The translations under genes and the position numbers were made by a program. A DNA stretch of 41,347 bases from Candidatus Berkelbacteria bacterium (lineage in GTDB: Bacteria; Patescibacteriota; UBA1384; XYA2-FULL-43-10; 1-14-0-10-43-13). Shown one piece after another: positions 1 through 41,347 of this stretch. The notes beneath the pieces were generated by a model. The model ran no database searches, was not told the origin of the DNA, and was given only the letters and a program-made list of their open reading frames with translations. Each line of letters opens with the position of its first letter. The first letter of the stretch is position 1. The DNA lies in contig JAPLVL010000020.1 of assembly GCA_026397135.1 (NCBI GenBank), positions 17,679-59,025 on the forward strand, read 5' to 3'.

Positions 1-75
1 CTTCTTACTTCTTACTTCTTTCTTCTTTCTTCTTTCCTCTTTCTTCTATCCTACCGCCCCTTACTTCTTACTTCT
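1..75. repeat. Degenerate word-repeat array (CTTACTT/CTTTCTT units)
   Basis: Runs of cttacttctt and cttctttctt fill the window edge and run up to the rsmI stop codon. On the rsmI sense strand they read AAGAAG/AAGTAAG. Similar arrays recur in many gaps of this window. The left boundary lies outside the window. Confidence 0.7.
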
Positions 76-738
76 TACTAATAAAGTTACCTCCCCTTTC
101 AATTGATGACTGGGAAGATCAGAAATTAGATCAGATACCGTACCGCCCCAATACTCTTCAAATATCTTCGTCATTTCTCGAGCAATGAAAACTTCTACAT
201 TGTCACCGAAATAGCCCTTAATTTCCCCCAGAGTCTTTTCTAAGCGCATTGCGGATTCGTAGATGATAATTGGGCAGTCCAAGGAAATTAATTGCTTAAA
301 TTTGGTCTGGCGGCCTTTTTTCTTGGGCATGAATCCGGCAAAATAAAATTCCTTCTCGATCATCCCACTCACGCTGGCCGCTGCCGCCACTGCACTCACC
401 CCCGGAATCGGAATCACCTTTATTCTTTCTTCTTCCTTCTTTATTCTTCCGATCAATTCCTGCCCAGGATCACTAATCCCAGGTGTTCCAGCATCCGTGA
501 CAAGTGCAATATCTTTTCCAGTCTGCAATTCTTCGATAATGTATTCTATCTTTGACAATTTAGAATGCTGAAAATACGAGACAACTGGCTTCTTTATGTC
601 AAAATGTTTCAACAAATTACCAGTTACTCTAGTGTCTTCGCAAGCAATCAAATCAACAGATTTCAGGGTTTCGATCGCGCGGAAAGTGATGTCGCCTAGA
701 TTCCCAATCGGAGTCGCCACGATAAACAAGGTCCCCAT
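61..738 (-). CDS. rsmI: 16S rRNA (cytidine(1402)-2'-O)-methyltransferase RsmI
   Basis: SAM-dependent methyltransferase of the tetrapyrrole methylase superfamily that 2'-O-methylates C1402 in the 16S rRNA decoding centre. The N-terminus GTLFIVATPIGNLGDIT, then ACEDTR, DAGTPGISDPG and IPGVSAVAAA, are the expected RsmI blocks in order. I start at the Met before GTLFIVATP, giving 225 aa; the ORF track start adds 37 residues (GNGNKKGGNGNK type) that are translated repeat DNA, not a domain. This is shorter than the E. coli protein, as is common in reduced genomes. Residues about 97-105 (KKEEERIKV) come from a 27-nt tract identical to one in rsmA of this window. Function is confident; the exact start is inferred from homology, because no clear ribosome binding site is visible. 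Confidence 0.93.
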   Translation of the reverse strand: MGTLFIVATPIGNLGDITFRAIETLKSVDLIACEDTRVTGNLLKHFDIKKPVVSYFQHSKLSKIEYIIEELQTGKDIALVTDAGTPGISDPGQELIGRIKKEEERIKVIPIPGVSAVAAAASVSGMIEKEFYFAGFMPKKKGRQTKFKQLISLDCPIIIYESAMRLEKTLGEIKGYFGDNVEVFIAREMTKIFEEYWGGTVSDLISDLPSHQLKGEVTLLVRSKK

Positions 739-806
739 TTTGTTCTCATCCCCGCGCGCTTTGTTGCCATTTCCACCCTTTTTATTGCCATTCCCACTCT
801 CTTTGT

Positions 807-834
807 TGTCATTCCCGCGAAAGCGGGAATCCAT
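807..834. repeat. TGTCAT-type palindromic half-element
   Basis: TGTCAT followed by the hairpin TTCCCGCGAAAGCGGGAA and CCA. The same architecture is seen at 34413-34438 and at one end of the complete elements in the PcrA-like and HydE-like genes. It is one copy of the family described in the findings. Confidence 0.75.
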
Positions 835-869
835 TCCAATATCTTTCATAATTATCCTATAACTATTCG

Positions 870-945
870 CCTTAATTCTGGATTCTTAATTCTGAATCCT
901 TAATTCTGAATTCTTACTTCTTACTTCTTGCTTCTTGCTATTTAC
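870..945. repeat. Degenerate word-repeat array
   Basis: ttaattctggattcttaattctgaatcc and cttacttcttgcttc words follow each other, as in the other arrays of the window (16.8, 18.4, 19.9 and 21.5 kb). No open frame or hairpin of note. Confidence 0.6.
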
Positions 946-1007
946 TTCCCACAACTAAATTTATCACAATTTTGCGATATTATCCACAGCGAGGAGCCAA
1001 AATATCA

Positions 1008-1036
1008 TTGACTACACTAACATATAGTTGTATAAT
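1008..1036 (+). promoter_or_regulatory. Sigma70-type promoter for the 109-aa gene
   Basis: -35 TTGACT, 17-bp spacer, -10 TATAAT. Expected transcription start is about 1043, giving a short leader containing the GGAGG ribosome binding site. Confidence 0.7.
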
Positions 1037-1069
1037 TATAAACAACACTCTGGTTCTGGAGGATTTGTA

Positions 1070-1399
1070 ATGAAAAGCGATGAGTCAGATGTAGCTGAGC
1101 TGATCCTACACTTCATGCCGCCACGGGGCGAAAAGGATCCCGACCCGGATTCTCGGATCACCTTTCTAGTCGAGATGACCATCTCGCAGAGTTCAAACGG
1201 AACGAAATTCATTCCGAAGATCGTCAATCCTCGTCCAGTCGGTCTGGAATGGATTGAATTCGATTTCCAGCCAAATATTTCCACCAATGGAATCATTTGG
1301 CTTCGCCACCATGGCGAATTACTGAGATTTCAGTTCGTCGCCCTGATTATGAGAAACAGGAAGAACAAAAAGCACACACATAGCCCGATCCCCCAATAG
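1070..1399 (+). CDS. Hypothetical protein, 109 aa
   Basis: I do not recognise a family. The ATG at 1070 is chosen because GGAGG lies seven bases upstream; the ORF-track start 14 codons earlier has no ribosome binding site and would put coding sequence upstream of it. The protein is soluble-looking, with an acidic N-terminal stretch (SDESDVAELILHF), a proline/aspartate-rich turn (PPRGEKDPDPD), alternating beta-type segments in the middle and a basic, His-rich tail (RNRKNKKHTHS). It is a monocistronic unit, with a consensus promoter upstream and an intrinsic terminator overlapping its stop. The presence of all expression signals makes it a real gene, but the function is open. Confidence 0.75.
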   Translation: MKSDESDVAELILHFMPPRGEKDPDPDSRITFLVEMTISQSSNGTKFIPKIVNPRPVGLEWIEFDFQPNISTNGIIWLRHHGELLRFQFVALIMRNRKNKKHTHSPIPQ

Positions 1400-1418
1400 G
1401 GGCTCGGGCTAATTTTTT
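1381..1418 (+). terminator. Intrinsic terminator
   Basis: The stem AGCCCGATCCCC/GGGGCTCGGGCT with a short loop is followed by AATTTTTTG. It begins inside the last codons of the 109-aa gene. Confidence 0.85.
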
Positions 1419-1444
1419 GTATTGTTTAGTAACCCTGAATAAAT

Positions 1445-1479
1445 GAAAAACGAGGCTGCACGTCATGTGCAACCTCGCC
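1445..1479 (-). terminator. Intrinsic terminator for the 51-aa gene
   Basis: On the minus strand CGAGGTTGCAC-ATGA-CGTGCAGCCTCG (one mismatch) is followed by TTTTTCATTT. It lies just after the stop of the small membrane protein. Confidence 0.8.
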
Positions 1480-1484
1480 TCGGT

Positions 1485-1640
1485 TTATTTCTTTTGAAAC
1501 TTTTTGACTGTCTGATCTATAGCCGACACTACCAGCTCCAAGCCGACCAAGACCAGTCCCGCTGTCGCCCATCCTGAACCGGCGGGGTGATTGGCATGCG
1601 CCCACAATATCAGAGCGATACCAAATAGTATTGTTTTCAT
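1485..1640 (-). CDS. Small membrane protein, 51 aa
   Basis: Too short for the ORF track. Translation from the ATG at 1640 gives an N-terminal hydrophobic helix (KTILFGIALILWAHA), a short polar hinge (NHPAGSG), a second hydrophobic helix (WATAGLVLVGLELVVSAI) and a charged tail (DQTVKKFQKK). This predicts a two-helix hairpin in the membrane with both ends on the same side. AGGGAGG stands upstream of the start, and an intrinsic terminator follows the stop at once. No family recognised. The combination of ribosome binding site, frame, composition and terminator supports a real gene. Confidence 0.7.
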   Translation of the reverse strand: MKTILFGIALILWAHANHPAGSGWATAGLVLVGLELVVSAIDQTVKKFQKK

Positions 1641-1757
1641 CTTTCCCTCCCTAGGTTGGCGGACAAGTTTTCCGCATCAACCTCATAACCAAATTCAAAT
1701 TCATGTCTTCAACTTTTCGCTTTTAGCTTATAGCTAATTTGAATCTGCTTATGAGGT

Positions 1758-1780
1758 GGGAACGCCTCCGTGGCGTTCCC
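1758..1780. repeat. 23-bp palindrome, copy 1
   Basis: GGGAACGCC-TCCGT-GGCGTTCCC is a perfect hairpin, identical to the copy at 1970-1992. No T-tract follows, so it is not a standard terminator. Confidence 0.75.
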
Positions 1781-1969
1781 TTGCTCCTTTGATCCTCTTG
1801 TCCCCCCACGTTTGGCTAATCCTCGCCGCACAAGGGTTGTTGGGCAGGCACCCTACCTTTCCATAGCTTCGCAGTCAAATTCCATTTCGACTGTTTGGGA
1901 TGTGCTACTCCTGCCCTCAATGAACTCTGCTTCTGAACTCATTTATATTTCTGAGCCCAGGAGTGAGTC

Positions 1970-1992
1970 GGGAACGCCTCCGTGGCGTTCCC
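1970..1992. repeat. 23-bp palindrome, copy 2
   Basis: Identical to the copy at 1758-1780. It sits just past the stop codon of the lipoprotein gene. A related palindrome (GAACAACGC-GGAGG-CGTTGTTC type) occurs at 27415-27436 inside the end of the HypC-HydE gene. Confidence 0.75.
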
Positions 1993-2000
1993 GAGTGTGT

Positions 2001-2540
2001 TTAGTCGGCCGGTAATTTGAACGGTGCCACGACAATTCGTGGCTCGATGTAAACCGGCTTTACATCTTTTCCGTGCGGATCCTTCAGAAGGACCCATGTC
2101 CCCTCCGCTGAAGAGGGAGAGAAAAGTCCGTTCGGATCGGCTTGCGGTAGCACCACATAACCACTGTGATACTCCGCCTTTTGGGGGTTCGTAAATTGGG
2201 TGGCATATGGTATGCCATACCCAATCGATTCGCCCATGAAAGTCAATTTTCCTCCCAACGCCGTTTTCCCTTTCACAGGAGACGGGCTGAGATTCTCGAT
2301 GTAGGTGTAGGTTGCGAGACCGTCTTGGTCTCGCAACTCCAGGATGTCTTTTAAAAGCTTCCGTTCCCGAAAGTTTTTAATAGAAGGCATTCCTGTTTGG
2401 GCTGTTCCTTCAGCCAAAATTTTCTCTTGCGCTTCGCGCTGGGTTTCATCACTGGTTGGTTCGCAACCGGATGCACCCATCAGAAAGATGCACATTGCAC
2501 CCAATGCGGCGACAACGGCGATTTTTGCGTAGATGTTCAC
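2001..2540 (-). CDS. Putative lipoprotein, 179 aa
   Basis: The N-terminus (a few residues, a hydrophobic helix AVVAALGAMCIFLMG, then ASGC) is a type II signal peptide with a lipobox, so the mature protein should be lipid-anchored at Cys26 on the outer face of the cytoplasmic membrane. The rest is soluble, with a helical, charged stretch up to about residue 70 and then a beta-rich region without family resemblance that I can name. The start codon is GTG, with AAGGAG a few bases upstream. It begins 10 bases after the stop of the 115-aa membrane protein and shares its promoter, so the two probably act together. Function unknown. Confidence 0.75.
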   Translation of the reverse strand: MNIYAKIAVVAALGAMCIFLMGASGCEPTSDETQREAQEKILAEGTAQTGMPSIKNFRERKLLKDILELRDQDGLATYTYIENLSPSPVKGKTALGGKLTFMGESIGYGIPYATQFTNPQKAEYHSGYVVLPQADPNGLFSPSSAEGTWVLLKDPHGKDVKPVYIEPRIVVAPFKLPAD

Positions 2541-2550
2541 TACTCTCTCC

Positions 2551-2898
2551 TTAGCGACCGAGCTCGCGGTCGCGTTTCAATCCTCGGATAAAGTCGCGTA
2601 AATCCGCGGGCATTTTATCTTCGGGGTAGTCGGCACTTCTGTGCAAGATGATCGATGCCAACGCTTCCTTGTGGGATTTGTCAGCTTGGATGTACTGATA
2701 CTGCATGTTCTGTAGCTCTTGTATCATCCCATGGTTATAGGATCTGGTCTGCTCGAAGGTTTCCCTTCGGACCTGCTCATACTTCGGCGCGAACGCCTTG
2801 TATAAGAAGAAATCATTCCCCTGGAGTATCCAGGCTAGCGCCAAAATCAGCGCTAGGATTCCAAGACAAGCGCCAATCGCCTGCATTGTTTCCTTCAT
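2551..2898 (-). CDS. Single-pass membrane protein with helical tail, 115 aa
   Basis: First gene of a two-gene operon. Residues about 8-27 (IGACLGILALILALAWIL) form one membrane helix near the N-terminus. The remainder is strongly helical and charged (YEQVRRETFEQTRSYNH, then LQNMQYQYIQADKSHKEA), likely a coiled coil. ATG start with GGGAG upstream. A perfect consensus promoter (2965-2993) drives it, and the lipoprotein gene follows after 10 bases. I infer a membrane-anchored scaffold or adaptor partner of the lipoprotein; no family is recognised and no enzymatic motif is visible. Confidence 0.75.
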   Translation of the reverse strand: MKETMQAIGACLGILALILALAWILQGNDFFLYKAFAPKYEQVRRETFEQTRSYNHGMIQELQNMQYQYIQADKSHKEALASIILHRSADYPEDKMPADLRDFIRGLKRDRELGR

Positions 2899-2964
2899 TT
2901 ACGTTTCTCCCTTGTCAATGTGCTCCGCCTTGTCCGTTAATTCCGTCCTCAGCGTGCAAGAGAC

Positions 2965-2993
2965 ATTATACAAAATAGTGATGATTTTGTCAA
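2965..2993 (-). promoter_or_regulatory. Perfect sigma70 consensus promoter
   Basis: On the minus strand TTGACA, 17-bp spacer, TATAAT. It drives the membrane protein/lipoprotein pair with a leader of about 60 nt. Confidence 0.9.
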
Positions 2994-3116
2994 TCATATT
3001 TGACACAAATTGCTGACTATTTTCTGCTTTGATTTAACTTTTGAAAAACGGGATTTTATGCTTATTATGCCTGCTAAAACCAATAATTTAGTGTGTAAAA
3101 ATAGTTAAAATGTTGT

Positions 3117-3140
3117 AATTATCAATATTTATTGACAATT
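3117..3140 (+). promoter_or_regulatory. Candidate operator overlapping the -35 box of the TrmB-type gene
   Basis: AATTATCAAT-ATTT-ATTGACAATT is an inverted repeat with nine of ten paired positions. Its right arm contains the TTGACA -35 element of the next promoter. Such placement suits repression of the regulator gene by its own product; the binding protein is inferred. Confidence 0.45.
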
Positions 3141-3160
3141 ATATTGAATTTTGATACACT
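3132..3160 (+). promoter_or_regulatory. Promoter of the TrmB-type gene (extended -10)
   Basis: -35 TTGACA, 17-bp spacer, -10 TACACT preceded by TG (extended -10). Transcription would begin about 13 bases before the start codon, leaving room only for the ribosome binding site. Confidence 0.75.
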
Positions 3161-3179
3161 TTTACCAAAAGGAGATCAA

Positions 3180-4001
3180 ATGTCTATTTCAAAAAAGGAC
3201 AGCCAAGCCAAATATAGTCAACTTTTGGTTGACCTAGGACTGACCGAAAAAGAGGCCAAAATTTATGAAACACTGCTCGACACAGGCCAGCAAGGCATCA
3301 AGAAATTACTAGAGTCCACCCCCTACAAACGCGGTGACCTATACAATATTCTCTATTCTTTGCGCGACAAAGGCATTATTGAACAAACACTCAGGAACCG
3401 GCGGATTGAATTCCGCGCTTTACACCCCCAAACTCTTATCAACTTTCTCAACCGCAAGAAGGAAAACATCAAAACAGCCGAGGTTTCACTGGAAGCTCAG
3501 ATGGCAAACTTGATAACTGATTATTCTCTCTTCGCTACCAAACCAACCGTCAGCTATTTTGAGGGGATCGAGGGTCTGGAAAAGATATATACTCTTCTCA
3601 ACACCTCCTGCAGGAAGGATATACTTCTCATACGATCTATTTACGATGACGATACCAAAGAAGAAATCGAATTGATTGGGAGTCAATTCAAGAAGCAAAT
3701 CAAACTCGGGATCAAGACAAAAGCTTTGACCCCCAAAGATGAGAATGCTCTAGAGACATATTGGCAAAACGACAAGAAATATTTGATCGAACGCCGGATT
3801 GTCGAGCGCTACAAATTTTCCCTACCTGCTCAAATCATGGTTTGGGGCAACTCTGTCGCCATTTGCTCAATGCGCAAAACCGGAGTATCCACTCTAATAG
3901 AGGACAAGGATATCGCCCAAACCTTCAAAATTATTTTTGAATACATCTGGGACAGTACCGAAAAATATCACGAGAAAAAATATGAGCGAACTGGCAAATA
4001 A
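3180..4001 (+). CDS. TrmB-family transcriptional regulator
   Basis: The N-terminal winged helix-turn-helix (LGLTEKEAKIYETLLDTG, then YKRGDLYNILYSLRDKGIIEQ) is the TrmB/Rrf-like pattern in which a wing hairpin follows (RIEFRALHPQTL). Residues about 85-110 form a coiled dimerisation helix, and the C-terminal part from about 125 (YFEGIEGLEKIYTLLN) resembles the TrmB effector region. The family usually senses sugars or other small ligands; the ligand here is not deducible. I start at the ATG at 3180 because GGAG precedes it and the promoter lies inside the longer ORF. An operator-like repeat over its promoter suggests autoregulation. The converging neighbour is a metal transporter, but no direct link is shown. 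Confidence 0.85.
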   Translation: MSISKKDSQAKYSQLLVDLGLTEKEAKIYETLLDTGQQGIKKLLESTPYKRGDLYNILYSLRDKGIIEQTLRNRRIEFRALHPQTLINFLNRKKENIKTAEVSLEAQMANLITDYSLFATKPTVSYFEGIEGLEKIYTLLNTSCRKDILLIRSIYDDDTKEEIELIGSQFKKQIKLGIKTKALTPKDENALETYWQNDKKYLIERRIVERYKFSLPAQIMVWGNSVAICSMRKTGVSTLIEDKDIAQTFKIIFEYIWDSTEKYHEKKYERTGK

Positions 4002-4087
4002 TATTAGATAAAAATAGTCCAAACTTTAATTTGTAACTCCACAGAAGCGAATATTACGCAAAGAATGAGCCATTTTGAATATTTAGT

Positions 4088-5464
4088 CTATCCAAAGAAT
4101 GAATAAATCGTGGCTATGCCGGCGATAGTCATCAGAGCGACACAGAGCCAGCCCAGAATCTTCGAAAAAGCGCCACTTGTGTATTGCCCCATAACTTTCT
4201 TGTTACTCGAGAGAAGCACAATCACAATCAGAAGTAGTGGCGCAGCTAGACCGTTGGCAACAGCTGAATAGATCAGAGCTTTGATTGGGTCGAGACCAAT
4301 GAAGTTAAAACCCAATCCCAGTACAGTTGCGATAATAATTACACCGTAGAAAGCACTGGCCTGTTTCAGCTTGAAATTCAAACCCTCTTTCCAATTAAAT
4401 GCCTCCGACAAAGCATACGAAATCGAGCCGGCTAGCACCGGAATAGCGAGGAGGCCAATACCGATGACTCCCGCAGCAAATAGCAAATAAGCGTTGTCAC
4501 CTGCGATTGGCCGGAGTGCATTTGCCGCATCAGCAGCAGAACCAATATTTGTAATCCCAACTTTGTGCAAGACCGTAGCACAAACAGAAACAATGAAGAA
4601 CATCACCAGGTTGGAATAAAACATTCCCGACCAGACATCCGTCTTCATATGACCAATTTGTTCCGAAGTAATATTTTGCTGGCGCAGCTTCACGCTTGAA
4701 TCACCCTGCTCAATCCGATCCTCTACCTCCTGTGATGCCTGCCAGAAGAACAGGTAAGGAGAAATGGTAGTGCCAAGAATTCCACAAATCAAAATTATCT
4801 GATCTTTGTCAAGCGACAGTGACGGTATAACCAAACCTTTGAATGCAGCATGCCAATCCATCGCGACCGCCGGAATAAATGCCGTGAAAATGTAAGCAAG
4901 TAGTGCAAAGGAGAGGTATTTGAGATATTTCGAATAAACTCGATAACTAACAAAGATTTGTAGAGCCAAAGTGATGATAGTGAAAATAATCGCAAGTGAA
5001 GTAAAACTATGATTTGGCAAAAGTAGTTTTGCCGATGCAGCCATTGCGCCAAGATCAGCCCCGATGTTGAAAAGGTTCGCCCCAAGAAGGAGCAAGGTGG
5101 CAGCAATCAAAACCCATCTGGGAAAATATCGCTTGATATTAGAGCCAAGGCCACGACCTGTGACCAATCCTATTCTGGCGCACATTTCCTGTACTCCGGC
5201 CATCAATGGGAAGGTGAAGAGAGCAAGCCAATTGAGCTGAAAGCCATATTTTGCCCCCTGCTGAGAGTAGGTAGCAATACCAGAACAATCATCATCTGCT
5301 GCTCCCGTAGTAAGTCCCGGTCCCAAAAGATCCCAGTATTCCTTCGCCTTTTTGACTGGCTCGCCAGCATGAACAAACTCCCCGACCTCCTTGGTGGCTT
5401 CAATTGTCTTATCCAAGACAACGGCTGGAGACTCCACAATTTTCTCTACTACGTCTTTCGGCAT
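4088..5464 (-). CDS. Nramp (SLC11)-related divalent metal transporter
   Basis: A polytopic membrane protein of 458 aa with about eleven hydrophobic helices after a 45-residue charged N-terminus. LGPGLTTGAADDDCSGIAT corresponds to helix 1 of Nramp-related proteins, followed by GVQEMCARIGLVTGRGL and, in helix 6, GTTISPYLFFWQASQEVED. Classical Nramp proteins carry DPGN in helix 1 and an MPH motif in helix 6; here these are DDCSG and TISP, as in the divergent DDDPSG/SPYLFFWQ subgroup, with the usual Pro of that subgroup changed to Cys. Substrate may therefore differ from Mn/Fe, possibly Mg as shown for some Nramp-related transporters. ATG start with a strong AGGGAGGG site upstream. Single gene; regulation not visible. 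Confidence 0.85.
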   Translation of the reverse strand: MPKDVVEKIVESPAVVLDKTIEATKEVGEFVHAGEPVKKAKEYWDLLGPGLTTGAADDDCSGIATYSQQGAKYGFQLNWLALFTFPLMAGVQEMCARIGLVTGRGLGSNIKRYFPRWVLIAATLLLLGANLFNIGADLGAMAASAKLLLPNHSFTSLAIIFTIITLALQIFVSYRVYSKYLKYLSFALLAYIFTAFIPAVAMDWHAAFKGLVIPSLSLDKDQIILICGILGTTISPYLFFWQASQEVEDRIEQGDSSVKLRQQNITSEQIGHMKTDVWSGMFYSNLVMFFIVSVCATVLHKVGITNIGSAADAANALRPIAGDNAYLLFAAGVIGIGLLAIPVLAGSISYALSEAFNWKEGLNFKLKQASAFYGVIIIATVLGLGFNFIGLDPIKALIYSAVANGLAAPLLLIVIVLLSSNKKVMGQYTSGAFSKILGWLCVALMTIAGIATIYSFFG

Positions 5465-5560
5465 ATTTCCCTCCCTAAGATTTGAATTAAGAATGACGAA
5501 TTATAAATAAGGGTTCTACCCCACCGGGCAGAGCACGGACCTTTGGGTGGCGCCTAATTT

Positions 5561-6487
5561 TTAATTCCTAATTCCTAATTCTTCTAACAGTCTTGACCAT
5601 TCATCCAAGCTCAACTCCTGTGCTCGAACACTTTCATTCAAACCGATTGATTTTATTATATCTGCTGCCAGATTTTTATCAATATGGAAACCAGCACTCA
5701 GATTATTTGCCAGAGTTTTGCGTTTACTAGCAAAACCAATGTGAACAAGATGAAAAAAAGCTTTTTCGTCAACCTTAATTCTTTCTTCTTCCTTCTTTAT
5801 TCTTATTCTCAGTATCGCCGAGTCAACTTCTGGAGCTGGGAAAAATGATTCCTTTGGCACAATATCAATTATCCCAGGATCGCCATAATACTGAATTGAG
5901 ATTGCGAGCACCGACATATCACCAGGCATTGAGCAAATTCGCTCTGCTACTTCCTTCTGTACCAACATTACTATCACGTCTGGCTTATTTTTTGACTCCA
6001 GGAATAGTCGCAATATCTTCGAAGTGATATAGTACGGGATATTTGCCACTACTTTATACTTCTGATTTCCAATCAGTTCTGGAATATTTACAGTCAGAAT
6101 ATCGGAATTAAGGACCGTAAGCGTGTCATTTCGACCCGCCTCGGCAGCAGGCAGGCCACTCGACTTGTCGAGGCTGGAGAAATCTTTTGAAAGATCTCTC
6201 GGCTCCGGTTGGTCGGTCGAGATAACAGAAGATAGAATACTAGCCAATTTCTCATCCTTCTCAATCGCAATCACCTTGCCAACGCGTGAAACTAATTCGG
6301 TCGTCAATGCTCCTAAGCCTGGTCCAACCTCAACCACGGTATCGTTAGGCCCTAATTCTGCAGACTGAATAATTTTTTCCAAAACATCTCTTGAAATCAA
6401 AAAATTCTGCCCCAAACTGTGCTTGGCCCAGAGATTATTTGCCTTCAAATATATAATCAATTGTGATTTATCGGTTAAGTCTACCAT
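5561..6487 (-). CDS. rsmA: 16S rRNA (adenine(1518/1519)-N6)-dimethyltransferase RsmA/KsgA
   Basis: Dimethylates two adenines in the 3'-terminal hairpin of 16S rRNA late in 30S assembly. Visible blocks: KHSLGQNFL, VVEVGPGLGALTTEL (SAM binding), VIAIEKD, VVANIPYYITSKIL (NIPY motif), PAPEVDSAIL and FASKRKTLANNL. Residues about 87-121 (STDQPEPRDLSK...LPAAEAGRNDT) do not belong to the family and coincide with a 104-bp TGTCAT/ATAACA element read in frame between two core strands. A second foreign tract (KKEEERIKV) is a 27-nt word repeat shared with rsmI. The frame stays open throughout, so the protein is probably functional with surface loops. The C-terminus ends in GGAATTA repeats. No clear Shine-Dalgarno sequence. 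Confidence 0.94.
   Translation of the reverse strand: MVDLTDKSQLIIYLKANNLWAKHSLGQNFLISRDVLEKIIQSAELGPNDTVVEVGPGLGALTTELVSRVGKVIAIEKDEKLASILSSVISTDQPEPRDLSKDFSSLDKSSGLPAAEAGRNDTLTVLNSDILTVNIPELIGNQKYKVVANIPYYITSKILRLFLESKNKPDVIVMLVQKEVAERICSMPGDMSVLAISIQYYGDPGIIDIVPKESFFPAPEVDSAILRIRIKKEEERIKVDEKAFFHLVHIGFASKRKTLANNLSAGFHIDKNLAADIIKSIGLNESVRAQELSLDEWSRLLEELGIRN
5778..5804. repeat. 27-nt tract identical to rsmI 422-448
   Basis: attctttcttcttccttctttattctt occurs identically here in rsmA and at 422-448 in rsmI, read in the same frame as KKEEERIK in both. Confidence 0.85.
6124..6227. repeat. Palindromic element inserted in rsmA
   Basis: Starts TGTCATTTCGACC and ends GGTCGGTCGAGATAACA, so the ends are complementary (TCATTTCGAC against GTCGAGATAAC, with changes). 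Internal inverted repeats (CTCGACTTGTCGAG; CTTTTGAAAGAT) give further hairpins. It is a family member with TGTCAT-type ends and is in frame with rsmA. Confidence 0.75.
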
Positions 6488-6595
6488 TTTTATATTTATA
6501 ATTTATTTCCAATACACCATTGTTTTGCATATTAAATCATTGACTACAAGACTTCTCCACCCTCAGGGGCGATATGATAAATCGAAAATTCAAAT

Positions 6596-7603
6596 TTACT
6601 TCCAAGTTCCTGGCCAGCGACCTGAGTATCCGTGAGTGACAGCCCAAGCAGTAACATAAATCTGGGCTTTTGGGTCTAGAACACTTGCGCCAGTATACCC
6701 AGCTTTCGCCGAGACCGTAGCCCACAGCCCATCAGTATATTGGAAAAGACCACTATATGGCCCATCAGGGTTCACCGAATCGGCATGACCATAACTCTCG
6801 ACTTTCATCAAATTACAAATGCGATCAGGATCTACTCCGTTTTTGATTGAAGCGTCCAGCACCCAATCATTGTACTTGCACCAACCGGTTATGACAGGTT
6901 TGGTCCCTATAATCAAGATCTGATCAACTGGCTGCTTCGTCACAGTCGTATCGATCAATTTGCGTGATACCTCGACTCCATCTTCTCGCCTGACCTCGTA
7001 TGTCAAAACCTTTTCGCCTTTTGCCCCAGCTTGGTCAATTCGCGTTTTGCCTTTGTCCAGAGTATTATCGTTCTTCTGAATGATCTTGAAATCAATCGAG
7101 AGTGTCTTCTTGGCCTGAGTTATGGCAACTCTGGTAATTTTAACAGACATTCCACTAGATAATTCCGTCGCCAGGGGAATATCGGTTTTATCATTTGGCA
7201 ACAACTCTATTTGCTGCTCGTCGAACAGATCAGAGACTGTCTTGGCCCAACTTCTAACCGGAATTTTCTTCTTGCCGTCATAAATCGTTATTTCTGGAGC
7301 TCGATATAGCGAAATTCTCGAACCGATACCCATCTTGATATCAGGAAATTCTTTGAATCTATCCTCGACAAACGGATTTGCTCCCAAATCCTGTGACACA
7401 TCAAAAGCCGTATTACCACCACTGACCCCTGTAATTTCATTTACTTCAGTACCAGAAGCATCAAAGGTAACTACAACATACGGCCGACTAATTTCTGTCG
7501 GTGAATTACTTGCCGAAACAGCTGGACTGCTCGTCGTAAGTACCGAAGCAAACCCAACCGGCAAGACAAGACTTGCTAGTATTAGTTTTAAATTCAATCT
7601 CAT
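6596..7603 (-). CDS. Secreted G5-domain protein with C-terminal lysozyme-like domain
   Basis: The protein has a signal peptide (residues 1-31, ending SPAVSA), an unassigned beta-rich region, a G5 domain (KVLTYEVRREDGVEVSRKLIDTTVTKQPVDQILIIGTK, about 205-245) and a lytic-transglycosylase or Rpf-like C-terminus (ICNLMKVESYGHADSVN, then YSGLFQYTDGLW). KVESYG supplies the likely catalytic Glu, and the GLFQ motif follows as in lysozyme-like folds. It is probably exported to remodel peptidoglycan. I use the ATG at 7603; the ORF track start is a TTG four codons upstream. A promoter (7637-7664) and a perfect inverted repeat reaching the ATG leave no room for a Shine-Dalgarno site, which is odd. It resembles resuscitation-promoting factor architecture, but the assignment is by motif only. 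Confidence 0.8.
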   Translation of the reverse strand: MRLNLKLILASLVLPVGFASVLTTSSPAVSASNSPTEISRPYVVVTFDASGTEVNEITGVSGGNTAFDVSQDLGANPFVEDRFKEFPDIKMGIGSRISLYRAPEITIYDGKKKIPVRSWAKTVSDLFDEQQIELLPNDKTDIPLATELSSGMSVKITRVAITQAKKTLSIDFKIIQKNDNTLDKGKTRIDQAGAKGEKVLTYEVRREDGVEVSRKLIDTTVTKQPVDQILIIGTKPVITGWCKYNDWVLDASIKNGVDPDRICNLMKVESYGHADSVNPDGPYSGLFQYTDGLWATVSAKAGYTGASVLDPKAQIYVTAWAVTHGYSGRWPGTWK

Positions 7604-7636
7604 GGTATTGAGCAAACACTTGGATTGCTCAATACC
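7604..7636 (-). promoter_or_regulatory. Perfect 12-bp inverted repeat between promoter and start codon
   Basis: GGTATTGAGCAA, 9-bp loop, TTGCTCAATACC. It begins directly after the -10 box and ends directly before the ATG of the G5/lysozyme-like gene. It could be an operator, or a 5' hairpin controlling translation. Confidence 0.65.
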
Positions 7637-7664
7637 ATTTTACCGCCACCAATGGCAAAGTCAA
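7637..7664 (-). promoter_or_regulatory. Promoter of the G5/lysozyme-like gene
   Basis: On the minus strand TTGACT, 16-bp spacer, TAAAAT. The start of transcription falls inside the inverted repeat at 7604-7636. Confidence 0.6.
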
Positions 7665-7667
7665 TGG

Positions 7668-7701
7668 ACAAAAAACAGGAGATAGGAATAGTCCTATCTC
7701 C
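7668..7701 (-). terminator. Intrinsic terminator of the 62-aa gene
   Basis: GGAGATAGGA-CTAT-TCCTATCTCC is a perfect 10-bp stem, followed on the minus strand by TGTTTTTTG. Confidence 0.9.
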
Positions 7702-7707
7702 TTGAAG

Positions 7708-7896
7708 TTAGTATTCTCGGTACAGACCAAGCGCTTTCTCGAGATTACTCGAAGAGTTGGGTCGGTATATCGGCTCTGGTTTTTGCGCAATCCGAGGAAA
7801 ACGCAACAGGAAGTTGAGAGTTCCAGCCAATCCATTTCGGAAAAGGGAGGAAACAGTAGAAAACGAAATAAATTCTCGCTTTTCATTCTTACCCAT
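7708..7896 (-). CDS. Small hypothetical protein, 62 aa
   Basis: Basic, soluble-looking peptide (MGKNEKREFISFSTVSSLF...) with an Arg/Pro-rich middle (LLRFPRIAQKPEPIYRPN) and a C-terminal ALGLYREY. No family recognised. Three other frames are open over the same stretch, but this one has GGGGG before its ATG, a near-perfect promoter (7926-7953) and a terminator seven bases beyond its stop, so it is the real gene. Size and charge would fit an RNA- or ribosome-associated peptide; this is only a guess. Confidence 0.65.
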   Translation of the reverse strand: MGKNEKREFISFSTVSSLFRNGLAGTLNFLLRFPRIAQKPEPIYRPNSSSNLEKALGLYREY

Positions 7897-7925
7897 ATTT
7901 CCCCCAGGAACACCGGATAAGAATT

Positions 7926-7953
7926 ATTATAGACCGCTCTCAACAATTGTCAA
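7926..7953 (-). promoter_or_regulatory. Consensus promoter of the 62-aa gene
   Basis: On the minus strand TTGACA, 16-bp spacer, TATAAT, about 30 bp before the start codon. Confidence 0.85.
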
Positions 7954-8064
7954 AAATGTGATAATCGGTATCCTCAAAATCAGGCTTCCAAGAAGAACTT
8001 AATACTTAATCCTGACTTCTAACTTCTGATTATTTGTTTCGTAATCCTAACCGAAGCTGCACAA

Positions 8065-8133
8065 TGTCATGCTGAACTTGTTTCAGCATCTGTCTATAAT
8101 ATACAAAGATCCCGAAACGAGTTCGGGATGACA
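8065..8133. repeat. Complete intergenic TGTCAT...ATGACA palindromic element
   Basis: 69 bp with inverted ends TGTCAT/ATGACA. It holds two hairpins, GCTGAA-CTTG-TTTCAGC and ATCCCGAA-ACGAG-TTCGGGAT, joined by an AT-rich linker. It is the clearest free-standing copy of the family. Confidence 0.8.
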
Positions 8134-8529
8134 ATATTAGATGAATTGTGTAACAGTGGCAACTTTATAACTTGATGAATTTGATAAACTTCTTATAAAC
8201 AAAATAGTCGCCTTCCAGTTCATGCATTCTATTAAAATAGGATGCAATCCATTTAACAGTTACCTAAAATATAGAATCAAACCTGTCATTGCAAAACCAA
8301 TAGGTTCGTAACAAGTCAATTCCGCTACAATCGTACTGCGACCAAGATCAGAAAATCAGAGTTTTGTGCTTTTGAATAGGATATAAAATTTGACCACCCC
8401 ATAAGCACTAGAGACATTTCAGACTGACGCATTGAAAGAATACTTCAGGTACCACCATCGCTAGGAAAGCAATTTCCAAATAATGCTATTAGATATATTG
8501 TACCAGTCAATGACTTTCTATCCAAACAG

Positions 8530-8659
8530 TTATCCCCAAGCAACAAATATAAAATGGAAAGTTTTCCACAGACTTATTCACAGTTTTGAAACACAAAATA
8601 GGTTTCCGTCCTAAGCTTGAAACTTCTAAAATAAGTAACAAGCCAATAGATAGTCCACA
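8530..8659 (+). other. Cluster of DnaA-box-like nonamers
   Basis: TTATCCCCA (8530), TTTTCCACA (8562), TTATTCACA (8574) and TAGTCCACA (8651), all in the same orientation, each one or two changes from TTATCCACA. The local sequence is AT-rich. No dnaA or dnaN neighbour and no change in gene orientation supports an origin, so this remains only a candidate binding cluster. Confidence 0.3.
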
Positions 8660-8967
8660 AAAAGAACCCAGTTATTGGCCGCCAATTGGCTAGCCGGGTA
8701 AATAATCGATGTGTCCCCTCCGGGTCTGAGTCAGAGTTCGGTTCAGAAAAAGGTAATCACTTACACTTCTATCCTTCAAGCTTATCGATGTATCTCGCGA
8801 CAAATCGATAGTTTTAATACTCTTGAAAAAAATTCATGCAAGCAAAATTCAAGATAACCAGGTTCTAAAATTGCTACCATCATAAGGCAGGTAACCCCTC
8901 CATAGATGCTATTGACAATAGTTTATCAGGAAATCAGTTAATATGTAAACAAGTAAAGAGTTAGCTA

Positions 8968-9008
8968 CAAAAAAAATAGTCCGCTTCTAGCATTCGCAAG
9001 AAACGGAC
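8968..9008 (-). terminator. Intrinsic terminator of the cupin gene
   Basis: GTCCGTTTCT, 10-nt loop, AGAAGCGGAC (one G-U pair), followed on the minus strand by ATTTTTTTT. Confidence 0.9.
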
Positions 9009-9036
9009 AGTGAGTAAGATGTAAGCAGAAATAAAA

Positions 9037-9402
9037 TTAGTGGTTGCGGCCGCCGCTGAAGACACACCAGCAAACTAGGTCGCCCTCGCCATCGTTGAAG
9101 AGTGTGTGCCGAATGTTCACCGGCACAAGCACAATCATGCCCCGCTTAACATGGACGACCAGCTTATCTGGATCATCGTCTTCGCCCAGCTGCATACGGC
9201 CGACGCCGGCGAGGAACTGGTAGATTTCGTCTTTGTCGTCATGGACATGTCCATTGGTTCGTTGACCTGCATGCAATTCGGTCATCGAGACGGTCAGGTA
9301 CTCCATTTTCTCATCGGTCAGCCGATATTGATCGGTGTCCTTAACCGTTTCGCCGACACTGGGAAAATCTTCCAATTGAAACGTTTCGATTTTCTTCATC
9401 AT
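9037..9402 (-). CDS. Cupin-fold protein
   Basis: Single-domain cupin of 121 aa. Motif 1 is GHVHDDKDEIYQFLAG (two His and a Glu as metal ligands) and motif 2 is GMIVLVPVNIRHTLFN (third His, with P and N at the usual places). This gives an intact 3-His/1-Glu site, so it should bind a divalent metal; the family covers dioxygenases, isomerases and small-molecule sensors, and the substrate cannot be told. Start at the ATG at 9402, because AAGGGGG lies six bases upstream; the ORF track start is 13 codons further and lacks a site. It has its own promoter and terminator, so it is transcribed alone. Confidence 0.85.
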   Translation of the reverse strand: MMKKIETFQLEDFPSVGETVKDTDQYRLTDEKMEYLTVSMTELHAGQRTNGHVHDDKDEIYQFLAGVGRMQLGEDDDPDKLVVHVKRGMIVLVPVNIRHTLFNDGEGDLVCWCVFSGGRNH

Positions 9403-9428
9403 CTCGCGCCCCCTTGACGCTTGAGTGA

Positions 9429-9457
9429 TATTTATCACCAACTCACCAGAATGTCAA
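9429..9457 (-). promoter_or_regulatory. Promoter of the cupin gene
   Basis: On the minus strand TTGACA, 17-bp spacer, TAAATA. It lies between the helicase stop and the cupin start. Confidence 0.6.
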
Positions 9458-9464
9458 ATAATCG

Positions 9465-11594
9465 CTATATAATATCCAGTAAGTGTTCGGGGATATTTTC
9501 GATAAATCGAGATTTTGGATTGCATTGAAAGCGACCATAAATATTGCGCTCGCGAGCATATATTAAATACAATCTCTCCTTTGCACGAGTAATACCGACA
9601 TAAGCCAGCCGTCGCTCCTCTTCCATCTCACTTTGATCCATCAGAGCGCGGCTGTGCGGGAATAGACCTTCTTCGACACCAATGATAAATACAGTATTAA
9701 ATTCCAACCCCTTAGCGGAATGTAGAGTCATGAGCGTCACGACACCTTCATTGTCTGCAATCTGATCAGTATCCTGAACTAGTGCAACTTGCTGAAGAAA
9801 CAGCTCAAGCGGACTTTCGGAATTAGAGTTTTCTGCGTCGCCGGTTTCGGTTTCAATTTGTTCTGCTACAGTTACCAACTCCTGGATATTCTCCCACCTC
9901 GCCTCTCCCTCTGGAGTACCGTCAAGTAAATAATGCTTGAACCCTGTCCTTGTGGCAATTTCCAAAATAAGTTGATCAAGCGAATGAGTCGCAGAATAGT
10001 CTGAAAACCCTTTCAATAATTTGAAAAAAACAGTCACTTTGGGCGGAAAATTCTTACATAATTGCTCGATTATTTCATTGTCCAAACATCCCATTTTGTC
10101 ATCCTCGAGACCAGCGGTGTTCTTGAGAGTGGTGCCCGGGGATCCATGCGGTGTTTCCTGGATTCCCGCCTCCGCGGGAATGACAGAAGTAGTCGAAATG
10201 ACAGAGCGTAAAAATTCAACAATCTTCTGAATCGTTTTCTCGCCAATCCCGCGCACTGGCACTTGGATGCAACGCTCTAGTGCTTCAAAATCTTTGGGGT
10301 TGGCAATCACTCTCAAATAGGCAATCAGATCCTTGATCTCCTTGCGCTCATAGAAGCGCAAACCTCCGACAACCTTATATGGAATCTTGAACCGTAGAAA
10401 AGCTTCTTCAACTGCTCGGGATTGCGCATTTGTGCGGTACAATACTGCAAAATTCCCGTAGCACCTCTCACTTTCATCATTATGGACTTTTAGACTTTGA
10501 ACTAATGACCTTATCTCCATCGTTGTAAACTCAGCCTCATCTTTTTCATTTAGCGCTTCATATACAGTAATCAGTCTCCCTTCGGGATTCTCGGTCCAAA
10601 GTTTCTTGTCTGTTTTGTTTTCGTTGTATTTAATAACTTCATTTGCAGCCTCAAGCACTGTCTTGGTTGAACGATAATTTTGCTCGAGTTTGATTACGAC
10701 CGCATTCTTGTAATCCCGCTCAAAATTCAAAATATTTTTGAAATTTGCCCCTCTCCAGCTGTAAATCGACTGGTAATCATCGCCAACAACCATAATATTT
10801 TTGTTCTTCTCTGCCAATAATTTCGCCCAGAGATACTGCGCCTGGTTTGTATCCTGGTACTCGTCAACCAAAATGTATTTAAATGAATTTTGGTATTTTT
10901 CCAAAATCGAAGGATTTTTCTGAAAGAGAACAACACACTGCATTATCAAGTCGTCAAAATCCATTGCGTTCGCCTGTCGCAAATATCTCTCGTATTTTTC
11001 ATACACTTTGGCCGTGTTCGCCTCAAATGGGGAATTAACGTATTTTTTGTATTCAGTCGGTCCAATCAATTCGTTCTTGGCGCCAGATATGAAATAGGCG
11101 ATCGAGTTTGGATTGAAGTTCTTCGGATCAATGCTCAGTTCTTTCATAATCTTTTTGATTACCGAGAGAGAATCTTGCGAATCATAAATTGTAAAACTCC
11201 TAGTATATCCGACAAAATCCGCCTCACGGCGAAGTATCCTGACACAGATAGAATGAAAGGTTCCAAGCCATGGCAATTTTAATAGTCCAGTCCCAGAGAG
11301 GCCGCCTTCAGGCTTTCGACTTTCGGCCTGCCTTGCCGTCAGGCAGACTTTCGACTTTGAGCTTGCGAGCAAATGGCTGACTCGATCAGACATTTCTCGT
11401 GCTGCCTTATTTGTAAATGTCACTGCCAAAATCTGATACGGTGAAACATGTTTTTCTTCGATCAAATAGGCAATTCGATGCGTCAGGGCTTTGGTCTTGC
11501 CCGAACCGGCTCCAGCCAAAACCAAAACAGGCCCTTCTGTGGCCAGAACTGCCTTTTCCTGCTCTTTGTTTAGATTATCTAGTAATTTGTCCAT
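9465..11594 (-). CDS. SF1A DNA helicase, PcrA/UvrD/Rep type
   Basis: An ATP-dependent 3'-5' DNA translocase for repair and replication restart. Motifs in order: GAGSGKTKALTHRI (Walker A, about 29-42), TFTNKAAREM (Ia), DEYQDTNQ (II), VGDDYQSIYSWRGA (III), LEQNYRSTKTV (IV), TLHSAKGLEFNTVFI (V) and RRLAYVGITRAKERLY (VI). At 709 aa it is about usual size. Two segments are foreign: residues about 78-103 (KSKVCLTARQAESRKPEGG) and about 470-499 (STTSVIPAEAGIQETPHG...), the latter a complete TGTCAT/ATGACA element translated in frame. The C-terminal RNA polymerase-interacting tail of PcrA is not evident. Sub-type is uncertain. Confidence 0.93.
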   Translation of the reverse strand: MDKLLDNLNKEQEKAVLATEGPVLVLAGAGSGKTKALTHRIAYLIEEKHVSPYQILAVTFTNKAAREMSDRVSHLLASSKSKVCLTARQAESRKPEGGLSGTGLLKLPWLGTFHSICVRILRREADFVGYTRSFTIYDSQDSLSVIKKIMKELSIDPKNFNPNSIAYFISGAKNELIGPTEYKKYVNSPFEANTAKVYEKYERYLRQANAMDFDDLIMQCVVLFQKNPSILEKYQNSFKYILVDEYQDTNQAQYLWAKLLAEKNKNIMVVGDDYQSIYSWRGANFKNILNFERDYKNAVVIKLEQNYRSTKTVLEAANEVIKYNENKTDKKLWTENPEGRLITVYEALNEKDEAEFTTMEIRSLVQSLKVHNDESERCYGNFAVLYRTNAQSRAVEEAFLRFKIPYKVVGGLRFYERKEIKDLIAYLRVIANPKDFEALERCIQVPVRGIGEKTIQKIVEFLRSVISTTSVIPAEAGIQETPHGSPGTTLKNTAGLEDDKMGCLDNEIIEQLCKNFPPKVTVFFKLLKGFSDYSATHSLDQLILEIATRTGFKHYLLDGTPEGEARWENIQELVTVAEQIETETGDAENSNSESPLELFLQQVALVQDTDQIADNEGVVTLMTLHSAKGLEFNTVFIIGVEEGLFPHSRALMDQSEMEEERRLAYVGITRAKERLYLIYARERNIYGRFQCNPKSRFIENIPEHLLDII
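10097..10185. repeat. Palindromic element in frame in the helicase gene
   Basis: Begins TGTCATCCTCGAGACC and ends GATTCCCGCCTCCGCGGGAATGACA. The ends are inverted repeats and the right part is a strong hairpin. Translated on the gene strand it gives VIPAEAGIQ, a signature seen when such repeats are translated. A further GTCGAAATGACA half follows at 10193-10203. Confidence 0.85.
11285..11365. repeat. Second repeat insertion in the helicase gene
   Basis: The words CTTTCGACTTT occur twice around a GGCCTGCCTTGCCGTCAGGCAG palindrome. Helicases of this family run from motif Ia straight on here, so the tract looks inserted; the frame is kept. Confidence 0.6.
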
Positions 11595-11628
11595 CTTTGT
11601 GAAATAAACTCCTTAGATTCAGTTCTAT

Positions 11629-11690
11629 TGACTAACTGACTTATTGATCTACTTACTCACTGACTCACTGACTTACTGACTTACTGATCA
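11629..11690. repeat. ACTGACTT-type tandem array
   Basis: attgactaactgacttattgatc...actcactgactcactgacttactgacttactg: degenerate 4/8-bp tandem units between the helicase start and the next gene. Confidence 0.75.
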
Positions 11691-11740
11691 ACTAGTGAAT
11701 TTTAACATCATAATCTGGATATTGGAAGCAGCCAAAAGCA

Positions 11741-11769
11741 TTGCCAAATCGGCAATTTTAGGTTATAGT
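11741..11769 (+). promoter_or_regulatory. Promoter of the 242-aa gene
   Basis: TTGCCA, 17-bp spacer, TATAGT. Its position downstream of the ORF-track start argues for the shorter gene. Confidence 0.5.
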
Positions 11770-11802
11770 CAGCAAATCCTACTCGCGAAGGGATTGTTTC
11801 AG

Positions 11803-12531
11803 ATGCAAAGACAATTATTGCCCGGAATAACGACGACTCCGGGATCAGACTGGCACTCAATGTTGGAAGTTGAACTTCCAGCTCTTGGCCTCACAGAGGT
11901 ATCTGTCTTCATGACGGGCCTGAAAAGCAGAGAGAAACGGAGCAGCTTTTACGATCAGTTCCTCCAAATTGGCAAGAAACAGAAGATTACCGTGCCCTTC
12001 GTCCATGCTGTCGCCGAAATGGAAAGCAGCGAATATTTGTTTTGGATGTATCATTTCAAAACAGAATATTTCGTTCTTCATTCGGAGTTACAGTACAAGC
12101 GCAATTCGGAATCAACAAACTTCCTCGAAGGTCAAATCCTAATCGAAAACTCGATTCCCTGGATCGATGACGAGGAAGCAGAGAGACATGCCGGATATTG
12201 CTTCGATTTTGCCCACGGCGCAACAGATCGCTTGACCAGACCACATGTCTATGCGCAAAGCGTCAAGCACGCGCTGACTGCGGCCAGCAAGGGGACGCTC
12301 TGCAACCACATTAGTGGTTTTAGTGGCGCGAACTATTTCATTCACAAGCCCACTGGGTTGATCAGGTACGATCTTCACCATCTCAGATCACTCCGCGACC
12401 TGGATTACCTGCAAGGGTTCGGCTCCGAACTCTTCGGAAAGTTTCTAGCACTCGAGGTTGAGGATAGTCTTACTCGACAGCTGGAAGCAATTGAGTACAT
12501 CAAGTATCTTCTGCCACACATTTTTCCATAG
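11803..12531 (+). CDS. Uncharacterised protein, 242 aa
   Basis: No confident family. The start is the ATG at 11803, with GAAGGGA upstream and a promoter at 11741-11769; the ORF-track GTG at 11695 lies in the tandem array. The sequence has alternating strand and helix features, an early LEVELPALGLTEVSVFMTGL, a middle GYCFDFAHGATDRLTRPHVYA and NHISGFSGANYF, and a helical C-terminus. The pattern of His/Asp residues at strand ends resembles xylose-isomerase-like TIM barrels (sugar phosphate isomerase/endonuclease IV fold), but this is a weak impression only. A symmetric hairpin follows the gene. Confidence 0.6.
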   Translation: MQRQLLPGITTTPGSDWHSMLEVELPALGLTEVSVFMTGLKSREKRSSFYDQFLQIGKKQKITVPFVHAVAEMESSEYLFWMYHFKTEYFVLHSELQYKRNSESTNFLEGQILIENSIPWIDDEEAERHAGYCFDFAHGATDRLTRPHVYAQSVKHALTAASKGTLCNHISGFSGANYFIHKPTGLIRYDLHHLRSLRDLDYLQGFGSELFGKFLALEVEDSLTRQLEAIEYIKYLLPHIFP

Positions 12532-12540
12532 ATCAGTCCC

Positions 12541-12570
12541 AAGCCGGTTTGAATTCAAACCGGCTTTAAA
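12541..12570 (+). terminator. Perfect palindrome, probable terminator
   Basis: AAGCCGGTTTGAATTCAAACCGGCTT is a perfect 26-bp palindrome just after the stop. The following TAAATTTG is only a weak T-tract. Confidence 0.6.
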
Positions 12571-12667
12571 TTTGTCAGCGTTCTTCCGGTTCTTGCAGCG
12601 GATTGCATTTCGTGTTTGCTTTTGTTAATCTGACCCAGAAGTTTACTTCGTACGAGGGGGAAGAAAC

Positions 12668-13447
12668 ATGCGATACCTTTTGCTTTTGCTGGCCATATTT
12701 TGGCTGATACCAATCCGAGCCAAAGATTTGGCGGTTACGAAACAGGAAGTCCAAATTGATCCCGGCAAATCCGCTGTTTACTGCGGCGAAGCCAACGGAC
12801 GCTTGATTTGGATCAAGGAGAAAGTTGCAACTCAAAGATCTGCGATTTCACCAAGGCTCACCTACGAAGAGGGTGGACTTATCTTCGGTCAAATCAATCC
12901 GGAAGGCAACAACCCTCTGCTTACTCAGATCGGCTACGCTTTTTCCGACATCGACCCGATGATCGATGGCAAGGAAATTTGTCTCTTCTACAAGAAAAAG
13001 CAAGCTCAATCTGGATCGTCCTTTTACGCCGCCAGAATCTACCACTGGCAAGCCAGCGAGAAAATCTACAAGTATTACTGGACTTATTGCAGCAAGACCG
13101 CCCTAGCGAACAATAATTACCGCAATGCCATCTTGGCTGAAATCCGAAATGCTGATCATAATTTCATCCGAGAGTCTCTGAAAATCGCCGATTTTATTGC
13201 TGCGATTCGTCTGGGTCACTGGAGCGACGTTCGAAACAAGCTCAACACGCAAAATGGCATGACGATTGATCGAATGAAGAATATAGACGACTCAATCACC
13301 TATTTACCGCCACCCCGTGACTGGGAACGCCACTCCGTGTCTGAAGACAGTCGGAAATTTATTTTCATTTCTGCCTTTGACGGCAAGACATGGTATCTCG
13401 TCATCAAAAACGACAAGATTACCGTCTATCAAGCCGGTCGCCAATAA
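12668..13447 (+). CDS. Secreted protein, tandem paralogue A
   Basis: 259 aa with an N-terminal signal peptide (RYLLLLLAIFWLIPIRA). Exported, no further membrane helix. No family recognised. It shares a series of blocks with the next gene: GKEIC, a W-x(n)-Y-x(2)-YW pattern (IYHWQASEKIYKYYWTY), a helical segment ending in W-x(2)-V (GHWSDVRNKL), P-x(2,3)-DW, and a C-terminal strand pair. ATG with GAGGGGG upstream; an intrinsic terminator follows. One Cys near the middle and one in CGEAN might pair outside the cell. Function unknown. Confidence 0.8.
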   Translation: MRYLLLLLAIFWLIPIRAKDLAVTKQEVQIDPGKSAVYCGEANGRLIWIKEKVATQRSAISPRLTYEEGGLIFGQINPEGNNPLLTQIGYAFSDIDPMIDGKEICLFYKKKQAQSGSSFYAARIYHWQASEKIYKYYWTYCSKTALANNNYRNAILAEIRNADHNFIRESLKIADFIAAIRLGHWSDVRNKLNTQNGMTIDRMKNIDDSITYLPPPRDWERHSVSEDSRKFIFISAFDGKTWYLVIKNDKITVYQAGRQ

Positions 13448-13453
13448 TCCCCC

Positions 13454-13481
13454 GCCCCGACACAATCGGGGCAACTTTTTT
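13454..13481 (+). terminator. Intrinsic terminator
   Basis: GCCCCGA-CACAA-TCGGGGC followed by AACTTTTTT. Confidence 0.9.
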
Positions 13482-13502
13482 GTCAATTTGCATTTTCAAA
13501 AA

Positions 13503-13511
13503 TGCTATGAT
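13503..13511 (+). promoter_or_regulatory. Extended -10 promoter candidate
   Basis: TGCTATGAT, 42 bp before the start codon of paralogue B and directly after the terminator of paralogue A. No good -35 box. Confidence 0.4.
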
Positions 13512-13552
13512 AGGTTGACTTTACGATTCTGAAAACGGGGAGGGCACGCTCA

Positions 13553-14302
13553 ATGCGCTGGTTTATCGGATGTCTCCTGCTTTTCTTCGCAAGCGTTTGC
13601 TTCGGAAAGCCGACAGTCAAAATCTCGACTTCCGACATAAACGGAGACGGTGAAATCGAATCGATTTCCGAAATCACCGACACCGCCACAATGGGACTCG
13701 AGGTCAGCAAAGGTGGGAAGAACCTCTTTGCTCGTTACTATCTTCCAGTCGAAAATTCCGGCTTCAAGATAGAAGACCTTGATCTGAACTTTGGTGGTAA
13801 GGAAATCTGCGCTTTCCTACCATCCTGGAAACAAGATACGACAGTATCAGCTGGCCAGCTCAAATACCAAGTCGAGGTTAGCCGCTGGAATCAAAAAGAA
13901 AAACGCTACACTCTCTATTGGGTGTACGAGACACACAAACCGTACAAAGTCGGCGATTTCGACAATATTCTGGTCCAGATGAATGCCGACATCAACCGTT
14001 TTTACGACTCGATGATTCCGGTCTGGAAATTTCGCCAGCTTATAGCAGACAACAAGTGGGATGGTGTCGAGAAGCAAATCGGCAAAACAGCCGGCTTCGA
14101 CACAACCATCGCCAAAATTATGCTGAACCGCGCCGCGTTCGTCTGCATGCCCGATAGCAAAGACTGGCGGATGTTTTCCTCTGATAGCTCACCCGAAGTC
14201 ATCTTCTACAGTTTTGAAACCTCCGGCGAGACCTACACTGTCGCTGTCATTCCGGACAAAGACGGCACGAAATTCGCCTTCAAGATCGGCGGCCCCAATT
14301 AA
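13553..14302 (+). CDS. Secreted protein, tandem paralogue B
   Basis: 249 aa with a signal peptide (RWFIGCLLLFFASVCFG, cleavage before KPTV). It shares the block order of the preceding gene (GKEICAF, EVSRWNQKEKRYTLYWVY, NKWDGVEKQI, PDSKDWRM, then EVIFYSFETSGETYTVAV), so the two are diverged tandem duplicates. Distinctive here is DINGDGEIESI near residue 30, a calcium-loop-like motif absent from paralogue A. ATG with GGGGAGGG upstream, its own promoter candidate and a terminator. Extracellular role unknown; ligand binding is possible. Confidence 0.8.
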   Translation: MRWFIGCLLLFFASVCFGKPTVKISTSDINGDGEIESISEITDTATMGLEVSKGGKNLFARYYLPVENSGFKIEDLDLNFGGKEICAFLPSWKQDTTVSAGQLKYQVEVSRWNQKEKRYTLYWVYETHKPYKVGDFDNILVQMNADINRFYDSMIPVWKFRQLIADNKWDGVEKQIGKTAGFDTTIAKIMLNRAAFVCMPDSKDWRMFSSDSSPEVIFYSFETSGETYTVAVIPDKDGTKFAFKIGGPN

Positions 14303-14310
14303 ACATTCCC

Positions 14311-14343
14311 CCGCTCTGATATTCAATCAGGGCGGTCTTTTTG
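14311..14343 (+). terminator. Intrinsic terminator
   Basis: CCGCTCTGAT-ATTCA-ATCAGGGCGG (one G-U pair) followed by TCTTTTTG. Confidence 0.9.
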
Positions 14344-14344
14344 T

Positions 14345-14379
14345 ATAAAAAATATGGTGCCCGACAAATGCCGAACACC
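14345..14379 (-). terminator. Intrinsic terminator of the membrane protein gene
   Basis: GGTGTTCGGCATTTGTCGGGCACC (stem with G-U pairs) followed on the minus strand by ATATTTTTT. It lies back to back with the plus-strand terminator. Confidence 0.75.
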
Positions 14380-14390
14380 AAGAATAAATA

Positions 14391-15422
14391 TCAATTTGAT
14401 GCAATCTTTGCATCACCAGAACCGGAAATTTTTTTCACTACATCGATTTTGATATCCCCTAACACCGACAAGACGATACCATCTCGAAGATCTCTTTCGT
14501 AAATAGGATAATCAAATGCGCTAATTTCAATGAGATTATCCCCATTCACTCCAGCAATGATTCTGCGTTCAAATTCTGCACTGCCACGCTTTGAAATCTC
14601 TCGCTTGATCACATCTTTGGCGTATTGATTGACCGCAATTTCCAATGGATTCTGATTTAATCTGCCTTGATCATTAGCAAGAAATGTAGGCCAGTTGCTG
14701 TCAAATCCATCAACTTTGACCGTGCATAAGTACTTAATCAAGAAGTCGACCCCATCCTTGGTTCTGACCCGGATTTTGTCGGCAACACTGGGATAGGTAT
14801 TGTAAATCTCGATCCTATGTTTCCAAGGAAGCAATTTAACCTCGTTTCTGACCTCATACTTTCGATCAAGAATTAGCTTCTGAAACACACTGAAAGGTGG
14901 ATTGAGTGTACAAATACAAGAGTTGACAATACAACAATAAATTCCGATTCCCGTGACCCAGAACATCGTGTGGCCATATCGCCTCTCGATCGCAAACGCC
15001 CACCAGATATCGAGCAAGATGAAGGCCAGCAATCCAAACATCGTATCGAGGGCAATATCAGACATATCTGCAGTACCCCACACAACATTGCCATAGATGA
15101 GAAGTCCTGTCCCCAAAACCAATATTCCGAGAGCCAAAAACCAGAAAAAACGTTTCTCGATCCCCTCTGGTTCCGCCGTCAGAAATCTCTTGAACCTTGC
15201 TCGAACTTTTCGCCAATCAATTTTTTCTCGGGATTTTGATTGGACTTTGATCGGGACTTGCATGTTTGCAAGAACTCCGAGAAGTTCCTCTAGCTCGAGC
15301 AGATTCCTTTCCCAAGTATGAATCTTCCGTGTCAAAAAGAACAAATGCAAACGTTTTTGCGCCGATTTTGGCGAAAAAACGTTCGCAAGACGAGTAAACA
15401 TTTTCTTAGCAGAAGAATACAT
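14391..15422 (-). CDS. Membrane protein with possible Band-7/SPFH-like C-terminus
   Basis: 343 aa. The start is the ATG at 15422, because GAGGAGGGG lies in the preceding six codons of the ORF-track version. Basic N-terminus with a helical segment (TWERNLLELEELLGVLANM), then three hydrophobic helices at about 105-125, 135-155 and 165-185 (FWFLALGILVLGTGLLIYG; ALDTMFGLLAFILLDIWWAFA; MFWVTGIGIYCCIVNSCI). The C-terminal half has KHRIEIYNTYPSVADKIRVRTKDGVDFLIKYLCTVKV, the strand order and RTKDG turn typical of Band-7/SPFH domains, followed by helices (NQYAKDVIKREISKRG). The SPFH assignment is tentative. Monocistronic; a short ATATGT/ACATAT palindrome lies upstream. Confidence 0.7.
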   Translation of the reverse strand: MYSSAKKMFTRLANVFSPKSAQKRLHLFFLTRKIHTWERNLLELEELLGVLANMQVPIKVQSKSREKIDWRKVRARFKRFLTAEPEGIEKRFFWFLALGILVLGTGLLIYGNVVWGTADMSDIALDTMFGLLAFILLDIWWAFAIERRYGHTMFWVTGIGIYCCIVNSCICTLNPPFSVFQKLILDRKYEVRNEVKLLPWKHRIEIYNTYPSVADKIRVRTKDGVDFLIKYLCTVKVDGFDSNWPTFLANDQGRLNQNPLEIAVNQYAKDVIKREISKRGSAEFERRIIAGVNGDNLIEISAFDYPIYERDLRDGIVLSVLGDIKIDVVKKISGSGDAKIASN

Positions 15423-15496
15423 TGATCCCCTCCTCCTCATACTTCCAAGACCATATGTATCACATATTTCGCAAATTTTAAATATTGGGAATTAAA

Positions 15497-16135
15497 ATCA
15501 AAAAATCCCATTCAATTTCTTGTTTGGGATTTTTTGGGTTGGGCAAAAACGATTTGAAGGACTATTCGAGCAATATGTTTTTTAATATATGACTCGGCCT
15601 TACCGTTTGTGCCCTCTTTAAGAGGTTTTGATTATTTGTCCGCCTTGAGATATACATCCCGAAGAAGACGAATCGCTGCCTCTTACTGTCCACTTTGTTA
15701 TAGTGGTTATTTGGAATATCTTTGGTTTTAGGCTATTCGAGTGTTGTTTGTTTTAATTCAAACTCGGCTAAACCGAAATTTATTCTCTGAAACTTTTCTT
15801 CATTTTCCTTAATAAATTTGCATTTAGTTTAAAGATAAATTGATAGGTTTCTTTTGTTTTTATTCTTGTCCTTTGGCAAGAATGAGATGGGGAGGAATTT
15901 AATTGCCGATTCACATTTAGTGACTTTGCAATATTGTATAATCACATATTTTATAGATTATTATTTCCTCCTAAGAAAAGTGGGGAGCTTTTCTAATTCC
16001 ATCTCGCTCTTGCCAAGACGTTAAAAAACGTCTACCGAAGGGTGACGTATTAACTCGTTTCCCTCCGAGGTGCTTGCTGCAAAAACTATTATTTGTCCTG
16101 CAGCTGTTAAATTGTTAAATTACTTTTTTAATGAT
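15497..16135 (-). ncRNA. Unrecognised structured RNA of about 640 nt
   Basis: Bounded by a TTGACA-17-TACAAT promoter and an intrinsic terminator, without a protein-coding frame. Visible pairings include AGACGTT/AACGTCT (16017-16034), a 16-bp long-range stem GGCAAGAGCGAGATGG with CCATCTCATTCTTGCC (15999-16014 to 15875-15890) that encloses a nested GGAGGAAAT/ATTCCTCC stem and an AGAAAAG/CTTTTCT hairpin, CCACT/AGTGG, CCTCTT/AAGAGG, and two similar arms CCGAGT...ATTAAAA...CTCGAATAG about 170 nt apart. A competing hairpin ATTCTTG/CAAGAAT can replace the long stem. I could not match it to tmRNA, RNase P RNA, 6S or SRP RNA hallmarks. Ends are inferred from the signals. Confidence 0.55.
15501..15531. 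terminator. Terminator of the structured RNA
   Basis: AATCCCA, 14-nt loop, TGGGATT, with T-tracts on both sides (TTTTTGATTTT on the minus strand, TTTTTT on the plus strand), so it can act in both directions. Confidence 0.7.
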
Positions 16136-16141
16136 TAAATC

Positions 16142-16170
16142 ATTGTACCAATTACAACACTTCTTGTCAA
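16142..16170 (-). promoter_or_regulatory. Promoter of the structured RNA
   Basis: On the minus strand TTGACA, 17-bp spacer, TACAAT. The transcription start is expected near 16135. Confidence 0.75.
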
Positions 16171-16207
16171 TAGAGTTGTACCCCCACTTGACACTCTGTG
16201 TTGTAAT
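16151..16207. promoter_or_regulatory. Large inverted repeat over the RNA promoter
   Basis: ATTACAACACTTCTTGTCAA (16151-16170) and TTGACACTCTGTGTTGTAAT (16188-16207) are inverted copies that differ only in four central bases. Each arm contains a TTGACA box; the arrangement suggests an operator or DNA-looping site. Confidence 0.6.
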
Positions 16208-16236
16208 AATTGTCTCCAGGATTGTATATTTTGTAT

Positions 16237-16263
16237 AAAAAAAGGTGGCCATCCATGGCCGCC
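16237..16263 (-). terminator. Intrinsic terminator of the 145-aa gene
   Basis: GGCGGCCATGGATGGCCACC (one mismatch) followed on the minus strand by TTTTTTTATAC. Confidence 0.85.
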
Positions 16264-16270
16264 TAGGCTG

Positions 16271-16708
16271 TTACGCCGCTTCTTCGATCCCTTCGAAATT
16301 ACCACCTCGGCTCTCACCGAAAGTTTTGCGGTACATCCGCCGGTATGTTGTCCGCGCCATTTCCAGCCACTCCTCAGATTTGTTGATGTCTACCTCGTCC
16401 ATCTCGATTGCTTCGTAAGCATAGTAACAAGCCATAGCCCAATCGGGAATATCAGAGAGATCTTCCCTTGTCCCAAGCTTGGCTCGAAGCTCAGTCACAA
16501 ATTCGAGGAACGTACCCATAAGTATTGGCGGACCCTGTCCACCTCGTAACCCTCCATCCGCTGCCCGAATTCTGACGAAGGCAGCAGAGAGGCAATCAAA
16601 CGGCGTCTCACCCTGGAAAATTTCCTCTTCGATACCGATAATTGCCATCACAGACTGAACGCTCAAAAGAGCATCCCTGATTCCCGAGAAACACTTTGCC
16701 CAGTTCAT
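16271..16708 (-). CDS. Hypothetical protein, 145 aa
   Basis: No family recognised. Soluble, acidic overall (EEEIFQGETPFD; IEMDEVDINKSEEWLEMA), mostly helical, with a Gly-rich hinge (AADGGLRGGQGPP) in the middle and a basic patch (RTTYRRMYRKTFGESRGG) before an acidic end. ATG with AAGGGGG upstream. The gene has a promoter (16759-16787), a leader hairpin ACAATC-GAAA-GATTGT with a tetraloop, and a terminator, so it is expressed alone. Confidence 0.7.
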   Translation of the reverse strand: MNWAKCFSGIRDALLSVQSVMAIIGIEEEIFQGETPFDCLSAAFVRIRAADGGLRGGQGPPILMGTFLEFVTELRAKLGTREDLSDIPDWAMACYYAYEAIEMDEVDINKSEEWLEMARTTYRRMYRKTFGESRGGNFEGIEEAA

Positions 16709-16758
16709 AAGCTGGCCCCCTTTGTCTCGTGCACAATCTTTCGATTGTTGCTAGCCCG

Positions 16759-16787
16759 AAAATATCACAAAAGCAAAATTTTTGCAA
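16759..16787 (-). promoter_or_regulatory. Promoter of the 145-aa gene
   Basis: On the minus strand TTGCAA, 17-bp spacer, TATTTT. Between it and the start codon lies a 6-bp hairpin with a GAAA loop (16733-16748). Confidence 0.5.
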
Positions 16788-16807
16788 CAAAAAACAAGCG
16801 ATCAGGA

Positions 16808-16880
16808 TCAAGAATTAAGAATTAAGCCAATAGTATTGTCGAATCCTGACTACTGTCTGCTAACTTCAATATCCTGAATT
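16808..16880. repeat. Degenerate word-repeat array
   Basis: caagaattaagaattaagcc then gaatcctgactactgtctgctaacttc and cctgaattctgtctac: same word set as the other arrays. Confidence 0.6.
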
Positions 16881-16884
16881 CTGT

Positions 16885-17298
16885 CTACTCTTCCTTATCG
16901 TACTGACCAAATGAATTTCTATTTTCGTACTGACCCTTTTTCGGCATTAGTTTGACTGAGATTTTAAACTTTCTAGCAATTCCACTCGCGTCCGGAATCT
17001 CATCAGTATTGTTTTCTTGATAATATTGTGTCAACTCGGCAGAGAGAATATCACGAAGTGTTGTAATCTCGTCAGTATTCGATTTGATGTTGGCCAAAAC
17101 TTCTTGATTTGGTCCCTTACCCAAGATTTCGTCCTTGATTTGTTTTCTTTTCTGAGTTGCGCCTTTGACCTCCTCAGTTGCCTGAAGATAAGTCTCCTCA
17201 TTTTCAAGTTCACCCTTCAGCATCTCCTTCGAGATTCTAACTTCCTCACTCAGCTTCTCCATCTGGTCAATTCTTTTTTGAATTGTTGGCAAATCCAT
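16885..17298 (-). CDS. Coiled-coil hypothetical protein, 137 aa
   Basis: Residues about 5-50 are a charged heptad-like helix (IQKRIDQMEKLSEEVRISKEMLKGELENEE), followed by a second helical part (ATQKRKQIKDEI) and a C-terminal beta-like segment (GIARKFKISVKLMPKKGQYENRN). The start is the ATG at 17298, with AAGGAG upstream; the ORF-track version starts six codons earlier at TTG. It lies downstream of rlmN with a short repeat-filled gap, so it may be co-transcribed. No family recognised. Confidence 0.7.
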   Translation of the reverse strand: MDLPTIQKRIDQMEKLSEEVRISKEMLKGELENEETYLQATEEVKGATQKRKQIKDEILGKGPNQEVLANIKSNTDEITTLRDILSAELTQYYQENNTDEIPDASGIARKFKISVKLMPKKGQYENRNSFGQYDKEE

Positions 17299-17336
17299 CT
17301 CTCTCCTTTTCTCCAATAAACTATATTGCTTAATAC

Positions 17337-18350
17337 TTAATTCTTACTGCCTAATTCTTGCCTTCCTGCCAGCTGCCCGCATGCGCCGGCTATTTCCTCG
17401 CCGAGACTTACACGCAAGGTGACAGGGATGCGATTCTCCAGCAAGACAGTCTTGAATCTCTCAATCTGGTTCCGACTACTGGCCCGAAATCCCGATCCTG
17501 GAATTTCGTTGAAAGATATCAAATTGACCAAGGCAAGCCTGCCTTTCAGAAGCTCAGCTAATTTGTAGGCATGATCTATACTATCATTCTCACCCTTTAA
17601 CATCAAATATTCATAGGTCACCTTCTTGTTCGTCTTGGACACAAATTGATCCAGGACATGCATCAACTCCGAGAGAGGATTAACCTTTGCAATCGGCATT
17701 AATTTTTCTCTCAATTTCTGGTCTGCCGCGTGCAGACTGATCGCCAATGTTGTGCCGGTATCAGACTCAATGAATTGCAAAAGCGGTTTAATGGGGCCGC
17801 AGGTCGAAACGGTAATATGACGACGACCCAGATTGAAGTAATCAGGATTGTTTAATTCACCAATCGCAAATAAAACATTTTGTAGATTAAACAACGGTTC
17901 GCCCATGCCCATGAAAACAACATTCGTCAGCTTTCCGCCTTTGGCTTTTAACTTCCGACTTACAAATAAAACCTGTGAAACAATTTCCCAGGCAGTCAAA
18001 TTGCGTTTGAATCCAATCTGACCAGTAGCGCAAAAAACGCAGCCGGAAGCACAGCCGACCTGAGATGAAACGCAGACAGTATTGCGACCATCGCGAAATT
18101 GCAACAGGACAGTTTCAATAACACAGCCGTCAACCAATACTAGCGCCCACTTGGTCGAACCGTCTTTGGAGACCTGTTCTGATTTGGTTGTGAAGGGTAC
18201 AAGATTGGTCTCTTTCTCAATCATTCCCCTCTCGTATTTGGAAAAAGTGGTCAAGTCCTCCGCCCTTTCGACCAGGTTCACAAAAATGGCAGTCCTAAGC
18301 TGCTTTTGGCGAAGTGATGTCAAATTTTTCAAATATTCATAAAAATCCAC
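17337..18350 (-). CDS. rlmN: 23S rRNA (adenine(2503)-C2)-methyltransferase RlmN
   Basis: Radical SAM enzyme that methylates A2503 of 23S rRNA and A37 of some tRNAs. The CASGCVFCATGQIGF cluster motif (CxxxCxxC) is present, as are QVGC before it, MGMGEPLFN, HITVSTCG, ISLHAADQKLREKLMPI and, near the C-terminus, LRVSLGEEIAGACGQLAG with the Cys used in the covalent intermediate. Length (337 aa) is near the family norm. The start is GTG at 18350 (DFYEYLKNLTSLRQKQLR), the only sensible start in the frame. The last codons are made of the AAGAATTAAG word repeat. Monocistronic or leading to the coiled-coil gene. Confidence 0.95.
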   Translation of the reverse strand: MDFYEYLKNLTSLRQKQLRTAIFVNLVERAEDLTTFSKYERGMIEKETNLVPFTTKSEQVSKDGSTKWALVLVDGCVIETVLLQFRDGRNTVCVSSQVGCASGCVFCATGQIGFKRNLTAWEIVSQVLFVSRKLKAKGGKLTNVVFMGMGEPLFNLQNVLFAIGELNNPDYFNLGRRHITVSTCGPIKPLLQFIESDTGTTLAISLHAADQKLREKLMPIAKVNPLSELMHVLDQFVSKTNKKVTYEYLMLKGENDSIDHAYKLAELLKGRLALVNLISFNEIPGSGFRASSRNQIERFKTVLLENRIPVTLRVSLGEEIAGACGQLAGRQELGSKN

Positions 18351-18357
18351 AAACGTT

Positions 18358-18417
18358 TACCCTTACTCCTTACTCCTTACTTCTTACTTCTTACTTCTGA
18401 ATCCTTGCTGCTTAATC
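18358..18417. repeat. Degenerate word-repeat array
   Basis: acccttactccttactccttacttcttacttcttacttctgaatccttg lies between dnaB and rlmN. Confidence 0.65.
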
Positions 18418-19818
18418 TTGATCCGTTCTCTGTTTTTCCAAATCATTGAATCTCATTTGACTTGGGTTGAAGAAAAGCTCAACATTAGCAGTTGGACCAT
18501 TTCTATGCTTGCGAAGTAACACTTCCGTAATTCCTTTGCGATCAGTTTCAGCATTGTAATACTCGTCACGATAGAGAAACATCACAATATCAGCGTCCTG
18601 CTCAATAGAGCCAGATTCACGAAGGTCAGAGAGCTGTGGCCGTTTGTCGTCTCGATGTTCAACCGCACGAGAAAGCTGTGACAGTGCAATCACTGGAACA
18701 TTTAGTTCACGCGCCAGACCCTTCAAACCCCGTGAAATTTCCGAAATTTCCTGAACACGATTTCCGTCGCTACTTCGGGAGTGACCAGACATGAGCTGGA
18801 GATAGTCAATAATAATTAAACCAAGTCCGTGCTCCATTTGCAAACGACGAGCTTTGGCACGGATCTCCATCACATTTGCACTCGGAGTGTCATCGATGAA
18901 AATTGGCGCTTCAGAGAGTACACCCATAGCGTAGCCAATCTTGGGAAAATCATCATCGGAAAGATTTCCAGTTCGCAATTTCCAGGAGTCAACTGCCGCC
19001 TGCGACGCAAGCAAACGGTCAACCAACTGATCTTTGCTCATCTCCAGAGAGAAAACCGCCACAGGAACTTTGTTATCGATAGCCGCATTCTCAGCCAAAT
19101 TCAAAGCGAAGGAGGTTTTACCCATTGCAGGACGAGCAGCCAGAATTATAAGATCAGAGGGATTGAAACCGGCAGTAATTTTGTCCAAGTCACGGAAGCC
19201 AGAGCTGACGCCACGAATTGCCCCTTTGTCTTTGTCCTTGTGAATCTTGTCGATACGGTCGAAAGCATCAGTCAAGATATCCTTGATCGGAATAAATTTG
19301 TTTTTTTGTGAGCTCTGCGAAACAGAAAAAAGCCGTTGCTCCGCCTTGTCCAATGTCTCCGCTACATTTCCTTCTTCGTCGTAGCCAAACTCAGTAATAT
19401 CAGCTCCGGCAGATACGAGACGACGCAATAGCGCTTTTTCCCGAACTATTTGCGAGTAATAGACGATATTGGCCGCTGATGGCGTCGAGTTGACAATGTC
19501 AGCCAGATAACTGGAGCCACCAACTTCCTCGATCTGGTTCGCACTCTCCAAAACCTCAGACAGGGTCACAATATCGATAGGCATCCGCTTCTCGAAAAGC
19601 ATTGCCATAGCATTATAAATCAAGCCGTTGCGATTGTCGTAGAAATCGTCAGCCTGAATAATGTCTGCCATTTTGATAATAGCGTCCTTGTCGATCAAAA
19701 TAGCGCCGAGAATACTTCTCTCAGCCTCAACATTTTGTGGCGGCATTCGCAAAGTCGAGGTCGCAGACCCGCCCTCATGTTTCTTCTCAAATTGTGATTT
19801 TTTTTCTTGACGAGGCAT
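18412..19818 (-). CDS. dnaB: Replicative DNA helicase DnaB
   Basis: Hexameric 5'-3' helicase of the replication fork. N-terminal domain PPQNVEAERSILGAIL (about 26-40), linker helices, then the RecA-like domain with ARPAMGKTSFALNLAENAA (Walker A, about 230), VAVFSLEMSKDQLVDR, LGLIIIDYLQLM (Walker B), VPVIALSQLSRAVEHRDDKRPQLSDLRESGSIEQDADIVMFLYRDEYY. Length (468 aa) is typical. ATG start; the upstream gap is filled with AAGAATTAAG repeats, and no ribosome binding site is visible. dnaX lies just upstream on the same strand, so this is a small replication cluster. Confidence 0.97.
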   Translation of the reverse strand: MPRQEKKSQFEKKHEGGSATSTLRMPPQNVEAERSILGAILIDKDAIIKMADIIQADDFYDNRNGLIYNAMAMLFEKRMPIDIVTLSEVLESANQIEEVGGSSYLADIVNSTPSAANIVYYSQIVREKALLRRLVSAGADITEFGYDEEGNVAETLDKAEQRLFSVSQSSQKNKFIPIKDILTDAFDRIDKIHKDKDKGAIRGVSSGFRDLDKITAGFNPSDLIILAARPAMGKTSFALNLAENAAIDNKVPVAVFSLEMSKDQLVDRLLASQAAVDSWKLRTGNLSDDDFPKIGYAMGVLSEAPIFIDDTPSANVMEIRAKARRLQMEHGLGLIIIDYLQLMSGHSRSSDGNRVQEISEISRGLKGLARELNVPVIALSQLSRAVEHRDDKRPQLSDLRESGSIEQDADIVMFLYRDEYYNAETDRKGITEVLLRKHRNGPTANVELFFNPSQMRFNDLEKQRTDQD

Positions 19819-19825
19819 TTATACA

Positions 19826-19973
19826 GGATTAAGAATTAAGGATTAAGGATTAAGAATTAAGAAGTAAGGATTCAGAATCAAGAATTAAGAAGCAAGAAGT
19901 AAGCAGTAAGTATTATGGATTAGGCGTCCAATTTGAACCTGAATTCTGATTTCTGAATACTGAATCCCGAATT
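19826..19973. repeat. Longest word-repeat array (AAGAATTAAG/AAGTAAG)
   Basis: ggattaagaattaaggattaaggattaagaattaagaagtaagg continues into agcaagaagtaagcagtaag and ctgaattctgatttctgaatac words. It fills the space between dnaB and the displaced end of dnaX. Confidence 0.75.
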
Positions 19974-20135
19974 CTAAACTTCAAAGACTTCGCCAACCGC
20001 CTTTTCCAGTTCTGTCGGATCAACTTCTTTGCCTTTTGGCTTCTCGTTCGCGATAATGCAAATGACTCGATGAGGACTACCCATCAAATTGCCAACAGTT
20101 TTCTCCAGGATATCAAGATTTTTCTTCTCTGAAAT
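19974..20135 (-). pseudogene. dnaX: Frame-displaced C-terminal part of dnaX
   Basis: In the -1 frame relative to the annotated dnaX ORF, the sequence after the stop at 20136-20138 reads SEKKNLDILEKTVGNLMGSPHRV, then ICIIANEKPKGKEVDPTELEKAVGEVFEV and a stop at 19974. This resembles the end of the C-terminal domain of bacterial DnaX proteins, whereas the zero frame ends in a basic, nonsense-like KFQRRKILISWRKLLAI. A run of five A residues (20119-20123) lies in the overlap. It could be programmed -1 frameshifting, a true mutation or a sequencing error. Confidence 0.6.
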
Positions 20136-21445
20136 TTAACCGGCACAGGTACAGATTCAATACACTCTTGGGCTAACGAATCTTCGGAGACTTGAACTGG
20201 TTCGTCCATGACGGGAACAGCCGCCTCCTTTTTCGTGGTTTCCGGGATCGGACTTTCGAGAACAGCCGCCGCTGATCTGCTGACAGATTTAGAAACGACA
20301 ACCTGGCCGGAGTTTGCTTGCACGTTCACCGGCTGCGGCTTGACACTCTCGCCTGCCGTCGCTTCGATCAGTGCAATCTCTATTGGCAAGACCGGATAAG
20401 CTACATCCTTCAGCATTTTTCCCGACTGCACGAAAATATCAATCATCCGCAAAATCGTGTCTCGATCGGCCTTTTGGCTAAGAGCTTTGATCTCAGCACG
20501 ATCATCCTTGGGCAAATCTTCACTGCTCTTGCCAGTAACCTCGGCAATCAAAATCTGTCGCAATGTTTCGATAACCCGACGATTGAATTCACTCATGTCA
20601 AAGCCTTTGTCAAAAAGTTCGTGGGCGATTTTTAATCCCTCCTCCGGAAAGTTATCAAAAATCGCCCCCACAAACTTAATTACTGACAATGTTTCGGCAA
20701 TTCCCAGAATTTCTCTCGTAATATCAGAAGTCACCTTGTCGCCTTTTTGGGATGAAACTTGTTCGAGCAAAGAGAGTGCATCTCTGTGCCCACCGGCAGC
20801 CGATAACGCAATCAGCTCGAGTGAAGCATCATCAATTTCAATTTTCTCAGCTACTGCCACTCTCTTCAGGTTTTCAATCAAATCAGCCTTGTCTGCGCGG
20901 CGAAAATCATAACGCTGAGCCCGTGACAGGATAGTGGCCGGAATTTTGTGTGATTCTGTCGTAGCCAAGATAAAAACAACATGCAGAGGCGGCTCCTCCA
21001 GTGTTTTGAGTAGTGCATTGAAAGCACTCTTCGATAGCATATGAACTTCATCAATGATATAAACCTTTTTCGACATTCTGGTCGGCTGAAGTTTGGCTTT
21101 TTCGATCAAATCTCTGACATCATCAACTCCAGTATGCGAGGCCGCATCGATTTCAATTACATCAATCGCCCGCCCCTCGTTTATGGCAATACAATTCTCA
21201 CACTCGTTACAAGGTTCACCACTGTATTCAGTCTTGTTTTTCCTGGCTTCAACAGTCTTCTCGCAATTGATTGCCTTGGCCAAAAGACGAGCAGTCGAAG
21301 TCTTGCCGATCCCACGCGGCCCAGTCAGCAGATACGCATGAACTAGACGGTCGGCTTTGATGCTGTTCAACAAAGTTAGAACAACATGTTTCTGCCCAAC
21401 CATCTCGCCAAATGTCTTTGCCCTGTATTTTTGATAAAACGCCAT
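20084..21445 (-). CDS. dnaX: DNA polymerase III subunit tau/gamma DnaX (zero-frame product)
   Basis: AAA+ clamp-loader ATPase. FYQKYRAKTFGEMVGQKHV opens the protein (start at the ATG at 21445; the ORF track adds 13 residues of repeat DNA). Then come HAYLLTGPRGIGKTSTARLLAKAINC (Walker A, about 40), the zinc-binding CNECENC, VYIIDEVHMLS (Walker B), FILATTESHKIPATILSRAQRYDF (sensor 1 with SRC-like SRA), and GGHRDALSLLEQ. Domains I-III are complete to about residue 360; a Pro/Val/Ser linker follows. The zero frame ends soon after the linker and lacks most of the tau C-terminal domain, while a matching tail lies in the -1 frame. Upstream gene of the dnaX-dnaB cluster. Confidence 0.95.
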   Translation of the reverse strand: MAFYQKYRAKTFGEMVGQKHVVLTLLNSIKADRLVHAYLLTGPRGIGKTSTARLLAKAINCEKTVEARKNKTEYSGEPCNECENCIAINEGRAIDVIEIDAASHTGVDDVRDLIEKAKLQPTRMSKKVYIIDEVHMLSKSAFNALLKTLEEPPLHVVFILATTESHKIPATILSRAQRYDFRRADKADLIENLKRVAVAEKIEIDDASLELIALSAAGGHRDALSLLEQVSSQKGDKVTSDITREILGIAETLSVIKFVGAIFDNFPEEGLKIAHELFDKGFDMSEFNRRVIETLRQILIAEVTGKSSEDLPKDDRAEIKALSQKADRDTILRMIDIFVQSGKMLKDVAYPVLPIEIALIEATAGESVKPQPVNVQANSGQVVVSKSVSRSAAAVLESPIPETTKKEAAVPVMDEPVQVSEDSLAQECIESVPVPVKFQRRKILISWRKLLAI

Positions 21446-21772
21446 AACACCAGAATTAAGAATAAAGAAGTAAGAAGCAAGCAAATGTTCGTCTGATACT
21501 TACTGCTTGCTCATTATAAGTTGATTTCAAGGGAGAAAAAATGCCTTGCGAGAAGTATCAAATTTATCAAGTCCCACACTGATAACTAAAAACTAATTAC
21601 CAAAAACCGTCCTGTTATCCCCAGCCAATCCCCAGAGTTGTGAACAAGCAGACCCAGCGAAATAGCTTGATTCTTAATCCTTAATTCTAAGCACTAGTGA
21701 TTTATTTCCGCTTTTTTCGGATCTTTATTGCCTTTTTCCGGCACTAAATATATAATAAAATAAAAGGAGAAA
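21446..21772. other. Intergenic region between dnaX and the HU-PilB gene
   Basis: About 330 bp. It contains word repeats (21451-21511 and 21668-21692), TTATCCCCA at about 21615 and TTGTGAACA nearby (weak DnaA-box likeness), and the promoter of the next gene. A 13-codon ORF with AGGGAG before its ATG at 21541 is too short to be believed without further data. Confidence 0.5.
21728..21756 (+). promoter_or_regulatory. Promoter of the HU-PilB gene
   Basis: TTGCCT, 17-bp spacer, TATAAT, followed by AAAGGAG before the ATG. Confidence 0.8.
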
Positions 21773-23929
21773 ATGAATCGCGAAGAACTTGCAAAGGCAA
21801 TCGCCAAAAAGGCAAAAATCGGCACCAAGACAGCTGACCGTATTATCGGCGCTTTTGGCGAAGCAATCACCGAAGCTCTGAAAAAGAAAGACCGCGTCAT
21901 TTACTCAAACTTTGGAGCCTTCTATACAGTTCACTATCCATCCAAAGTAATTTTGCACCCCACCCTTGGCGAGAAAAAGAAAATGATTATGCCGCCAACC
22001 GATGTCGTCAAATGGATGCCATCAGGAAACATCAAAGAGCTAGTAAGCGGTACTGCCAAACTTGAGCACATTACCAGTTTTGGCTCAGCCAAACGTCTCT
22101 ACGAAAGCCAGGATCCCGAGACCAGAATCGCAAAATCACACGAAGTAGACGATCAACCCACTTTGAAAAAGTCAGCTCCAGAAGACGAGACTTATGATAT
22201 TCCGATCAAGGTTAAGTCCCCAAATTCCGTTCAGAACCATCAAAGTGTCTTTGGCGACGCAGAAGAAGTAAATCCGGATGAGGAAGTCGCTATTCCGATT
22301 CACCTGATGAGGAAGAAACCCTCCGATATTATTCCTATCCCTGATCTCGATGAAGAGCCTGATCACAATTCAGAAGACAACATTTCAGATGAAGAAGGCG
22401 ATCTCGTCGCTGTCTCCAAATCTACGCCTGCCTTTATTGATTTACAGAATTATATTATTCCACACCAAATCTTGGCCCTAATGCCTGAACTCTTCGCCAG
22501 ACATTTCAAGATTGTACCGATCGGCGGAGACGAACATGAACTAATCGTTGCAATGACAGACCCTGACGACAAGGAGACAATCGAGCTGGTCCGTCGTCTC
22601 ACAGGCAAGAAGATATCAGTTCACCTGACAGACGAAGTTGGCCTGCAATCCATCTATGAGCAATACCAAAGCCTCAACAATCGTGAACAGACAGTCTGGG
22701 AGCATGCCTTTGACAACGAAATGATCTCGAACAAGACAAGCAAAACCGCCCCGATAATCCGAATCGCCGCATCTCTCGTCAAAAACGCCATCCGCGATCA
22801 TGCAACCGAAATTCACGTCGAGCCGCAAGGTAGCGAGATTCAAATTAGATTTCGAATCGAAGGAATACTGAAGAAGAACTCTGCATTCCCCAAAGAGATA
22901 GGCTTGACCTTAGTCAAAGTACTGAAAGATCTCTCCGGACTCAAGGGCAACGCCGAAGGACTTCCCCAAGACGGACAACTTCGTTTCCGTCTTGGCAACG
23001 AGGAATTCGATTTTCTAACCCATTCGATTCCGACGGCAGAGGGCGAGAAATTGTATCTCAAGATGATCAGCAAACTCCCGAAGCTTTACTCTCTTGAGGA
23101 CCTCGGGCTAGAAGAGGCTGATTATCAACTCATCCAACAAAATTTACGCAAAACTACCGGCCTAGTGTTAATAATCGGCTCAAAAAATTCAGGCAAGACA
23201 AGCACGGTTTACTCCTTTTTGCGAAGTCTCTTGGCCAATGTCATCAACATCTCGACAATCGAAGACCCGATCGAGGCTAAAATTCCTGGAATCAACCAAA
23301 GTCAAGTCAATACTTCTATCGGTTTTGATTTGCGCTTAGGCCTCGACACAATAATTAAGCAGTCCCCCGACGTTTTGTATATCAGTAGCCTCACCGACAA
23401 GAAAATTGCAGAGCAGGCTCTTCTAGTCTCCCAAGACTGCCTAGTCATAACTACTTTGGAAGCTGCCACCGTACCCGAAGCACTAACCAAAATGATAAAT
23501 TGGGGAATCGATCCTCTACTTTTGGAAAGTTGCCTAAACCTAATCACTCTCGAACATCTAGTGCGCCGAAACTGTGAAAGCTGCAAGAAAGAAATGACCC
23601 CGAGCGATCTCGAGGTCAAATCAATTCGCGATGAAGTTGCCAAAATGTCCTCCCGAGACCAATCCTTTATTCACAAGATGAGACTCCATTTTTTCAAAAG
23701 CGAAGGCTGCTCCGAATGTGGAAAATCCGGATACCGCGGACGCTTTGCCGCCTTTGAGATAATCGAGCCTACTCATGAGTTTATCGAAATGGCCCTAAAC
23801 CATAAATCACCGGGACTTTTCTGCGATTATTATCGTACGCACAACCTCAAATCCTTGCGACAAGATGCACTACTCAAAGCTCTCACAGGCTATACTTCAC
23901 TTGCAGAAGTCTGGAAGATACCTGAATAG
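21773..23929 (+). CDS. HU/IHF-domain fused to PilB/GspE-type ATPase
   Basis: Fusion of 718 aa. Residues 1-92 are an HU/IHF-type DNA-binding domain (MNREELAKAIAKKAKIGTK, ITEALKKKDRVIYSNFGAF, ending VVKWMPSGNIKELV). An acidic linker follows (DEEPDHNSEDNISDEEGD). Residues about 220-305 match the MshEN/T2SSE N-terminal domain (PELFARHFKIVPIGG, LIVAMTDPDD). The type IV pilus assembly ATPase core follows: HATEIHVEP, Walker A GSKNSGKT (about 469), Asp box STIEDPIEAKIPGINQSQV and tetracysteine zinc site (CESC about 600, CSEC about 645). The Walker B region, normally GEIRD, reads SSLTD, and the His box, normally LHTN, reads LEAAT, so catalysis is doubtful. Own promoter and terminator; pilus-type neighbours. 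Confidence 0.88.
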   Translation: MNREELAKAIAKKAKIGTKTADRIIGAFGEAITEALKKKDRVIYSNFGAFYTVHYPSKVILHPTLGEKKKMIMPPTDVVKWMPSGNIKELVSGTAKLEHITSFGSAKRLYESQDPETRIAKSHEVDDQPTLKKSAPEDETYDIPIKVKSPNSVQNHQSVFGDAEEVNPDEEVAIPIHLMRKKPSDIIPIPDLDEEPDHNSEDNISDEEGDLVAVSKSTPAFIDLQNYIIPHQILALMPELFARHFKIVPIGGDEHELIVAMTDPDDKETIELVRRLTGKKISVHLTDEVGLQSIYEQYQSLNNREQTVWEHAFDNEMISNKTSKTAPIIRIAASLVKNAIRDHATEIHVEPQGSEIQIRFRIEGILKKNSAFPKEIGLTLVKVLKDLSGLKGNAEGLPQDGQLRFRLGNEEFDFLTHSIPTAEGEKLYLKMISKLPKLYSLEDLGLEEADYQLIQQNLRKTTGLVLIIGSKNSGKTSTVYSFLRSLLANVINISTIEDPIEAKIPGINQSQVNTSIGFDLRLGLDTIIKQSPDVLYISSLTDKKIAEQALLVSQDCLVITTLEAATVPEALTKMINWGIDPLLLESCLNLITLEHLVRRNCESCKKEMTPSDLEVKSIRDEVAKMSSRDQSFIHKMRLHFFKSEGCSECGKSGYRGRFAAFEIIEPTHEFIEMALNHKSPGLFCDYYRTHNLKSLRQDALLKALTGYTSLAEVWKIPE

Positions 23930-23960
23930 CAAAAAGCTCCGATTTTCGGAGCTTTTTGCT
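23928..23960. terminator. Bidirectional intrinsic terminator
   Basis: AGCAAAAAGCTCCGA-TTT-TCGGAGCTTTTTGCT, perfect. It serves the converging HU-PilB and receiver genes. Confidence 0.95.
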
Positions 23961-23972
23961 TATACTTTTGAA

Positions 23973-24371
23973 CTATTTCTTCACATGACTCAAGCTTAGA
24001 GATTTTTCGATCGCCTCGATCAGATTTACTGGAACAATTTCGCTTTTGACCAAATATTGATCTTGGTCACTCATCAAACTCTTCAGCTTATTGATTTCCT
24101 GAACGAGCGCTGTCAAGAGAATAATAGGGATACCTGATATTTCCTTGTCGCTATTCTCACGAACACGCTTCATGACATCGATTCCATTCATCTTGGGCAT
24201 CATAATATCCAAGATTATGATATCCGGTTTTTCTTTTTCTGCTTTTTCCAGTGCCTCTTCTCCGTCAAATGCATTTACAATCGAATAACCTTCAGCCCCA
24301 AGACGCTCTGCATACATTTCATGCAAGGTTATATCGTCGTCAACAACAAGCACCTTGGCCGATTTTGCCAT
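23973..24371 (-). CDS. Single-domain response regulator (CheY-like)
   Basis: A stand-alone receiver domain of 132 aa: acidic pocket VVDDD near the start, phospho-acceptor in IIILDIMMPKMNG (Asp about 52), switch Thr in ILLTA and the conserved Lys in YLVKSE. No output domain. The start is the ATG at 24371, with GAGGAGG upstream; the ORF-track start lies 11 codons earlier. Similar domains accompany type IV pili (PilG/PilH) and the neighbours are pilus-like, so a role in pilus control is plausible. No histidine kinase is in the window. Confidence 0.9.
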   Translation of the reverse strand: MAKSAKVLVVDDDITLHEMYAERLGAEGYSIVNAFDGEEALEKAEKEKPDIIILDIMMPKMNGIDVMKRVRENSDKEISGIPIILLTALVQEINKLKSLMSDQDQYLVKSEIVPVNLIEAIEKSLSLSHVKK

Positions 24372-24398
24372 ATTCCTCCTCAATTTAAAATACTCGTA

Positions 24399-24464
24399 GT
24401 TCAAGCTTCAGCTTGTTGGTTCTATTCGCATCTTGTCGCAAAGGATACAAACTAAAGTTTGAAC
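24399..24464. repeat. Two-hairpin element GTTCAAGCTT...AAGTTTGAAC
   Basis: 66 bp with inverted ends: GTTCAAGCTTCAGCTTG on the left and CAAACTAAAGTTTGAAC on the right, each itself a small hairpin. Architecture is like the TGTCAT family, but the sequence is different. Confidence 0.6.
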
Positions 24465-24490
24465 TCCGCTCTTGGGTGAAATCTTAATTG

Positions 24491-25522
24491 TTATTGTCCG
24501 GCATTGTAAATCACGAATTTATAAAGATCATACATTGTCCCACTCTTGCGGTCAATTTTTGCCTGCATCGTCCGAAGTGTGCCACCAAAATAGCCTGTCG
24601 AATTGATAGTGGTAAAAGGCCCCGGCACAACAGTTTGATTTGTCATATCACAAGCAGTATTCTGACATTTTGTTGAAATCAGCCCGAACTGGACATCATA
24701 ATAAATAGGCGTAATCTTTAGCGTTATTTCACTCCCAAGTGGAACTCCTAGAGGATACAGTCCAGTCAGAATCTGAGTCAAGGAAAAACTCCGGTTTGCA
24801 ATGCTTGCGTCGACAGTGCTGAAATTATCAGGATTTCCATCAGAATTGAAAACTACATTCTTCCGAGAAGACATCCCGCTCGAATCGATAGCTTCGACAA
24901 TGACTCTGGCATTGGCAGTTAAGTCAGCTGAATCAATCGCGGAATCATATTTGAAAAATGCACTTAAATCATTTGACACATTCACGAAAGTTGACGGCAA
25001 TCTCACCGTCAGAGTTTGGTCATGATCAATCTTGAGTATAGGTTTGTTCACGCCATAACTAGTGTCGAGGATATCTCCGATCAATAAATTCTCATCGCTA
25101 TTAATATCTTGCCCGTAAAACGGGGATTCGTCGATTCCATTGCCGAGATAACCCATCCGGAGATCGTAATATTGTTTCGAAGGATCACTAATCGTGCTTG
25201 TATTCTTGTTTATACCTTTAAAATCAATTATCGAGCTGCCGGTTATTTCAATTTCGCCCGCAAGATCGGCTCGAAAAACGGAGGAGTTGTCCTTCAGTTT
25301 CCAAGTATCGAAGGGCACCGACGAAAAATCGGAATATCGATAGCGCAAAAGCCCTTCCTCGATCCCAGATTCAGCCGCATAGTATGAGCCGACACCATTT
25401 TCATAGACCGAAGCGTTATTCGCCTCCAGAATTAAAATACGGCCAAAAGAAAAAGCGATCGTGCCGATTGCCGTCACCAACAAAATTGCGATAATTATTG
25501 CGGAGCCTCGCTCTCTCTTCAA
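24491..25522 (-). CDS. PilX-like minor pilin or pilus assembly protein
   Basis: 343 aa. A short basic leader (MKRERGS) precedes a hydrophobic helix (AIIIAILLVTAIGTIAFSFGRILIL) and then YYAAESGIEEGLLR, the PilX N-terminal signature (usually YYAAEAGIEEAL). The large C-terminal part is beta-rich and probably extracellular. The start is a TTG (25522) with GGAGGG upstream; no ATG is available before the helix. It lies near the PilB-like fusion and a CheY-like gene. Two nearby Cys (KCQNTAC) may form a disulfide. In type IV pilus systems such proteins prime or cap the fibre; the exact role is inferred. Confidence 0.75.
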   Translation of the reverse strand: MKRERGSAIIIAILLVTAIGTIAFSFGRILILEANNASVYENGVGSYYAAESGIEEGLLRYRYSDFSSVPFDTWKLKDNSSVFRADLAGEIEITGSSIIDFKGINKNTSTISDPSKQYYDLRMGYLGNGIDESPFYGQDINSDENLLIGDILDTSYGVNKPILKIDHDQTLTVRLPSTFVNVSNDLSAFFKYDSAIDSADLTANARVIVEAIDSSGMSSRKNVVFNSDGNPDNFSTVDASIANRSFSLTQILTGLYPLGVPLGSEITLKITPIYYDVQFGLISTKCQNTACDMTNQTVVPGPFTTINSTGYFGGTLRTMQAKIDRKSGTMYDLYKFVIYNAGQ

Positions 25523-25596
25523 AAACCCTCCACTTCAGAAATGAACTTATGACAATATTATAATGCATTTTTATCTTTTGCAAAACCCCTTGATAA

Positions 25597-25625
25597 TTGC
25601 TAATCTCCAGCTTTTTTGCTATTAT
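25597..25625 (+). promoter_or_regulatory. Promoter of tRNA-Glu
   Basis: TTGCTA, 17-bp spacer, TATTAT with TG before it (extended -10), 20 bp before the tRNA. Confidence 0.55.
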
Positions 25626-25644
25626 AGGCACTGGTTCTATGTTT

Positions 25645-25721
25645 GCCGCGTTCGTCTAGTGGTCCAGGACATCGCCCTCTCACGGCGGAGATCATGGGTT
25701 CGACTCCCATACGCGGTACCA
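25645..25721 (+). tRNA. tRNA-Glu (CTC)
   Basis: The cloverleaf is readable: acceptor GCCGCGT/ACGCGGT (first pair G-U), D-arm GTCTAGTGGTCCAGGAC, anticodon stem TCGCC/GGCGG with loop CTCTCAC (anticodon CTC, codon GAG), T-arm ATGGGTTCGACTCCCAT, discriminator A and encoded CCA. Confidence 0.95.
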
Positions 25722-25750
25722 AGAAACTTGCATGCAAGTTTCTTTTTTTT
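25722..25750 (+). terminator. Intrinsic terminator of tRNA-Glu
   Basis: AGAAACTTG-CATG-CAAGTTTCT followed by a run of T, directly after the tRNA CCA. Confidence 0.95.
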
Positions 25751-25751
25751 G

Positions 25752-25780
25752 TTGACAAATATTTAAATAATGCTTATAAT
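25752..25780 (+). promoter_or_regulatory. Perfect consensus promoter
   Basis: TTGACA, 17-bp spacer, TATAAT, directly behind the tRNA terminator. It drives the 183-aa gene. Confidence 0.9.
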
Positions 25781-25812
25781 AAGCTGTCCGTCTATGGAAA
25801 AGGAGGTGAAAA

Positions 25813-26364
25813 GTGAACTGGCTTCTGTATTTGGTCGGCAAAGAACTAGGTAAATTAGCCGACTGGTCAATTAAACATAGCAAGCAAGAACTGTCACTCG
25901 AAGAACCTAATAACACTACCCCGTTTTTTGCGCTAACCTGGACGAAGGACAGCAACAAGGAAAAAGCAAAAGCCCATATTGACGCGTATTATACTGCGCG
26001 AAGTATTGGAAATGCAAAACAGGAGACTCTCCACAAGATGGAAGTCTTCAGAATTTCATTCGAAGATTATTGCCACAGTGTCAATCTGGAATGCACGAGC
26101 TTATCCCTTCGACCATTCGGCTGGTGTGACACAGGTGTATACCAGGTAGATAATCGGCTAATCACAATGAACCCGCTTGTCGAAAGTAATGTTTGTCTAC
26201 CAAACGATGCACTGTGTGCCGTGCAAAAGATTCTCAACTCAAAGTATCGTGACTCGGTTGTCATCAAAATCCTACGGTCAAATCATGACGAGATCGGATT
26301 AATTGCAGAATTTTTGGGCACAAACTACCACATTTGGGGTTGGCCGATACAGTCAACCCAATAA
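25813..26364 (+). CDS. Hypothetical protein, 183 aa
   Basis: No family recognised. GTG start preceded by a full AGGAGGTGA Shine-Dalgarno sequence and a perfect promoter, so strong expression is expected. The N-terminus is a short amphipathic helix (WLLYLVGKELGKLADWSIKH), then a helical charged stretch (SNKEKAKAHIDAYYTAR) and a beta-rich C-terminal half (MEVFRISFEDY, SVVIKILRSNHDEIGLIAEFLG). Five Cys residues are scattered and do not form a metal motif. A terminator lies downstream. Probably cytoplasmic; function open. Confidence 0.75.
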   Translation: MNWLLYLVGKELGKLADWSIKHSKQELSLEEPNNTTPFFALTWTKDSNKEKAKAHIDAYYTARSIGNAKQETLHKMEVFRISFEDYCHSVNLECTSLSLRPFGWCDTGVYQVDNRLITMNPLVESNVCLPNDALCAVQKILNSKYRDSVVIKILRSNHDEIGLIAEFLGTNYHIWGWPIQSTQ

Positions 26365-26398
26365 AAGCCTATGAACAAAAACTGTAATCACTGCCCAC

Positions 26399-26436
26399 AC
26401 CTCCCAGCTCATAAATTGAGACGGGAGGTATTTTTT
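26399..26436. terminator. Intrinsic terminator
   Basis: ACCTCCC...GGGAGGT with an inner CTCA/TGAG pairing, followed by ATTTTTT. It ends the 183-aa gene and touches the stop of the converging DJ-1 gene. Confidence 0.85.
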
Positions 26437-26953
26437 ATTTTATAATCATTTCCACGATCTTCATTCCGAAAATATCAGCGGATGGTACACCGTCTGCCGT
26501 GACAATATTGCCATCGACAGTCACGCCTTCTTTCGTGTACACAATTCCACGAGAAATTAGTTCCTCTTTGGCCCCCGGCCAAATCGTCGCCTTCTTGCCG
26601 TCCAAGATACCTGAGCGTGCCAGGACAGCAACAGCCCAGCAAATCGCTGCCACAATTTTACCAGCTTTGAAAAAATCACGAGCGAGCGAAAGGGCCGATT
26701 CTTCCACCAAAATTTGTGGTGTTCCTGGACCGCCAACGAAAACAACCGCCTGATAATCCTCAGCATTGATCTGTGATAACTCGAAATCAACTTCGACACT
26801 TTGCCCGGACGCTCCATAGCACTCCCCAATCGTTGTCGAAGCGATCGTAACTCCAATCCCTTCGTCATCAAAAGCTTGTTTCGTCTGAAACAACTCCTCC
26901 TCACGAAAATTACTCGGCGCAATCACCATCAATACATTACTTTCCGATCCCAT
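26435..26953 (-). CDS. DJ-1/PfpI superfamily protein
   Basis: 172 aa with the class I glutamine amidotransferase-like fold. The Glu near the N-terminus (SNFREEELFQT), the loop VVFVGGPGTP and the nucleophile elbow AAICWAVAVLARSGILDGKKAT are in the expected order. The Cys nucleophile is kept, but the residue after it is Trp instead of the usual His or Gly, so activity may differ from PfpI peptidases or DJ-1 glyoxalase/deglycase members. The start is the ATG at 26953, with GGAGG upstream. It follows the GxxExxY gene by about 40 bases on the same strand. Confidence 0.88.
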   Translation of the reverse strand: MGSESNVLMVIAPSNFREEELFQTKQAFDDEGIGVTIASTTIGECYGASGQSVEVDFELSQINAEDYQAVVFVGGPGTPQILVEESALSLARDFFKAGKIVAAICWAVAVLARSGILDGKKATIWPGAKEELISRGIVYTKEGVTVDGNIVTADGVPSADIFGMKIVEMIIK

Positions 26954-26994
26954 AATTCCTCCAGCCAAGAATGGATAACTAATTTTACTAATCA

Positions 26995-27375
26995 CTAATA
27001 ATAATTTGGTATTCTTTTAATCTTAACACCATCTCTCGTGAAACGTACTATCAGGCCAAGCTTCAGCTGAGAAGTTTTTAAATATTCAAAGAGCTGATAA
27101 CAAGAATTTTTATATTCTCTGTCCCCGACCTTAACTTCAATAACAATTTTATCATCAACCAAAAAATCAAAAAACCTCTTGGCCAAAGTTTTTCCTTCAT
27201 TTTTTATCGGATAATAAACTTCCCGCTTGAACAAGTTGGTTTCTCTTTTTAAAAGTTCTTCAAAAGCATCAGCGTAAATTTTTTCACGATGCCCATAACC
27301 AATTTTGTTGTCTATCTCATATGCTAGTCCAACAAGCCTGTAGGACAGATCTTTGTAAAGTAATTCTCTATGCAT
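26995..27375 (-). CDS. GxxExxY family protein (PD-(D/E)XK-like)
   Basis: 126 aa. The name-giving motif reads GHREKIY. The nuclease-like core is visible as FFDFLVDDKIVIEVKVG (Asp, then E-x-K), typical of this widespread family of small PD-(D/E)XK-like proteins of unknown role. ATG start without a clear ribosome binding site, 13 bases after the HypC-HydE stop; translation may be coupled. Family assignment is good, biochemical activity unproven. Confidence 0.88.
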   Translation of the reverse strand: MHRELLYKDLSYRLVGLAYEIDNKIGYGHREKIYADAFEELLKRETNLFKREVYYPIKNEGKTLAKRFFDFLVDDKIVIEVKVGDREYKNSCYQLFEYLKTSQLKLGLIVRFTRDGVKIKRIPNYY

Positions 27376-27388
27376 TTATTATTCGTGA

Positions 27389-28753
27389 TTAGTTTAATTT
27401 GCGATCCATTTCTGGAACAACGCGGAGGCGTTGTTCTATCATTTCCCAGCTCTCTTCACCCTTAAACAAACCGTACTTTTGCCAGACTTTTTCTCGCTCA
27501 CGATATTTATCGTCGTAAATGGCGTAGGATTTGCAATATTTCTCCGGAGTCAAGTTGAACATCAGTGCGTTTGCTCCGGCAAGCAAACCGAGATGGCGAC
27601 CCTCCAGATCAAGTGTTTCAAGCGCAGTTGTAACCGGTATTTTAATCTCCGGCATCAAAAACCGGGCAATCGCAATATATTTCAAAGTCAATTCCAAAAG
27701 AGTTTCTCTCGTCATTCCCGACCCGATCGGGAATCCATCAGAAATATTGGATCCCCAGGTCATGGCTTCGCCTGCCCGAGGATGACAAGATAGCGGAGTA
27801 TTCTTTGCTAATAAAAAGGGCCCGGCCGAGAGCATCGGTGCCTTCAAACTTTTCATAAAAATCAGATCATCAGCAATACCTCCAATCGTTTGGCCAGGTA
27901 GTCCGAATAGGCTACCTGTCGCCACATAGTAGCCCGTTTTAATTAATTCCTGAATTAGCCTTTTTCGATCATCAAATTTATGACCTGGCCGCATCTTGGC
28001 ATACAATTTTTGGTTGGATATCTCAAAGCGAATTAGTGCACCAGTCGCTCCAGATTCATACGCTTCTTTGTAAAAATCAACACTTCTCTCACCAACCGAC
28101 AGAAATATGAAAACTCTCATTTTCTTTTTGATCTCTCTTACCAGCTGGATCAATTCTGAATCAGAATAATTCTCATCTTCTCCGCTTTGCAAAACGAGAA
28201 GTTTATAACCTTCGTTTTCGACAGCATTCCCGGCGACTTCGACGATCTCCTCAACGCCAAGCCGGTATCGATCAATCCCCTGGTTGTCCTTCCTAATCCC
28301 GCAATAGAGGCAATTGTTCTTGCAGTAATTTGAGAATTCAATAATTCCATGAATACAAACAAAATCTTTGATCCGCTCCTTGCGCAGAGTGTTCGCCTCG
28401 GCATAGAGAGTTTCGAGATTATTCTTGCCTTTCAGACTAAATAAATAAATTATCTCGTCCTTGGTTAAATTTGAATCACCACTTCTGACTTTGTAGATAA
28501 TTTTCTTGAATTTGAGAGAGAGGCGACTGACATCGACTGGGTTATATTTGTCTTCCAACAATGAAATAATTTCCTTGGCGTCTTCCTCCGATATGGCCTT
28601 CACTGCCCTGTTTGTGGCGTAAAGTATCCAATCCCCGGGTTTCACATCAAAAACAAGCGAGAGGTCAATCTGTGCCCTCTCGCGATGAGATATGACAGTT
28701 GCCACACCCTTACTATCTATACTTTCGATTTTTCCAGGAATTGTTAAACACAT
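27389..28753 (-). CDS. HypC-like chaperone domain fused to HydE-like radical SAM protein
   Basis: Residues 1-70 match HypC/HupF chaperones of [NiFe]-hydrogenase maturation: MCLTIPGKIESID start, then LSLVFDVKPGDWILYA and ISEEDAKEI. The N-terminal Cys that carries the Fe(CN)2CO unit is kept; the conserved His of the VH-x-G segment is not. Residues about 135-450 match HydE, the radical SAM maturase of [FeFe]-hydrogenase: FSNYCKNNCLYCGIRKDN (CxxxCxxC), LVLQSGEDENYSD, FLSVGERS, GSLFGLPGQT, PVTTALETLD. I use the second Met (28753), which gives the HypC-type Met-Cys end. Residues about 322-348 (CHPRAGEAMTWGSN...) are a palindromic element read in frame. No hydrogenase genes are in the window. Confidence 0.88.
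   Translation of the reverse strand: MCLTIPGKIESIDSKGVATVISHRERAQIDLSLVFDVKPGDWILYATNRAVKAISEEDAKEIISLLEDKYNPVDVSRLSLKFKKIIYKVRSGDSNLTKDEIIYLFSLKGKNNLETLYAEANTLRKERIKDFVCIHGIIEFSNYCKNNCLYCGIRKDNQGIDRYRLGVEEIVEVAGNAVENEGYKLLVLQSGEDENYSDSELIQLVREIKKKMRVFIFLSVGERSVDFYKEAYESGATGALIRFEISNQKLYAKMRPGHKFDDRKRLIQELIKTGYYVATGSLFGLPGQTIGGIADDLIFMKSLKAPMLSAGPFLLAKNTPLSCHPRAGEAMTWGSNISDGFPIGSGMTRETLLELTLKYIAIARFLMPEIKIPVTTALETLDLEGRHLGLLAGANALMFNLTPEKYCKSYAIYDDKYREREKVWQKYGLFKGEESWEMIEQRLRVVPEMDRKLN
27415..27436. repeat. Palindrome related to the 23-bp repeats
   Basis: GAACAACGC-GGAG-GCGTTGTTC forms a hairpin within the last codons of the HypC-HydE gene. Core and loop resemble the repeats at 1758-1780 and 1970-1992. 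Confidence 0.5.
27711..27787. repeat. Palindromic element in frame in the HydE-like domain
   Basis: Starts GTCATTCCCGACCCGATCGGGAATCCATC and ends GCCCGAGGATGACA. Outer ends GTCAT/ATGAC are inverted and the left half is a strong hairpin. The reading frame of the gene is unbroken. Confidence 0.85.
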
Positions 28754-28755
28754 AC

Positions 28756-28797
28756 ACAAAAGTTAAATGTTAAAAGTTAAATGTTAAAAATTAAAGA
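28756..28797. repeat. GTTAAAT tandem words
   Basis: aaaagttaaatgttaaaagttaaatgttaaaaattaaag lies directly upstream of the HypC-HydE start, where a ribosome binding site would be expected. Confidence 0.7.
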
Positions 28798-29379
28798 CTA
28801 GAGGTCAGGAGCAAAATTATAAATTGATTTATTTTTGAGATAATTCTCAAACTCGCCAATATTATGCACACCACCATTCAAAACAGCTTCATAGATCACA
28901 GTACTAGAGAAACGCCAGCCCTTGGCTTTCTTGTAATCTTTCAATGTCAAAATAAGGATTCGAGTTGCTTCATCAATTTTCATAAGCTGACTTGTAAACT
29001 TTTTGCCACTAGCTGAGTCTTCCACAATAAACCAGAGATCAATTTTCCAATTCCGGTCAACGCTCTGGAGACCAAGATAATAACCTCTCGGAAAATCTGG
29101 AAAGCGAACATCAGGATAATCTACAAAATTGTCCAGCTTAAACGAACGAAAATAATTCTGTTCGATTAGCTTCCCCATTATTTCGAATATATCCGACTTC
29201 TTCAGATCTTTAACAAAAATATGGATGTCAATATCTTTGGCCACCATCAGATCGTAACTATAGCTGCCAGTAATTTCGACTCTGCCATATTGCCGGAGCA
29301 ATTCCAAAAGTGCTGAATCGTCCAGCATCTTCTCCGCTTCTCTCTTCAGTTCTCCGCTTTGTTCAATAAATTTGTGCAT
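28798..29379 (-). CDS. Nucleotidyltransferase-fold protein
   Basis: 193 aa with the polymerase-beta-type nucleotidyltransferase signature: GSYSYDLMVAKDIDIHIF (GS followed by D-x-D), and a third acidic residue in WKIDLWFI. N- and C-terminal helices (IEQSGELKREAEKML; GEFENYLKN) flank it. Substrate is not evident; the family includes nucleotidyltransferases of toxin-antitoxin and antibiotic-modifying type as well as orphans. ATG start; no clear ribosome binding site. It is upstream of the HypC-HydE gene on the same strand. Confidence 0.8.
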   Translation of the reverse strand: MHKFIEQSGELKREAEKMLDDSALLELLRQYGRVEITGSYSYDLMVAKDIDIHIFVKDLKKSDIFEIMGKLIEQNYFRSFKLDNFVDYPDVRFPDFPRGYYLGLQSVDRNWKIDLWFIVEDSASGKKFTSQLMKIDEATRILILTLKDYKKAKGWRFSSTVIYEAVLNGGVHNIGEFENYLKNKSIYNFAPDL

Positions 29380-29431
29380 AGAAAACGATTAATTATAAAA
29401 TCAAACCAATTGTACCCTGATTTAACTTATG

Positions 29432-29464
29432 AAAAAAGCCCAACTCAAAAGTTTGGCTTTTTTC
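29432..29464 (-). terminator. Intrinsic terminator of tRNA-Gln
   Basis: AAAAGCCAAACTTTTGAGTTGGGCTTTT (one mismatch) with a T-run on the minus strand, just after the tRNA CCA. Confidence 0.85.
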
Positions 29465-29465
29465 T

Positions 29466-29539
29466 TGGTTCCGAGACTAGGATTCGAACCTAGGTAAGCA
29501 GATCCAGAATCTGCTGTCCTGCCACTAGACGATCTCGGA
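29466..29539 (-). tRNA. tRNA-Gln (CTG)
   Basis: On the minus strand: acceptor TCCGAGA/TCTCGGA, D-arm GTCTAGTGGCAGGAC, anticodon stem GCAGA/TCTGC with loop TTCTGGA (anticodon CTG, codon CAG), T-arm CTAGGTTCGAATCCTAG, discriminator A and encoded CCA. Confidence 0.95.
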
Positions 29540-29552
29540 ATAACCTTTTGAG

Positions 29553-29581
29553 AGTATAGCATTTCCGATTCAATTTCTCAA
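29553..29581 (-). promoter_or_regulatory. Promoter of tRNA-Gln
   Basis: On the minus strand TTGAGA, 17-bp spacer, TATACT. Confidence 0.7.
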
Positions 29582-29609
29582 GAATCGATATTACCCAATA
29601 CTCCACATC

Positions 29610-29638
29610 TTGACAAAGTGACCTTGATTTGATATATT
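29610..29638 (+). promoter_or_regulatory. Promoter of the HelD-like gene
   Basis: TTGACA, 17-bp spacer, TATATT. The transcription start falls within the palindrome at 29635-29650. Confidence 0.8.
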
Positions 29639-29650
29639 GTGTACACAATA
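29635..29650 (+). promoter_or_regulatory. Candidate operator, perfect 16-bp palindrome
   Basis: TATTGTGTACACAATA overlaps the -10 box and the expected transcription start of the HelD-like gene, a classic position for a repressor site. Confidence 0.6.
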
Positions 29651-29654
29651 GTTA

Positions 29655-29723
29655 ATGCAAATTAACTTTCATACAAATTTCAAGTCCCGGCCACAGTACT
29701 ACTAGTCTACGGGCTTATTTTTT
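29655..29723 (+). promoter_or_regulatory. Leader with terminator (possible attenuator) before the HelD-like gene
   Basis: The leader contains AAGTCCCG...CGGGCTT followed by ATTTTTT (29682-29723), an intrinsic terminator located between promoter and gene. A 16-codon ORF (29655-29705, MQINFHTNFKSRPQYY) ends inside the terminator loop; it has no Shine-Dalgarno site. A hairpin AGTTAAT-GCAA-ATTAACT lies at its start. Either attenuation of the gene or a separate small RNA is possible. Confidence 0.5.
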
Positions 29724-29756
29724 CTGTGTATATGAAATTAAATACAAAGGAAGGAA

Positions 29757-31574
29757 ATGGACAAAGACAAGATCTTGAGAGAGTCAAGGCAGCACGTTGT
29801 CTCGACTTGTCGGGTATTAGAGGAAAAACAGCAAGAGACCAAAACCAAGCTGGAGAATTACAAAAGCAAGTTCAAAAGGAGCTCAGAGGAAGACAAGATT
29901 GTCGAGAGTAGCGTTATTAAATTTGAGATGAAGAAGGTCGATGAGCTGGAATATCTCAAAGGCTCTCCCTACTTCGTACGCTGCGAGGTAAAGCTTGAAG
30001 ATGAGCCGAAAGTTTCAAGCCTCTACTTCGGCAAATTCGGTTCTGATACTGAATCAATCTACTCCTGGGTTGTACCAGCAGCCGTGATACGATTTGACGC
30101 GCCAGGTGAAGTCCTCTATGAATGCCCAGATGGCTCGATTGCCCACGGCATGCTATTGCGCAAAGATCAATTTATGATCACCGATGGCGAAATTAAATTT
30201 CTCTCAAGCGAAAACCTCGACGAAAAGAGAGAACTCATTTATCAAGAATATTTTTCCTCTCGCAAATCCGGATTTGTCCTGCCGGAAATCGTAGCAGAAA
30301 TGGAGAAGAGCCAGGATGCCGTCATCCGTGCTCACCACATCGGACCATTTCTAATCTCTGGTCCGGCTGGCAGCGGCAAAACCACACTGGCACTCCATCG
30401 CGTCGCTTATTTGCTTCAGTCTCCCGACCTATCTGAGACATACACAAGCGACAAAATTATCGTCTTCGTTCAGGATACTGGCACGAAGGCTTACTTCTCC
30501 GAACTATTACCTCAGCTTGGCATTGATGATGTTACCATCACTACTTTTTCCGATTGGGCAATGCAAATTTTGGGTATCGATCTGAACTTCACCGAACATT
30601 TTGGCAGTACCGAGGAAATTCATGATCTCTACGAATCGGCCAAGATCAGTGCCTTGCGCCAAAACAGAAATCACTCCTTCAAAAATCAGAATGTCTTCGC
30701 ATACCTTGGTGAAATTTACAAAAGCTTTTTTACAACTGACCAGAACCACTTGTTCGACTTGCAGAGAGAAAATAACAATCTAGATCGCATCGATTTGACC
30801 CTGCTTCTACTCGGAAAAATGGCAACTGATCAGAATTTGCAAATTATCAAAGATTATTATATTGAGCAAAAGAATGGTCAGTACAAGAAGAGAACAGGCC
30901 CCGTTCCAGTCAAATATTCACTAGCAATCGTCGACGAATTTCAAAATTATCTGCCAGAACAATTACAGATCTTCAATACTTGCATGGATAGCAAATTGAA
31001 ATCAATTATTTATGTTGGTGACCTAGCACAACAAGTTCGGCTTGGTACGATCCGCCAATTTTCCGACATCAATACTTCTCTACTACCCGAACGCCAAGTC
31101 GTCTTACAAAAAGTTTACCGCAATACAGCAAATATTTTGAAATATATCCAGTCGCTTGGCTACAATGTTTCGATTCCAGACAAGATCGCCTCTGGTTCTG
31201 AAGTTGTTGAAATTGCCAAGATAAATTCAGAAACAGAAATTGACATAATCAAAAATGCTTTGGAAAAAGCCGATTACTCATCTGTCGGAATCTTGGCCAA
31301 AGACGAAAACTACCTGACCAATTTTCAGGCCGATTTTGAAAACAATAAGAAAATTCATCTCCTTTCCTTCAGCGAGGCGCAGGGCGTTGAGTTTGATATT
31401 GTCTTTATGGTCGGAATCAGAAAAGATCAGTTTGAAATAAACCAGGATCTCCCGCCAGAGCTTCGAGGCGAGAAACGCAAAATTAACAGGGATCTTCTCT
31501 ATGTTGCTCTCTCTAGAGCAATCAAAGAACTCTTCGTCTTGGGTCAGGACAAATTGTCAGATATTTTGAAATAA
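29757..31574 (+). CDS. HelD-like SF1 helicase (UvrD-related)
   Basis: 605 aa. A charged N-terminal coiled coil (VLEEKQQETKTKLENYKSKFKR) is followed by a beta-rich insert and the split helicase core: SGPAGSGKTTLALHRVAYLL (Walker A, about 200), DEFQNY (motif II, about 393), GDLAQQ (III), VYRNTANI (IV), FSEAQGVEFDIVFMVG (V, about 540) and LLYVALSRAIKELFV (VI). The coiled N-terminus and LHRVAYLL motif are as in HelD proteins, which remove stalled RNA polymerase from DNA; in some bacteria they confer rifamycin resistance. ATG with AGGAAGG upstream. Its controlled leader suggests inducible expression. HelD versus other UvrD-like ATPase is not settled. Confidence 0.83.
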   Translation: MDKDKILRESRQHVVSTCRVLEEKQQETKTKLENYKSKFKRSSEEDKIVESSVIKFEMKKVDELEYLKGSPYFVRCEVKLEDEPKVSSLYFGKFGSDTESIYSWVVPAAVIRFDAPGEVLYECPDGSIAHGMLLRKDQFMITDGEIKFLSSENLDEKRELIYQEYFSSRKSGFVLPEIVAEMEKSQDAVIRAHHIGPFLISGPAGSGKTTLALHRVAYLLQSPDLSETYTSDKIIVFVQDTGTKAYFSELLPQLGIDDVTITTFSDWAMQILGIDLNFTEHFGSTEEIHDLYESAKISALRQNRNHSFKNQNVFAYLGEIYKSFFTTDQNHLFDLQRENNNLDRIDLTLLLLGKMATDQNLQIIKDYYIEQKNGQYKKRTGPVPVKYSLAIVDEFQNYLPEQLQIFNTCMDSKLKSIIYVGDLAQQVRLGTIRQFSDINTSLLPERQVVLQKVYRNTANILKYIQSLGYNVSIPDKIASGSEVVEIAKINSETEIDIIKNALEKADYSSVGILAKDENYLTNFQADFENNKKIHLLSFSEAQGVEFDIVFMVGIRKDQFEINQDLPPELRGEKRKINRDLLYVALSRAIKELFVLGQDKLSDILK

Positions 31575-31577
31575 TCC

Positions 31578-34079
31578 TTAGTTTTTCAATTCAGCAGTCG
31601 CACTCGGACCCAGCGGTTTCATCACGGCTTGGCCTTGTTGCAGAATATTTTCGATATCCTTTTTGTACAATTCACGATATGCCGAATCATTTACGATTCG
31701 ATCAGGACTCCAGTAAGTTTTGCCCTTGATGAAGAGAAAACCGTCACGATGTGCCATCCAGCCTTCACGAACTTCGCCAGTATTCGAAGGAGAATAATCA
31801 GGTTTCGAATCAGCACTCGGCAGGATCCACTTCCACTCCTTGCTGTGACTCAAATCACGCAAGAAATTTTTGTTGTCGAGATAATCATGCAATCGCTGCA
31901 GTTTATCAGACTGGCCCTTCTCCAACATCGAAACGATGTGGTCCCTGAATCCTTGCATCTCAGGCTGATTATTGTTCTCGAAATTATAATCATGACCAAT
32001 CTCAGAAGCATGCACCGCAACAGGTGTTTCGGGAACATGAGCCGCGTCAGCAGAGGTATGTTCAGCGACATTCCCGTGATCAGTTTGATGTGGAGCTTCA
32101 AGCCAACCCTCGCGAACCATCGTGCCACTATCCTTGTCCGTCTGAACGAAATCTTTGTTCCCTTCGTAGGTATGTGCGTCACCCAAACCTTCACGCTCAA
32201 GTAGTGGGTTAGTGTCACCGACTCTTCCACCACTCTTAGTTTCGTATGTGGTGCCGCCTGGTTTTGGCTCCTCTGGTGTTGCCTTCATCTCTCTTGGCAG
32301 CTCATCTGGACGAGTGTCGTGAGATGAAATAATATGACCCATTTCTTGGTGGTCAGTGACCTGTGGTGTAGAAATATCAGCGTTTGCTTCAGGAGTGACA
32401 CGATCAGCGAAAGGAATTCTCTCAAGCAGTGATTCAGTTGGTGTCAAATGAGTTCCGTCCGGCAAAACCCCCTGCTCAGGACTATCCATTTTGATATCTC
32501 GCGACATATTATCAGCGTATTCAGGTAATGTTGAAGGCGCAGCAGGACTCTGGTCCGGCTCTATCACATGAAGGTCAGTATTGCTAACATCCAGTGGAGT
32601 CGTTGCATTGTCTGAGCTTAAATCCAGCGGACGCTCATTGTCATTTCCCGGAACAAAATCATGTGATTCAGATGTGTCAGTTGGCACAGCTTCGGAAGTA
32701 GTATGGTCCGGCTTCACCGTCACAGGTATCACTCGTGATTCATCTACCGGTTTTGCTGCTGATACTTCGGGATGTTCTGGCTCTTTTGCTACTACATGCT
32801 TTTCTGTGTGGGCGTGTGATGGATTCTCATGATGAGCAGTATGCTCAATATAAGTTCGGCTAGCCGTGTGATGTTCGGTCGGAGCTGCTGGATGATGAGC
32901 ATGGCTAGCTTCAGAAGTTGATGCTATATGTTCAACATGTGAAGGGCTTGGCGAACCTTGTATTTCATTTGTCGGCTCACTGCCCGTAATTCCAGGCACA
33001 ATTTGCCTGCCAGGTTCCGCGACATGACCAGACGAAATATGAGGAGCCTCGGAATGATGGCCCGGTTCGACAACGGTGCTTGAGCCAGTCAGATAGTCAT
33101 GCGCTTCAGCTCTTCCGGCGAAGAGCAGTGCCGAAGCTCCAACAGCCACAGTAGATCCGAAGGCAACCGAACGCTGTTTTTCTCTCTTGGCATCATATTT
33201 GGCCAAAATGTACAGCTCTGCTACTTTGTTTGGTGCAATTTTACCCTGTTCCACTCTCCTCATCAGTTCATCTTGCATCGTTTTGACTAAATCAGAATGT
33301 TCATAGCCTTCTCGTGCATACATCCGTCTCGTGCCGAGGACACCCAGGCCAAGAGCGGCGGCCGCTCCAACTACAGGCATCGTGATTCCCAAACCAAGAG
33401 TAGCTAGAGGAACACACACTTTCAAATATTTCGGCATGCTGGCAAAGGCTTCACGCGCTTTTTCCAGATTTCGGCTAAACCAATTTCCTGCCTCTTTTTC
33501 TGTAATCTTGGCAATCGTTTCTTTGTCCTTGTCTGCCAGGACTTCGCTGATAGCCAAACCTCTGGCAGTCGCGATCTCTGTCAGCCGAACAATGCTGGAG
33601 ACAAGTTCTTTTTCATCAACACCAGCAAGGGCAGATGCATCAATTTTTCCGTCAGAACCTGAGATTTTGTCCAGGACTGATTTTTCGGTCTTCAGTGCAT
33701 ATTGAGCTTCTCCTGCACTTCCTCCACCAATCGCGCCGAGTCCAGTTCGCAACACCTGAGAGGCAACGCCAACGCCAGGAGCGACCGCAGCTACCATCGA
33801 AGCGCCAACACCAGTTACCAATCTTGCCGTATTATTTCTCTTGAACTTGGCAAACCAGCCTCTCCATCCGGTGAGATTTCGCTCGGCTCTGATATTGGCT
33901 ATCTCCATATTCGTATCTAGATATTTTTGACATTCGCTCCGTCTCGTTTCCAGCGCTTCAGCCGAAACTTCCGGACTTTCTAGTTCACCCGTAAAATCTG
34001 GCTCCGCCGATGGAGTCAAAATTTCGCCTGCACTTCCCCCCTCCAAGGACGGATCTGGAGATGTTTCATGTTCTGCCAT
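31578..34079 (-). CDS. Large His-rich membrane-associated protein, 833 aa
   Basis: No family recognised. The acidic N-terminus is followed by three Ala/Gly-rich hydrophobic stretches: about 85-120 (LVTGVGASMVAAVAPGVGV), about 213-240 (VPLATLGLGITMPVVGAAAALGLGV) and about 303-318 (AFGSTVAVGASALLFAG). Between them lie soluble helical regions. From about residue 325 to 700 the sequence is low-complexity, rich in His, Glu, Ser, Pro and Thr (HHPAAPTEHHTAS; HTAHHENPSHAHTEKH), and a folded-looking C-terminal domain follows (MQGFRDHIVSMLEKGQ; WLEAPHQ/GWMAHRDG). ATG with AGGAGG upstream. It follows the DUF5663-like gene by eight bases in one operon. Metal binding by the His tracts is conceivable. Confidence 0.75.
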   Translation of the reverse strand: MAEHETSPDPSLEGGSAGEILTPSAEPDFTGELESPEVSAEALETRRSECQKYLDTNMEIANIRAERNLTGWRGWFAKFKRNNTARLVTGVGASMVAAVAPGVGVASQVLRTGLGAIGGGSAGEAQYALKTEKSVLDKISGSDGKIDASALAGVDEKELVSSIVRLTEIATARGLAISEVLADKDKETIAKITEKEAGNWFSRNLEKAREAFASMPKYLKVCVPLATLGLGITMPVVGAAAALGLGVLGTRRMYAREGYEHSDLVKTMQDELMRRVEQGKIAPNKVAELYILAKYDAKREKQRSVAFGSTVAVGASALLFAGRAEAHDYLTGSSTVVEPGHHSEAPHISSGHVAEPGRQIVPGITGSEPTNEIQGSPSPSHVEHIASTSEASHAHHPAAPTEHHTASRTYIEHTAHHENPSHAHTEKHVVAKEPEHPEVSAAKPVDESRVIPVTVKPDHTTSEAVPTDTSESHDFVPGNDNERPLDLSSDNATTPLDVSNTDLHVIEPDQSPAAPSTLPEYADNMSRDIKMDSPEQGVLPDGTHLTPTESLLERIPFADRVTPEANADISTPQVTDHQEMGHIISSHDTRPDELPREMKATPEEPKPGGTTYETKSGGRVGDTNPLLEREGLGDAHTYEGNKDFVQTDKDSGTMVREGWLEAPHQTDHGNVAEHTSADAAHVPETPVAVHASEIGHDYNFENNNQPEMQGFRDHIVSMLEKGQSDKLQRLHDYLDNKNFLRDLSHSKEWKWILPSADSKPDYSPSNTGEVREGWMAHRDGFLFIKGKTYWSPDRIVNDSAYRELYKKDIENILQQGQAVMKPLGPSATAELKN

Positions 34080-34087
34080 CTGTCCTC

Positions 34088-34390
34088 CTATTTCGAGAAT
34101 TTAATAATCAGTTCTTCGCGCAGTTTTCTTGATTCGTTTTCAAAAATTTCAGGATATTCAGGGAAATTCTTGTCCAGATAGGCTTGCATCTCATCTGCTG
34201 GTTGACCGTCGTTTATGACTGCTTCCAGTTCCTCGCGCTGGCTCTCTGTCGCTTTGTCAGTAATTTCAGCAATCACTCTAGTCTGAATCAAATCAAGCAT
34301 CTGTAGAAACAGAGCTGCCTTTTGTTCGTCCGTCAAATCCTTCATCCCGATCGCACTAAACAATTCTTCGCTCACGCTTTTTTCAGTCAT
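34088..34390 (-). CDS. DUF5663-like protein, 100 aa
   Basis: All-helical acidic protein: FSAIGMKDLTDEQKAALFLQMLDLIQTRVIAEITDKATESQREELEAVI. The pattern resembles DUF5663, a small family I know from Patescibacteria, often next to larger unknown membrane proteins. ATG with GGAGG upstream. First gene of an operon with the 833-aa protein. A TATAAT-like -10 box lies upstream, next to a TGTCAT half-element. Function unknown; family assignment is from memory of the pattern. Confidence 0.7.
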   Translation of the reverse strand: MTEKSVSEELFSAIGMKDLTDEQKAALFLQMLDLIQTRVIAEITDKATESQREELEAVINDGQPADEMQAYLDKNFPEYPEIFENESRKLREELIIKFSK

Positions 34391-34412
34391 ATCTCCTCCA
34401 AAAATTATAGTC

Positions 34413-34438
34413 TGTCATCTCGGATAACTCCGAGATCC
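34413..34438. repeat. TGTCAT-type palindromic half-element
   Basis: TGTCATCTCGGA-TAAC-TCCGAGATCCA: same plan as 807-834 (TGTCAT, hairpin, CCA) but with different stem bases, which keep pairing. Confidence 0.7.
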
Positions 34439-34460
34439 AAACGCTGTTTTATTTAAATTC

Positions 34461-34895
34461 TCAATTTGACTCTTCGGCCATCATCGCAGCCATTATCCCG
34501 TCAGCCAGGAAGAATTCCTCCGCATCCGCTCTCTTGCCAAAGGATGAATATCGTAGCAAAAGCTTTTTGAAATAATTTTCTTCTTCTGGCGAAATAATCA
34601 GAATCTCAATCTTTGCCCTCTTCCTGCTTTCCGATTGCAATTCCTTAAGCTGATCATCTGATAATTCTCGAAAAATACCAGTCGCAAATGCCTCGACGGA
34701 ATAATTGAAATAATTTGCATTGACCCTCTCAAGCAACCGAATCAAACCTTCTTCGTCATTGAAATTAAGCCCGCGATTGGGAGAATAATTCTTCTTGAAT
34801 TGAAATTCCTTCTCCAGCACTAATTCACTTTGATCGTCTTCATATTTGTGAACACGCACAACTGAAGATCCTATTTCGACAATCACTTTCTTCAT
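34461..34895 (-). CDS. Short Ppx/GppA-like (actin-fold) protein
   Basis: 144 aa. VIVEIGSSVVRVHKYE looks like the first phosphate-binding strand-turn of Ppx/GppA exopolyphosphatases, and IEILIISPEEENYFKKLLLRYS corresponds to their VEVISGEEEARL region. Only about the first third of such a protein is present; the second phosphate loop is missing, so catalysis is unlikely. The ATG follows the glycosyltransferase stop directly (TAG-ATG), implying translational coupling. It may be a decayed gene or a genuine small derivative. Confidence 0.6.
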   Translation of the reverse strand: MKKVIVEIGSSVVRVHKYEDDQSELVLEKEFQFKKNYSPNRGLNFNDEEGLIRLLERVNANYFNYSVEAFATGIFRELSDDQLKELQSESRKRAKIEILIISPEEENYFKKLLLRYSSFGKRADAEEFFLADGIMAAMMAEESN

Positions 34896-36023
34896 CTATC
34901 CCACCAATATTAAATAAATTTCTTCAATTTTCTTTACGATATTTTTCCAGCTATATGCCTTGGCCTTGGCCAATCCCCGCCTCTTGAGCGAAGCCGCAAA
35001 AGCAGGATGCTCAATAAGTTCGATCACCGCCTTGGCAATTTCTTCTGGGGCTCCACTGGAAACAAGAATTCCTTCTTGTCGATTTTCAATTATATCAGGA
35101 ATCCCCCCGACATTGGAAGCAACGACAGGAACGCCAGCTGCTAGGGCTTCGAGAGCGGCGATTCCAAATGTTTCGGACTTGGATGACAATACAAACACGT
35201 CCCACTTGCGCAAATATTCGACGACATCAGATTTACGACCGAGAAAAGCGACATTTCGACTAATCTTCAATCTTAAGGCAAGTTCTTTTAATTCCTGTTT
35301 CAGATTGCCCTCACCAACAATTTCAAGTCGAGCCAGAGGATATCGTTTCACAATTGTTGCAAAGGCTGTGATCAGATCAGATTGCGACTTCTCCTTATTC
35401 AGAGAACCGACAGTCCCGATTACCGGCGTCAGATTAGTAGTTTTGATCTTTTTTGTCTTGCTTTGGAATTTCGCCAAATCAATTCCATTTGGCACCACGA
35501 CGACGCGATCTTCGGGAAGCAAACTTGTTTGAACCAGAAATGATTTGACTGAGCTGGAGACAGCCAGCACCAAATTATTTCGTTTGTAGCAAAACGACAT
35601 TAGCTTTTTTTGCACAAAATTATTAAACCAGGATTTCAACCGATAATCATAGTTGTAAATATGCTCGGTGTACAATTTGATTGCCAAATTCGGTGCGGAA
35701 ATAGCCACAAATAAATTTGCCCTCGGACCATGACTGTGGATAATCATCGGACCGAAGGGATCGCCCGATGCCTCAATTTGTTCGAGAATTTTCTTCAGAG
35801 AAAAAATTGAGACGAGATCGAACTTTGACTTCATCGGTATATTAAAAACCTGAAGACCAGAGATTTTCTTGGCCTCCTTCGAGAGATATCCCGATGGACA
35901 AATTAGAGAGATTTCAAATTTTGTGAAGTCAAGATTTTGGAGCAAACCCAAAATATGACTTGACCCGCCTCCAACTGCAGCATCAGCCGTCACTTGCACT
36001 AATTTTATTTTCTTTTGGTGCAT
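34896..36023 (-). CDS. Family 4-type glycosyltransferase (GT-B fold)
   Basis: 375 aa. N-terminal Rossmann half with VGGGSSHILGLLQNL and IIHSHGPRANLFV; C-terminal half with VPNGIDLAKF, IGTVGSLNKEKSQSDLI, LEIVGEGNLKQEL, NVAFLGRKSDVVEYL and the E-x7-E nucleotide-sugar motif SETFGIAALEALAAGVPVVASNVGGIPDII. Transfers a sugar from a nucleotide donor, probably for surface glycans; donor and acceptor unknown. ATG start; a promoter lies at 36031-36059. A PIG-L deacetylase gene is divergent from it, a combination found in glycan or glycolipid pathways. Confidence 0.92.
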   Translation of the reverse strand: MHQKKIKLVQVTADAAVGGGSSHILGLLQNLDFTKFEISLICPSGYLSKEAKKISGLQVFNIPMKSKFDLVSIFSLKKILEQIEASGDPFGPMIIHSHGPRANLFVAISAPNLAIKLYTEHIYNYDYRLKSWFNNFVQKKLMSFCYKRNNLVLAVSSSVKSFLVQTSLLPEDRVVVVPNGIDLAKFQSKTKKIKTTNLTPVIGTVGSLNKEKSQSDLITAFATIVKRYPLARLEIVGEGNLKQELKELALRLKISRNVAFLGRKSDVVEYLRKWDVFVLSSKSETFGIAALEALAAGVPVVASNVGGIPDIIENRQEGILVSSGAPEEIAKAVIELIEHPAFAASLKRRGLAKAKAYSWKNIVKKIEEIYLILVG

Positions 36024-36030
36024 TATTGTT

Positions 36031-36059
36031 ATTTTAGCAAGAAATTAAAACAATGACAA
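36031..36059 (-). promoter_or_regulatory. Promoter of the glycosyltransferase gene
   Basis: On the minus strand TTGTCA, 17-bp spacer, TAAAAT. Confidence 0.65.
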
Positions 36060-36087
36060 AAAATAAAAAAGTTGATAAACTTGTAGT

Positions 36088-36837
36088 ATGAGCAAAATAA
36101 AAAATTCTCTTCTGAGTTTGAATAATCTTCGTAAAGCTTTTGGTAATTCCCTCGTTTTCGAGGCGGTCAAATCAGACTTGAAGTTGGAAATTATTCACAA
36201 GTTCGAAGCCAAAAACATTCTCATCCTCTCCCCTCACCCCGACGATGATGTCTTTGGCTGTGGCGGAACTATCGCACTCGCCAAAGAGTCAGGAGCCAAG
36301 ATCACCACCCTTTATCTGACCAATGGTCACAATTATCAGAGAGTCGAGGAGGCCAAGAAAGCGGCATTCAAGATCGGAGTTGACGATGTCTTCTTCTGGA
36401 AATTTGCAAATGGCAAACTCGAGGCAAATGATGAGACGATCGATATGCTGGACGATATTGTAAGAACTACCAAGCCAGACATCATTTTCACACCCAATTT
36501 TAGTGATCCTCACCACGATCACACAGAGACAACTAGGCTCTTGGCCCAATATCTGGCCGACGACGAAATGGCAAAATTTATAGATTGTTCAGTCTGGCAA
36601 TACGAAATTTGGCAACCAGTATATGCCAACCGTCTTGTCGTCATAGATCAAAAGATTGACTTAAAAAAGGAAGCGATTTTACTCCACAAGTCACAGCTCA
36701 AGGATCGACACTATCTAGAAGCTACTCTCGGACTCAATCAATATCGCGCCGGTATGTACGACGCCGACACATTTGCCGAAGGATTCTTCGCCGCAAACAA
36801 AAAACTATTTTTGAAGCAATCTCAAATATTTATTTGA
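36088..36837 (+). CDS. PIG-L (LmbE-like) family deacetylase
   Basis: 249 aa. NILILSPHPDDDVFGCGGTIAL carries the HPDDD zinc-binding motif (about residue 49), and DPHHDHTET supplies the second His set. The family removes N-acetyl groups from GlcNAc-type substrates, as in GPI, mycothiol and bacillithiol synthesis; the substrate here is unknown. ATG start without clear Shine-Dalgarno. It is divergent from a GT4 glycosyltransferase, so joint work on one sugar conjugate is plausible. A perfect terminator follows. Confidence 0.92.
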   Translation: MSKIKNSLLSLNNLRKAFGNSLVFEAVKSDLKLEIIHKFEAKNILILSPHPDDDVFGCGGTIALAKESGAKITTLYLTNGHNYQRVEEAKKAAFKIGVDDVFFWKFANGKLEANDETIDMLDDIVRTTKPDIIFTPNFSDPHHDHTETTRLLAQYLADDEMAKFIDCSVWQYEIWQPVYANRLVVIDQKIDLKKEAILLHKSQLKDRHYLEATLGLNQYRAGMYDADTFAEGFFAANKKLFLKQSQIFI

Positions 36838-36840
36838 TAC

Positions 36841-36867
36841 AAAACACCACTTTACAGGTGGTGTTTT
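36841..36867. terminator. Intrinsic terminator (bidirectional)
   Basis: AAAACACCAC-TTTACA-GGTGGTGTTTT. It lies between the converging deacetylase and gltX genes. Confidence 0.9.
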
Positions 36868-36887
36868 GGTAGGACTCAATAAATATT

Positions 36888-38291
36888 TTAGTTCAGTTTG
36901 CTAATAGCCTTTTTAACGCGCTTGAGAGACTCATCCTTGCCCAAGGCAACAGCGAGTTCGACGGGCGAGGGCGATTTTTCTGCTCCAGAGAGTGCGACCC
37001 TGACAGGCCAGAAGACATCACCATTTGTCAGTGAGTTTTCGATTACGACATATTCGAGCGCTTTCTGGACATTAAATGTACTCCACTCTTCCTCGGACTC
37101 AAATTTATCTGCAACTGCTCGTAAGGCTAAGAGAGTGCTTTTCTTTTCCGATCGTTTGAAGACGAGCATAGTAGCGGGATAATCAGGTTCCTTTCGCAAT
37201 TCCAAAATATAATCAGCCGCCCCTTTCAAGGTACTAAATCCACCCCGGCCAATCAGATCTAACTCATCGTCGGAAATATCCTTAAGAATATTTTTGATCT
37301 GGCTTCTGACTTCCGACTTCTGATTCCTGACCAACTCAGTAATGTAGTGAGTGTTGATGCTATTCAATTTTTGAATATCGAAGATCGCCGGCGCCTTGTT
37401 TAAATTCTCAATCTTAAATTCTTGTTCCAATTCGGCCAGAGAAAATATTTCTCGATCCGTCTTTGGATTCCAACCCAAAAGAGCGACAAAATTAATCAAT
37501 GCTTCTGGCAAATAACCTTCGCTGCGAAATTGCTCGACAGAAGTTGCGCCATGTCGTTTTGAGAGTTTACTTCTGTCAGGTGCCAAGATCATCGAAAAAT
37601 GACCAAATTGAGGCAATTCCCAGCCAAAAGCCTGATATAGGATGATGTGTTTTGGTGTTGACGATAGCCATTCTTCGGCTCGTAAAACTGAATTGATGCC
37701 CATCTCATGGTCATCGACGACCGATGCCAAATGATAGGTCGGGAAACCATCGGATTTCAATAAAACCTGGTCATCGAGCAAGGACAGATCAAATTCAATG
37801 TCTCCGCGCACAATGTCATGGACGACAATCTTACCGGTCTTGGGCATTTTCAGGCGGACAACGTATTCGCCCTCTTTGACATCATCAATATTTATCCTCG
37901 CTTCACGACAATGACCGGCATATCTTGGAGGTACACCCGCTTTTTCCATCTCTGCCCGATCAGCATCCAGTTTTTCTTTGGAACAAACGCAAATATACGC
38001 CTGCCCCTTTTCTACTAATTCTAGAGCGAACTTTTTGTACATTTCTAATCGTTTTGACTGGAAAACTATCTCGCCTTTATTATCAGGAATTAAGTTTAGC
38101 CAATTCATCGCTTCAATCAAGCGCTGATCTGAACCCTCGACATAGCGAGTACGGTCAGTATCTTCAATCCGCAAGAAAAACTTGCCACCAGTACTACGCG
38201 CTGCCAAATAGGCAAAAAGCGCAGTCCTAGCACTGCCAATATGCAATTCTCCGGTCGGACTCGGAGCAAAACGAGTAATAATTGATTTCAT
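36888..38291 (-). CDS. gltX: Glutamyl-tRNA synthetase (class Ic)
   Basis: 467 aa. FAPSPTGELHIGSARTALF (HIGH motif as HIGS), FFLRIEDTDRTRY, YHLASVVDDHEMGINSVLRAEEWLSSTPKHI and the KMSKS-type SKLSKRHGA (about 238) are all present. It charges tRNA-Glu and, in bacteria without GlnRS, also tRNA-Gln; whether it is discriminating cannot be told here. Residues about 320-331 (RNQKSEVRSQ) derive from an in-frame CAGAAGTCGGAAGTCAGAAG word repeat. The end of the C-terminal anticodon-binding domain is present (VELAVALGKDESLKRVKKAI). ATG start. Confidence 0.96.
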   Translation of the reverse strand: MKSIITRFAPSPTGELHIGSARTALFAYLAARSTGGKFFLRIEDTDRTRYVEGSDQRLIEAMNWLNLIPDNKGEIVFQSKRLEMYKKFALELVEKGQAYICVCSKEKLDADRAEMEKAGVPPRYAGHCREARINIDDVKEGEYVVRLKMPKTGKIVVHDIVRGDIEFDLSLLDDQVLLKSDGFPTYHLASVVDDHEMGINSVLRAEEWLSSTPKHIILYQAFGWELPQFGHFSMILAPDRSKLSKRHGATSVEQFRSEGYLPEALINFVALLGWNPKTDREIFSLAELEQEFKIENLNKAPAIFDIQKLNSINTHYITELVRNQKSEVRSQIKNILKDISDDELDLIGRGGFSTLKGAADYILELRKEPDYPATMLVFKRSEKKSTLLALRAVADKFESEEEWSTFNVQKALEYVVIENSLTNGDVFWPVRVALSGAEKSPSPVELAVALGKDESLKRVKKAISKLN

Positions 38292-38335
38292 AAATTAAAA
38301 CTAACACAAATAGATGAGAAAATAAATATTAAATT

Positions 38336-38363
38336 CGCCCTCACTCCGTTTGGAGTGAGGGCG
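38336..38363 (-). terminator. Hairpin, probable terminator
   Basis: CGCCCTCACTCC-AAAC-GGAGTGAGGGCG, a perfect 12-bp stem, followed on the minus strand by AATTTAATATTT, a weak T-tract. Confidence 0.7.
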
Positions 38364-38370
38364 ATACGAT

Positions 38371-38784
38371 TTATTTCTTGGCCAGGTATTGGTCTGCGTC
38401 GGGCTTAATGTCTTTCTTGTTGAAATAGACAAGATCCAGAAGCATTGATTCCTTGTCAAATTCAAAAATATCAATGCAACCGCCTTCGGTGCGGGCTATT
38501 ATTACTAACCCCAACCCTTGTACGGCTTCTTTACGACTGAATATAACTCCACTTATGATTGTGAAATATTCAATCTGCAGCGTCTTCGCCTTGTCTGGCA
38601 GGAAGATGTGCCCGAATACCGGACCGGTTGCCAACCGATACAGCTGACAGAGATCCATGCATGTCACCACAGCAGATGCCGTGCCACTGGCGAAGGCATG
38701 ACCGGAATGGACTGAATTGCTGAGTCCACAGACCAGCTCAACATCAGTCCGAGGCAAAGTGATCGGGATCCGATAAACTGCCAT
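38371..38784 (-). CDS. Hypothetical protein, 137 aa
   Basis: No family recognised. Beta-rich, soluble-looking protein (AVYRIPITLPRTDVELVCGLSN, then VFGHIFLPDKAKTLQIEYFTIISGVIFSRKEAVQGLGLVIIARTEGGCIDIFEF) with three Cys near the N-terminal third. ATG with AAAGGAGG upstream, a good promoter at 38817-38845 and a hairpin at its end, so it is expressed alone. Function open. Confidence 0.75.
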   Translation of the reverse strand: MAVYRIPITLPRTDVELVCGLSNSVHSGHAFASGTASAVVTCMDLCQLYRLATGPVFGHIFLPDKAKTLQIEYFTIISGVIFSRKEAVQGLGLVIIARTEGGCIDIFEFDKESMLLDLVYFNKKDIKPDADQYLAKK

Positions 38785-38816
38785 ATTGTCCTCCTTTGGC
38801 AGAGTATTCTATCTGT

Positions 38817-38845
38817 ATTTTAGCATTTTTTACTATTTTTGTCAA
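38817..38845 (-). promoter_or_regulatory. Promoter of the 137-aa gene
   Basis: On the minus strand TTGACA, 17-bp spacer, TAAAAT preceded by TGC. Confidence 0.8.
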
Positions 38846-38917
38846 CGCAGCTCAACTCTTTCAGACTTCTTTGAACTATTTAGGACTGTGCCCTTTTCGC
38901 TTTTAGCATATATTTAA

Positions 38918-39280
38918 CTATCCCTCGACCGCATTCTCAATATGTTCGATCCTTGGGACATGCTGTGAATAATCGACACCAATTACATCAATTCTGATTG
39001 CTCTGCCTGAATATTTTTGCTCAATCGCCCTGGCCAGCAATCTCAATTTGTTTTGCTTGGCAAATCGAACCAAATCTTGAGCCAGGCCAAATCCGCTGCC
39101 TTTCACAGTTTTGACCTCTACTATCACGACAACCTTCTGTTTCTCGGCCAAAATATCAATCTCGCCAAACGGAAAAGATAAATTCCGTCCCAAAATCTTA
39201 TAGCCTTTTTGAAGCAGGTAGCTAGTTGCGTAATCTTCACCAGCATTGCCAGTGACCTTGTTATCTTTTTTGTTATACAT
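38918..39280 (-). CDS. YraN family (UPF0102) endonuclease-like protein
   Basis: 120 aa. NAGEDYATSYLLQKGYKILGRNLSFPFGEIDILAEKQKVVVIVEVKTVKG contains the family pattern, including the PD-(D/E)XK-like residues E, D in EIDIL, and E-x-K in VEVK. The biochemical role of YraN proteins is not settled; a nuclease of the Holliday-junction resolvase fold is assumed. ATG start, no good ribosome binding site. Single gene. Confidence 0.92.
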   Translation of the reverse strand: MYNKKDNKVTGNAGEDYATSYLLQKGYKILGRNLSFPFGEIDILAEKQKVVVIVEVKTVKGSGFGLAQDLVRFAKQNKLRLLARAIEQKYSGRAIRIDVIGVDYSQHVPRIEHIENAVEG

Positions 39281-39357
39281 AATAAATTTATAATTTGTTT
39301 TGATCTAGTATTATTATGCGTTATTTGATAACATGCGTCAAAGAGGAGGACACCACA

Positions 39358-39777
39358 ATGCCCGAGATGGATTTTGAGATTTGGCTTATTGACGATACCG
39401 ACTTTATCCTCTCGCTACTTGAGAGGAATATCAAATACAATTTCCCGAGTTGCAGCACACTGACCTTTGAAACTGCTGCAGCTGCTCTCGAAAAATTGCA
39501 CGAGCGGGCGAGAAATGGCCAGAAACGACCTGATTACATAGTTATCGACGGTCAACTCTCCAAAGACGACCAGGAATTAGCAAGAGGAGAAAATGTCGTA
39601 GTCCGAATACGGGCTGACAATGACAATTCGTCAATATTCCTGATTGCCTTCAGCTCCAACCCAAACTCGTGCTTCGCCATGTTGAAAGCTGGCGCCAATT
39701 TACAAGTACACAAGCCCTGTTACGATCAAATCTTTGTCGCAATCGAACGCCAAACAACCAGCGGGAACTCAACATGA
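39358..39777 (+). CDS. Receiver-like (CheY-type) protein
   Basis: 139 aa. IWLIDDTDFILSLLERNI gives the acidic pair, DYIVIDGQLS the putative phospho-acceptor Asp, FLIAFSSN the switch position, and VHKPCYDQIF the conserved Lys-Pro. The acceptor loop and alpha-4/beta-5 region diverge from typical CheY, so phosphorylation is likely but unproven. The start is the ATG at 39358, with GAGGAGG upstream; the ORF-track start is 14 codons earlier. The terminator overlaps its last codons. No kinase nearby. Confidence 0.8.
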   Translation: MPEMDFEIWLIDDTDFILSLLERNIKYNFPSCSTLTFETAAAALEKLHERARNGQKRPDYIVIDGQLSKDDQELARGENVVVRIRADNDNSSIFLIAFSSNPNSCFAMLKAGANLQVHKPCYDQIFVAIERQTTSGNST

Positions 39778-39792
39778 GTTCCCGCAATTTTT
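39761..39792 (+). terminator. Intrinsic terminator overlapping the receiver gene end
   Basis: GCGGGAACTCA-ACA-TGAGTTCCCGC followed by AATTTTT; the TGA stop codon is in the stem. Confidence 0.9.
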
Positions 39793-39797
39793 AGCTA

Positions 39798-39836
39798 CAA
39801 AAAAATGCCCATAAACTTTCGTCTGGACATTTTTTC
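39798..39836. terminator. Bidirectional terminator at the end of rplS
   Basis: ATGCCC, 14-nt loop, GGACAT, with T-runs on both strands. A second hairpin CCGTCC...GGACGG at 39845-39872 lies nearer the rplS stop. Confidence 0.7.
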
Positions 39837-39894
39837 GTGCTTACCGTCCGTAACTTTATACGAAGGACGGAACTCTATATAAAGCTTGGTAACT

Positions 39895-40407
39895 TTATTC
39901 TTTTTCTTCTTTTTCGACTACTCTGTCCCCCGCAACAGCTTCAACTTTGGCGGCCAATTCAGCCTCCTCAGCAGCTTTGGCGGCGGCATGAGCTTCGGCC
40001 TCGGCAGCTTTTTCTGATTCGATCTTGGCCAATTCTTCCTCAGCACCCTTCTCTTCCCAAATCTTGTTATCACGATTCAGTTCCTTGAGACGAGCATTCT
40101 TACCGGAAAGTTCGCGCATATAATACAGTTTGCTGCGACGAATCTTCGACTGTTTGATTCTCTCAACCTTCACAATGCGTGGACTGTGGAGAGGGAAAAC
40201 GCGTTCTACTCCGATGCCAAATGATTCTTTTCTGACTGTGAATGTACCATCGAGAGTCGAACCATGTTTTGTTGCGATGACAAGGCCCTCAAAAGCCTGA
40301 ATACGCTCCTTGGCACCTTCCTTGACAATAATTGAAACTTTGACAGTGTCCCCTGTCCGAATATCGGGAACATTCTTCTTCAGATATTTTTTTAGTACTT
40401 TTTCCAT
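39895..40407 (-). CDS. rplS: 50S ribosomal protein L19 with C-terminal extension
   Basis: Structural protein at the 30S-50S interface. Core: PDIRTGDTVKVSIIVKEGAKERIQAFEGLVIATKH, TVRKESFGIGVERVFPLHSPRIVKVERIKQSKIRRSKLYYMRELSGKNARLKE. The usual protein is about 115 aa; here 170 aa, with an Ala/Glu-rich helical tail (EEELAKIESEKAAEAEAHAAAKAAEEAELAAKVE). Its ATG overlaps the rpmA stop (TAATG), so translation is coupled. rplS is more often beside trmD/rimM, so this pairing is unusual. Confidence 0.96.
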   Translation of the reverse strand: MEKVLKKYLKKNVPDIRTGDTVKVSIIVKEGAKERIQAFEGLVIATKHGSTLDGTFTVRKESFGIGVERVFPLHSPRIVKVERIKQSKIRRSKLYYMRELSGKNARLKELNRDNKIWEEKGAEEELAKIESEKAAEAEAHAAAKAAEEAELAAKVEAVAGDRVVEKEEKE

Positions 40408-40745
40408 TATTTACCTGCCTTTTTTACCTCGAGCACAGTCGAGGAGTCAGCCTCGGTTGTCTCAACCTTAGACGAATCAACATGAACAAAAGTTCTTTTG
40501 TCCTTGTTGCCGTTGAAAGCAATAACGCGCTTCTCTTGAAATCTAACGATACCGTCGATCAATGAATAAATCGTAAAATCGTCACCCATACCGACATTTT
40601 TGCCTGGGTGAAATCTGGTACCATGTTGGCGAATGATAATTCCACCAGCAGTAACAGCCTGAGCGCCAAAAACTTTGACTCCAAGACGCTTGGAGACTGA
40701 GTCTCGGCCAAGCCTAGTACTACCGGCAGCCTTCTTATGTGCCAT
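40407..40745 (-). CDS. rpmA: 50S ribosomal protein L27
   Basis: [62 protein letters not shown] is L27 throughout; its N-terminus reaches the peptidyl transferase centre. There is a C-terminal extension of about 25 residues ([20 protein letters not shown]) beyond the usual length. ATG with GAGGAG upstream. It is the first gene of an rpmA-rplS operon; rplU, the usual partner, is absent from the window. Confidence 0.97.
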
Positions 40746-40799
40746 TGTGAACTCCTCTTTTAATTAAACAAAACCATATCGGACATCAATTTCGTCTTA

Positions 40800-40840
40800 T
40801 TTGTCCCGAGCGAGAGCCGAGGGACCTTCTGAACGAAGTG
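40800..40840. repeat. Short palindromic repeat
   Basis: GTCCCGAGCGAGAGCCGAGGGAC followed by TTCTGAACGAAGTGA. The GTCCC/GGGAC arms and AGCGAG-type words look like a fragment of a dispersed repeat; it lies after the stop of the truncated methyltransferase gene. Confidence 0.45.
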
Positions 40841-40841
40841 A

Positions 40842-41347
40842 TTAATATTCCGCGATGGTTAGCAGGGCGATTTCTCGCTTCACTACTTGATAGTCCCGAC
40901 CATATATTAGCGGTGACTGAGGGATAGTATAACCAATTTTTTTGATTTCGTCAACACACTCACGATAAAGAGAAAAACGCTTGCCATCGGCGGTTTCAAT
41001 CAGAGGGAAAACAATCGCAAGTGAGCAAGTTGGCAAGTGAGCAAGTTGCAAGTTCCGAAAGAAATTAAGATACAATTCCTTGATTTTAACGTATTCGCCC
41101 TGAGCCGCTTTGAGACTGGGTTTGAATTTCTTCGGCTCTCCCAGGTACGGCTCGGTTACAACAATTGTTGATTGTTGGCAGTTGGCAGAAAGTAATAATT
41201 TTTTGAAATCGATAGAGGTTGCATCAGCCTGAAAAATATTTATCACTGAATTCTGACTCCTAAATCCTGTATTCTGGCTTAGCCAATCAACATTTTCTTG
41301 ACTGTCTTTGACTGCTCTTTCCGAATTATCACTGGCAAAGACATCAA
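40842..41347 (-). CDS. Trm11-like RNA methyltransferase, 3' part (runs off the window)
   Basis: The ORF track begins at a GTG (41246), but the frame stays open to the window edge and reads DVFASDNSERAVKDSQENVDWL, the SAM-binding acidic loop of Rossmann methyltransferases. IVVTEPYLGEP follows as the catalytic motif IV (TEPYLG, equivalent to the NPPY/DPPY of N6/N2 methylases), then VFPLIETADG and YGRDYQVVKREI. The pattern fits Trm11/THUMP-type tRNA guanine-N2 or related methylases. SQNTGFRSQNS between the two motifs is a translated word repeat. The N-terminal part lies beyond the window, so family and partner domains are not certain. Confidence 0.7.
   Translation of the reverse strand, partial: DVFASDNSERAVKDSQENVDWLSQNTGFRSQNSVINIFQADATSIDFKKLLLSANCQQSTIVVTEPYLGEPKKFKPSLKAAQGEYVKIKELYLNFFRNLQLAHLPTCSLAIVFPLIETADGKRFSLYRECVDEIKKIGYTIPQSPLIYGRDYQVVKREIALLTIAEY

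Follow-up and report, generated by a model that had tools for sequence, protein, structure and literature searches.

A gene found in a Candidatus Berkelbacteria genome assembly (GCA_026397135.1; GTDB lineage Bacteria; Patescibacteriota; UBA1384; XYA2-FULL-43-10; 1-14-0-10-43-13) encodes a protein in which a HypC domain is joined to a HydE-type radical SAM domain. HypC takes part in the maturation of the large subunit of [NiFe] hydrogenases; HydE-type radical enzymes are, to our knowledge, known solely from [FeFe]-hydrogenase assembly. Which of the two enzymes such a protein serves, and by which route, is the question raised by this locus. The window, i.e. the whole stretch of DNA analysed, is 41,347 nt long and corresponds to positions 17,679-59,025 (forward strand) of contig JAPLVL010000020.1. 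The genome, denoted G000, was examined by targeted family searches.

Domains of the fusion protein

The features of the gene are listed in Table 1. An in-frame TTG at 28759, two codons upstream of the ATG, provides a mechanical, alternative start. The predicted structure of the full-length protein has a mean pLDDT of 82.8 and a pTM of 0.86.

Table 1. Features of the HypC-HydE gene, in window coordinates
Feature	Position	Strand	Description and evidence
HypC-HydE fusion ORF	27389..28753	(-)	454 aa, ATG start at 28753
HypC domain (aa 1-68)	28550..28753	(-)	N-terminal Met-Cys2-Leu-Thr-Ile-Pro; His of GDW-xxxH changed to Ala; PF01455, TIGR00074, fold match 2z1c, alignments
HydE-type radical SAM domain (aa 76-445)	27419..28528	(-)	TIGR03956, 257.4 bits; structural alignment to TmHydE
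Radical SAM [4Fe-4S] motif CKNNCLYC (CxxxCxxC, aa 144-151)	28301..28324	(-)	Cysteines unchanged across 21 fusions
In-frame insertion within a variable loop of HydE (about aa 324-349)	27707..27784	(-)	Imperfect inverted-repeat DNA, predicted disordered

Residues 1-66 match the PF01455 (HupF_HypC) profile over all of its positions (1-65 of 65), with an E value of 1.2e-13 and 51.4 bits (cut-off 28.5). The TIGR00074 profile scores 51.2 bits (cut-off 48), and is matched at E <= 1e-5 by all the 21 fusions that were aligned. When the domain is folded alone, the PDB matches ranked 1 to 9 are all HypC proteins, 2z1c at a TM of about 0.8; sequence matches of this part in PDB are similarly HypC (2z1c, 3vyr). 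Met1-Cys2 and Thr4-Ile5-Pro6 are invariant in the 21 fusions. The fusions thus share with HypC, HybG and HupF proteins the fold, Met-Cys2 and the xxIP motif, and are usually the only HypC of their genome. They differ in being joined to a radical SAM enzyme, in having no HypD partner in the genome, and in the histidine that follows the W of GDW by four residues (H51 in E. coli). This residue is Ala in the window protein and Ala, Ser, Thr, Met or Ile in 16 fusions; it is absent also from the remaining ones, hence from every fusion checked, whereas the three aligned standalone HypCs have it. In E. coli, it is Cys2 of HypC-family proteins that bears the Fe(CN)2CO group and makes contact with the large subunit (PMC8692609; PMC12134894), and a part in holding iron within the HypCD complex has been proposed for the histidine (PMC12134894). 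Its loss, together with the joining of HydE and HypC in one chain, fits a scaffold which no longer meets HypD.

The second domain matches TIGR03956 (HydE) from about residue 93, at 257.4 bits (cut-off 254.6), and all 21 fusions match the profile at E <= 1e-5. PylB was considered as its identity and discarded, as the score is 147 bits (PylB cut-off 348) versus 257 for HydE. The best PDB match of the full model is Thermotoga maritima HydE (TmHydE; TM 0.89, target-normalized), and the complex-B-bound form 7o1o aligns with Z 42 and rmsd 2.4 over 335 residues. CxxxCxxC, QSGED and GER are all present in the window protein, the cysteines and the QSG motif being invariant in the 21 fusions, which have a mean identity of about 55% in this domain. 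Compared with canonical HydE (TIGR03956; TmHydE 3CIW and 7O1O), fold, CxxxCxxC, most conserved barrel residues and the HydG neighbour are in common. What distinguishes the fusions is the added HypC domain, the position in a separate clade, and about six conserved changes. According to TmHydE native numbering, inferred from chain offsets, these are R54 to His, T134 to Phe, R155 to Gly, H160 to Phe or Tyr, G226 to Ser or Thr, and P292 mostly to Phe. Fusions also occur without HydF, almost never with HydA, and together with a [NiFe] hydrogenase.

The insert in the window copy, about 26 residues around CHPRAGEAMTWGSNISDGFPIGSG, is reminiscent of palindromic repeat elements that insert into genes. 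The stretches of the window genome examined contain no further copy of the repeat.

The original prediction placed HypC and HydE in one protein, with the N-terminal Cys and the HydE motifs kept and the usual HypC His lost. It is borne out on each point: both families score above their curated cut-offs, the predicted folds agree, and profile and structure comparison concur in assigning residues 1-68 to HypC.

Distribution of the fusion and associated genes

Searches covering the window's class, the whole phylum and named genomes identified the HypC-HydE architecture in 23 distinct genomes, some of which are incomplete MAGs. The count excludes four duplicates with identical match coordinates (G399=G177, G400=G053, G401=G077, G410=G032). 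G053 and G032 are carriers from the class of the window. Carriers belong to Moranbacteria, Falkowbacteria, Berkelbacteria, Peregrinibacteria and ADurb.Bin212 (Patescibacteria), to Planctomycetota and Brocadiaceae, and include MAGs labelled Deltaproteobacteria or Proteobacteria. In a maximum-likelihood tree of 21 fusions and seven canonical HydE, the fusions form one clade (support 95/93), in which the window protein groups with those of G053, G177 and G077 (100/99). Being found in 23 genomes and in one clade, the fusion is not the product of chance or misassembly, and that it is real and conserved is virtually certain.

In 15 of the 20 loci from named genomes HydG is directly, or nearly directly, downstream of the fusion. 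The two genes mostly lie within 80 bp or overlap, often across the stop codon of the fusion. Three of the other five loci are from a HydG-less subclade, and two are cut by contig ends; in HydG-bearing genomes HydG directly follows the fusion wherever the downstream DNA is readable. In the full-length HydG copies examined, CxxxCxxC is retained, and so is the dangler-iron cluster motif CTACYR-x-C at the C terminus. A [NiFe] large subunit is encoded at no more than about 8 kb from the fusion in half of the loci (10/20), and genes for the small subunit, diaphorase-type subunits, hypA, hypB or hycI are close by in several. With hypA, hypB and hycI in the vicinity, the nickel and protease branches of maturation remain, while the branch for Fe(CN)2CO is missing.

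The large subunits found at Patescibacteria fusion loci are short and group-3-like; L023, L024 and L026 have longer ones, nearer to group 1/NiFeSe models. The L024 large subunit (3699-5252) halts at an in-frame TGA which replaces exactly the first Cys of the C-terminal DPCxxC (DP-TGA-MAC). Given this position, selenocysteine is probable, and the enzyme is probably a NiFeSe hydrogenase in a genome having both fusion and HydG. Large subunits of L008 (6363-7613), L017, L020, L025 and L028 end directly after DPCxxCxxH; as they have no C-terminal extension, a maturation protease should not be needed.

At the genome level, a [NiFe] large subunit is encoded by all 23 carriers. A HypD search over 35 genome entries (31 distinct) yielded no match, with positive results for E. 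coli and three further control genomes; HypE above cut-off was missing from all 35 entries searched, and HypF above cut-off from all 39 searched. HypE-like matches in the larger genomes stay below the cut-off of 251.6 bits, and the two best ones examined, at 121.7 and 115.4 bits, belong to the AIR-synthase family and lack the C-terminal Cys; HypF matches are partial, below cut-off, and cover separate parts of the profile. Full-length HydF is absent from the 23 fusion genomes, and was found only in G043; matches elsewhere involve the GTPase part alone. HydA is absent from 22 of the 23, the only genomes carrying it being G053, a fusion genome, and G043, which has canonical HydE, HydG and HydF and no [NiFe] large subunit. 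The G053 HydA (L057, C2:3040) exhibits the H-cluster motifs SSCCPAW, MPCTAKK and EVMACPGGC, in a genome with neither HydF nor HydG. HydG scores above the TIGR03955 cut-off in 19 of the 23 carriers, the exceptions being G000, G053, G077 and G177, and 17 of the 19 have no HypC other than the fusion. A second, standalone HypC occurs in the four HydG-less genomes, in G032 and in G226.

No hydrogenase is encoded in the 41,347-nt window, as originally noted, but the statement does not extend to the genome, which has a group-3b [NiFe] hydrogenase operon on another contig (C45; L008 2821-7613), with the standalone HypC about 1.7 kb past the large subunit. HydA, HydF, HydG, HypD and HypE, which the original prediction had indicated as genes to be sought, are all missing from the window genome.

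Seven genomes (G419-G425) encode a [NiFe] large subunit and a standalone HypC, and have no HypD, no HypE or HypF above cut-off, no HydG and no fusion. Absence of HypDEF is therefore wider than the fusion, and alone is no proof of replacement by it. In six of the seven a DUF6390 gene is found beside the EamA-type transporter gene next to HypC. Cassettes of HypC, EamA transporter and DUF6390 were observed at L037-L039 and L041-L043 (Parcubacteria, Portnoybacteria, Diapherotrites), several with hydrogenase genes alongside, in [NiFe] genomes devoid of HypDEF, HydG and the fusion. DUF6390 was considered as a partner of the fusion and discarded, as it is absent from all fusion genomes.

A proposed hybrid route to the [NiFe] site

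Since all fusion genomes encode a [NiFe]-hydrogenase and lack HypD, HypE, HypF and HydF, the known [NiFe] site, reached by a new route, is the most parsimonious target. The fusion very probably has a role in [NiFe] maturation, and it is likely that in HydG-bearing genomes a HydG-HydE-HypC route replaces HypDEF in building the site. Of the two functions originally envisaged, a maturation factor for a new metallocofactor is not needed, on the same grounds; a repurposed scaffold delivering iron-carbonyl-like ligands comes close to the best explanation, once the [NiFe] site is set as target.

The substrate, the sequence of steps, the product and the transfer are inferred as follows. HydG would cleave tyrosine, giving an iron complex bearing CO and CN, to be passed on to the fusion's HydE domain. 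Here SAM radical chemistry may remove or alter the cysteine ligand of the complex, and the Cys2 thiolate of the HypC domain, located in the same chain, would capture the mononuclear iron, with no dimerisation, unlike in [FeFe] maturation. The HypC domain would subsequently dock the apo large subunit and hand over the iron group, and HypA and HypB would add nickel after the transfer. The HydG product is described as an Fe(CO)2(CN)Cys synthon, which passes to HydE to be converted into an Fe(I) species (PMC12752695). Its 2 CO:1 CN composition does not correspond to that of the [NiFe] site (1 CO:2 CN), so that one has to assume either an additional step or a different site: the mismatch could be settled by ligand exchange between two synthons, or could denote an unusual active site. 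A version in which CO and CN- both derive from tyrosine via HydG and the fusion, independently of HypDEF, and the finished site is Fe(CO)2(CN), a new variant of the cofactor, seems unlikely, and the new composition is speculative.

The proposed route has HypC, HypA, HypB and HycI functions, encoded at fusion loci, and the [NiFe] large subunit as target in common with the canonical HypABCDEF pathway, from which it differs because HypD, HypE and HypF are missing and the radical SAM enzymes HydG and HydE are found instead. With the HydEFG pathway it shares HydG, complete with both cluster motifs, and the HydE domain, but neither the HydF scaffold nor, in 22/23 genomes, the HydA target. If the route is true, a tyrosine-cleaving enzyme of [FeFe] assembly would be used for the [NiFe] site, and pathways thought to be unrelated can swap a key step. 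It would also explain active hydrogenase in Patescibacteria and other organisms that have hydrogenase but no hypDEF, and would provide a compact, two-gene replacement of hypDEF for engineered hydrogenase production. In the open-access literature searched, no account was found of a HypC-HydE fusion, or of HydG and HydE acting on [NiFe] enzymes; for CPR hydrogenases, only a hypC-like neighbour is mentioned by Jaffe et al. 2020.

The HydG-less subclade and alternative functions

The complete pathway cannot run as proposed in the window genome, G053, G077 and G177, which lack HydG. It is the 19 HydG-bearing genomes that support the full hybrid route, which applies only in part to the window organism. 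The four genomes form one subclade, and are 94-100% complete. Their standalone HypCs are His-bearing in the three examined. In the window fusion the HydE catalytic residues are intact, and by this token its HydE domain is probably active. The subclade may have lost HydG, or may use another source. A radical SAM gene of the window (17337-18350), considered as a HydG substitute, was identified as RlmN and discarded.

It is conceivable, though rather improbable, that in this subclade the HydE domain has been repurposed, fusion and standalone HypC working together with an external or otherwise different source of iron-bound CO and CN-, as a partner cell or another enzyme. The grouping of the four genomes in one branch of the fusion tree, the second HypC found in all, the intact catalytic residues and the HydA retained by G053 without HydG are consistent with this; however, no candidate CO/CN- source was found, and HydG could be missing from the assemblies, an event unlikely to occur in four genomes of such completeness.

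The hybrid route must be weighed also against the possibility that the fusion synthesizes a different cofactor and not the [NiFe] site. The changes of R54 to His, T134 to Phe and H160 to Phe (TmHydE) suggest altered chemistry or substrate, but the fusion is linked to [NiFe] structural genes, hypA, hypB and hycI, and strictly co-occurs with the large subunit, which makes this possibility very unlikely. Still an ordinary HydE, i.e. an [FeFe]-hydrogenase maturase which gained the HypC-like domain for some other purpose, could be hypothesized from the score above the TIGR03956 equivalog cut-off, the HydG partner in 19/23 genomes and the H-cluster motifs of the G053 HydA. This reading is largely refuted, and to be regarded as highly improbable, because HydA is absent from 22/23 and HydF from 23/23 fusion genomes, all of which have a [NiFe] large subunit, fusions are located in [NiFe] operons, and they share conserved changes relative to canonical HydE. 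That neighbouring genes were joined by an assembly error or by chance, or that the fusion is non-functional, as the odd repeat-like insert of the window copy might suggest, is refuted almost beyond doubt by 23 distinct genomes from several phyla, the single clade, the identity of about 55% in the HydE domain and the invariant catalytic residues.

Other genes found in the surroundings of the fusion are worth mentioning. Directly downstream, at 26995-27375 of the window, lies a gene encoding a PDDEXK_3 nuclease-fold protein. DJ-1/PfpI-family genes are close to the fusion in three loci (window 26435-26995, L025:10717-11229, L018:13969-14487). A single ORF at 21773-23929 of the window encodes a type II/IV secretion ATPase (MshEN and T2SSE) carrying an N-terminal HU-like bacterial DNA-binding domain.
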